Below, one piece after another: positions 1 to 34,146 of a DNA stretch of 34,146 bases; the stretch's first letter is position 1, and each line of letters begins with the position of its first letter. Source of the stretch: Spirochaetae bacterium HGW-Spirochaetae-3 (lineage in GTDB: Bacteria > Spirochaetota > Spirochaetia > Treponematales > UBA12059); NCBI GenBank assembly GCA_002839315.1, contig PGXV01000015.1, positions 1 through 34,146 of the forward strand. The letters are read 5' to 3'. Under the pieces are notes generated by a model, which worked only from the letters and a program-made list of their open reading frames with translations, did no database searches and was not told the origin of the DNA. A program made the translations under genes and the position numbers.

Positions 1-74
1 GAGTGGTTTAAGGTCCACGCTTGGAAAGCGTGCGTGCTCACAAGGCACCGGGGGTTCGAATCCCCCTCTCTCCG
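1..74 (+). tRNA. tRNA-Ser(GGA), 5' end cut by the window edge
   Basis: The anticodon stem CACGC/GCGTG closes the loop TTGGAAA, so the anticodon is GGA at 23-25. A long variable arm (about 33-49) marks a class II tRNA. The T arm GGGGG-TTCGAAT-CCCCC at 50-66 is followed by the 3' acceptor strand and a G discriminator at 74. The acceptor 5' strand and part of the D arm lie outside the window. CCA is not encoded. A T5 tract follows at once. Confidence 0.93.
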
Positions 75-81
75 TTTTTAA

Positions 82-205
82 CTTCGAACGCTGGTAGCCA
101 GGCCCTACGCTAGCGTCCGCCGCCTAAATCCGCCAGGTCCGGAAGGAAGCAACGGTACGCGGATGGGCGTTGTGCCGTAGTCAGCCTGGCTACGAGCGTT
201 CGAGG
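82..205 (+). ncRNA. ffs: Signal recognition particle RNA (4.5S-like, bacterial small type)
   Basis: The apical domain carries the highly conserved CAGGTCCGGAAGGAAGCA segment at 134-151, which binds Ffh and contains the GGAA tetraloop. The ends pair: CGAACGCTGGTAGCCAGG (about 86-102) is complementary to CCTGGCTACGAGCGTTCG (about 185-202) with one bulge, giving one long hairpin. Ffh and this RNA deliver membrane proteins to the translocon. Exact ends are set from the pairing only. Confidence 0.92.
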
Positions 206-219
206 TTTCTTACCGGCGC

Positions 220-248
220 TTGCTTCGCTTAATGCTCCGTGCTATCCT
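220..248 (+). promoter_or_regulatory. Sigma-70 promoter of dnaX, leaderless arrangement
   Basis: TTGCTT (220-225), 17 nt, TATCCT (243-248), then 7 nt to the ATG at 256. Transcription should begin at or next to the A of the start codon. There is no Shine-Dalgarno before that ATG. Confidence 0.5.
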
Positions 249-255
249 GCCCGAC

Positions 256-2004
256 ATGCCTTACGAGATAACCGCTACGCGCAAGCGTCCCCAGACGTTC
301 GATGATCTGGCCGGTCAGGACTTCGTCTCCACGACGCTCCGCGCTTCCATAGCGAGCGGCAGGATAGCGCACGCCTACCTGTTCTCCGGTCCGAGAGGGT
401 GCGGGAAGACGAGTACCGCGAGGATCCTGGCCCGATCCCTCAACTGCGAGCGCGGCCCGACCGATAAACCCTGCGGCGTCTGCGACTCGTGCACGTCCAT
501 AGCCCGGGGCTCGTCGCTCGACGTCATAGAGATAGACGGCGCGTCGAACACGTCGGTAGAGAACGTCAGGCAGATAAAGGACGAGGTGCTCTTCCCGCCC
601 AACTCGTCCAAGTACAAGATATACATCATCGACGAAGTGCATATGCTTTCGAATAGCGCCTTCAACGCGCTCTTGAAGACGATAGAAGAGCCGCCGCCCT
701 ATATCGTCTTCATGTTCGCGACGACCGAGTTGCACAAGGTGCCGGCGACCATCAAGAGCCGTTGCCAGCAGTTCAACTTCAGGCTGTTCTCGCTCGAAGT
801 GATACGCGACCTTCTGCGGAGCGCCGCGGCCGACCTCGGGGTCGAGGCGGACGACGACGCGCTGCTATGGATAGCCCGCGAGGCGACCGGTTCCATGCGC
901 GACGCGTATACGTTGTTCGACCAGGTCGCGTCGTTCTCGGAAGGCCGCATCACCGCGGCCAAGATACGCGACAAGCTCGGGCTCGTCGGAAGCGAGCGGA
1001 TGGGATCCCTGATGGGACTGTGCGCCGCGGGAGACCGAAAGGGCGCCCTCGAGTCCATGGACGCCATTCTCGCTTCCGGGGTAGCCGTGGAGCAATTCGC
1101 CTCCGACGCGGTATCGTATATCCGTTCGCTCCTCTTCCTCGCCAGCGGCGTGGAGAAGGAAGGCCTCTTGGGAGCGCCGCGTTCGTCGTTCCCGGAGGAG
1201 ATCGTCGCCGCGTTGGACCCCCCGAAACTGGAGCGCATGCTCGCCGGCCTGTTCGACCTGTACCGCGATATGCGGTATAGCGTCAATCCGCGATGGGAAC
1301 TGGAGCTCGCCGTATCCCGGCTCTGCGCAATACGGGACTACGTATCGCCTACCGAGCTTTCCCGGACGATCCGCGCCATGAAAGCGGCGATAGCCGACGG
1401 CAATGCGCCCGGCGCGGCCGCGTTCGGAGCCGCCATGCGCGGCCCGGACGTCGCGTCGCCCGTCCGGAAGCCCGAACCGGTCGCCTCCGCTCAGGCTGGC
1501 GCCGCGCCCGCCGCCCAGGCGTCCATAGCCGCCCGGACGGCGGAGGAAGGAACGGACGGCCCGGTACTGGACCTGGACGCGTTACGGGCCTCGCTGCTCG
1601 CCGCCGTAGGTAAGAACCGGGTCGTGCTATCCACCTGCCTCGAGCGATCGGGCCCTTGGAGCGTAGAAGGCGAGAAGCTCGTTATCCCGTGCCAGAACGG
1701 CTACGATGCGGGCGCGGTGCTCGCCGACGCCGGCCTCCTGGCGAAAAAGGCGCTCGAAATCTCTGGCCGCTCGCTTCGGATAGAGCCGCGGGCCGCCGAG
1801 GCCGCGCCGCGCCAGGCGCCGCCTCGCAAGAGGGACGAAGGCGACGATCCTGACGATGGGGACGCGGGGCCGGCGGATCCCGTCGGCATAGTGGAGAAAG
1901 TATTCAGGGGCAGGCGCGTCGGCGAGGCCAAGAGGCTCGAAGACGATTCCTCCTCGAGGGGCGTTCCGCCCGCGCAAGCCGAACGGAGTGACGAATGGAC
2001 CTGA
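256..2004 (+). CDS. dnaX: DNA polymerase III subunit gamma/tau
   Basis: Clamp-loader ATPase of the replicative polymerase, 582 aa from the chosen ATG. Walker A GPRGCGKT lies at 45-52 and Walker B IIDEVH at about 124-129. The four zinc Cys are near 64, 73, 76 and 79, and the SRC motif follows. The AAA+ modules end near residue 360. The C-terminal third is Ala/Pro/Arg-rich and less conserved, as in tau. The start at 256 gives the family-typical MPYEITATRKRPQTF; upstream in-frame TTG (220) and ATG (232) would add an atypical N-terminus and lie within the promoter. No AAAAAAG slippage heptamer is present, so a separate gamma form is not indicated. The 3' end overlaps ybaB by 10 nt. Confidence 0.95.
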   Translation: MPYEITATRKRPQTFDDLAGQDFVSTTLRASIASGRIAHAYLFSGPRGCGKTSTARILARSLNCERGPTDKPCGVCDSCTSIARGSSLDVIEIDGASNTSVENVRQIKDEVLFPPNSSKYKIYIIDEVHMLSNSAFNALLKTIEEPPPYIVFMFATTELHKVPATIKSRCQQFNFRLFSLEVIRDLLRSAAADLGVEADDDALLWIAREATGSMRDAYTLFDQVASFSEGRITAAKIRDKLGLVGSERMGSLMGLCAAGDRKGALESMDAILASGVAVEQFASDAVSYIRSLLFLASGVEKEGLLGAPRSSFPEEIVAALDPPKLERMLAGLFDLYRDMRYSVNPRWELELAVSRLCAIRDYVSPTELSRTIRAMKAAIADGNAPGAAAFGAAMRGPDVASPVRKPEPVASAQAGAAPAAQASIAARTAEEGTDGPVLDLDALRASLLAAVGKNRVVLSTCLERSGPWSVEGEKLVIPCQNGYDAGAVLADAGLLAKKALEISGRSLRIEPRAAEAAPRQAPPRKRDEGDDPDDGDAGPADPVGIVEKVFRGRRVGEAKRLEDDSSSRGVPPAQAERSDEWT

Positions 2005-2309
2005 ACGATGTGATGAAGATGCTCAAGGATCCCCAGGCCCTGCAGAAGCAGGCGCTGGAGGCCCAGGCCAGGATGGCCGCCATTAGCGCCGTCGGCTCGG
2101 CCGGAGGCGGGATGGTGAAGGTCACGCTGAGCGGTACCATGGAGCTGCTCAATATAGAGATTTCGCCGGAGGCTATCGATCCTTCCGATCCCGAGATGCT
2201 CCGAGACCTTATCAAGGCGGCGCACAACGATGCGTCGTACCGCGTCAAGGAGGCGCTGCAGTCAGACGTCGCCCGCACCATGGGCTCCATGCCCGGATTC
2301 GGCGTTTGA
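1995..2309 (+). CDS. ybaB: YbaB/EbfC family nucleoid-associated protein
   Basis: Small DNA-binding protein of 104 aa that binds the nucleoid as a dimer. The sequence shows the family pattern: an N-terminal helix (MDLNDVMKMLKDPQALQKQ), a glycine stretch GSAGGGMVKVTLSG at about 35-48, the I-x-I-x-PE-A-I-DPSDPEML segment at about 54-70, and a C-terminal helix. The gene overlaps the end of dnaX and the start of recR, the classic dnaX-ybaB-recR operon, which implies translational coupling. Length is usual for the family. Confidence 0.94.
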   Translation: MDLNDVMKMLKDPQALQKQALEAQARMAAISAVGSAGGGMVKVTLSGTMELLNIEISPEAIDPSDPEMLRDLIKAAHNDASYRVKEALQSDVARTMGSMPGFGV

Positions 2310-2893
2310 AGGCCCTCGAAGAGCTCGTAGGAATCCTGGCCAGGCTTCCCGGCATAGGCCGGAAGAGCGCCGCCAGGATCGCCTTCCATATTCTCAAGTC
2401 GGACGACCAGTACGTCGCCCTGCTCGCCGACAAGATAGGCTCCCTCAAGGAGCGCGTGCGGTTCTGCTCTGTCTGCGGATCCTATACCGAAGAGGATCCC
2501 TGCGCCGTCTGCTCTTCGCCCGCGCGCGACCGGACCGTAATATGCGTCGTCGAGCAGGCGCAGGACGTGCTTACCATCGAGGCCTCGAGGGAATACCGGG
2601 GCGTATACCACGTGCTGGGAGCGCTTATATCCCCGCTGGACGGCATCGGGCCCGACGCGCTCAGGCTCGACAGGCTCGCCGCCAGGGTGCGCGGGCAAGC
2701 CGCGACGGAGGTGGTGATAGCCACCAATCCGACGGTGGAGGGCGATACGACCGCGCTGTATATCAAGAAGTACCTCGATGGAACCGGGGCGCGGGTAACG
2801 AGGCTGGCTACCGGCATCCCGGTAGGCGGAGACCTCGAATACGCCGACAGGCTGACGCTCGCCAGGTCGTTCAGGGGTCGAGTGGCGTTGTGA
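2306..2893 (+). CDS. recR: Recombination mediator protein RecR
   Basis: Part of the RecFOR pathway that loads RecA at gaps; 195 aa, normal length. The N-terminal helix-hairpin-helix reads LARLPGIGRKSAARIAFHIL. A C4 zinc finger (CSVCG...CAVC) lies near 53-71, followed by a Toprim domain beginning ICVVEQAQD. The start codon is TTG at 2306, sharing TTGA with the ybaB stop, so translation is probably coupled. This start gives MKALEELVGIL, matching family N-termini. The stop lies 6 nt from the stop of the convergent gene and no terminator is visible. Confidence 0.95.
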   Translation: MKALEELVGILARLPGIGRKSAARIAFHILKSDDQYVALLADKIGSLKERVRFCSVCGSYTEEDPCAVCSSPARDRTVICVVEQAQDVLTIEASREYRGVYHVLGALISPLDGIGPDALRLDRLAARVRGQAATEVVIATNPTVEGDTTALYIKKYLDGTGARVTRLATGIPVGGDLEYADRLTLARSFRGRVAL

Positions 2894-2899
2894 TCCGGG

Positions 2900-4402
2900 C
2901 TAAGCGCCTATCTTCCTGTAACAGGCCTCTATGATCCCGTCCAGGCTATCGATCTCGAAGCCGAGTTCGCGTACCCGCGACCGGTGCTCCGACGACGGCC
3001 AGTCCATGTACGCGTTGGAATAGTTCTTCTCCATGAAATCGTATATCAGGTTCTCGGCCTTGTTGGATTCCTCGCGGAACGCCGTGCCCGGCTTCGTCCG
3101 CGACCTCGCGAGGGCCGCATGGATATGGCCGCGTACCTTGGACAGGAAGATATCCCGGTAGACGTCGTAGGCGCGCCCCGACAGTCGCTTGATCCTGTCG
3201 CTGATCGAGCCGGCCGACCTTGTCGCGGGAAAGTCGGCCTTGGCGATACGCTCGCGCCTGAGCGGGGCTGGCGCGACGGCTCGGACGAGCCGCCGCTCGC
3301 GATCCGGGCCGGCGGTTTCCTGGTGTTCCGCCGAAGCCGGGACGGTATCGGGTTCTACCTCTCCCGGGCCCGATTCGGCGCTGAGCTCGTACGCGCGCGC
3401 GGCCGCCTGGCGCGCCGCGCGTAACGCCGTCTTCCGCGTCGCCGTCTGCCCGTACATGCTCGCCTTGATCCTTCGCCATGCGACCTGCATATACAGGTCG
3501 CCCCGTACCGTATAGCTGTAGCGGGTCGCGATGACGGTCCCGACCATGGTCAGGATATCGTCATCCTGGTATTTCCTGGCGCGGCCGGTCTTGATTGCCT
3601 TGAAGACCTCGTAATGCTTCGTGCCGTACTTCCTGGAGTATAGCCATACGATGCGCTCGAAGGCAGGATCCTCGACCCTGAGCCAATACTTGTGGCAATA
3701 GGCGAGGACGATGTCCTCGTCCCGTTCGAGGCCGGACGGTATCTCTATGCGCCTGACGTCGGCTTCGTCGAATTCGATCCTGGAGAGGTCGAAGAAATTC
3801 TTCTTCTCCTCCTCCTCCCGTTCCAGTCGCTTCCTCGACTCCTCCGAGGCGAGGCTTGAGGCGATGAAGTCCGCGGGTACGTCGTCGTCGACGGAGGCCT
3901 GGTCGTAGAATTCGCCGAGCAGGTACGCGGCGCGCTCCGCCTCGGCCTTCCTGTGCCCGAGCAGCCTGGCGTATTCGGCCATGTCCTCGGCGGTCCGGCG
4001 AGCCGCGTCGGCGTCGTCGGGCAGGAGCCGGGCGACCCGTTCCACGGCCTTGAGCACCGCGTAGGTGTCGCGCATCGATACCCCCGAGAGCGGGGCGACG
4101 AGGGCGTCTATGTTGGCGCGAAGCCGGGTGATGATCTCGTCGGCGCGCTCCGATAGAAGGCCTCTCAGGAATTCGGGGAAGGCGGGGGAGCGGGTCCTGT
4201 ATAGCTTGAGCAGGACGACGCGTCTGGCGTCGTCCGGATACCTCGGCCTAAGGCGGGCCCGGTATATGCTCAGCGCGTCGAGCATCCTGCCCGCCGCCCG
4301 TAGCTCGAAATAGCGCTCTATGTCCGGATCGCCGCCGTAGCGGAGCTCCGGGAAGACGCGCTCGAGTATCAACTCGCGGACGTCGAGGGATCGGTCTTCC
4401 AT
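2900..4402 (-). CDS. Conserved hypothetical protein (500 aa), probably treponemal
   Basis: I do not recognise this protein and assign no function. It is soluble, highly charged and Arg/Glu-rich, without signal peptide or membrane segments. A very acidic/basic run (LEREEEEKKNFFDLSRIEF) lies near 195-215, a region rich in Tyr and Trp near 235-325 (AYCHKYWLRV, RKYQDDDILTMVG), and a low-complexity Ala/Glu/Pro stretch near 345-385. An upstream ATG at 4483 lies inside the flaB terminator and is unlikely. I chose the ATG at 4402 because TTGAAG-17 nt-TATAAT ends 10 nt before it; an ATG at 4414 would overlap the -10 box. The gene is convergent with recR. Confidence 0.8.
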   Translation of the reverse strand: MEDRSLDVRELILERVFPELRYGGDPDIERYFELRAAGRMLDALSIYRARLRPRYPDDARRVVLLKLYRTRSPAFPEFLRGLLSERADEIITRLRANIDALVAPLSGVSMRDTYAVLKAVERVARLLPDDADAARRTAEDMAEYARLLGHRKAEAERAAYLLGEFYDQASVDDDVPADFIASSLASEESRKRLEREEEEKKNFFDLSRIEFDEADVRRIEIPSGLERDEDIVLAYCHKYWLRVEDPAFERIVWLYSRKYGTKHYEVFKAIKTGRARKYQDDDILTMVGTVIATRYSYTVRGDLYMQVAWRRIKASMYGQTATRKTALRAARQAAARAYELSAESGPGEVEPDTVPASAEHQETAGPDRERRLVRAVAPAPLRRERIAKADFPATRSAGSISDRIKRLSGRAYDVYRDIFLSKVRGHIHAALARSRTKPGTAFREESNKAENLIYDFMEKNYSNAYMDWPSSEHRSRVRELGFEIDSLDGIIEACYRKIGA

Positions 4403-4412
4403 TTCGCCGGGC

Positions 4413-4441
4413 ATTATACGCGTGGAAGGACGGCGCTTCAA
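4413..4441 (-). promoter_or_regulatory. Sigma-70 promoter of the 500-aa protein gene
   Basis: On the minus strand: TTGAAG (4441-4436), 17 nt, consensus TATAAT (4418-4413), then 10 nt to the ATG at 4402. The leader would be only about 2-4 nt. Confidence 0.7.
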
Positions 4442-4462
4442 GCGAGCGCGGATAGCGTCTCT

Positions 4463-4497
4463 AAAAAGGAGGGACCGCCCCATAAAGGGCGGTCCCC
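4463..4497 (-). terminator. Rho-independent terminator of flaB
   Basis: A perfect 10-bp stem (4471-4480 with 4487-4496, loop 4481-4486) is followed on the minus strand by CTCCTTTTTAG. It sits 22 nt after the flaB stop codon and separates flaB from the downstream promoter at 4413-4441. Confidence 0.9.
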
Positions 4498-4519
4498 GTC
4501 ACGTCCGCGCGGCTACGGC

Positions 4520-5380
4520 CTACTGGAGAAGCTGAAGGACCTGCTGGGTCTTCTGATTCGCCTGGGCGAGCATGGCGTTGCCGGCCTGAGACAGGATCTG
4601 GTTCTTGGTGAACTCGACCATCTCGGAGGCCATGTCGGCGTCGCGGATGCGGCTCTCTGCGGCTTGGAGGTTCTCCGCGCCGATGTCGATGCCGCGTACC
4701 GCGTGCTCGAGCCTGTTCTGATAGGCTCCCAGGTCTGCGCGCTGCTTGTTGACGGTCTTGAGGGCCGCGTCGAGGATACCGATGGACCTGTTCGAGCCGT
4801 CCGGAGTGGCCAGCGACAGGATGGAATCGTCTCCGACGTTCTTTACGCCAAGGGCCTTGGAGGTCATCGTGCCTATGTAGACGCGCTCCCTCTGGTCCAT
4901 GTTGGCGCCGATGTGGAACCACATCGAGCCGGTGACGATATTCTCGCCGCCTTCGCGGGCGAAACGTCCGGTGAGGACGTTCATACCGTTGAACTGGGCG
5001 TGACTCGCTATGCGGTCGATCTCATCGACGAGCTGGGAGACTTCCACCTGAATCTGCATGCGGTCCTCGGCGGTATAGATACCGTTGGAGGCCTGCACGG
5101 AGAGTTCGCGGAGGCGCTGGATGATGTCCTGCGTCTCCTGGAGGTAACCTTCCGTGCTCTGGATGAACGAGATGCCGTTGGCCGCGTTCTTGGAGGCCTG
5201 ATTCAAGCCCCTGATCTGCGACCGCATCTTCTCCGACACGGCGAGTCCGGAAGCGTCGTCGCCGGCGCGGTTGATCCGCATGCCCGACGAGAGCTTCTCC
5301 ATGTTCTTCTCTACGCTACCGTTCGTGACCCCTAGAGAGCGATTGGCGAACATCGCACTAAGGTTGTGATTGATTATCAT
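4520..5380 (-). CDS. flaB: Flagellin FlaB, core periplasmic flagellar filament protein
   Basis: Filament core protein of the spirochaete periplasmic flagellum, 286 aa, the usual FlaB length. The N-terminal D0/D1 domain [17 protein letters not shown]...[18 protein letters not shown] and the C-terminal [16 protein letters not shown]...MLAQANQ helix are typical of treponemal FlaB. The middle is short, with no variable surface domain. The start at 5380 is chosen because GGAGAT lies 8 nt upstream and the protein then begins MIINHN; a longer in-frame extension to 5569 would run through the leader. It is expected to be exported by the flagellar type III apparatus, having no signal peptide. It is monocistronic between a sigma-28 promoter and a strong terminator. 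Confidence 0.97.
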
Positions 5381-5568
5381 AACCATATCTCCTTTCCATA
5401 GAAGCGACGGCCAACGGCCGTCTCGGCATCCGTGCCGAAATATACGTGTCGATTTCTCCGGTACGCTGCTCCGGGCCGCACCCGTGAACGTGAACCGAAT
5501 GGTTCCGCTCGAGAACGGAGCTCGGCGATCGCGCGTTCGCCTCGCCACCGTTCCCTTGCAGTCCCACA
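5381..5568 (-). promoter_or_regulatory. Long structured flaB mRNA leader
   Basis: About 188 nt separate the predicted start site from the flaB ATG. It holds several perfect inverted repeats: 5406-5422 (GACGGCC-AAC-GGCCGTC), 5492-5505 (GAACC-GAAT-GGTTC) and 5524-5541 (GGCGA...TCGCC). The first lies just upstream of the Shine-Dalgarno AAAGGAG at about 5391-5397. No gene is seen here on either strand. Confidence 0.55.
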
Positions 5569-5574
5569 CTCTAG

Positions 5575-5601
5575 CTATCGGCGTATGGGCCGCGGGCTTT
5601 A
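5575..5601 (-). promoter_or_regulatory. Sigma-28 (FliA) promoter of flaB
   Basis: On the minus strand TAAA (5601-5598), 15 nt, GCCGATAG (5582-5575). This matches the sigma-28 consensus TAAA-N15-GCCGATAA with one mismatch, as expected for a late flagellar gene. Confidence 0.85.
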
Positions 5602-5624
5602 GCCCTTTAAGCGACTACTCGAGC

Positions 5625-5653
5625 TTGTCCGCGTCGTCGGCCCGTGTTAGACT
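5625..5653 (+). promoter_or_regulatory. Sigma-70 promoter of the DRTGG/hydrogenase-like operon
   Basis: TTGTCC (5625-5630), 17 nt, TAGACT (5648-5653). A start near 5660 would give a leader of about 29 nt containing GGAGG. It is divergent from the flaB promoter. Confidence 0.6.
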
Positions 5654-5688
5654 TCCGCACGCGCCCAATAGCGCCCGGAGGCATTCTG

Positions 5689-6048
5689 ATGAAGGTTCGC
5701 GATATCGTAGCGACGCTCGACGGTATTCTTATGACCGGAGAAGAACTCCTGGACGTCGATATACAGGCCGCGTGCGGCGCCGATCTCATGAGCGACGTCA
5801 TGGCCTTCGTGAAGGAGAACGTCGTCCTCCTTACGGGACTCGTCAATCCTCAGTCGATACGGACGGCCGACCTCATGGACATACGCGTCGTGGTCTACGT
5901 CAGGGGCAAGGTCCCCCCTAAGGATATGGTGGCGGAAGCGACGCGAAACGGCATGGCGGTCATTTCGACGAAGTACTCGATGTTCCTCGCGTGCGGCCGC
6001 CTGTACGAGGCCGGAATCCGCGGCGGCGGGACTCGAGAGATACGATAG
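5689..6048 (+). CDS. DRTGG domain-containing protein
   Basis: A 119-aa protein that resembles the stand-alone DRTGG domain, a fold thought to sense ligands and found in regulatory proteins. Visible pattern: KVRDIVATLDG, then a hydrophobic core with DIQAACGADLMSDVM, VVLLTGLVNPQSIRTADLMD and AVISTKYSMFLACGRLYEAG. The start at 5689 is preceded by GGAGG at 7 nt; a longer in-frame extension to 5644 would begin in the promoter. It is the first gene of a three-gene operon with an anti-sigma-type ATPase and an iron-hydrogenase-like protein, an association known from Firmicutes and Thermotogae hydrogenase loci. A role in redox or hydrogen signalling is inferred from context; the ligand is unknown. Confidence 0.82.
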   Translation: MKVRDIVATLDGILMTGEELLDVDIQAACGADLMSDVMAFVKENVVLLTGLVNPQSIRTADLMDIRVVVYVRGKVPPKDMVAEATRNGMAVISTKYSMFLACGRLYEAGIRGGGTREIR

Positions 6049-6056
6049 GCGGGCCC

Positions 6057-6491
6057 ATGAAGCTCCGTTATCAAGTATCGGGGGACGACCTGTCCCTGGC
6101 CGGCAAGGCGAGTTCCGAGGTCAAGCGCGCTCTCGGGAGGCTCGGCGTCGATCCCGGCGCCATCAAGCGCACCGCCGTATCGATGTACGAGGCCGAGATG
6201 AACATGGTCATCCACGGCGGAGGCGGAGTGGCCGTGGCGGAATTCAGCCCCGAGCGCATCGTCATAACGATGGAGGATTCGGGGCCCGGCATAGCCGACC
6301 TGGACCTGGCGATGCAGGAAGGCTATTCTACCGCGCCGGAGTGGATTCGCGAGATGGGGTTCGGCGCAGGCATGGGCCTACCGAACATGAAGCGTAATTC
6401 TGACGAGTTGCGGATAGAATCCGAGGTCGGCAAGGGCACGACCGTTACTATCGTCATTATTTTTTCAGTCCCCGGAGGGGGGCAGGCTTGA
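6057..6491 (+). CDS. Anti-sigma regulatory factor-like histidine kinase-type ATPase (RsbW/SpoIIAB family)
   Basis: A 144-aa single-domain GHKL ATPase. The N box is EAEMNMVIHGGG (about 44-55), the G1 box EDSGPGIADLD (about 73-83) and the G2 region GFGAGMGLPNMKRNSDEL (about 102-119). The protein ends in a typical GKGTTVTIVI strand. Family members phosphorylate anti-anti-sigma (STAS) proteins or bind sigma factors. No sigma factor or STAS partner is adjacent; instead it lies between a DRTGG protein and a hydrogenase-like protein, with which it probably forms a signalling unit. The start is at 6057, 8 nt after the preceding stop, with only a weak ribosome binding site (GGCGGG). Confidence 0.87.
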   Translation: MKLRYQVSGDDLSLAGKASSEVKRALGRLGVDPGAIKRTAVSMYEAEMNMVIHGGGGVAVAEFSPERIVITMEDSGPGIADLDLAMQEGYSTAPEWIREMGFGAGMGLPNMKRNSDELRIESEVGKGTTVTIVIIFSVPGGGQA

Positions 6492-7783
6492 ACGGCCCCA
6501 GCTTCCACTCCGTTACGCTCGACCCGGCGAAGTGCAAGGGTTGTACTACGTGCATCCGCTTCTGCCCGACCGAGGCGATACGCGTGCGCAAGGGCCGGGC
6601 GTTCATACTTGACGAGCGATGCATCGACTGCGGCGAGTGCATCCGGACCTGCCCCAACAACGCCAAGAAGGCCGTCTCGGATCCCCTGTCCGTACTGGCC
6701 GACTACGCGGTACGAGTCGCCTTGCCCGCGCCTACGCTGTATAGCCAGTTCGACGAGCGCTTTTCCGTTGACAGGATACTATCCGCCTTGCTCGAGCTCG
6801 GCTTTACCGACGTCTTCGAGGTCGCGCGGGCCGCCGAGTTCGTAGCCGACGCTACGGCCGAATGGATAGCCGCGGCGGGCGACGGCGGCCCCTGGATATC
6901 GTCGGCATGCCCCGCGGTCGTGAAGCTCCTGCAGGTACGCTTCCCGAGCCTGCTCGACAGGCTGGTCCCGATAATTTCGCCGATGGAAGCCGCGGCGAGG
7001 ATCGTCAAGGAAAGGCTCTACCCGGGCCGGACCGACGTCGGCGTATTCTTCATCTCTCCGTGCGCCGGCAAGGTGACGGTCTCGAGGTATCCGTTGGGCC
7101 TAGCGCAATCCGCCGTCGACGGCGTTATCGCCATCAAGGACATCTACCTCCCGCTTAGGAACGCGCTATCCAGCGTCGTCGAGCGGCCGATAAGCAGGGC
7201 CGGCGCCCGAGGCGTAGCGTGGGCCCATATCGACGGCGAGAGCGACGCCGTCGGAGTTCCCAGGGCCCTCGGCGTCAGCGGCATATCGCACGTCATAAGC
7301 GTTTTCGAGGCCCTGGAGAACGGCAAGATGAAGGACGTGAAGTTCATCGAGGCTCTAGCCTGCCCCGCGGGTTGCGTCGGCGGTCCGCTTACGGTCGAGA
7401 ATCCGTACATCGCGCGGGCCCGCGTCAGGGCCCTGGAGCGAAGCGCTAACGATAGGGCCGCCCGCGAGAGGCGCGTCGAGGACGCCGGCATCGGCTTGGG
7501 GTTCGATGAGGCCGTACGGGCGCGCTCGGGGCTCAGGCTGGCGCCTGATCTTCTCAAGGCGATGATCATGCTGGAAGAGACCGAGGTCGTCGTCGAATCA
7601 TTGCCCGGACTCGATTGCGGATCGTGCGGGGCGCCGACATGCAGGGCCTTCGCGGAGGACGTGGCGAAGGGCGACGCTGTAATCGCGGGATGTATATTCA
7701 AGCTCAGGGAAAACGTCCGGAAGATGGCGGAGGAGCTTCTAAGCATGGAGAGCATCCAGCCGCCCGGACTCGATAAGGACTAG
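6488..7783 (+). CDS. [FeFe]-hydrogenase-like iron-sulfur protein, probably sensory type
   Basis: A 431-aa protein with two ferredoxin clusters (Cys 16/19/22/26 and 45/48/51/55), a hydrogenase-like H-cluster domain (about 80-300) and a C-terminal four-Cys FeS domain (377/380/385/402). All four H-cluster ligand positions hold Cys: SSAC(141)P, SPC(192)AGK, and ALAC(292)PAGC(296)VGG. The residue before C141, the proton-relay Cys of catalytic enzymes, is Ala140, a feature reported for putative sensory groups. There is no PAS domain. The start is TTG at 6488, sharing TTGA with the preceding stop and preceded by GGAGGGGGG. No maturase or NADH-linked subunit gene is present here. H2 or redox sensing is inferred; activity is unproven. 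Confidence 0.85.
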   Translation: MNGPSFHSVTLDPAKCKGCTTCIRFCPTEAIRVRKGRAFILDERCIDCGECIRTCPNNAKKAVSDPLSVLADYAVRVALPAPTLYSQFDERFSVDRILSALLELGFTDVFEVARAAEFVADATAEWIAAAGDGGPWISSACPAVVKLLQVRFPSLLDRLVPIISPMEAAARIVKERLYPGRTDVGVFFISPCAGKVTVSRYPLGLAQSAVDGVIAIKDIYLPLRNALSSVVERPISRAGARGVAWAHIDGESDAVGVPRALGVSGISHVISVFEALENGKMKDVKFIEALACPAGCVGGPLTVENPYIARARVRALERSANDRAARERRVEDAGIGLGFDEAVRARSGLRLAPDLLKAMIMLEETEVVVESLPGLDCGSCGAPTCRAFAEDVAKGDAVIAGCIFKLRENVRKMAEELLSMESIQPPGLDKD

Positions 7784-7787
7784 CCTT

Positions 7788-8099
7788 CTAGGCTCCGGCG
7801 ACGTCGCGCGCGGCGACATCGCGCGCGGCGACGTCGATCTCCTTGATCGGAGAGCGCTCGCGGATGAAGCTGTACAGGAGGGCGTACCCGTCCCTGGTCT
7901 TCCTGCCGAAGACCTGCCGTATCTTGCGGTCCATTTCGGTAACCGTATCGAATCCGTATATCTTGTCCCGCTCGCGACCTTCTCCGGCGCGCCACGCTAC
8001 GGTAAGCGCGTATTTCGCCGTCAGCAACGGTTGCCGGTCGTGGATGGTGTAATAACGTATCGAGCCGTTGGCTCCGGGTTTGTACATCGTGATGATCAT
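7788..8099 (-). CDS. Conserved hypothetical protein (103 aa)
   Basis: I do not recognise a named family. The protein is basic and soluble, with aromatic and charged patterns (IRYYTIHDRQPLL, KIYGFDTVTEMDRKIRQVFG, DGYALLYSFIRE). The C-terminus carries a VAARDVAARDVAGA repeat from a 15-nt tandem duplication. I chose the ATG at 8099 because a TTGAGA-17 nt-GATACT promoter ends 7 nt before it; an ATG at 8087 is the alternative, and one at 8135 would lie in the -35 box. It is convergent with the hydrogenase-like gene, with stops 4 nt apart. Confidence 0.75.
   Translation of the reverse strand: MIITMYKPGANGSIRYYTIHDRQPLLTAKYALTVAWRAGEGRERDKIYGFDTVTEMDRKIRQVFGRKTRDGYALLYSFIRERSPIKEIDVAARDVAARDVAGA
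7806..7835. repeat. Tandem 15-nt repeat, two units
   Basis: Two copies of GCGCGCGGCGACRTC differ at one base. They encode the repeated RDVAA at the C-terminus of the small unknown protein and keep its frame. Confidence 0.9.
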
Positions 8100-8106
8100 C
8101 AGCCAT

Positions 8107-8135
8107 AGTATCGACGGGAATGCCTCGCGTCTCAA
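8107..8135 (-). promoter_or_regulatory. Sigma-70 promoter of the 103-aa protein gene, leaderless arrangement
   Basis: On the minus strand TTGAGA (8135-8130), 17 nt, GATACT (8112-8107), then 7 nt to the ATG at 8099. No Shine-Dalgarno is present. Confidence 0.5.
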
Positions 8136-8199
8136 GTGGGGATAAGGGTGAGGTTTAGCGTCGTTTTCATCGAATCGGCTAGAAACGACAAGGAATAAT

Positions 8200-8228
8200 T
8201 TGACAAAAGGTATCTCGGCGATTATATT
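8200..8228 (+). promoter_or_regulatory. Strong sigma-70 promoter of the glycosidase gene
   Basis: TTGACA (8200-8205), 17 nt, TATATT (8223-8228), in an A/T-rich stretch. The start should be near 8235, giving a leader of about 88 nt with GGGAG before the start codon. Confidence 0.8.
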
Positions 8229-8322
8229 CTATCTCTGCCTCATCATCCTTTCTTTTGAAAAGACATGAAATGCTTGGCGTTTCTTGATTAGATGCGCAAA
8301 GGCGATACCGGGAGTGTCACCC

Positions 8323-9747
8323 TTGAATAAACGGGATTTTCCACGAATACATTTCTACGACCAGGACTTCGTCGATATCTATGACCGGACATGGGCGTGG
8401 ATAGCGGACTACTGGACGAATTCCGGGGCCGATAGCGGTATAGGCGGCGGGAAGTTTTTCTTCTATCCGCCCGAGCGTCGGCTCGATCAGCTCGAGCAAT
8501 CGTTCGCGTCCTTCTTCCTCGTTTATTCTAATAGGATCTATTCCGCCTCGAACGGCCTAGACGCGCTCTATTCCAAGCAGGAAGAGAACGGCGCCATACG
8601 CTGGATGTACGATATCGATTCTGGCTCGCCGGTCCTGCCTCCGGAGAATCCTGAAGGCGTCTCGTTACCGTTATTCGCCTGGGCAGAGTACAACCTGTAC
8701 CATAAAAGCGCTAACAAGAAGCGGGTCAAGGAAATCATGCCCGTGCTCCAGCGCTACTACGCGTGGCTCGAGGCGACGTTCAAGCGGCCTAACGGGCTCT
8801 TCGAGGTTCCCGTCGCCGCTACCGGCATGTCCAATTCTCCGCGGGACGGCGCCGTCTACCTCGTTGATTTCAACGCGGCGATGGCCGTCAACGCCCTGTA
8901 CATGTCGGCGCTCGGCGATATTCTCAACGACAAGGAAATAAGCTTCCAGTATAAGCGCAACTACTTCTCGCTGAAGACCAGGATCAACAACTTCATGTGG
9001 AACGCGGACGACGGCTTCTATTACGACGTCGACGCGGCGGAACGGCAGGTTCGCAACAAGACGATAGGCGGCTTCTGGCCGCTGCTCGCCGAGATTCCCA
9101 ACGAAGAGCGCGCGGAGGCGATAATCGCCCACCTGACTAATCCGGCGACGTTCGGCACCGAGAATCCCTTCCCGTCGCTGTCCGTGGATTGCGATCATTA
9201 CGACAAGCGCGGCCTCGGCTATAAGGGCGCCGTCCTGCCCCAGTTCACCTATATGGTAATCAAGGGGCTTGAGAAGTATAACCAGTGGGAGCTCGCCCGC
9301 GACTGTTCGATACGTCACCTGTATTTTATCCTGGACTCGGCGCACCAGAACGGCGAGCATCGCCAGACGCTATGGGAGGCCTATCAGCCCCAGAACGAAG
9401 GCAAGGCCATCTGGCCGGACCGCGCCGATTGGCCGAGGGCCCAGTACCTCGGGTTCTCTGGGCTCGCGACCGTCGCGTTGATGATCGAGAATATCGTAGG
9501 CCTCTCGGTGTCGCTACCCCGCAAGACTGTCGACTGGATCATTCCCAACCTGGAGATCATGGGTATAGAGAACCTGAGCCTCAAGCGCAACATGGTGACT
9601 ATCCTGTCCAATAAGAGCGGTCGCGGCTGGGAAATCCACATGGAGTCCGAGAAGCTCTATTACTTTACCATCAACGTGATAGGGAAGAAGAAGAAGACTC
9701 TGCCGATACCGTCGGGCAAGTGTTCGATGCTGATAGACAAGATATAG
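8323..9747 (+). CDS. Glycoside hydrolase of the (alpha/alpha)6 trehalase-like clan (GH63/GH37-like)
   Basis: A 474-aa cytoplasmic protein without signal peptide, resembling the MGH1-like/GH63 catalytic domain. Supporting motifs: GAIRWMYDID, GLFEVPVAATGMSNSPRDG, DFNAAMAVNALYM, GYKGAVLPQFTYMVIKGLE, and TLWEAYQP near 350 with the likely catalytic base Glu. Related enzymes usually have Asp in GMDNSPR as the acid; here that position is Ser, so activity may be altered or lost. The substrate cannot be called; a glucoside or mannosylglycerate-type compound is possible. The start is TTG at 8323 with GGGAG 8 nt upstream; an in-frame TTG at 8284 lacks a binding site. No sugar transporter is adjacent. 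Confidence 0.75.
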   Translation: MNKRDFPRIHFYDQDFVDIYDRTWAWIADYWTNSGADSGIGGGKFFFYPPERRLDQLEQSFASFFLVYSNRIYSASNGLDALYSKQEENGAIRWMYDIDSGSPVLPPENPEGVSLPLFAWAEYNLYHKSANKKRVKEIMPVLQRYYAWLEATFKRPNGLFEVPVAATGMSNSPRDGAVYLVDFNAAMAVNALYMSALGDILNDKEISFQYKRNYFSLKTRINNFMWNADDGFYYDVDAAERQVRNKTIGGFWPLLAEIPNEERAEAIIAHLTNPATFGTENPFPSLSVDCDHYDKRGLGYKGAVLPQFTYMVIKGLEKYNQWELARDCSIRHLYFILDSAHQNGEHRQTLWEAYQPQNEGKAIWPDRADWPRAQYLGFSGLATVALMIENIVGLSVSLPRKTVDWIIPNLEIMGIENLSLKRNMVTILSNKSGRGWEIHMESEKLYYFTINVIGKKKKTLPIPSGKCSMLIDKI

Positions 9748-9763
9748 CCGTCGCGGGCGGAAA

Positions 9764-9798
9764 AGGAGAGGGCCGCCCGTGAAGGCGGCCTTTTCTTT
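9764..9798. terminator. Terminator between convergent genes, possibly bidirectional
   Basis: GGCCGCC (9771-9777), loop CGTGAA, GGCGGCC (9784-9790), then TTTTCTTTAT on the plus strand. An AAAA run at 9761-9764 on the left side supplies a short T run for the minus strand. It ends the glycosidase transcript and perhaps the DUF1707 transcript. Confidence 0.85.
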
Positions 9799-9809
9799 AT
9801 AGAGCCGCC

Positions 9810-10421
9810 CTAGTCCTTGGCCCTGACGGTCACCGATCCCATCATCGCGAAGCCCGATATCTCCACCCAGGTCCTGGCGTCGCCTACGCGTTGGTTCACT
9901 TCGCGGCCCGCGCGGCTCTCGCCCATGAACGCGAAGGCGCTCATGCGTACCGGTACGTCGCGCGGAACGATTATCTGCGTTTCCCCCATCAGCGTGAACG
10001 CCTCTATTTTTATGGCCCCCGGGGGCAGTACGGCGTCGCGCAGGTCGAGCCTGGTAGAGCCCATGACGGTAAAGGACGAGACCCGGTCGCTGGACAGCCA
10101 GTTGCCGGTCATCGTGCGCTCGCTCATTACGCAACCCGTCGTTACGGGCACGGCGCCTATGATAGACGAATCGTCGCCGCGTAGCGGGCGCTGCCGCGCG
10201 GGACCGCCCCGAGGAGCGCCTTTAGCTGCCGGAAGGTCCCGAGTCAGGCTCTCGAGATCCGATATCCGGTTCGCGGCGTTCGCCGACGTAGCGCGGCGCT
10301 CGTACTCGTCCATGTCGATAGCGTCCGCCGCGAAGGCCTCGGTCAGCCTGTCGATCGTTTCCTGACGGGATACCTCGATCCCTCGGGAAGCGTCGCGATG
10401 CTCGTTCTGGTATGCGCTCAT
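9810..10421 (-). CDS. DUF1707 / LiaF-like cell-envelope stress protein
   Basis: A 203-aa protein. Its N-terminal 60 residues match the DUF1707 (SHOCT-like) pattern SRQETIDRLTEAFAADAIDMDEYERR. After an Ala/Pro/Arg linker, the C-terminal part has repeated FTVMGSTRLDLRDA / FTLMGETQIIVP / FAFMGES / FAMMGSV beta-repeats as in the LiaF/YvqF C-terminal domain. No membrane segments are seen, so it is a soluble variant. LiaF proteins regulate envelope-stress two-component systems; this role is only suggested here. The start at 10421 is favoured because GGAGG lies 5 nt before it; ATG at 10433 is less likely. It is divergent from the maoC operon. Confidence 0.85.
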   Translation of the reverse strand: MSAYQNEHRDASRGIEVSRQETIDRLTEAFAADAIDMDEYERRATSANAANRISDLESLTRDLPAAKGAPRGGPARQRPLRGDDSSIIGAVPVTTGCVMSERTMTGNWLSSDRVSSFTVMGSTRLDLRDAVLPPGAIKIEAFTLMGETQIIVPRDVPVRMSAFAFMGESRAGREVNQRVGDARTWVEISGFAMMGSVTVRAKD

Positions 10422-10593
10422 ATAATCCTCCATCCAAGGCCTCGTTCCGGACCCGGTTCGGCGTCCGCGCCGCTACCCTTTCGGCGTAGGGCATCGATCC
10501 CAATGATATAGTATCGCGAAAAGGCGGGGATTCGACTACGGTTGAATTTTTAGAATTCACATATGAGAATGGATTCATATGGATAAATAATGC
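10422..10593. promoter_or_regulatory. Divergent intergenic control region with inverted repeats
   Basis: No gene is seen. The A/T-rich core holds a perfect inverted repeat TGAATT-TTTAG-AATTCA at 10543-10559, immediately followed by CATATG-N10-CATATG at 10560-10581. Both lie just upstream of the maoC promoter -35 box and could bind a regulator. TACTAT near 10506-10511 (minus strand) is a possible -10 box for the DUF1707 gene, but no matching -35 is clear. Confidence 0.4.
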
Positions 10594-10622
10594 TTGACAA
10601 ATTGCAGAGGTATGGATATTCT
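10594..10622 (+). promoter_or_regulatory. Sigma-70 promoter of the maoC operon
   Basis: TTGACA (10594-10599), 17 nt, TATTCT (10617-10622). A start near 10629 leaves a leader of about 145 nt. A CGAACGAT-AACA-ATCG(T)CGTTCG hairpin lies at 10623-10645, over the start site. Confidence 0.75.
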
Positions 10623-10774
10623 CGAACGATAACAATCGTCGTTCGCGAATCCCGGCTCATTATGTATACCCGCCTCGGGTTCGATCTTCACGTGATCGGT
10701 CCGAATAGGGTTGGATGGTCCATATGTTTGCCGCGCCGTTGGCATCCGGCATCTTTACGGTTCGAGGTCTATAC

Positions 10775-11206
10775 ATGAGCAACGACGTCCATGGCTACTT
10801 CTATGAAGAACTCTCGATAGGCATGACCGCAGATTTCTCCAAGACGGTAACCGAAGCCGATATCGCGGCCTTCGCCGGATTCTCAGGCGATTTTAATCCG
10901 TTGCATATCAATGATGAATACGCCAAGACGACCATATTCAAGGGGCGTATCGCCCACGGGATGCTTTCCGCAGGCTTTATCTCTACGGTTTTCGGCATGA
11001 AGATGCCTGGCCCGGGTTGTGTCTACGTGTCGCAGGCCCTGAAGTTCAAGGCGCCCGTGCGTATAGGCGATACGGTGACCGCGCGCGTCGAGGTTATCGG
11101 TACCGTTCCCGAGAAGAAATTCGTCACTTTCAAGACTACCTGCTCTGTCTCCGGCAAGATCGTAATCGATGGGGAAGCGACCCTGATGGTTCCTTCGAAT
11201 GTATAG
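10775..11206 (+). CDS. MaoC-type (R)-specific enoyl-CoA hydratase
   Basis: A 143-aa hot-dog-fold hydratase. It carries the complete hydratase-2 signature FSGDFNPLHIND at 36-47 with catalytic Asp39 and His44, and a GRIAHGMLSAGF segment near 59-70. Family members interconvert (R)-3-hydroxyacyl-CoA and trans-2-enoyl-CoA, here probably (R)-3-hydroxybutyryl-CoA and crotonyl-CoA given the neighbouring butyryl-CoA dehydrogenase-like and Etf genes. The start at 10775 has GAGG 7 nt upstream; an in-frame ATG at 10715 would add an unusual extension. It is followed by the kal-like gene after 83 nt. Confidence 0.9.
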   Translation: MSNDVHGYFYEELSIGMTADFSKTVTEADIAAFAGFSGDFNPLHINDEYAKTTIFKGRIAHGMLSAGFISTVFGMKMPGPGCVYVSQALKFKAPVRIGDTVTARVEVIGTVPEKKFVTFKTTCSVSGKIVIDGEATLMVPSNV

Positions 11207-11289
11207 GCATGAGAGGTGATTCACACTATAAACCGCGTTTCTAGAATCAGGTGTATACTCGCTTCCGTGTATAAAAAGGAGTAGATGAA

Positions 11290-11676
11290 ATGGAAAAGGC
11301 TGTTATCAGGATTCGGATGGGCGCCCACGACGCCCACTATGGCGGCGAGCTCGTGGACGGCGCCAAGATGCTCCAGCTTTTCGGCGACGTAGCGACCGAG
11401 CTACTTATCCGTAACGACGGCGACGAGGGGCTTTTCGCTGGATACGAGAAGGTGGAATTCCTGGCGCCAGTATTCGCGGGAGATTATATCGAAGCGTCGG
11501 GAGAGATCGTGCACCTGGGTAATTCCTCGCGCAAGATGAGCTTCGAGGCCAGGAAGGTCATCGCGCCACGGAAGGACCTGAACGATTCCGCGGCGGACGT
11601 CCTCGCGGAGCCCGTTACGGTCTGCAAGGCGATAGGTACCTGCGTCGTCCCGAAGGACAAGCAGCGCAAGGGATAA
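11290..11676 (+). CDS. kal: 3-aminobutyryl-CoA ammonia-lyase (hot-dog fold)
   Basis: A 128-aa protein closely resembling Kal of the lysine fermentation pathway and related beta-alanyl-CoA ammonia-lyases. The start [19 protein letters not shown], then [20 protein letters not shown] and [19 protein letters not shown], are typical. The enzyme removes ammonia from L-3-aminobutyryl-CoA to give crotonyl-CoA. AAGGAG lies 8 nt before the ATG. The other lysine pathway genes (kce, kdd, kamA, kamDE) are not in this window, so the source of 3-aminobutyryl-CoA is unknown. A TATACT at 11254-11259 may be an internal -10 box, without a good -35. Confidence 0.85.
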
Positions 11677-11695
11677 TAGTCGGATCTGTAAGCAG

Positions 11696-11722
11696 CGTCC
11701 GCCTCGGAGCGGACGGCGTTTT
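11696..11722 (+). terminator. Probable intrinsic terminator after kal
   Basis: CGTCCGC (11696-11702), loop CTCGGA, GCGGACG (11709-11715), then GCGTTTT. The T run is short, so it may be partial and allow read-through into the acyl-CoA dehydrogenase gene. Confidence 0.6.
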
Positions 11723-11766
11723 ACGATACATGCGGGTCATGCCGTCTCTCAGGGACATCGCGGCCC

Positions 11767-11798
11767 GAAAACAAACACAGAGTCAACGACTCGTTTTC
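11767..11798 (+). promoter_or_regulatory. Hairpin in the acyl-CoA dehydrogenase leader
   Basis: GAAAAC (11767-11772) pairs with GTTTTC (11793-11798) and GAGTC (11780-11784) pairs with GACTC (11788-11792) around loop AAC. This leaves a 7-nt one-sided bulge AAACACA. The hairpin abuts the Shine-Dalgarno AGGGGAAA at about 11799-11806. It may affect translation or act as a protein site. Confidence 0.45.
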
Positions 11799-11808
11799 AG
11801 GGGAAACC

Positions 11809-12948
11809 ATGGATTTTCAGACGGACAAAGAACATTCGCTGCTTATGAGCATGTACGCGTCCTTCGCGGAAGAGGAAGTGAAACCGCTCGCGAAGGAAGT
11901 CGACGAGGAAGAGAGATTCCCCGTCGAGACGGTCGAGAAGATGGCCCGGTACGGCATGCTCGGTATCCCGATCCCGAAGGAATTCGGCGGAGCGGGCGGG
12001 GACAATCTCGGTTATGTCATGGCGGTCGAGGCTATGTCCAAGGTCTGCGGCACGACGGGCGTCATACTGTCGGCCCATACCTCGCTGTGCGCCGCTCCGA
12101 TCTATGAATTCGGTACGCCCGAGCAGAAGCAGAAGTATCTGCCCGCCCTGGCGAAGGGCGAGAAGCTAGGGGCTTTCGGCTTGACGGAGCCCAATGCGGG
12201 CACCGACGCCGCCGGTCAGCAGACGACGGCCGAACTCAAGGGCGACCACTACGTACTCAACGGCTCGAAGCTGTTCATAACCAACGCCGGCTACGCCGAC
12301 GTGTACGTTATCTTCGCGATGACGGACAAGTCAAAGGGGACGCGCGGCATCTCGGCCTTCATCGTCGAGAAGGAAATGCCTGGCTTCTCGATCGGCAAGA
12401 AGGAAGAGAAGATGGGAATACGCGGCTCGGCGACCTGCGAGCTCATCTTCGAGAACGTGAAGGTGCCGGCGGCGAACCTGCTCGGCGCCGAGGGCAAGGG
12501 CTTCGGCATAGCGATGAAGACCCTGGACGGCGGCCGTATCGGCATAGCGGCGCAGGCTCTCGGGCTGGCTCAGGGCGCTATCGACGAGACCGTGGCCTAT
12601 GTCAAGGAACGCAAGCAGTTCGGCAAGAGCCTGGCGCAGTTCCAGAATACGCAGTTCCAGTTAGCCGATATGCAGGCCAAGACCGACGCGGCGCGGCTAC
12701 TCGTCTACAAGGCCGCCTGCTGCAAGGACGCCAAGCTACCGTACAGCGTCGAGGCCGCGACGGCGAAGCTGTTCGCGTCGGAGACCGCGATGGAGGTGAC
12801 GACCAAGGCCGTGCAGCTCCACGGCGGATACGGCTACACCCGCGAGTACCCGGTGGAGCGTATGATGCGCGACGCGAAGATCACCGAGATATACGAGGGC
12901 ACGTCGGAAGTCCAGCGCATGGTCATCTCGGCTAACATGCTGAAGTGA
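11809..12948 (+). CDS. bcd: Acyl-CoA dehydrogenase, probably butyryl-CoA dehydrogenase
   Basis: A 379-aa FAD enzyme of the short-chain acyl-CoA dehydrogenase family, normal length. Signatures are present: GAFGLTEPNAGTDA near 122-135, the FITNAGYADVYVIFA segment, QLHGGYGYTREYPVERMMRDAKI near 341-361, and the catalytic Glu in YEGTSEVQR near 364-372. Its neighbours etfB and etfA are its electron partner. The family reaction is crotonyl-CoA plus reductant to butyryl-CoA; with EtfAB this can be flavin-based bifurcation that also reduces ferredoxin. GGGG precedes the ATG by 5 nt. Confidence 0.94.
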   Translation: MDFQTDKEHSLLMSMYASFAEEEVKPLAKEVDEEERFPVETVEKMARYGMLGIPIPKEFGGAGGDNLGYVMAVEAMSKVCGTTGVILSAHTSLCAAPIYEFGTPEQKQKYLPALAKGEKLGAFGLTEPNAGTDAAGQQTTAELKGDHYVLNGSKLFITNAGYADVYVIFAMTDKSKGTRGISAFIVEKEMPGFSIGKKEEKMGIRGSATCELIFENVKVPAANLLGAEGKGFGIAMKTLDGGRIGIAAQALGLAQGAIDETVAYVKERKQFGKSLAQFQNTQFQLADMQAKTDAARLLVYKAACCKDAKLPYSVEAATAKLFASETAMEVTTKAVQLHGGYGYTREYPVERMMRDAKITEIYEGTSEVQRMVISANMLK

Positions 12949-12985
12949 ACGGCCCGCACCACCACATCGAGAAGGAACCAACGAG

Positions 12986-13765
12986 ATGAACATAGTAGTC
13001 TGCATGAAGCAGGTTCCCGATACCACCGAGGTCAAGATCGACCCGGCTACCGGAACCCTGATACGCGAAGGCATCCCGAGCATCATCAACCCGGACGACA
13101 AGAGCGGCCTCGAGGCCGCCCTCGTCCTCAAGGACCAGGTAGGGGCCAAGGTCACCGTGCTGTCCATGGGGCCGCCTCAGGCCGACCTAGCGCTGCGAGA
13201 GGCGCTGGCGATGGGAGCCGACGACGCTGTATTGCTGTCCGACCGCGCCTTCGGCGGAGCCGATACCTGGGCCACCTCTACGACCATAGCGGCCGCGCTC
13301 AGGAAGCTGGGCTTCGACCTGATCATATGCGGACGCCAGGCCATAGACGGCGATACCGCGCAGGTCGGACCACAGATCGCCGAGCACCTGAAGCTCCCGC
13401 ACGTCAGCTACGTAAGCGAGCTGGAGCTCAAGGGCGACTCCGTCGTGGTCAAGCGCGTCTTCGAGGACGGCTACCAGCGGATAAAGGCCAAGCTTCCCTG
13501 CCTGCTCACGGCTCTGAAGGACATGAACTCGCCCCGCTACATGTCGGTCGCCGGCATCTTCGACGCGTACAAGAAGGAAATCAAGGTATGGGGTCTCGCC
13601 GACATCGTAGTCGACGAGACGAATATCGGCCTCAAGGGTTCGCCTACCAGGGTCAAGAAGTCTTTCACGAAGGGCGTCAAGTCGGCCGGCAAGGTCTACG
13701 AAGTCGACGCCAAGGAAGGCGCCAGGATCATCGTCGAGGCGCTCAGGGAAAAGTACGTCATCTAG
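12986..13765 (+). CDS. etfB: Electron transfer flavoprotein subunit beta
   Basis: A 259-aa adenine-nucleotide-binding ETF subunit, normal length. The N-terminus MNIVVCMKQVPDTTEVKID, the CGRQAIDGDTAQVGPQIAEHL motif near 112-132 and the conserved loop NIGLKGSPTRVKKSFTKG near 213-230 identify it. Butyrate-pathway EtfB proteins that bifurcate electrons share these motifs, but the sequence alone does not prove bifurcation. It lies 37 nt after bcd with a GAGAAGGA binding site and 26 nt before etfA. Confidence 0.95.
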   Translation: MNIVVCMKQVPDTTEVKIDPATGTLIREGIPSIINPDDKSGLEAALVLKDQVGAKVTVLSMGPPQADLALREALAMGADDAVLLSDRAFGGADTWATSTTIAAALRKLGFDLIICGRQAIDGDTAQVGPQIAEHLKLPHVSYVSELELKGDSVVVKRVFEDGYQRIKAKLPCLLTALKDMNSPRYMSVAGIFDAYKKEIKVWGLADIVVDETNIGLKGSPTRVKKSFTKGVKSAGKVYEVDAKEGARIIVEALREKYVI

Positions 13766-13791
13766 GGCGACGGACCGATAGGAGAAACGCA

Positions 13792-14805
13792 ATGAATATT
13801 TCCGATTACAGGGGCGTGATGGTCTTCGCCGAGCAGCGCAGGGGAAGCGTCCAGAAGATAGCCTACGAGCTCCTCGGAGTAGGGCGACGCATAGCCGATA
13901 CCCTGCAGGAGCCGCTCGTCGCGCTGCTTATAGGTTCGAAGCTGCCCGACTCTGCCGCTAAGGAACTGATAGCCCAGGGCGCCGACAAGGTCATCGTCGT
14001 AGACGATCCCGCGTTGGACGTGTACATGACCGAGCCGTACGCCAAGGCGATGACCAAGGCGATCGATACGTACAAGCCGGGCATCGTGTTCACCGGAGCG
14101 ACGACGATAGGCCGAGACCTGGCGCCGCGCGTCTCCGCCCGCGTGAAGACCGGCCTGACGGCCGACTGCACCGGCCTCGAGATAGAAGACGGCACGCGCA
14201 ATCTCCTGATGACGCGCCCGGCCTTCGGCGGCAATATCATGGCGACGATAGTCTGCCCGGAACACCGCCCGCAGATGTCCACCGTGCGAGCCGGCGTTAT
14301 GCGCAAGCTGGAGCGCGACGAGACCCGCAAGGGAACCGTGGAGAGGCTGGACGTCAAGATCGAGGCCAAGGACAAGAACGTCGAGATCCTCGAGGTCGTC
14401 GTCGAGAAGGCGACGAAGAAGAACATCGAGGACGCCAACGTGCTTATCTCCGGCGGCCGGGGCATGGGGAACCTGGACAACTACAACAGGCTGCAGGGCA
14501 TCGCCGACGAGCTCGGCGGCCTCGTTTCCGCGTCGCGCGCCGTCGTCGACGCCGGCTGGGTAGGCCAGGACAAGCAGGTCGGCCAGACCGGCAAGACGGT
14601 CCGGCCCGACGTCTACTTCGCGTGCGGCATTTCCGGCATGATACAGCATATCGCCGGCATGGAGGACTCGGAGTTCATCGTCGCCATCAACAAGAACGCG
14701 AGCGCGCCTATATTCGAGTACGCCGATATCGGCATCGTAGCCGACATCAACAAGGTCGTGCCGGCGCTGGTAGAGGAGCTGAAGGCGGCCAAGGCCGCGA
14801 GCTGA
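13792..14805 (+). CDS. etfA: Electron transfer flavoprotein subunit alpha
   Basis: A 337-aa FAD-binding ETF subunit. The N-terminal domain resembles EtfB; the C-terminal FAD domain shows GGRGMG, LVSASRAVVDAGWVGQDKQVGQTG, FACGISGMIQHIAGM and FEYADIGIVADINKVVPAL. The ATG at 13792 follows GGAG by 6 nt and gives MNISDYRGVMVFAEQ; the open frame extends far upstream through etfB but that is only shadow sequence. It is the last gene of the bcd-etfBA unit and is followed by a strong terminator. Confidence 0.95.
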   Translation: MNISDYRGVMVFAEQRRGSVQKIAYELLGVGRRIADTLQEPLVALLIGSKLPDSAAKELIAQGADKVIVVDDPALDVYMTEPYAKAMTKAIDTYKPGIVFTGATTIGRDLAPRVSARVKTGLTADCTGLEIEDGTRNLLMTRPAFGGNIMATIVCPEHRPQMSTVRAGVMRKLERDETRKGTVERLDVKIEAKDKNVEILEVVVEKATKKNIEDANVLISGGRGMGNLDNYNRLQGIADELGGLVSASRAVVDAGWVGQDKQVGQTGKTVRPDVYFACGISGMIQHIAGMEDSEFIVAINKNASAPIFEYADIGIVADINKVVPALVEELKAAKAAS

Positions 14806-14830
14806 TCCCCGATTCCCGACCTGCGATGCT

Positions 14831-14868
14831 CGGCCGCCCGGGGGACTCCCCGGGCGGCCGTTTCGTTT
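14831..14868 (+). terminator. Strong rho-independent terminator of bcd-etfBA
   Basis: A perfect 13-bp G/C stem (14831-14843 with 14848-14860) with loop GACT is followed by TTTCGTTT. The end of the T run is also the start of the next gene's -35 box. Confidence 0.93.
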
Positions 14869-14895
14869 GCCGGCGCCGGGGGTCTAGCCTATACT
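14867..14895 (+). promoter_or_regulatory. Sigma-70 promoter of the membrane histidine kinase, leaderless arrangement
   Basis: TTGCCG (14867-14872), 17 nt, TATACT (14890-14895), then 7 nt to the ATG at 14903. No Shine-Dalgarno is present. Confidence 0.7.
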
Positions 14896-14902
14896 GGTAA
14901 AT

Positions 14903-16603
14903 ATGGATCGGATCGTGATCGGCCGGATAACCTACAACTTCTCCGTCGTCATAATCGCCGTCTTCCTCCATTACTCGGTGCGCGGGCATCTAGGCGCGAG
15001 GAGCGCGACGGCGAAGAGCATCGTGCTAGGCGTCGGGCTCGGTTTCGCGACGTCGCTATCCATATTCCTTTCAGTGCCGGTATGGTCGGGGGTCATCCTC
15101 GATTCCAAGATGATACTGGGCGTGCTGGCCGGGTTCTACGGCGGCTGGGTCGCGGGCATGGTGACCGCGGCCATCGCGGCGGCGACGCGCTTCCTCGTCG
15201 GCGGAATAGGCGCCCTCGGCGGCTCGCTCGGCGTAGCGCTATGCGTCGTCGTCGGGGTCGCTTTCAGGCGCCGGTATTTCGACGCGTCGGGCGGGACGCG
15301 CGTCTGGGTGCTGCTGGCGATGGGCGCGTGCTCGTCGGTCATCCAGGTGGTCGTCGCGTTCACGCTGCTCCTCTTTATCGGGTTCCAGGAGACTATCGAG
15401 GTTATTTCCACCTTGATACTACCGACCGCGATCGTCTACGCGCCGGCGACGCTCCTAATCGGCCTGATGTTCGGCTTCGTCGACGACCGGGCGGCGGCTA
15501 ACGCCAAGCTCGCCGAGGCCAGGGCTCGGCTCCAGGAGGCCAACGCGACGCTCGAGGAACGCATACTAGGCAGGACGTCGGAGCTCGTCGCGGCTAACGG
15601 CAGGCTGAAGTCCGCCCTCTCGGAGCTGTCGGAGGCTCAGGATCGCCTGGTCCTGTCGGAGAAGCTGGCGTCGCTCGGGCAGCTGGTCGCCGGGATAGCG
15701 CACGAGCTCAATACGCCTCTGGGAGCGATAGCGAGCGCGTCCAGGAGCCAGGTCGCTCTATTGCGAGGACGGCTCTTCGGCGCCATGCGCCTGTACGGAG
15801 CGCTCGACGAACGGGCGTCCGCCGCCTTCGACGAGCTGACCCTTTTTGCGCTATCGGGGGAGGCGGAGTTGTCTCCGTCCAGCAGGGCGGAACGGAAAGC
15901 CGCCGCGGAAGCCCTTCGCGGCACGGCCCTGGAGGCGGCCGACGACGCGATAGAGATAGTAGGCGACTACGGTCTATACGGCTCTCGCTCGGCGTTGAGG
16001 AGCCTTGCCCGGTCTACGAACGGAGCGGAGGCCCTGAAGGCGGTCGGCGTCGTCGCCGGGATCAAGCGGTCTTCGGACATCGTCGCCCAGGCGGCGGAGA
16101 AGGCCGCGATGACGGTACGGGCCTTGGGTTCCTATTCCAGTAGCCGATCGTCGGAACCGGCGCGGATCGTCGACCCCGTCGAGGGGGTCGAGGCCGCGCT
16201 CGCGTTTCTCAGGGACTCGCTACGGCTCGGCGTGACGATAACGCGGGACTACGATCCAGGCGTCAGCGTGAGGATCGACGGCGACCGTTTCGTGCAGGTC
16301 TGGATAAACCTGATCCGTAACGCGCTCCAGGCCATGTCGTACGCGGGTACGCTCGGGCTATCGGTAAAGCGCGACGGAGGCAGGGTTCTGATCGGCGTCT
16401 CCGACGACGGGCCCGGCATCCCCGAAGGGATCCGGGCCAGGGTCTTCGAACCGTTCTTCACGACCAAGATGCCGGGCGAAGGCGTCGGCCTCGGCCTGGA
16501 CATCTGCAGGATGATCGTCGAAAGGAGCGGCGGCGAAATACGCTTCGAGACGGGGCCCCGGGGTACCGCCTTCTTCGTATCGTTGCCCGAGGCCGCGTCA
16601 TAG
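14903..16603 (+). CDS. Membrane sensor histidine kinase with LytS-type 5TM input domain
   Basis: A 566-aa sensor. Residues 1-195 hold about five to six hydrophobic segments with GGWVAGMVTAAIAA and GGIGALGGSLG patterns, as in the 5TMR-LYT sensor module. A coiled coil (200-255) leads to the H box LVAGIAHELNTPLGAI with phospho-acceptor His267. The ATPase domain is C-terminal: WINLIRNALQAM (N box), DDGPGIP (G1), GEGVGLGL (G2). Between the H box and the ATPase is an extra region of about 110 residues, rich in Ala, Arg and Ser. No response regulator is adjacent, so it is an orphan. The ligand is unknown. Confidence 0.9.
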   Translation: MDRIVIGRITYNFSVVIIAVFLHYSVRGHLGARSATAKSIVLGVGLGFATSLSIFLSVPVWSGVILDSKMILGVLAGFYGGWVAGMVTAAIAAATRFLVGGIGALGGSLGVALCVVVGVAFRRRYFDASGGTRVWVLLAMGACSSVIQVVVAFTLLLFIGFQETIEVISTLILPTAIVYAPATLLIGLMFGFVDDRAAANAKLAEARARLQEANATLEERILGRTSELVAANGRLKSALSELSEAQDRLVLSEKLASLGQLVAGIAHELNTPLGAIASASRSQVALLRGRLFGAMRLYGALDERASAAFDELTLFALSGEAELSPSSRAERKAAAEALRGTALEAADDAIEIVGDYGLYGSRSALRSLARSTNGAEALKAVGVVAGIKRSSDIVAQAAEKAAMTVRALGSYSSSRSSEPARIVDPVEGVEAALAFLRDSLRLGVTITRDYDPGVSVRIDGDRFVQVWINLIRNALQAMSYAGTLGLSVKRDGGRVLIGVSDDGPGIPEGIRARVFEPFFTTKMPGEGVGLGLDICRMIVERSGGEIRFETGPRGTAFFVSLPEAAS

Positions 16604-16758
16604 CATCCTGGACCCCGTTTTGTTACGTTTGATCGTAGGCGCAGAGACGCGAGATCCGGCGTACGCGCCGTCGCTGGAACTGGAGCGGGAGGGGGCGCGT
16701 AATGCTGACGAATGATAGTCCGGGCGCGCGGTCGGCCCTTCCCGCTATCGCGGCGGGC

Positions 16759-16796
16759 TTGCATAATAACAATAAAGAATGTATGTTCTCTATATG
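16759..16796 (+). promoter_or_regulatory. tetR promoter with operator O1
   Basis: TTGCAT (16759-16764), 17 nt, TATGTT (16782-16787), then 6 nt to the ATG at 16794. The stretch 16770-16796 matches 17382-17408 upstream of the next gene at 21 of 27 positions. Its imperfect palindrome AGAATG-TA-TGTTCT (16776-16789) covers the -10 box, which fits autorepression by TetR. Confidence 0.65.
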
Positions 16797-17363
16797 CAAA
16801 CCTTGAAGCCCGAGCTAAAGCAAGAAATCCTTCGTACCGCGAAAGAGCTCTTCTTCCTGCGCGGGTTCTCCGGGACTACGATGCGCCTGGTCGCGGACGG
16901 GGTCCAGGTCAGCGTCAGTAACCTATACAAGTATTTTAACGACAAGGACGACTTGCTCGAAGCCGTGGTCGGAGAGTATGCGCGGCGATTCAAGGGTAGC
17001 ATGCTCATGGAGCTCGACCATGACGACGCGGAGGAATTCAGGCAGGAACGATGGGAGAACATGGCTCGCGGCTTGGCGAAGGCGATCAACGCGGATCACA
17101 AGAGCTTCTTCATCCTGATGAACCAGGCTCGGGGATGCGCCTATGAAGGCTATAAGCAGGAGGTCTCGGACATGGTGCGGGCTCGTATCATCGCTTCCGC
17201 GCGCGGTATCGACGGCTACGGCTTCTTGGCGGAGGTGCTCGCGCTCAACCTGATCGACGCTATCGCCTCTATCGCCCGCCGCTACGGCGGGACGGACGAG
17301 GTATCGGTCGTCCTGCTGGAACTTTTCAGGTATCACATGGCAGGGCTCGGCGCCCTTGATTGA
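16794..17363 (+). CDS. TetR/AcrR family transcriptional regulator
   Basis: A 189-aa repressor-type protein. The N-terminal helix-turn-helix domain reads ILRTAKELFFLRGFSGTTMRLVADGVQVSVSNLYKYFNDKDDLLEAV (about 12-59 overall), matching the TetR pattern. The ligand domain is Met/Arg-rich and has two Cys or fewer, giving no clear ligand hint. I chose the ATG at 16794 since an earlier in-frame ATG at 16779 lies inside the -10 box and operator. Near-identical operators before tetR and before the adjacent flavodoxin/ferredoxin gene make that gene its likely target. Confidence 0.9.
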   Translation: MQTLKPELKQEILRTAKELFFLRGFSGTTMRLVADGVQVSVSNLYKYFNDKDDLLEAVVGEYARRFKGSMLMELDHDDAEEFRQERWENMARGLAKAINADHKSFFILMNQARGCAYEGYKQEVSDMVRARIIASARGIDGYGFLAEVLALNLIDAIASIARRYGGTDEVSVVLLELFRYHMAGLGALD

Positions 17364-17383
17364 GGATGTATTTTTTTTACACA

Positions 17384-17405
17384 ATAGAGAACAGATGTTC
17401 TTTAT
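17384..17405 (+). promoter_or_regulatory. Operator O2 in the promoter of the EFR1-type gene
   Basis: ATA-G-AGAACA-GA-TGTTCT-T-TAT is a palindrome with one mismatched pair. It lies over the likely start region: TTGATT (17356-17361) with CACAAT (17380-17385, spacer 18) is a plausible promoter. AGGAGG follows at 17408-17413, so this transcript, unlike tetR, has a leader. Confidence 0.75.
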
Positions 17406-17417
17406 ATAGGAGGAACC

Positions 17418-18305
17418 ATGAACGTATCCATCGTTAACTTCAGTCCCTCGGGAAACACGATGAGCGTGTCCCGCAGGATTCGCGACGCGCTGCTCGATAG
17501 GGACTGCTCGTGCCAGCTCGTCGACCTCACTGGCGACGCCCGATGCTTCATAGACGGAGCCTGGCGGCGAGCCCTGGAGAATACGGTCCGGGAGCACGAC
17601 GTGCTGCTCGTCGGCGGGCCGGTCTACGCGCATCACCTCCATTACAACGTCAAGCGTATGATCGAGGCGCTTCCGCCGCCCGGCGAAGGCTGGGGCAAGA
17701 TCGCCATTCCCTTCGTGACCTATGGCGGCGTATCCTCCGGGATAGCGCTGAAAGAGGCCGGCGCGTCGTTACGGAGATCGGGTAGGACGGTCGTCGCCGG
17801 CATGAAGGTAGCGGCGTCCCACAAGATGACGAGGGCTTTCCTGGAAAGAGAATTCAACGCCGATATACCCGAGCGTCCGATGCTCGACGCCGTTAACGAG
17901 CTCGCGGCCAGGGTCGTCGGACTGAATCTGGCGAAGAGGCCGCGCGACGCGCGCGCATCGCTGGCGTACAACGGCCTCGAGTCATGGATAAAGGCGACCT
18001 TCGTCTTCGACGAGCAGACGTGGCATAGGGAGCGATATCCTAACGTTTCGGTCGATGCGCTCGCGTGCACGGGATGCGGAGCGTGCGCCAGGAGCTGTCC
18101 CGTCCTCCACCTGCGGAAGAACGCCGACGGCGCGATGGAGGCGACGCAAGGCGATTGCATCCATTGCCTGAACTGCGTCGTCTCCTGTCCGACGGGGGCT
18201 ATCCGCCTGATAGGCGACCTGGACAAGGGCCGCGAATTCATGGCCCATATGATAGAGCACCACGCTAACAAGGAGAAGCCCGCGACGGCGGTCTATCCTC
18301 GATAG
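17418..18305 (+). CDS. EFR1-type flavodoxin/ferredoxin fusion protein
   Basis: A 295-aa electron-transfer protein. The N-terminal flavodoxin-like domain (1-150) begins VSIVNFSPSGNTMSVSRRI, a phosphate-loop pattern, and has GGPVYAHHLHYNVKRMIEALPP. The C-terminus holds two [4Fe-4S] motifs: CTGCGACARSCP near 217-228 and CIHCLNCVVSCP near 252-263. Such proteins are called EFR1 family ferredoxins; partners are not well known. A strong ribosome binding site AGGAGG lies 4-5 nt before the ATG. It is expected to be repressed by the upstream TetR protein and to carry out a low-potential flavin or iron-sulfur redox step in the cytoplasm. Confidence 0.88.
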   Translation: MNVSIVNFSPSGNTMSVSRRIRDALLDRDCSCQLVDLTGDARCFIDGAWRRALENTVREHDVLLVGGPVYAHHLHYNVKRMIEALPPPGEGWGKIAIPFVTYGGVSSGIALKEAGASLRRSGRTVVAGMKVAASHKMTRAFLEREFNADIPERPMLDAVNELAARVVGLNLAKRPRDARASLAYNGLESWIKATFVFDEQTWHRERYPNVSVDALACTGCGACARSCPVLHLRKNADGAMEATQGDCIHCLNCVVSCPTGAIRLIGDLDKGREFMAHMIEHHANKEKPATAVYPR

Positions 18306-18330
18306 CGCAGGGCCCGGAGCCCGTTCGCTG

Positions 18331-19605
18331 TCAGCGCCAGACGATCCAGACGAAGATGCTCGCGGCCGCCGTGGTGAGTATCGTGAACGGCCCGGCTACC
18401 TTTACCCAGTCGCTGAACTTCAATATCGTTCCCCGCTTCTTGAGTATGCCGACCGCTACGACGTTCGCCGACGCGCCGAACGGAGTAAGGTTGCCGCCTA
18501 TGCACGAGCCTATCAAGAGGCCGAACATATAGAGCTCGGACCGCAGGCCCATGCCGGAAGCCAGTTCGGCGGCTACGGGCAACATCACGATGATATACGG
18601 TACGTTGTCTATGAACCCCGACAGCAGGACGGAGACGGCGATGATGACGATGTAACCGGCCGCTACGCTGTCGCCGACCATGGTCGCCAGGTACGCGGAC
18701 AGGTCTTCGAGGAGGCCCGTCTCTGCGATGGCGCCGACGACGACGAAGATGCCTACGAGGAAGAGGATAGTCTCCCAGTCGAGGCCCTTGACGAGGCGCC
18801 ATACCTCCGAGCGAGGCTCCTTCCTGACGAAGCCGTACCACGCGAGGCCGACGAGGCCGAGCGCGAATACGTAGCCGCCGGACAGTATCGAGAAGCCCTC
18901 GAAGAGGAACGATATGACGGCGAGCCCGCCTATCAGCGCCAGGAGGAGCGCGGTCGGGAACCAGGTCGTTACCGGCTCGGCCGGCAGGTCGAGCCTTTCG
19001 TTCTTCATGCCGCGATAGAAGAAGTAGAAGAAGACGGCGCCGACCAGCATGCCTATCTGTACGGCGAAGAATACCGATAGCTTCCCGTCCTTGATGAAGA
19101 AGTCGTTGAACGAATAGCCGGCGAAGCCGGCGAATATCATGGAGGGCGGATCGCCGACGAGGGTCGCCGTGCCCTGCAGGTTGGACATGACCGCTATGCC
19201 CATGAGGAAGTACCTGACGTCGACCTTCATCTTGTCGCTCAGGGCAAGCGCGATGGGCGCCATGACGAGCAGCGTGGCGACGTTCTCTACGAACGCGGAC
19301 AGGAGCCCCGTCATGATGAGGATGAATACGACGGCCCATCCGAGGTTGGGGGCCCTGACGACGATCTTGTCGGCGAGGTGGGACGGGGCCCTCGAGTAGA
19401 TGAATAGATCCGCGATCACGAGGCTCCCGACGTATATCAGGATCACGTTCCAATTGATCAGCCGGCCGAAGACGACGGCGGGGGTCACGATACCCATGAC
19501 GCCTATGATCAGCGCGGCGCCGAGCGTGAACCACGCTTTCTTGTGCGGGAACGCTATGACGAGACCGTACATGGCGATAGCCAGACTCAGTACAACCCAT
19601 TTCAT
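18331..19605 (-). CDS. ArsB/NhaD/SLC13-family ion transporter under Mn2+ riboswitch control
   Basis: A 424-aa inner-membrane protein with about 11-12 hydrophobic helices and the two-repeat design of the Ion Transporter superfamily. Repeat motifs are VENVATLLVMAP and GTATLVGDPPSMI (about 106-117 and 145-157), and IDNVPYIIVMLP with GGNLTPFGASANVV in the second half. By sequence type it could be an Na+/H+ antiporter, arsenite or anion permease. Its leader contains a yybP-ykoY Mn2+ riboswitch, so I infer Mn2+ export. The start at 19605 has GGAGGAG upstream; an in-frame ATG at 19680 lies inside the terminator hairpin. It is convergent with the EFR1-type gene. Confidence 0.88.
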   Translation of the reverse strand: MKWVVLSLAIAMYGLVIAFPHKKAWFTLGAALIIGVMGIVTPAVVFGRLINWNVILIYVGSLVIADLFIYSRAPSHLADKIVVRAPNLGWAVVFILIMTGLLSAFVENVATLLVMAPIALALSDKMKVDVRYFLMGIAVMSNLQGTATLVGDPPSMIFAGFAGYSFNDFFIKDGKLSVFFAVQIGMLVGAVFFYFFYRGMKNERLDLPAEPVTTWFPTALLLALIGGLAVISFLFEGFSILSGGYVFALGLVGLAWYGFVRKEPRSEVWRLVKGLDWETILFLVGIFVVVGAIAETGLLEDLSAYLATMVGDSVAAGYIVIIAVSVLLSGFIDNVPYIIVMLPVAAELASGMGLRSELYMFGLLIGSCIGGNLTPFGASANVVAVGILKKRGTILKFSDWVKVAGPFTILTTAAASIFVWIVWR

Positions 19606-19639
19606 TACCAGTACTCCTCCGCGGCCGAAAGCCGCATAA

Positions 19640-19692
19640 ACGAAAAAGACCTTTCGCATGGGTCCGTTTATCGGGCGCATGCGAAAGGTCTT
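19640..19692 (-). terminator. Riboswitch expression platform: terminator hairpin
   Basis: On the minus strand AAGACCTTTCGCATG (19692-19678) pairs perfectly over 15 bp with CATGCGAAAGGTCTT (19660-19646), followed by TTTCGTTT. The 5' arm contains the 3' strand of the aptamer P1 helix, so closing P1 would prevent the terminator. A second small hairpin GCGGC/GCCGC lies at 19621-19635, next to the ribosome binding site. Confidence 0.9.
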
Positions 19693-19796
19693 GTTTCCAT
19701 CGGCGCCGATTCCCCGGCTTCGACGGCCGTCCGACCAGGCTAACCCGTTTTAGGGCGCCGGTTGTTGATCCGGACGATGCAACTACTCCCCTCTCG
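19682..19796 (-). ncRNA. yybP-ykoY (Mn2+-sensing) riboswitch aptamer
   Basis: The minus-strand RNA has the hallmark segments in order: GGGGAGUAG (19791-19783), AUCAACAACCGGC, GGUUAGCCUGG and ACAAGACCUUU just before the platform. P1 is CGAGAGG (19796-19790) with CCUUUCG (19688-19682). A CGUCCG/CGGACG stem capped by CCC-UAAAA-GGG carries the conserved internal loop. In the family Mn2+ docks two helices and stabilises P1. Here that would free the transcript from the terminator, so Mn2+ should switch the transporter on. Assignment is by motif, not by covariance search. Confidence 0.9.
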
Positions 19797-19807
19797 ATCC
19801 GATTGGA

Positions 19808-19836
19808 ACTATACGCGGCCGCTACGGCGTGGTCAA
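19808..19836 (-). promoter_or_regulatory. Sigma-70 promoter of the riboswitch-transporter transcript
   Basis: On the minus strand TTGACC (19836-19831), 17 nt, TATAGT (19813-19808). The start should be near 19801, just upstream of the aptamer. The -35 box lies in the last codons of the methyltransferase gene. Confidence 0.8.
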
Positions 19837-20808
19837 GCCTTCGGGCTTGTCCGAGGGCGCGTCTCCGTCGAGTCCCTGGATACGCGAACCCGGTTCCGCC
19901 GTCTCGAGCCGCCTGAGCGCGAGCGCGCAGTAGGCTGGAGAGCGCTCGATGCCGACGAAGCGGCGGCCTAGCTTCTTGGCGGCGACCGCCGTCGTCCCCG
20001 AGCCTAGGAATGGGTCAAGCACGAGGTCTCCGGGCGCAGAGCTCGCGAGCAGTACGCGCGCGACGAGCTTCTCGGGCTTCTGGGTGGGATGGTCGGTGTT
20101 CTCCGGCATGGACCAGAACGGTACCGTCAGGTCCTCCCACAGGTTGGAGGCGCCGGTCATGCGCCACCGTCCCGACTCGTCCTCGAACCAGTCCTTGGGC
20201 ACGCCGCGCTCTCGGTATGGCGCTACGACGCGTTTGCGGACGCGTACCGCCCCCGCGTCGAAGCGGTACTCGTCGCTGACGGTGGCGAACCACAGGTCCT
20301 CCGAGGCGTTCTTCCAGTTTGACGCGGAAGAACGTCCCTTGTCGCGTTTCCAGGTAACGCGGTTGCGAACGGTAAACCGCTCGGCGAGCGCCAGGTAGAC
20401 GGCCGACGACGATCTCCAATCGGAACAGACGTATATGGACGCGGTCGGCTTGAGCGAGCCCGCTACGGCGCCCAGCCAGGCCCTGGTGTACTCGAGGTAG
20501 GCCTCGTGTCCCATCGGGGCGAAGCGATCGCCGTCGAAGACCTTGGGTAGATCGTAGGGCGGGTCGGCGAACAGGACGTCGACGCTGACCCGAGGTAGCA
20601 AGGGCCCTAGTTCCGACGAGTCGCCGAGGAATACGGCGTTCGAGACGTCCTCGAGCCGCAATCGCCCGTCCGGCGCGGGCGTCATCGTGGACGTATCGAG
20701 CGCCTTGGCGGCGTAGCGGTCCTCCTCGTCGGGCGAGAGTCGGAGCGTCCTGTTCCGCGGCGCCCTGGGCCTGGCGGAGCGCCCGCCTGATTCGATGCCT
20801 TGTTCCAT
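19822..20808 (-). CDS. Solitary site-specific DNA methyltransferase (N6-adenine or N4-cytosine)
   Basis: A 328-aa beta-type amino-methyltransferase. Motif IV FADPPY is at 80-85 and motif I DPFLGSGTTAVAAKKLGRRFVGIE at about 265-288, i.e. catalytic motif first. HPTQKPEKLVARVL near 240-253 is the typical motif X region. A target-recognition segment lies between (about 150-235). The N-terminal 60 residues are basic and low in complexity. No restriction enzyme or specificity gene is adjacent, so it may be epigenetic rather than defensive. The start at 20808 is favoured by a promoter whose -10 box ends 7 nt upstream; ATG at 20820 is possible. Target sequence unknown. Confidence 0.9.
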   Translation of the reverse strand: MEQGIESGGRSARPRAPRNRTLRLSPDEEDRYAAKALDTSTMTPAPDGRLRLEDVSNAVFLGDSSELGPLLPRVSVDVLFADPPYDLPKVFDGDRFAPMGHEAYLEYTRAWLGAVAGSLKPTASIYVCSDWRSSSAVYLALAERFTVRNRVTWKRDKGRSSASNWKNASEDLWFATVSDEYRFDAGAVRVRKRVVAPYRERGVPKDWFEDESGRWRMTGASNLWEDLTVPFWSMPENTDHPTQKPEKLVARVLLASSAPGDLVLDPFLGSGTTAVAAKKLGRRFVGIERSPAYCALALRRLETAEPGSRIQGLDGDAPSDKPEGLTTP

Positions 20809-20815
20809 CGGCGGT

Positions 20816-20845
20816 ATCATGCGCGGCCCGGACCCGAGGCGTCAA
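20816..20845 (-). promoter_or_regulatory. Possible methyltransferase promoter, leaderless arrangement
   Basis: On the minus strand TTGACG (20845-20840), 18 nt, CATGAT (20821-20816), then 7 nt to the ATG at 20808. The -10 box is weak. It is back to back with the nitroreductase promoter. Confidence 0.4.
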
Positions 20846-20858
20846 GGCCGAACTTCGC

Positions 20859-20888
20859 TTGCCCGAACGGCTCCGCCGTTCGTACACT
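20859..20888 (+). promoter_or_regulatory. Nitroreductase promoter with palindrome in the spacer
   Basis: TTGCCC (20859-20864), 18 nt, TACACT (20883-20888), then 6 nt to the ATG at 20895. The spacer is almost filled by a perfect inverted repeat CGAACGGC-TCC-GCCGTTCG (20864-20882), a good operator candidate. No Shine-Dalgarno precedes the ATG. Confidence 0.6.
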
Positions 20889-20894
20889 ATAGCC

Positions 20895-21752
20895 ATGAAC
20901 ATCACCCTGGAGACAATAGACGCGAGGACCTCGGTACGGTCCTATTCGGGAAGCGCCTTGCGCTCCGACGATCGCAGGCGCATCGAATCGGCTATCGCGG
21001 CGTCGGGCCCCTGCCCGTTCGGCGGTAGGCCGAGGTTTTCGCTCGTCGAGCCCGGCGTCTCCGACGACGTCGCGTCGGGACGCGTCGGAACCTACGGCGT
21101 CATCAAGAACGCGCCCGCCTTCGTCGTGGGCGCGATACGGACGGCTCCGTACGCGTTCGCCGATTTCGGCTACGCCCTCGAGGGCGTCGTGCTGGCCGCG
21201 GCCGCCGAAGGGCTCGGCACCTGCTGGCTAGCCGGCACCTTCGATAGATCGGGGGTTACCGGCAAGCTCAGGCTGAACGATGGCGAGCTCGTGCCGGCGG
21301 TCACGCCGATAGGCGAGCCGGCCGAACGGCGTACCCTGGTGGATTCGGCGATGCGCGCCTTGGCGGGAAGCAAGAAGCGCAAGCCCTGGTCGGAGCTGTT
21401 CTTCGATTCAGGCTGGGATCGCCCGCTCACGGAAGGCGGGGCCGGACCGTGGGCTCGCGTTCTCGGAGCTGTGCGCGCCGGCCCCTCGGCGTCGAACAAG
21501 CAGCCGTGGCGCGTCGTCCGTACTGGATCGGAGGCCGAGCCCGGGTTCCATCTCTTTCTCGACGAGGACAAGTCCTACAATAGCGCTATCCGCGGCGTGA
21601 GGGTTCAGGAGATCGATATAGGCATAGCGATGAGGCATTTCGAGGCCGCGGCCCGCGCCCTGGGGCTTCCCGGAGCGTGGACGAGGCTCGACGTCCCGCC
21701 CGTCTCGTACGACGACCCGTTACTATACTATTCGAGCTGGGTAACGAGGTAG
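20895..21752 (+). CDS. Nitroreductase family protein (TM1586-like)
   Basis: A 285-aa FMN-binding-type protein built from two related halves, as in the TM1586-like nitroreductases. The first half starts TLETIDARTSVRSYSG and has YALEGVVLAAAAEGLGTCWLAGTF, the typical central helix; the second has VRAGPSASNKQPWRVVRTG and IDIGIAMRHFEAAARALGLPG. The family reduces nitro compounds or other electrophiles with NAD(P)H, but the true substrate is not known. I chose ATG 20895, which gives a normal N-terminus; an in-frame TTG-type extension to 20859 would start in the promoter. It precedes ferritin. Confidence 0.88.
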   Translation: MNITLETIDARTSVRSYSGSALRSDDRRRIESAIAASGPCPFGGRPRFSLVEPGVSDDVASGRVGTYGVIKNAPAFVVGAIRTAPYAFADFGYALEGVVLAAAAEGLGTCWLAGTFDRSGVTGKLRLNDGELVPAVTPIGEPAERRTLVDSAMRALAGSKKRKPWSELFFDSGWDRPLTEGGAGPWARVLGAVRAGPSASNKQPWRVVRTGSEAEPGFHLFLDEDKSYNSAIRGVRVQEIDIGIAMRHFEAAARALGLPGAWTRLDVPPVSYDDPLLYYSSWVTR

Positions 21753-21770
21753 GGTCCTTCGTCATCGAAT

Positions 21771-21799
21771 TTGCCATTGCGATCCGAAGGAACTATATT
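21771..21799 (+). promoter_or_regulatory. Sigma-70 promoter of ferritin
   Basis: TTGCCA (21771-21776), 17 nt, TATATT (21794-21799). A start near 21806 gives a leader of about 55 nt that contains the hairpin GGTTCC-GAGA-GGAACC (21812-21827), close to the start of the transcript, then GAGGAG before the ATG. Confidence 0.7.
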
Positions 21800-21861
21800 T
21801 TAACGACGGTCGGTTCCGAGAGGAACCCTTCCGCCATCACCGTAATAACGAGGAGCGACGT

Positions 21862-22383
21862 ATGCTTTCCAAGAAGATCGTAGATAGAATCAACCTCCAG
21901 ATCAATCGCGAGATGTATTCCGCGAACCTGTACATGGCCATGTCGGCGAAACTGAACGACGACGGCTACAAGGGAATCTCCACGTGGATGATGACGCAGT
22001 ACCACGAAGAGATGTTCCACGCGATGAAGCTCTACGGATACCTGCAGAGCCAGGGCGCTTCGCCCGCGATAGAGAAGATCGACGCGCCCGCGATCAAGGC
22101 CAAGTCGGTAAAGGAAATTTTCTCGGCCACGCTCGAGCACGAGAAATTCGTCACCGCTTCGATCCGCGAACTCCTCGAGCTGGCTATCTCCGAGAAGGAC
22201 TACGCCACCGAGAACCTCGTTCGCTGGTACGTAGACGAGCAAGTCGAGGAAGAGCAGAACGTGGTAGATATACTCCAGACCATAGAGGTCATCGGCGACG
22301 GCAAGCAGGGCCTGTTCATGCTCAACATCGAGCTCGGCAAGCGTAAGCCTTCTATTCCGTTGGACTTTACCAGCATAGGCTGA
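21862..22383 (+). CDS. ftnA: Ferritin, iron-storage protein
   Basis: A 173-aa bacterial non-haem ferritin, normal length. Ferroxidase ligands fit the pattern: Glu17 in INREMYSANLY, Glu50 and His53 in YHEEMFHAMKLYGY, Glu near 94 and the EEQ motif in DEQVEEEQNVVDIL near 125-138. It oxidises and stores iron in a 24-mer cytoplasmic shell. The N-terminus MLSKKIVDRINLQI matches the family and GAGGAG precedes it. The C69 peptidase gene follows after 28 nt, so the two may be cotranscribed. Confidence 0.96.
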   Translation: MLSKKIVDRINLQINREMYSANLYMAMSAKLNDDGYKGISTWMMTQYHEEMFHAMKLYGYLQSQGASPAIEKIDAPAIKAKSVKEIFSATLEHEKFVTASIRELLELAISEKDYATENLVRWYVDEQVEEEQNVVDILQTIEVIGDGKQGLFMLNIELGKRKPSIPLDFTSIG

Positions 22384-22411
22384 TTCGACCGGTACCGACG
22401 GAGGGGAAGCG

Positions 22412-23650
22412 ATGTGCGATAGTATGTACCTGCCGACCGCGGGAGGAGTCTTCTTCGGGAAGAATTCCGACCGCAACGCATCGGAGCCGCAAGCCTTGCG
22501 CATCGTTCCCCGACGAGAGCCTTCGGGCTCCGTCCGGTTCGGGCCGCGGTCCTTCGACCTGCCCGACGCCGGCCACTCCCTGGCTCTGTCCTGCCCGACC
22601 TGGATGCCAGGCGCCGAAATGGGCCTCAACGGCGCTGGCGTCGCGATCGGCAACGAGGCGGTATTCAGCCGTTTCAAGGCGTCGCCTGACGGGGTGTTCG
22701 GCATGGACTTCGTACGAGCCGCCCTAGCCTCGTCCTCGACGGCCCTCGAGGCGGTAGAGGCGCTGATCTCGCTAACGGAGCGCTACGACCAAGGCGGCAA
22801 CGCAGCCTTCAAGGGTAGGCTGGTCTATAGCAACTCATACCTCGTCGTCGCCCCCGACGGGGCGTACGTTCTGGAGACCGCGGGCAAGCGCTGGGCCTGG
22901 AAACCGGCGGACGGCCCGACGGCCATATCCAATTCGTACTCCATCGGCGTCGACTATAAGCGGCTCGACTCGGAAACCCGGAAGGCGATAGCGCCGGTCA
23001 ACGATCGCATGGCATGCCTGGACGAGGCCGACGCCGGACGGATCGGCGACAAGGGCTCGTGGAAGGCTTACGTCGAGGATAGGTTCCTCTCTATGTTCTC
23101 GGCCGGCGACGCCAGGCGCAGAGCCGTCGAAGGCCTTCTGGGAGCCGCCGAAGCGGTCGGCAACAGGGCCTCGGCGATGGCCGTGCTCAGGGCCCACGCC
23201 GCTATCGATCCCGAGAAGCCGTCTCGTCCGCGTAACGTGTGCGATCACGACCGCGACGTGATGGGGAATCCGACGACCGCTTCGATGCTCGTGGAATACC
23301 GGCCGTCCGGCGCGACGCTGTGGTTTACGGGCGCCTCGTACGCGTGCGTCAATCTGTTTAAGCCGGTATTGCTACGCGACGGCGAATTCCGTCGGCTATG
23401 GACCGAGTACGACACCGCCGAAGGCTCGACTGGCGGCGAGTCGTATTGGAAGGCTCGGCGCGCGTCGTCGCGGCGCGCCTGGCGCTATCCGCGCGTGGCC
23501 GACGATATGTCCGCGGCGCTCGCCGAGGCCCAGGCGGTACTGTTCGAGGCAGTCGACGGCCTGTCGGGAGCTCCGTCCGCCGCCGAGCTCGCGGCCGCAT
23601 CCGCGACGATCGATCGGGCCGTGCGCGATTGGGACTCCCGGGCTATCTGA
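22412..23650 (+). CDS. C69-family peptidase (secernin/dipeptidase-like)
   Basis: A 412-aa N-terminal-nucleophile hydrolase. Cys2 (MCDSM) would be exposed after Met removal and act as nucleophile. Following motifs fit: GGVFFGKNSDRNASEPQAL near 11-29, MGLNGAGVAIGNEAVF near 70-85 and SNSYLVVAPDGAYVLETAGKRWAWK near 135-160, then SNSYSIG. There is no signal peptide. The family cleaves dipeptides or related amides. AGGGGA lies 4-5 nt before the ATG. The 3' end overlaps the convergent kinase gene by 8 nt. Confidence 0.88.
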   Translation: MCDSMYLPTAGGVFFGKNSDRNASEPQALRIVPRREPSGSVRFGPRSFDLPDAGHSLALSCPTWMPGAEMGLNGAGVAIGNEAVFSRFKASPDGVFGMDFVRAALASSSTALEAVEALISLTERYDQGGNAAFKGRLVYSNSYLVVAPDGAYVLETAGKRWAWKPADGPTAISNSYSIGVDYKRLDSETRKAIAPVNDRMACLDEADAGRIGDKGSWKAYVEDRFLSMFSAGDARRRAVEGLLGAAEAVGNRASAMAVLRAHAAIDPEKPSRPRNVCDHDRDVMGNPTTASMLVEYRPSGATLWFTGASYACVNLFKPVLLRDGEFRRLWTEYDTAEGSTGGESYWKARRASSRRAWRYPRVADDMSAALAEAQAVLFEAVDGLSGAPSAAELAAASATIDRAVRDWDSRAI

Positions 23651-24494
23651 CGACTGGCATCCTCAGCTCTACGACGGCGCCGGAGTCGTTGCTGAGCGTC
23701 AGGCGGCCTCGCGCCTGTTCGGCCAAGGCTTCCATCATCGATATCCCGAGACCACGTTCCGAGCCCGCCTCCCCATGCACTACGGATTCCGGGAAACCGG
23801 GGCCGTCGTCGCGAACCGTCGCGACGACAGACTCACCGTCGGTTCTTATGTCGATGGCTATAGAGACAGCCTCGCTGGCGCGGCGCCCGTACTTGGCCGC
23901 GTTCGAGCAGGCCTCGGCTATCAGGATGCCCGTCGAGACGGCGACGTCGGACGAGATCGTCGTGGCGTCTCCCGAACCGCGAAGCTCGACCGCCGACATG
24001 CTTAGCTGGTTCTGAAGGGTCTCGGCGAGACTGGCTGCGAAACGGCCGGCCTCGATCGACGACATGTCCGGGGCCGACGTCAGCATGTCGTGGGCCAGCG
24101 CCATCGATTTTATTTTTCCCTCTAGCTCGATGAACTCTTGATCGTAAGTCGAGTGCAGGCGCAGGAGGCCTAGGATAACCTGCAGGTTGTTCTTGACTCG
24201 ATGGTTTATCTCGCGTAGAAGCGTTTCCTTCTCGCGTAGCGCCGCTCTCGCCGCCTGTTCCCGTTCCGAGGATACGGCGATGATTCGTTCGAATTGTCGT
24301 TTCGAGAAAAAATACAACAGAGCGGTAGTCGCCGCGACGAAGAAGAATCCCTTGACCGTCTGGAAGCTAGCCAGGTTGGCATAGTCCTTGGCTATCCAGG
24401 TCGCGACGCTATCCGAGAAGGCTATCCATGCGAACGAGATGGCGGCATAGATTCCCGCTACGCGGAAAGCCGAGTTCTTCACCCTCGATTTCAT
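23643..24494 (-). CDS. Sensor histidine kinase, HisKA_2 type with two membrane segments
   Basis: A 283-aa protein. Two hydrophobic helices near 10-30 and 45-62 (GIYAAISFAWIAF; GFFFVAATTALLYFF) flank a short periplasmic loop. A short coil leads to the HisKA_2 phospho-acceptor block LREINHRVKNNLQVILGLLRLH, then a compact ATPase domain with EACSNAAKYG, DDGPGFP and GLGISMMEALAEQ. No large sensory domain is visible. Of two ATGs, 24494 has GGAG 6 nt upstream and 24509 has none. It is the last gene of the operon with the macrodomain and YcaQ-like genes; no response regulator is adjacent. Confidence 0.88.
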   Translation of the reverse strand: MKSRVKNSAFRVAGIYAAISFAWIAFSDSVATWIAKDYANLASFQTVKGFFFVAATTALLYFFSKRQFERIIAVSSEREQAARAALREKETLLREINHRVKNNLQVILGLLRLHSTYDQEFIELEGKIKSMALAHDMLTSAPDMSSIEAGRFAASLAETLQNQLSMSAVELRGSGDATTISSDVAVSTGILIAEACSNAAKYGRRASEAVSIAIDIRTDGESVVATVRDDGPGFPESVVHGEAGSERGLGISMMEALAEQARGRLTLSNDSGAVVELRMPVVR

Positions 24495-24520
24495 CCTTCG
24501 CTCCGTCATGGCGATAAGTA

Positions 24521-25741
24521 TTACGTATATTCCGTTTCATCACATTCGTTGAAAGCGGCGAATTCGCTTAATTCATCGTTAAACGCGGCATGGAATCCAT
24601 CGGGAGCGTATTTCAAGGCCTCCAGGCCGGTCATCGGGCCGTCCGGCCGGAAGTGGAAGAGCGACCGCTTGATAACGAGCCTCTTCGTCTTCCTTTCTGC
24701 GGCCGCGTCTACGAGTCCGACCGGCTCGCCGTTCCAGATCACCGGCAACGCGAAGTAGCCGAATTTCCTTTTCGCCTGCGGAACGTAGCATTCGAGCGTA
24801 TAGTCGAAGCCGAGAAGGCGCTTCGTTCGTTTCCTGTCGATTATATAGTTATCGAACGGCGATAGGATACGGACGGGGCGCCCGTCCTCGATCGACGCTC
24901 CCTCCGAGACGGCCTCTAGAGCTGATTTCGACGCCCATGCAGCGCGGCTTTCGTTCCCGTCCACTACGACCCTGACGAGAGAACCCGATTCCTCCGCGCG
25001 GGATAGCGCCGCGCTCAGGCCCGCTCGGCCGTCCTTGCGCATATAGGCGACGTCGGCTTCTGAGAATACGCCGTAAGCTAGCGCCGTCCTCTTAACGTAC
25101 CAATCGCCCATCTCTTCGTCGCTCGGAAACCGCGAGTCCAGGACGGGCGGCAGAACCCTTTCGGCCAGGTCATAGAGTTTCTGGAAGCCGGTACGCGAGG
25201 CGACGAGCAGGACGCCCGACATGAATAGGTATTCCAACGCTGCCTTGGCCGGCTTCCAGTCCCACCACGGCCCGCGAGGGCCGTCCCCCGCCTCGAAGTC
25301 GCAGGAGCGCAGGGGGCCTTCCGCGCGTATCCTGTCCAGGACCGCGTCGACTACTCTCCGGTCCGCCGGGAACCACTCGTGGCCGGTCTCCGCTATCCGC
25401 TTCATCCTGGGAAGGCAGTAACGGTAGTCGCCGATAGGAAGATAGGCCGCGGCGTGGGCCCAGTACTCGAATACTCGTCGCGGTCCGGATTCGAGCCGCG
25501 CGATGCACGCGGGATCGTACCGGCGGTCGCCGGCCCAAAGTACGTGATGATGAGCCCGCTGTACGACCGATATGGTATCGATCTGGGCATGGCCTATTCG
25601 TTCAAGCTGCTGCGCCGTACCGTCCGAGACCTCGGCGCCCGGATCGCCGGGTCCCGTCGGCGCGAATCGCGCCGTATACGCTATGCGCACGGCCTCCGCA
25701 CGCGATAATCCGAGCGGCTTACCTTCCGACTTCCCTTTCAT
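24521..25741 (-). CDS. YcaQ/AlkX-type winged-helix DNA glycosylase
   Basis: A 406-aa protein of the HTH_42 (formerly DUF1006) family. The family uses tandem winged helices to unhook interstrand crosslinks and remove bulky lesions. The QxD motif of the YcaQ/AlkX branch is seen at Gln53-Ile-Asp55 in HAQIDTISVVQRAHHHVLW; AlkZ enzymes would have QxQ. Other typical patterns are FEYWAHAAAYLPI, GPWWDWKPAKAALEYLFMSG and LSPFDNYIIDRKRTKRLLGFDYTLECYVP. The start ATG overlaps the macrodomain gene stop (TAATG), indicating coupling. Function in crosslink repair follows from the family, not from context alone. Confidence 0.9.
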   Translation of the reverse strand: MKGKSEGKPLGLSRAEAVRIAYTARFAPTGPGDPGAEVSDGTAQQLERIGHAQIDTISVVQRAHHHVLWAGDRRYDPACIARLESGPRRVFEYWAHAAAYLPIGDYRYCLPRMKRIAETGHEWFPADRRVVDAVLDRIRAEGPLRSCDFEAGDGPRGPWWDWKPAKAALEYLFMSGVLLVASRTGFQKLYDLAERVLPPVLDSRFPSDEEMGDWYVKRTALAYGVFSEADVAYMRKDGRAGLSAALSRAEESGSLVRVVVDGNESRAAWASKSALEAVSEGASIEDGRPVRILSPFDNYIIDRKRTKRLLGFDYTLECYVPQAKRKFGYFALPVIWNGEPVGLVDAAAERKTKRLVIKRSLFHFRPDGPMTGLEALKYAPDGFHAAFNDELSEFAAFNECDETEYT

Positions 25742-26298
25742 TACGTTTCCGATCGGTCCAGGGCGTTAATAAAGGCGTCGGCGTCCTTGCGTGAATAGAA
25801 TACGAGCCAGACGACGGACGGTACTACGCTGTCGGCCAGGAACCCGGAGACCGCGCCGAACGCGATCCGAGCGGCTTCGGCCTTGGGGTAGCCGTAGACG
25901 CCCGTAGAGATAGCCGGGAAGGCGACCCTGTCCCAGCGGCGGTTCATCGCGATCCTGAGAGATTCGACATAGGCGGAGGAAAGCAGCGCCGCCTCTTCGG
26001 AGCCTCCTCCGCGCCAGACGGGACCGACCGCGTGTATGACGCCGCGCAGCGGGAGCCTCCCGGCTCCGGTTTCCGCGGCGCGACCTGCTGGTAGGCCGTC
26101 AGGCCACGGGCCCGAGCGTAGCGCTCGGCATTCCTCCATCAGCGCTGGCCCGGCGGCACGGTGTATGGCGCCGTCTACGCCGCCGCCTCCCGCGAGCGCC
26201 GAATTGGCCGCGTCGACGATCGCGTCGCCGACGAACGTCGTGATGTCGCCTACCGAGACGACGATGCGCCCGGCAAGATAGGATCTTATCGTATCCAT
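25741..26298 (-). CDS. Macrodomain ADP-ribosyl hydrolase (O-acetyl-ADP-ribose deacetylase-like)
   Basis: A 185-aa single macrodomain. It begins RIVVSVGDITTFVGDAIVDAANSALAGGGGVDGAIHRAAG, containing the catalytic/binding Asn-Asn segment and glycine loop of MacroD enzymes. Further motifs are HAVGPVW and FPAISTGVYGYPKAEAARIA. It removes ADP-ribose from acylated or protein substrates. It heads an operon with a YcaQ-like DNA glycosylase, which suggests a link to damage repair. The promoter has TGCTATAAT ending 5 nt before the ATG, with no Shine-Dalgarno. Confidence 0.93.
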   Translation of the reverse strand: MDTIRSYLAGRIVVSVGDITTFVGDAIVDAANSALAGGGGVDGAIHRAAGPALMEECRALRSGPWPDGLPAGRAAETGAGRLPLRGVIHAVGPVWRGGGSEEAALLSSAYVESLRIAMNRRWDRVAFPAISTGVYGYPKAEAARIAFGAVSGFLADSVVPSVVWLVFYSRKDADAFINALDRSET

Positions 26299-26303
26299 GC
26301 GGT

Positions 26304-26312
26304 ATTATAGCA
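26304..26312 (-). promoter_or_regulatory. Extended -10 promoter of the macrodomain operon
   Basis: On the minus strand TGCTATAAT (TG, one base, consensus TATAAT at 26309-26304), then 5 nt to the ATG at 26298. No good -35 is seen, which fits an extended -10 promoter. The transcript should be leaderless. Confidence 0.65.
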
Positions 26313-26385
26313 TGAGAATCTCGTACGCATGCCCAGCGCCAAACGAGCAAGCGCTCCATCGTCATATCGACGGAAAGGTCGGCCG

Positions 26386-27204
26386 ATGTTCCGCGAAGAC
26401 GGTAGCTTACCCACTATCGAGCCTGGCGACGATTTTGGCGCTTGCGCTGAAATCATCGCCTCCGAGTGGGAAGAGGAATTCGCTTTTTTCCCGTTCGTAG
26501 ACGCCGACGTAGTCGAGGAGGCCGCCCTGGCCCGGTTCATGCCTATGGGCCTTCATCTCGAGACGGAGTCCGCGAAGCACGATTTCCTGTTGCCGAAACT
26601 ACACCTCGAGCGTTGCCTGCTCGATCCCCGGACGGTCCGTATCACGAAGACCGCCAGGAGGGAATCCAGGCGGTACATGCTTAGCGTTAATAGGGGCTTC
26701 AGGAACGTACTGGCATCTTGCGAGCGACAGCACGGTAGCGATTGGCTCGTCGGCGACCTAGTCGTATCGATGATCGCGCTGCACGAACAACGGGCCGTCA
26801 GGCGCGCCGGGTTCATATCCGTAGAGCTGTGGCTATGCAAGGACGACGGCCCGGCCCTCGTCGCCGGGGAGATAGGATACCTGATAGGAAGCGCGTACGC
26901 GAGCCTTACGGGGTATTCCGTCGTATCAGGGGCCGGTACCGTTCAGCTCGCGGCGCTCGGCCGACTTCTCGCGGCGGTCGGCGTCAAGGTCTGGGACCTG
27001 GGCATGGAGATAGACTATAAGATCGCGCTCGGGGCGCGCATCCTGTCGCGCTCGCGCTTCATGCCTATTCTCTCGCGCGCGTACGCCGATACGAGCCGGT
27101 CCGGGGCTCTCGGCCTGCTCGGCGTTTCCCGCCTCGTTCCGACTCGCGAGCTCATCGACGGCGGCGGGGCGGCCATCGGCCCGTCGCTCGAGGAGCCGAG
27201 GTAG
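26386..27204 (+). CDS. aat: Leucyl/phenylalanyl-tRNA-protein transferase-like protein
   Basis: A 272-aa protein that resembles spirochaetal Aat. Aat adds Leu or Phe to N-terminal Arg/Lys residues and so marks proteins for ClpAP. Matching features include FAFFPFVDADVVEEAALARFMPMG, a basic segment ITKTARRESRRYMLSVNRGF, then SVELWLCKDDGPALVAGEIGYLIGSAYASLTGYSV followed by a long helix AALGRLLAAVGVKVWDLGMEIDYKIALGA. These follow the order of the GNAT-fold C-terminal domain of Aat, but the sequence is divergent. AAAGG lies 7 nt before ATG 26386; ATG 26329 is an alternative. It is divergent from the macrodomain operon. I am fairly, not fully, sure. Confidence 0.65.
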   Translation: MFREDGSLPTIEPGDDFGACAEIIASEWEEEFAFFPFVDADVVEEAALARFMPMGLHLETESAKHDFLLPKLHLERCLLDPRTVRITKTARRESRRYMLSVNRGFRNVLASCERQHGSDWLVGDLVVSMIALHEQRAVRRAGFISVELWLCKDDGPALVAGEIGYLIGSAYASLTGYSVVSGAGTVQLAALGRLLAAVGVKVWDLGMEIDYKIALGARILSRSRFMPILSRAYADTSRSGALGLLGVSRLVPTRELIDGGGAAIGPSLEEPR

Positions 27205-27206
27205 TC

Positions 27207-27240
27207 GGCGGCTCCGTCGACCGAGCGCCGCCCGCCCTTT
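27207..27240. terminator. Weak hairpin between convergent genes
   Basis: GGCGGC (27207-27212) pairs with GCCGCC (27227-27232), then CGCCCTTT. The T run is only three bases, so function is doubtful. Confidence 0.3.
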
Positions 27241-28777
27241 ATGCCCTCGCCGCGGCTTTATCGGCCTTGGATCGCGGCTTGTCGGCGTACATGCGCCGGT
27301 CGGCGAGCGCCAGGAGTTCCTCCAGGTCGGGGTGGGCGGGCCCTATCGAGCCGACCGATCCGACGGCGGCCGAGAGCCTGACTATCGCCGATTGGTTGGA
27401 GAAGGTCGCCTGGCCCACTACGAACCGTATCTTGCTTGCCGCGGTCGCGGCGTCCGTCTCGTCGCACTCGGGGAATACGAACGCGAATTCGTCCCCGCCG
27501 ATTCGACCGACGATGTCGCAAGACCGAAGCGCGTCTACGCACAGCTTGGCCGCAAGGCGAAGCGCGTCGTCGCCGGCCTTGTGTCCGTAGAGGTCGTTGA
27601 TGCTCTTGAAGCCGTTCATGTCCATGACGGCGAAGCCGATCGGATGCCCGTAGCGCCGCGCGCGCTCCAGCTCTATCTCGGCGAGCTCGTAGAATTTCCT
27701 GCGGTTGGCGACTCGCGTCAGGTCGTCGAGCGAGGCCTGGTCGCGTAGGCGCTCCTGTAGAAGCTCGCGGTCCGTTACGTCGTAGAGTAGCAATAGCGAT
27801 CCGACCGCGCGGCCGCCCTTGCCCGAGACTCGGGAGCGCTGCGCCTCGAAGCAACGCTCCTGTCCGTCCGGCATCATCAGCGAGGCGATGGAGCCGTCCT
27901 TGTCCAGCACGCCACGCAGGGCGGGGTACGCGCCGCATAGGTCGGAGAACGTAATGCTGGACCTGTCGTCCGCCAGGGGGGGGAACAGTATGCGCGCCGT
28001 CTTGTTGAAGTCGACTATGGCGCCTTCCCCGTCTATCACCAGCGCGGCGTCGTGCATATGCTCGAAGACGGCGTCGCGCGCTATAGGATGCATGTCGAAT
28101 AGTCGGTATTTAAAGAAACCCGTGTAGAAGAAGACGCTACCCAGGGCGAACGCGACGGGGGAGAGATCTATGCCTGCCGGCGTCAGGCCCGCGAGATAGA
28201 TGAAGGACTCAATAATAGGAATGAAGCAGCCGGCCAGCATGACCATCGCCTGGGTCCGCCTGCCGGAGTTGCCATTGCGGACGATTCTGCCGAATTCAAC
28301 GACGCTATAGCAGTAGATTCCGTACACGACGAGGACGTTGACCCAGTACCATGGTCCCTTATCGAAATCGATGACGGTCAGGCCCTGTACCCGCCGTACG
28401 TACGGCGCGATATAGAGTAGCTCGTGGCTCTCGACCGTGAAGCCCAGGATTACCGTTACGACGGGGATGACCGCGGCCCCAATGAATAGCCAAGGGGAGG
28501 CGGTTTCCTTGCCCTTGAAATCGCGAACCATGAAGAAGAGGGCCAGGATCAGGATCTGTATGCCCAGGTACTCGAATCCCAGGCAGCCGAGCACGCCGGC
28601 TACGTCTGGACGGGTCAACTCTATGGCATAGAACGTTGCGTAGAGGGCTTGGCCGATGAACATCGACGGCAGGGCGTAGAACCTGCCTTTTAAGCGAACG
28701 CGCAAGAAGGCGAACGCGCCGAAGACGAGGCTCATGATAACCGATACGATTATGGTTGCGATAACGATCGATTTCAT
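27239..28777 (-). CDS. 7TM-PAS-GGDEF diguanylate cyclase
   Basis: A 512-aa membrane signalling enzyme. Residues 1-230 have about seven hydrophobic helices like the HisKA_7TM module. A PAS-like domain follows (about 240-345; DAALVIDGEGAIVDFNKTARILFPP). The GGDEF domain is C-terminal: DDLTRVANRRKFYELAEIELERARRYG, active site GGDEF at 427-431, and an RxxD inhibitory site (RSCD) at 418-421, five residues before it. It should make cyclic di-GMP and be product inhibited. There is no EAL domain. A 7-3-7 palindrome at 28793-28809 lies just upstream. A GGGCGGG stretch precedes the ATG. Confidence 0.93.
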   Translation of the reverse strand: MKSIVIATIIVSVIMSLVFGAFAFLRVRLKGRFYALPSMFIGQALYATFYAIELTRPDVAGVLGCLGFEYLGIQILILALFFMVRDFKGKETASPWLFIGAAVIPVVTVILGFTVESHELLYIAPYVRRVQGLTVIDFDKGPWYWVNVLVVYGIYCYSVVEFGRIVRNGNSGRRTQAMVMLAGCFIPIIESFIYLAGLTPAGIDLSPVAFALGSVFFYTGFFKYRLFDMHPIARDAVFEHMHDAALVIDGEGAIVDFNKTARILFPPLADDRSSITFSDLCGAYPALRGVLDKDGSIASLMMPDGQERCFEAQRSRVSGKGGRAVGSLLLLYDVTDRELLQERLRDQASLDDLTRVANRRKFYELAEIELERARRYGHPIGFAVMDMNGFKSINDLYGHKAGDDALRLAAKLCVDALRSCDIVGRIGGDEFAFVFPECDETDAATAASKIRFVVGQATFSNQSAIVRLSAAVGSVGSIGPAHPDLEELLALADRRMYADKPRSKADKAAARA

Positions 28778-28792
28778 CGAGCCCGCCCTTCT

Positions 28793-28809
28793 ATCTATGT
28801 ACCATAGAT
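28793..28809. promoter_or_regulatory. Palindrome upstream of the diguanylate cyclase gene
   Basis: ATCTATG-TAC-CATAGAT is a perfect 7-3-7 inverted repeat, centred 24 nt before the ATG. It is A/T-rich in a G/C-rich region and may be an operator. It is too A/T-rich and lacks a T run to act as a terminator of tonB. Confidence 0.5.
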
Positions 28810-28846
28810 TATCAGGTAGCCATGACGCAAGCCATTCTGCCGCTCC

Positions 28847-29782
28847 TCAGAATCGATAGGTGAACCGACCGCTGATGGACGTAGAGCCGGAATTCGAGAA
28901 TTCGGCCTTCTTGAACCCGTAGAGGACGTCGTCGTCGATGTTCGATAAACCTGATCCAGACTCGATATGGACGGCCTCTAGTATGGGCTTGCCATCGCTG
29001 CCGGGCGCGGAGACCTTAAAAAGCACGACGACGGGACGGAGTCTCTGGCCGACCTTGTACTCGGCGTTCTTGACGTCGTAACCGGCGTCCTCGATGGCGG
29101 TCCATAGTTCCGGCCTGGCGTCGTATCTCGGCTGACTGCCGCCCTTGAGTTGCCATGATCCGTCGGCCTGCTTCCTGTACGCTGACTCGAAGGCCGCGCG
29201 GCGGGCCGGAGCCGTGCCGGGTAGCCCGGCGAGGTCGGGTATGGAATCGTATATGGAGCCGGGAAGCTCGAACGGTAGCGGCATGAAGAGCCAGATCGGG
29301 ACGTATAGGCTCCTGCCCACGACGCCCGAGCCCGACATGAACGTCATGTCGTAGGAGTTGCCGTTCTCCGATCCCCGGAGGACGACGGGCGCGGGCGCCG
29401 GGGCCGGCTGGCTGACCGGCGCGGGCTTGGCTGGCGTCGGAACGGCGGCTTTCGCCGGCTTGGCCGGCGCTGGCGTAGCGACGGGTTCGCGCGGAACGGC
29501 CGGGGCCGGGTTTTCCTCGGGAGTCCTCGCGACGGCGGCGGGTTCCGGGGCTACCGGCGCCGGAACGGGCTCGGGGGACGGCCGTACGGCATCGACCCCT
29601 TCCGGGGAGCCCAGCCTGATTATGACGGGGCCCGAATAGTCGGCCATCTCCTCGACGCCGAACAGCGAGAATAGCGCCGCCAGGGAGAGCGCCAGCAGAT
29701 AGGCCCCGAGCGCGGACGACCACGCGATCGCGGCCCGCTTCCGCTCGCGGGCCCGTAGCCAGGCGTCGCGAGAGTCCGTCAT
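28847..29782 (-). CDS. tonB: TonB-like energy transducer
   Basis: A 311-aa protein. A cytoplasmic basic N-terminus (about 1-18) leads to one membrane helix (AAIAWSSALGAYLLALSLAALFSLFG, about 17-43). A Pro/Ala/Val/Lys-rich spacer (about 68-135) spans the periplasm. The C-terminal region (about 215-311) resembles a TonB domain only loosely: YKVGQRLRPVVVLFKVSAPGSDGKPILEAVHIE and ending GRFTYRF. It would pass proton-motive energy from ExbB-ExbD to outer-membrane receptors, none of which lies in the window. Its start overlaps exbD by 4 nt. Confidence 0.82.
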   Translation of the reverse strand: MTDSRDAWLRARERKRAAIAWSSALGAYLLALSLAALFSLFGVEEMADYSGPVIIRLGSPEGVDAVRPSPEPVPAPVAPEPAAVARTPEENPAPAVPREPVATPAPAKPAKAAVPTPAKPAPVSQPAPAPAPVVLRGSENGNSYDMTFMSGSGVVGRSLYVPIWLFMPLPFELPGSIYDSIPDLAGLPGTAPARRAAFESAYRKQADGSWQLKGGSQPRYDARPELWTAIEDAGYDVKNAEYKVGQRLRPVVVLFKVSAPGSDGKPILEAVHIESGSGLSNIDDDVLYGFKKAEFSNSGSTSISGRFTYRF

Positions 29783-30198
29783 GGCGATTCCCGGGACGGA
29801 GCCCGCGTGGAGAGCCCGACCGAGACGATACCGTTCTTCCTGAGCGAGTCGAGCAGGGCGACGATCAGCTGGTAAGGCGCCTCCGCGCCGGCCTCGAGCA
29901 CCGCCTGCACGTCCTCGAGCGATCGTCCCGTCAGCTCGGACCCGATGACCGCGGCGGCCCCCTCGGCGGTCGTCCTCGTCTTGTTGACGTAGACCTCGTC
30001 CTCCGATACCGCTATCACGGTCAGCTCGGTTATAGTGATGGTCGTCGCCGTTCCGGAATCGGGCAGGTTCAGCTCTATGCCCGGCGCCGTCTTGAAGGTG
30101 CTGGATATCATGAAGAAGATGACGAGCTGGAACACGATGTCGATGAGCGGCGTGAGGTCGATATTGATCTGCGGCTTGAGCCTGCGTTCTATGGTCAT
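29779..30198 (-). CDS. exbD: ExbD/TolR family proton-channel protein
   Basis: A 139-aa protein with a short cytoplasmic N-terminus, one membrane helix (LTPLIDIVFQLVIFFMISSTF, about 15-35) containing the essential Asp in PLIDIVFQL, then a periplasmic domain. The family-typical PGIELNLPDSGTA follows the helix. It forms the proton-driven motor with ExbB. ATGA overlaps at both ends (4 nt) join it to exbB and tonB, so the three are translationally coupled. Confidence 0.93.
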   Translation of the reverse strand: MTIERRLKPQINIDLTPLIDIVFQLVIFFMISSTFKTAPGIELNLPDSGTATTITITELTVIAVSEDEVYVNKTRTTAEGAAAVIGSELTGRSLEDVQAVLEAGAEAPYQLIVALLDSLRKNGIVSVGLSTRAPSRESP

Positions 30199-30866
30199 GC
30201 GTCGGCTCCGCGCCTCGTTTCGTCCTTGACGGCTGTCGCCGCCGCCCCGAGGCTTCGGCGCTTACCCGAATTGATCATCATTACCAAGGCGGTCACCTGG
30301 TTCTCCATCTTGAGGAGTATCAGGTTTACCTTGTTGACGAGCAGGTTATAGAAGATGACCGTCGGTACCGCCACGACGATGCCTCCCACGGTAGTGATCA
30401 GCGCCTCCGAGACGCCCTTGGCGAGGATGGACGGATCGGCGACCGAGCCGAATCGCCCGAGCACCCCGAAGGCCTTCATCGTACCGGTAACCGTGCCGAG
30501 CAGCCCGAGGAGGGGAGCGATATGCGCTATCGTTCCGAGGGCGGATACGTTCCGCTCCAGCCTGGGTACTTCCTGGGCCGCGGCGTCCTTGAGGATTTCC
30601 TTCTGGGCGGACTCGGGATACGTCCGATACTCTATGCCGACCTTGATCAGGGCCGACAGGGGCGACTCGTTGTTGTCGCATATCGACAGGGCCTCCTCGA
30701 AGTGGCCCTTCTCGACGGAGGACCGTACCCTTAGGAACAGCTTATCCTCGTCCGTCTTGATGCTCCTGAAATAGAGTATGCGTTCTATGATGATGGCCAG
30801 GGCGACGAGGGAAAGCGCCATGATGACCCAAAGGACGATCCCGCCCTTCACTATGAAATCGAGCAT
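30195..30866 (-). CDS. exbB: ExbB/TolQ/MotA family proton-channel protein
   Basis: A 223-aa inner-membrane protein with three hydrophobic helices (about 8-28, 112-135 and 150-178). The signature IAHIAPLLGLLGTVTGTMKAF and KGVSEALITTVGGIVVAVPTVIFYN identify the ExbB/TolQ family. It assembles as a pentamer around ExbD. GGAGG lies 5 nt before the ATG. It heads the exbB-exbD-tonB operon. No clear promoter was found in the region upstream (30867-31041). Confidence 0.94.
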   Translation of the reverse strand: MLDFIVKGGIVLWVIMALSLVALAIIIERILYFRSIKTDEDKLFLRVRSSVEKGHFEEALSICDNNESPLSALIKVGIEYRTYPESAQKEILKDAAAQEVPRLERNVSALGTIAHIAPLLGLLGTVTGTMKAFGVLGRFGSVADPSILAKGVSEALITTVGGIVVAVPTVIFYNLLVNKVNLILLKMENQVTALVMMINSGKRRSLGAAATAVKDETRRGADA

Positions 30867-31041
30867 GAATGCCTCCGAACGTATGGTATCCGCAGTGGGA
30901 TTTGTCTATAGAACACTTTAACGCACCGCGCGGATACTATCTTGTTTGACCGTGCATACTACTATTTTCGGCTGGAAGCGAGCTCGTCAAGCCGAAATGC
31001 TCGGCAAGGCCGGGAAGGCGCGACCTCCCGGCCTAAAAACG
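30867..31041. other. Intergenic region with two tandem hairpins after cheA
   Basis: No gene seen. GGCCGGGA (31008-31015) pairs with TCCCGGCC (31026-31033), and GCCGA (30991-30995) pairs with TCGGC (31001-31005). On the minus strand, after cheA, neither hairpin is followed by a T run; the TTTTT lies before the first one. They may mark transcript ends but are not standard terminators. The exbB start region follows at 30866. Confidence 0.4.
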
Positions 31042-33114
31042 TCATGATACGCCTTTGTGCGTCCTGGCGAGCGCCGCTACGTCGAGTATGAGCGCTATGC
31101 CGCCGTCGGCCAGGATCGCCGCGCCGGAGATGCCGGCCGCGTAGCGGGCGATCTCGCCAATCGGCTTTATCACCGTCTGGTAGCCGCCTATAACCTGATC
31201 GAAGCCGATGGCGAGCTTGGACTCGAAGACGCTGACGATTACTACTTCTTCCCTGGTCGGAGCGGTCTCGTCCTCGCCGAACAGGTCCCTCGACGAGACG
31301 TAGGGGATGAAGTCCTTGCCTCTGACGATCAGGCGCTCCGGGTCCTTCGGCCGCTCCCGCTCGAAGCACGAATCGACCGAGGAAAGCGGTATTACGAAGT
31401 TGCGATTGCCCGACCGTACGAGGAACCCGTCGATGATGGCGAGGGTCAACGGGATGTCCAGGCAGAATTCGGTGCCTTTACCGATCCGTGAATTCACCGT
31501 CAACGTGCCGCCGAGCTGGTCTATCGCCGTCTTGACCACGTCGAGTCCGACGCCGCGGCCCGAGACGTTCGACACGACTTCCGCGGTGGAGAAGCCGGGC
31601 TTGAATATGAGCTGGTCTATCTCGTCGTCCGTCAGCCTGGCGTCCTGGGCTATGACGCCCCTGTCTACAGCCCGCTTGAGTATTCTCTCCCTGTTCAGGC
31701 CCTTGCCGTCGTCCGAGACGCTGATACGCACGAATGCTCCGGCGTGCTGGGCCTTCAGCGTTATCGTCCCGACGGTCGGTTTCCCGACGGCGGCGCGGTC
31801 GGCGGTCGCCTCCAGGCCGTGGTCCGCCGCGTTGCGCACGAGGTGGACGAGCGGATCGTTGAGCACGTCGATGACGGATTTATCTATCTCCGTATCGCCG
31901 CCCTCGAGCTTCAGCTCGAGTTCCTTCTCGAGGTTCTTGGACAGGTCCCTCGCGAGGCGCTTGAATTTTGCGAAGAGGGAGTCCACCGGGACGAGGCGAA
32001 GTTCCATCGCGGTGGTCCGGAGCTCGCCCGCGAGGCGCTTGACGTAGTCGCTTATGCCGTGGAGGTGGCGGTCGCCCGAGTCCTTGACGGTCTGCGACAG
32101 CTGCGCCTGTACGGTTACCAGTTCGCCGACGAGGTTGAGCAGCCCGTCGAGCTTGTCGGAGCGGATGCGTATCGTCTTCCTGTCGGATTCGTCCTTCGCC
32201 GCCTTCACGATATTGCGAGCGTGCTGCTGCTCGAACAGGGCGTCCTCGACGACCGCCTCCGGCGTTCCCATCTCCTTGACCAGTATCTCGCCGATGGGCC
32301 GTTGCCGCGACAGGGCCTTATCTATGTCCCCGCCCGGCAGGTTCCTCGCCGACAGGATCTCTCCGAGCTTCTTGACCTCGGTGCCGTCCATGACGTCGTC
32401 GTGGTCTATCTCCTCGATCGAAACCTCCGAAGTGCCTTCCTCGAAGATGAAGACGTCGTTGATGGCGCTCTTCTGCATCGAGGTGGTCAGGAGCGCGTTC
32501 CACGACAGGTAGCATGACTCCGGATCGAGTTGGGTCAGGGCGGGTATGGCTTGGGCGTCGCACCGAATGCTCGCCTCGCCGAGCCCGCGAAGCTCCCGTA
32601 TGAGCGCTTCCGGTTTGACGCCCCGATGGTAGCAGTCCGCCGACGGCTTGTACTTGATGCGGAAGGTCTTGAACTGGCCGGGCGTGAATTCGCGAATATC
32701 CTTGGGTAGGGCCGCTTCTTCCTTCGCGTTCTCCGGCTTCGTAGCCTTACCGGTGATACCGGCGAGTATCGCTATCAGGTCCTCCCGTTCCTCGGCCGAC
32801 GCGGAGTCCGGGGCGTCGAGGAGCGCCCTGATATGGTCCCGCGAGCGCAGTACCGCGTCCGAAAGCTCGGGCGTCGCCGGTAACGACGCGCTCCGGAAGA
32901 AATCGAGCGCGGCTTCTACCTCGTGCGCGAACGCTCCGACGGCTTCGAATCCGAACATCGACGCGGAGCCCTTGATGGAATGGAGCGCCCGGAACGCCGC
33001 GTTCATCGCCTCGATATCGGATGGATTCTTCTCAAGGTCGAGCAAGTGGTCCTCTAGGCCGTCGAGCAACTCGTGCGCCTCGTCCAGGAACGTCTCTATA
33101 AGCTTGTCGTTCAT
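31042..33114 (-). CDS. cheA: Chemotaxis histidine kinase CheA with an unusual P2 region
   Basis: A 690-aa cytoplasmic kinase. The HPt domain (1-105) has phospho-acceptor His45 in FRALHSIKGSASMFGF. Residues 145-240 are a distinct domain (FKTFRIKYKPSADCYHRG), and 247-298 hold two LGEIL-type repeats (KKLGEILSARNLPGGDIDKAL; RPIGEILVKEMGTPEAVVEDAL). Dimerisation helices (about 315-365), the ATPase (LVHLVRNAADHGLE, DDGKGLN, GRGVGLDVVKTAI) and the CheW-like P5 domain (about 555-690) follow. It overlaps the STAS gene by 4 nt. No cheY or cheB lies downstream. Confidence 0.95.
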   Translation of the reverse strand: MNDKLIETFLDEAHELLDGLEDHLLDLEKNPSDIEAMNAAFRALHSIKGSASMFGFEAVGAFAHEVEAALDFFRSASLPATPELSDAVLRSRDHIRALLDAPDSASAEEREDLIAILAGITGKATKPENAKEEAALPKDIREFTPGQFKTFRIKYKPSADCYHRGVKPEALIRELRGLGEASIRCDAQAIPALTQLDPESCYLSWNALLTTSMQKSAINDVFIFEEGTSEVSIEEIDHDDVMDGTEVKKLGEILSARNLPGGDIDKALSRQRPIGEILVKEMGTPEAVVEDALFEQQHARNIVKAAKDESDRKTIRIRSDKLDGLLNLVGELVTVQAQLSQTVKDSGDRHLHGISDYVKRLAGELRTTAMELRLVPVDSLFAKFKRLARDLSKNLEKELELKLEGGDTEIDKSVIDVLNDPLVHLVRNAADHGLEATADRAAVGKPTVGTITLKAQHAGAFVRISVSDDGKGLNRERILKRAVDRGVIAQDARLTDDEIDQLIFKPGFSTAEVVSNVSGRGVGLDVVKTAIDQLGGTLTVNSRIGKGTEFCLDIPLTLAIIDGFLVRSGNRNFVIPLSSVDSCFERERPKDPERLIVRGKDFIPYVSSRDLFGEDETAPTREEVVIVSVFESKLAIGFDQVIGGYQTVIKPIGEIARYAAGISGAAILADGGIALILDVAALARTHKGVS

Positions 33115-33434
33115 GCTCGATCTCCCTCTGCCTCGGCGGGCTTGCGCTTCGCCTTCCCGTCGGGCCGACCGACGGAATCGCTGCTCAGCAGGGAGCGTAA
33201 GGAAAGATCGTCGTCGCCCTTGATCGTCGCTCTCAATCCCTTGTCCGCGGCGGTTGCCTCGAACGCGAGGATTACCTGCGCCAATGACGAATCCGCATGG
33301 GTCGTACCGCTCAGGTCGAGCATTATCGATGAGCCCTTGGCGGCTTTTTCTATCGCCGACAGCAACTCGTCCTTGAGTACCGCTATCGACGCTATGCCGG
33401 CGTTTTCAGGCGCGCGAATAGTAATGTCAAGCAC
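33111..33434 (-). CDS. STAS domain protein in a chemosensory operon
   Basis: A 107-aa protein with one STAS domain (about 1-90): LDITIRAPENAGIASIAVLKDELLSAIEKAAKGSSIMLDLSGTTHADSSLAQVILAF. The DSS segment at the helix start is where anti-anti-sigma proteins carry their phosphorylatable Ser. The C-terminal 20 residues are basic and charged. It lies between cheW and cheA and overlaps both, so it is probably part of this signalling array. STAS proteins with this location are rarer than CheX or CheD; whether it is phosphorylated is unknown. Confidence 0.85.
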   Translation of the reverse strand: MLDITIRAPENAGIASIAVLKDELLSAIEKAAKGSSIMLDLSGTTHADSSLAQVILAFEATAADKGLRATIKGDDDLSLRSLLSSDSVGRPDGKAKRKPAEAEGDRA

Positions 33435-33951
33435 GTCGTCCTCCTTCGCTTCCGCTGAATAACGACTCTTTCGAAGCGAGCTCCCTTAAATTGATGATCG
33501 AGTGGCGGGAGTCGCCTATGAAGCAGAAGCCGTCGAAGAACTTCGACGCGTTCTCCGGCAGGAAATCAGGGACGGACGATATCTCCGAATCCTCGAGGTT
33601 CACGACCTTGCCGATCTTGTCCGCTTCAAGCCCTATGAAAGGGAGAAGAGTCCCGTTCTCCGTCTCGAAGATGACGATCCCGCCTTCTTCGTCGTCCATG
33701 TCGTTGACGGTCGAGGAATCGGCTTCAGTCTTTTTCCTCTCTATCCGCTCGTCGTCCACCTTCGTCCTTTTCAGCGTCTCCCGGGGATCGAATACCGGCA
33801 CGACGTTTCCCCTGACGTTAGTCAATCCTGTAACGATCGTCGACCCGTGGGGTAGTGGCGTGATTGCCTGGGGATCCAGTACCGAATTGACATGCTCCAC
33901 GAGTACTCCGTACCGTCGACCATCCAACTCGAACGTCAGGTATTGTCGCAT
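33427..33951 (-). CDS. cheW: CheW-type coupling protein with an acidic insertion
   Basis: A 174-aa CheW-like adaptor that links receptors to CheA. Standard features are YLTFELDGRRYGVLVEHVNSVLD at the start, ITPLPHGSTIVTGLTNVRGNVVPVFDPR near 30-57 and GLEADKIGKVVNLEDSEI after it. Between them is an insertion of about 25-30 charged residues (about 62-90, KVDDERIERKKTEADSS...DMDDEEGG) not seen in ordinary CheW. GGAGG precedes the ATG. It overlaps the STAS gene by 8 nt and follows the mcp gene by 13 nt. Confidence 0.93.
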   Translation of the reverse strand: MRQYLTFELDGRRYGVLVEHVNSVLDPQAITPLPHGSTIVTGLTNVRGNVVPVFDPRETLKRTKVDDERIERKKTEADSSTVNDMDDEEGGIVIFETENGTLLPFIGLEADKIGKVVNLEDSEISSVPDFLPENASKFFDGFCFIGDSRHSIINLRELASKESLFSGSEGGRRA

Positions 33952-33964
33952 ATGCTTTCCTCCG

Positions 33965-34146
33965 TCAGTGTTCTATGGAATCGCCGCTGTCCAATTTGAA
34001 GAAGGCTATAGCCTCCTTGAGCCGCGTGGCCTGTGCCGCCAGCTCCTCGGTCGTGCTGGCGACCATCGTAGCCTGGCTCGCGATCTCCTCGCTGGTCGCG
34101 CTGAACTCCTCCGATATCGACGCGTTCTGCTGTATCACCGTGTCCA
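33965..34146 (-). CDS. Methyl-accepting chemotaxis protein, C-terminal end only
   Basis: The last 60 codons of a gene cut by the window end. The visible protein reads TVIQQNASISEEFSATSEE, then IASQATMVASTTEELAAQA, and ends FFKLD with a short tail SGDSIEH. This is the C-terminal helix of the MCP signalling domain, including the methylation-helix type heptads with SEE/TEE. No CheR-binding pentapeptide (NWETF-like) is present at the tail. It is the first known gene of the cheW-STAS-cheA operon. Confidence 0.9.
   Translation of the reverse strand, partial: DTVIQQNASISEEFSATSEEIASQATMVASTTEELAAQATRLKEAIAFFKLDSGDSIEH

Follow-up and report, generated by a model that had tools for sequence, protein, structure and literature searches.

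What does a riboswitch-like leader sense, and what does the protein behind it carry, when the gene belongs to a family that has no known role in manganese transport? The question is raised by the window, a 34,146-nucleotide stretch of DNA from Spirochaetae bacterium HGW-Spirochaetae-3 (contig PGXV01000015.1), in which an initial annotation had placed a yybP-ykoY (Mn2+) leader on a transporter of the ArsB/NhaD/SLC13 type. This pairing and its spirochaete setting held up, as the protein has such a fold, its leader is yybP-ykoY-like, and the relatives of the locus are Spirochaetota. By its sequence and predicted structure, the leader is well supported as a member of the yybP-ykoY family. The reading that we favour on balance is that of a divergent yybP-ykoY ON switch, presumably for Mn2+, which drives a probable Mn2+ exporter.

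Layout and predicted folding of the leader

The elements of the locus are listed below in the order of transcription.

19808-19836, minus strand: sigma-70 promoter TTGACC-17-TATAGT, whose end is 17 nt upstream of GGGGAG
19790-19796, minus strand: P1 5′ strand CGAGAGG, pairing with 19682-19688
19783-19791, minus strand: L1 5′ strand GGGGAGUAG, with an unpaired linker immediately after it, at the place expected for P2
19791-19783, minus strand: GGGGAGTAG
19757-19776, minus strand: P3 5′ side with L3 (AUCAACA-ACC-GGC), the proposed metal-reading adenosine being 19763
19769-19763, minus strand: ATCAACA
19728-19740, minus strand: P3 3′ side GCC-UGG-UCGGACG, supported by covariation
19697-19726, minus strand: P4 hairpin of five pairs, with compensatory changes in all
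19682-19694, minus strand: L1 3′ strand ACAAGA and P1 3′ strand CCUUUCG
19694-19687, minus strand: ACAAGACC
19643-19692, minus strand: intrinsic terminator, a 15-bp perfect stem and U run (hairpin alone -28.5 kcal/mol)
19614-19620, minus strand: Shine-Dalgarno sequence GGAGGAG, preceding the ATG at 19605
18331-19605, minus strand: CitMHS/ArsB-fold transporter of 424 aa (ATG at 19605, ORF end at 18331)

Promoter, anchors, terminator, Shine-Dalgarno sequence and open reading frame all lie on the minus strand where the initial annotation had put them, and its perfect 15-bp terminator competing with P1 is likewise borne out, with the P1 3′ strand sitting inside the 5′ arm of the stem at 19692-19643. 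A promoter of this same type and spacing precedes nearly all homologous leaders. The window leader folds with an energy of -89.7 kcal/mol (z = -3.84) and beats all 200 of 200 shuffled sequences, while the three-anchor pattern has one match in the window and none in 100 shuffles. Covariation, folding and the terminators together place helices P1, P3 and P4 in the window leader, along with the overlap between P1 and the expression platform. Helix P2 and the four-way junction are absent, and in the predicted fold GUAG is joined to P3 by an unpaired linker alone. The claim that the leader carries all the main yybP-ykoY hallmarks therefore stands for the L1 strands and the L3 anchors and fails for P2. 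At the far end of the window, positions 1-194 contain a tRNA truncated at the edge and then a bacterial small SRP RNA at 96-194.

During stepwise folding of the window leader, P1 is present at transcript lengths of 133-157 nt, and the terminator replaces it from ∼161 nt. As the polymerase leaves the leader, a divalent metal, most likely Mn2+, would bring L1 (GGGGAGUAG / ACAAGACC) and L3 (UCAACA-ACC) together around itself, with N7 of A19763 reading the ion. The metal-docked loops would stabilise P1, which would in turn keep the CCUUUC strand from starting the 15-bp terminator and allow read-through into the transporter gene; the product of this gene would most likely export surplus Mn2+ in exchange for H+ or Na+. 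A known ON design is of this kind, where Mn2+ stabilises P1.1 against a terminator (PMC11087558). Antitermination by the window leader is very likely.

Recurrence and covariation across spirochaetes

The leader recurs upstream of transporter orthologues with 42-88% protein identity in Spirochaetota, including Treponema parvum ATCC 700773. Eight aligned orthologue leaders were used to build a covariance model, R1, from which L045 was left out because it was misplaced in the MAFFT alignment (L-numbers are locus labels, and G283:C14 below is a genome and contig label). Across 393 spirochaete genomes, R1 detected 29 sites, spread over 28 genomes from 14 genera, with the following genes downstream.

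Same transporter: 15 sites
Stand-alone OAD_beta: 7 sites (L091, L093, L095, L097, L098, L103, L114)
P-type ATPases: 3 sites (L107, L110, L112)
MntP: 2 sites (L109, L111)
GDT1: 1 site (L113; sequence partly masked, identified by eye)
Contig end: 1 site

Trained on transporter leaders alone, R1 also picks up leaders of genes for MntP, GDT1 and P-type ATPases, which are known Mn exporter families. The OAD_beta protein of L091 scores 491 Pfam bits, and the other six are 75-84% identical to it. OAD_beta is the beta subunit family of Na+-pumping decarboxylases; here the P2-less leader precedes stand-alone genes, in genomes of one order.

In the alignment of 34 sites, both sides change in 19 of 25 pairs, and the number of double-change cells is 138, where shuffles give 41.6 ± 6 and sliding gives no more than 35. 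This alignment was fitted to the structure; the shuffles are exceeded in an unadjusted MAFFT alignment of eight sequences too. Nearly all leaders of the R1 class finish with a terminator whose sequence complements the P1 3′ strand. The reading as an ON switch is supported by this covariation, by the formation of P1 before the terminator, and by the overlap of the terminators with P1.

The initial annotation had proposed a survey of spirochaete orthologues for the same leader. The transporter is present in 76 of the 393 genomes and has the leader directly upstream in 17 of these (15 by R1, plus L011 and L141), while in the remaining 59 no leader was detected on it. On this count, we reject the leader as a feature common to all orthologues. 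R1 found no site at orthologue loci without an evident leader, non-spirochaete loci included. At G283:C14:150622-153400, a single leader has two tandem transporter copies behind it. A gene for a family-3 solute-binding protein abuts the transporter at L041 (2219-4311) and at similar loci of rumen Treponema, where the leader was not found.

A covariance check with the Rfam yybP-ykoY model (RF00080), also suggested by the initial annotation, went the other way, with the leader scoring below threshold. The model gave no match in the window leader at the gathering score or at E up to 10, none in the window's whole genome at E ≤ 0.001, and reached its cut-off in 0 of the 393 spirochaete genomes. 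Clear leaders with a four-way junction (L011, L060 and L112) escape it as well, and among control genomes its cut-off is reached in just two of the five where the model finds anything. RF00080 does detect L045, an orthologue leader with P2 (21.1 bits, E = 0.0071), where it aligns GGGGAGUAG and UCAACAUAC. Because the model misses clear members and none of the 393 genomes reaches its cut-off, its failure on the window leader is uninformative. If our reading is right, this riboswitch, among the commonest in bacteria, has a spirochaete branch that the Rfam model overlooks.

Cargo of the transporter and ligand of the leader

The transporter matches Pfam CitMHS at 172.6 bits (cut-off 31.9) and Pfam ArsB at 43.3 bits. 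It is below the cut-offs of NCBIfam DASS, ArsB, MamN and NhaD, with 60.4 bits against 198.6 for the SLC13/DASS model TIGR00785, 56.8 against 457 for the ArsB pump and 29.2 against 577.1 for the NhaD antiporter. An AlphaFold2 model (pLDDT 88.8, pTM 0.86) has its best structural match in ArsB (PDB 10tp; Z = 44.4, RMSD = 2.6 over 409 residues), followed by SLC13 proteins. The shared fold itself shows no substrate. In 28 orthologues, the most conserved stretches are ENVAT, NLQGTATLVGDPPS, FIDNVPY and GGNxTPxGASAN. The first SNT of VcINDY aligns with E107-N108-V109, to which D333-N334-V335 corresponds in the second repeat. Each hairpin thus has an acidic residue (E107 and D333), which would suit a cation better than a dicarboxylate.

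The window's genome also has mntP (L153), and we therefore reject a role of the transporter as stand-in for an absent MntP. The switch motif was not found upstream of 18 mntP genes outside the switched set, L153 among them. Genomes with a switched mntP mostly have a transporter without a detected leader, and none of the 393 genomes has a detected switch on both genes, although P2 forms may be missed. Placement of the switch on either the transporter or mntP is a pattern, not proof, given that P2 forms may escape detection. At L057 (2374-4332), a transporter orthologue follows mntP at a distance of 9 nt, and the aptamer motif was not found upstream of mntP. Several spirochaete mntP leaders (L117-L126) keep P2 and seem to lack P4 and the terminator; the start codon close behind them suggests translational control.

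That the transporter exports Mn2+ is an assignment towards which we lean, supported by P2-bearing leaders on orthologues (L011, L045, L060), the adjacency to mntP at L057, and E107 and D333. It could instead serve another role in Mn2+ stress, such as H+/Na+ balance or anion transport, or act as an importer, behind a switch that does sense Mn2+. Arsenite, Na+/H+ and carboxylate transporters belong to the same family, but acids occupy both repeats at the places where dicarboxylate carriers have SNT. Similarly, while the window's genome keeps mntP, no genome was detected with the switch on both genes; and while a solute-binding protein gene abuts the transporter in rumen treponemes, and TerC, also a yybP-ykoY target, has been assigned a metalation role (PMC10550928), an ON switch of the same class before MntP, GDT1 and P-type ATPases points to efflux. 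We consider this alternative unlikely.

The ligand is approached through the solved aptamers, in which the Mn2+ site is formed by L1 and L3 phosphates and N7 of one adenosine (PMC6754395; PMC9190785). This invariable discriminator is A41 in L. lactis and A48 in X. oryzae (PMC6754395), to which A19763, the last A of UCAACA, corresponds by the sequence motifs of that paper. The window leader carries both strands of yybP-ykoY L1, GGGGAGUAG and C(A/G)AGAC, and the discriminator adenosine of L3 is placed at A19763 by motif alignment. GGGAGTAG is invariant in the leader class, and the E. coli mntP leader shares GGGAGTAG, TCAACA and CGAGAC with it. Over 12 kb around E. coli mntP, the best place for R1 is the mntP leader, with a weak score (12.4 bits, E = 0.39). 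Because the L1 and L3 anchors are common to E. coli mntP and the solved aptamers, and R1 sites precede MntP, GDT1 and P-type ATPases, Mn2+ is the likely ligand of the window leader.

An altered ligand is distinctly unlikely; in that case the variant, which lacks P2 and has a changed L3, would respond to Ca2+, Fe2+ or Na+, and the transporter and OAD_beta would handle the same ion. Variants of yybP for other divalents are expected by authors in the field (PMC7266159), Ca2+ binding is reported for the three-way-junction S. pneumoniae mgtA switch in a review (PMC9495176), and L3 is shortened in the window leader; yet the adenosine that discriminates Mn2+ is retained, MntP and a P-type ATPase also stand behind leaders that lack P2, and leaders with P2 and an L. 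lactis-type L3 (L011 and L060) precede the same transporter. Na+ would fit OAD_beta, a Na+-pump family sometimes under the Na+-I riboswitch (PMC9337991), but a match to the DUF1646 motif was not found in the window leader at E up to 10, in the scan that likewise gave no RF00080 match. An ordinary attenuator or constitutive terminator with a chance resemblance to yybP-ykoY would fit the missing Rfam match, and is highly improbable in view of three family-specific anchors in order, covariation, recurrence before known Mn exporter families and P1-overlapping terminators.

The favoured reading of a Mn2+ ON switch on a Mn2+ exporter is weakened by the missing Rfam match, the absence of P2 and an L3 shorter by one nucleotide, by the weak R1 score on E. 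coli mntP, by the 59 of 76 orthologue genomes without a detected leader, and by mntP in the same genome.

Relation to known systems

The main Mn efflux types are CDF, MntP, UPF0016 and P-type ATPases, with TerC emerging as a further one (PMC13274385, 2026). The ArsB/NhaD-like CitMHS family is absent from this list. The initial annotation had not counted such a permease among the standard genes under this riboswitch. Within open-licence papers, we found none linking yybP-ykoY with ArsB/NhaD-like, OAD_beta or Treponema genes and none linking manganese export with NhaD, and in this literature the ArsB/NhaD-like and OAD_beta targets of the switch appear unreported. The spirochaete leader before a family without known Mn transport suggests unrecognised manganese exporters in that family. 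A wider and tentative reading is that the ArsB/NhaD-like CitMHS clade and stand-alone OAD_beta are both Mn2+ exporters, and that across spirochaetes the P2-less switch controls either of these two, MntP, a P-type ATPase or GDT1. If right, this would add two candidate families to the short list of Mn2+ efflux systems, and its naturally occurring three-way-junction aptamers could be used to study how P2 and the length of L3 affect the choice of metal.

Among solved proteins, the ArsB arsenite efflux protein (PDB 10tp) has the closest fold to the transporter, but it shares 18% identity, the transporter is below the NCBIfam ArsB cut-offs, and the transporter hairpin residues are ENV and DNV. SLC13/DASS carriers such as VcINDY are alike in fold and sequence, whereas their SNT substrate motif is ENV in the transporter and the DASS cut-off is not reached. 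The Na+-I (DUF1646) riboswitch is likewise a cation switch sometimes found before OAD_beta, but has two extended stems (PMC9337991) in place of the window junction; its Rfam model gave no match in the window leader at E up to 10, in a scan that missed RF00080 too.

The solved aptamers have four nucleotides between the discriminator and the resumption of P3, while the window L3 has three; this length varies within the class, with five in L053 and four in the mntP leader L109. L011 and L060 combine P2 with an L. lactis-type L3 (UCA-GGAC and UCA-GCAC), and L045 has P2 with the other L3 type, and these three leaders tie the same transporter to the canonical architecture in other lineages. The yybP-ykoY switch of S. 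pneumoniae mgtA is described as a three-way junction in the same review (PMC9495176, summarising Martin et al., 2019); by this description it resembles the window leader and differs in controlling a P-type ATPase. Since a three-way form is reported there, P2 is treated as not strictly defining, and the window leader, lacking it, is filed as a divergent variant and not as a canonical member. The leader differs from yybP-ykoY (RF00080; L. lactis yoaB, E. coli mntP) in its three-way junction without P2, its L3 shorter by one nucleotide, its place below Rfam detection, and a different transporter family downstream. It is like yybP-ykoY in its GGGGAGUAG and CAAGACC strands, a UCA/ACA-type L3 with the discriminator adenosine, the opposition of P1 and terminator, and exporter genes downstream.
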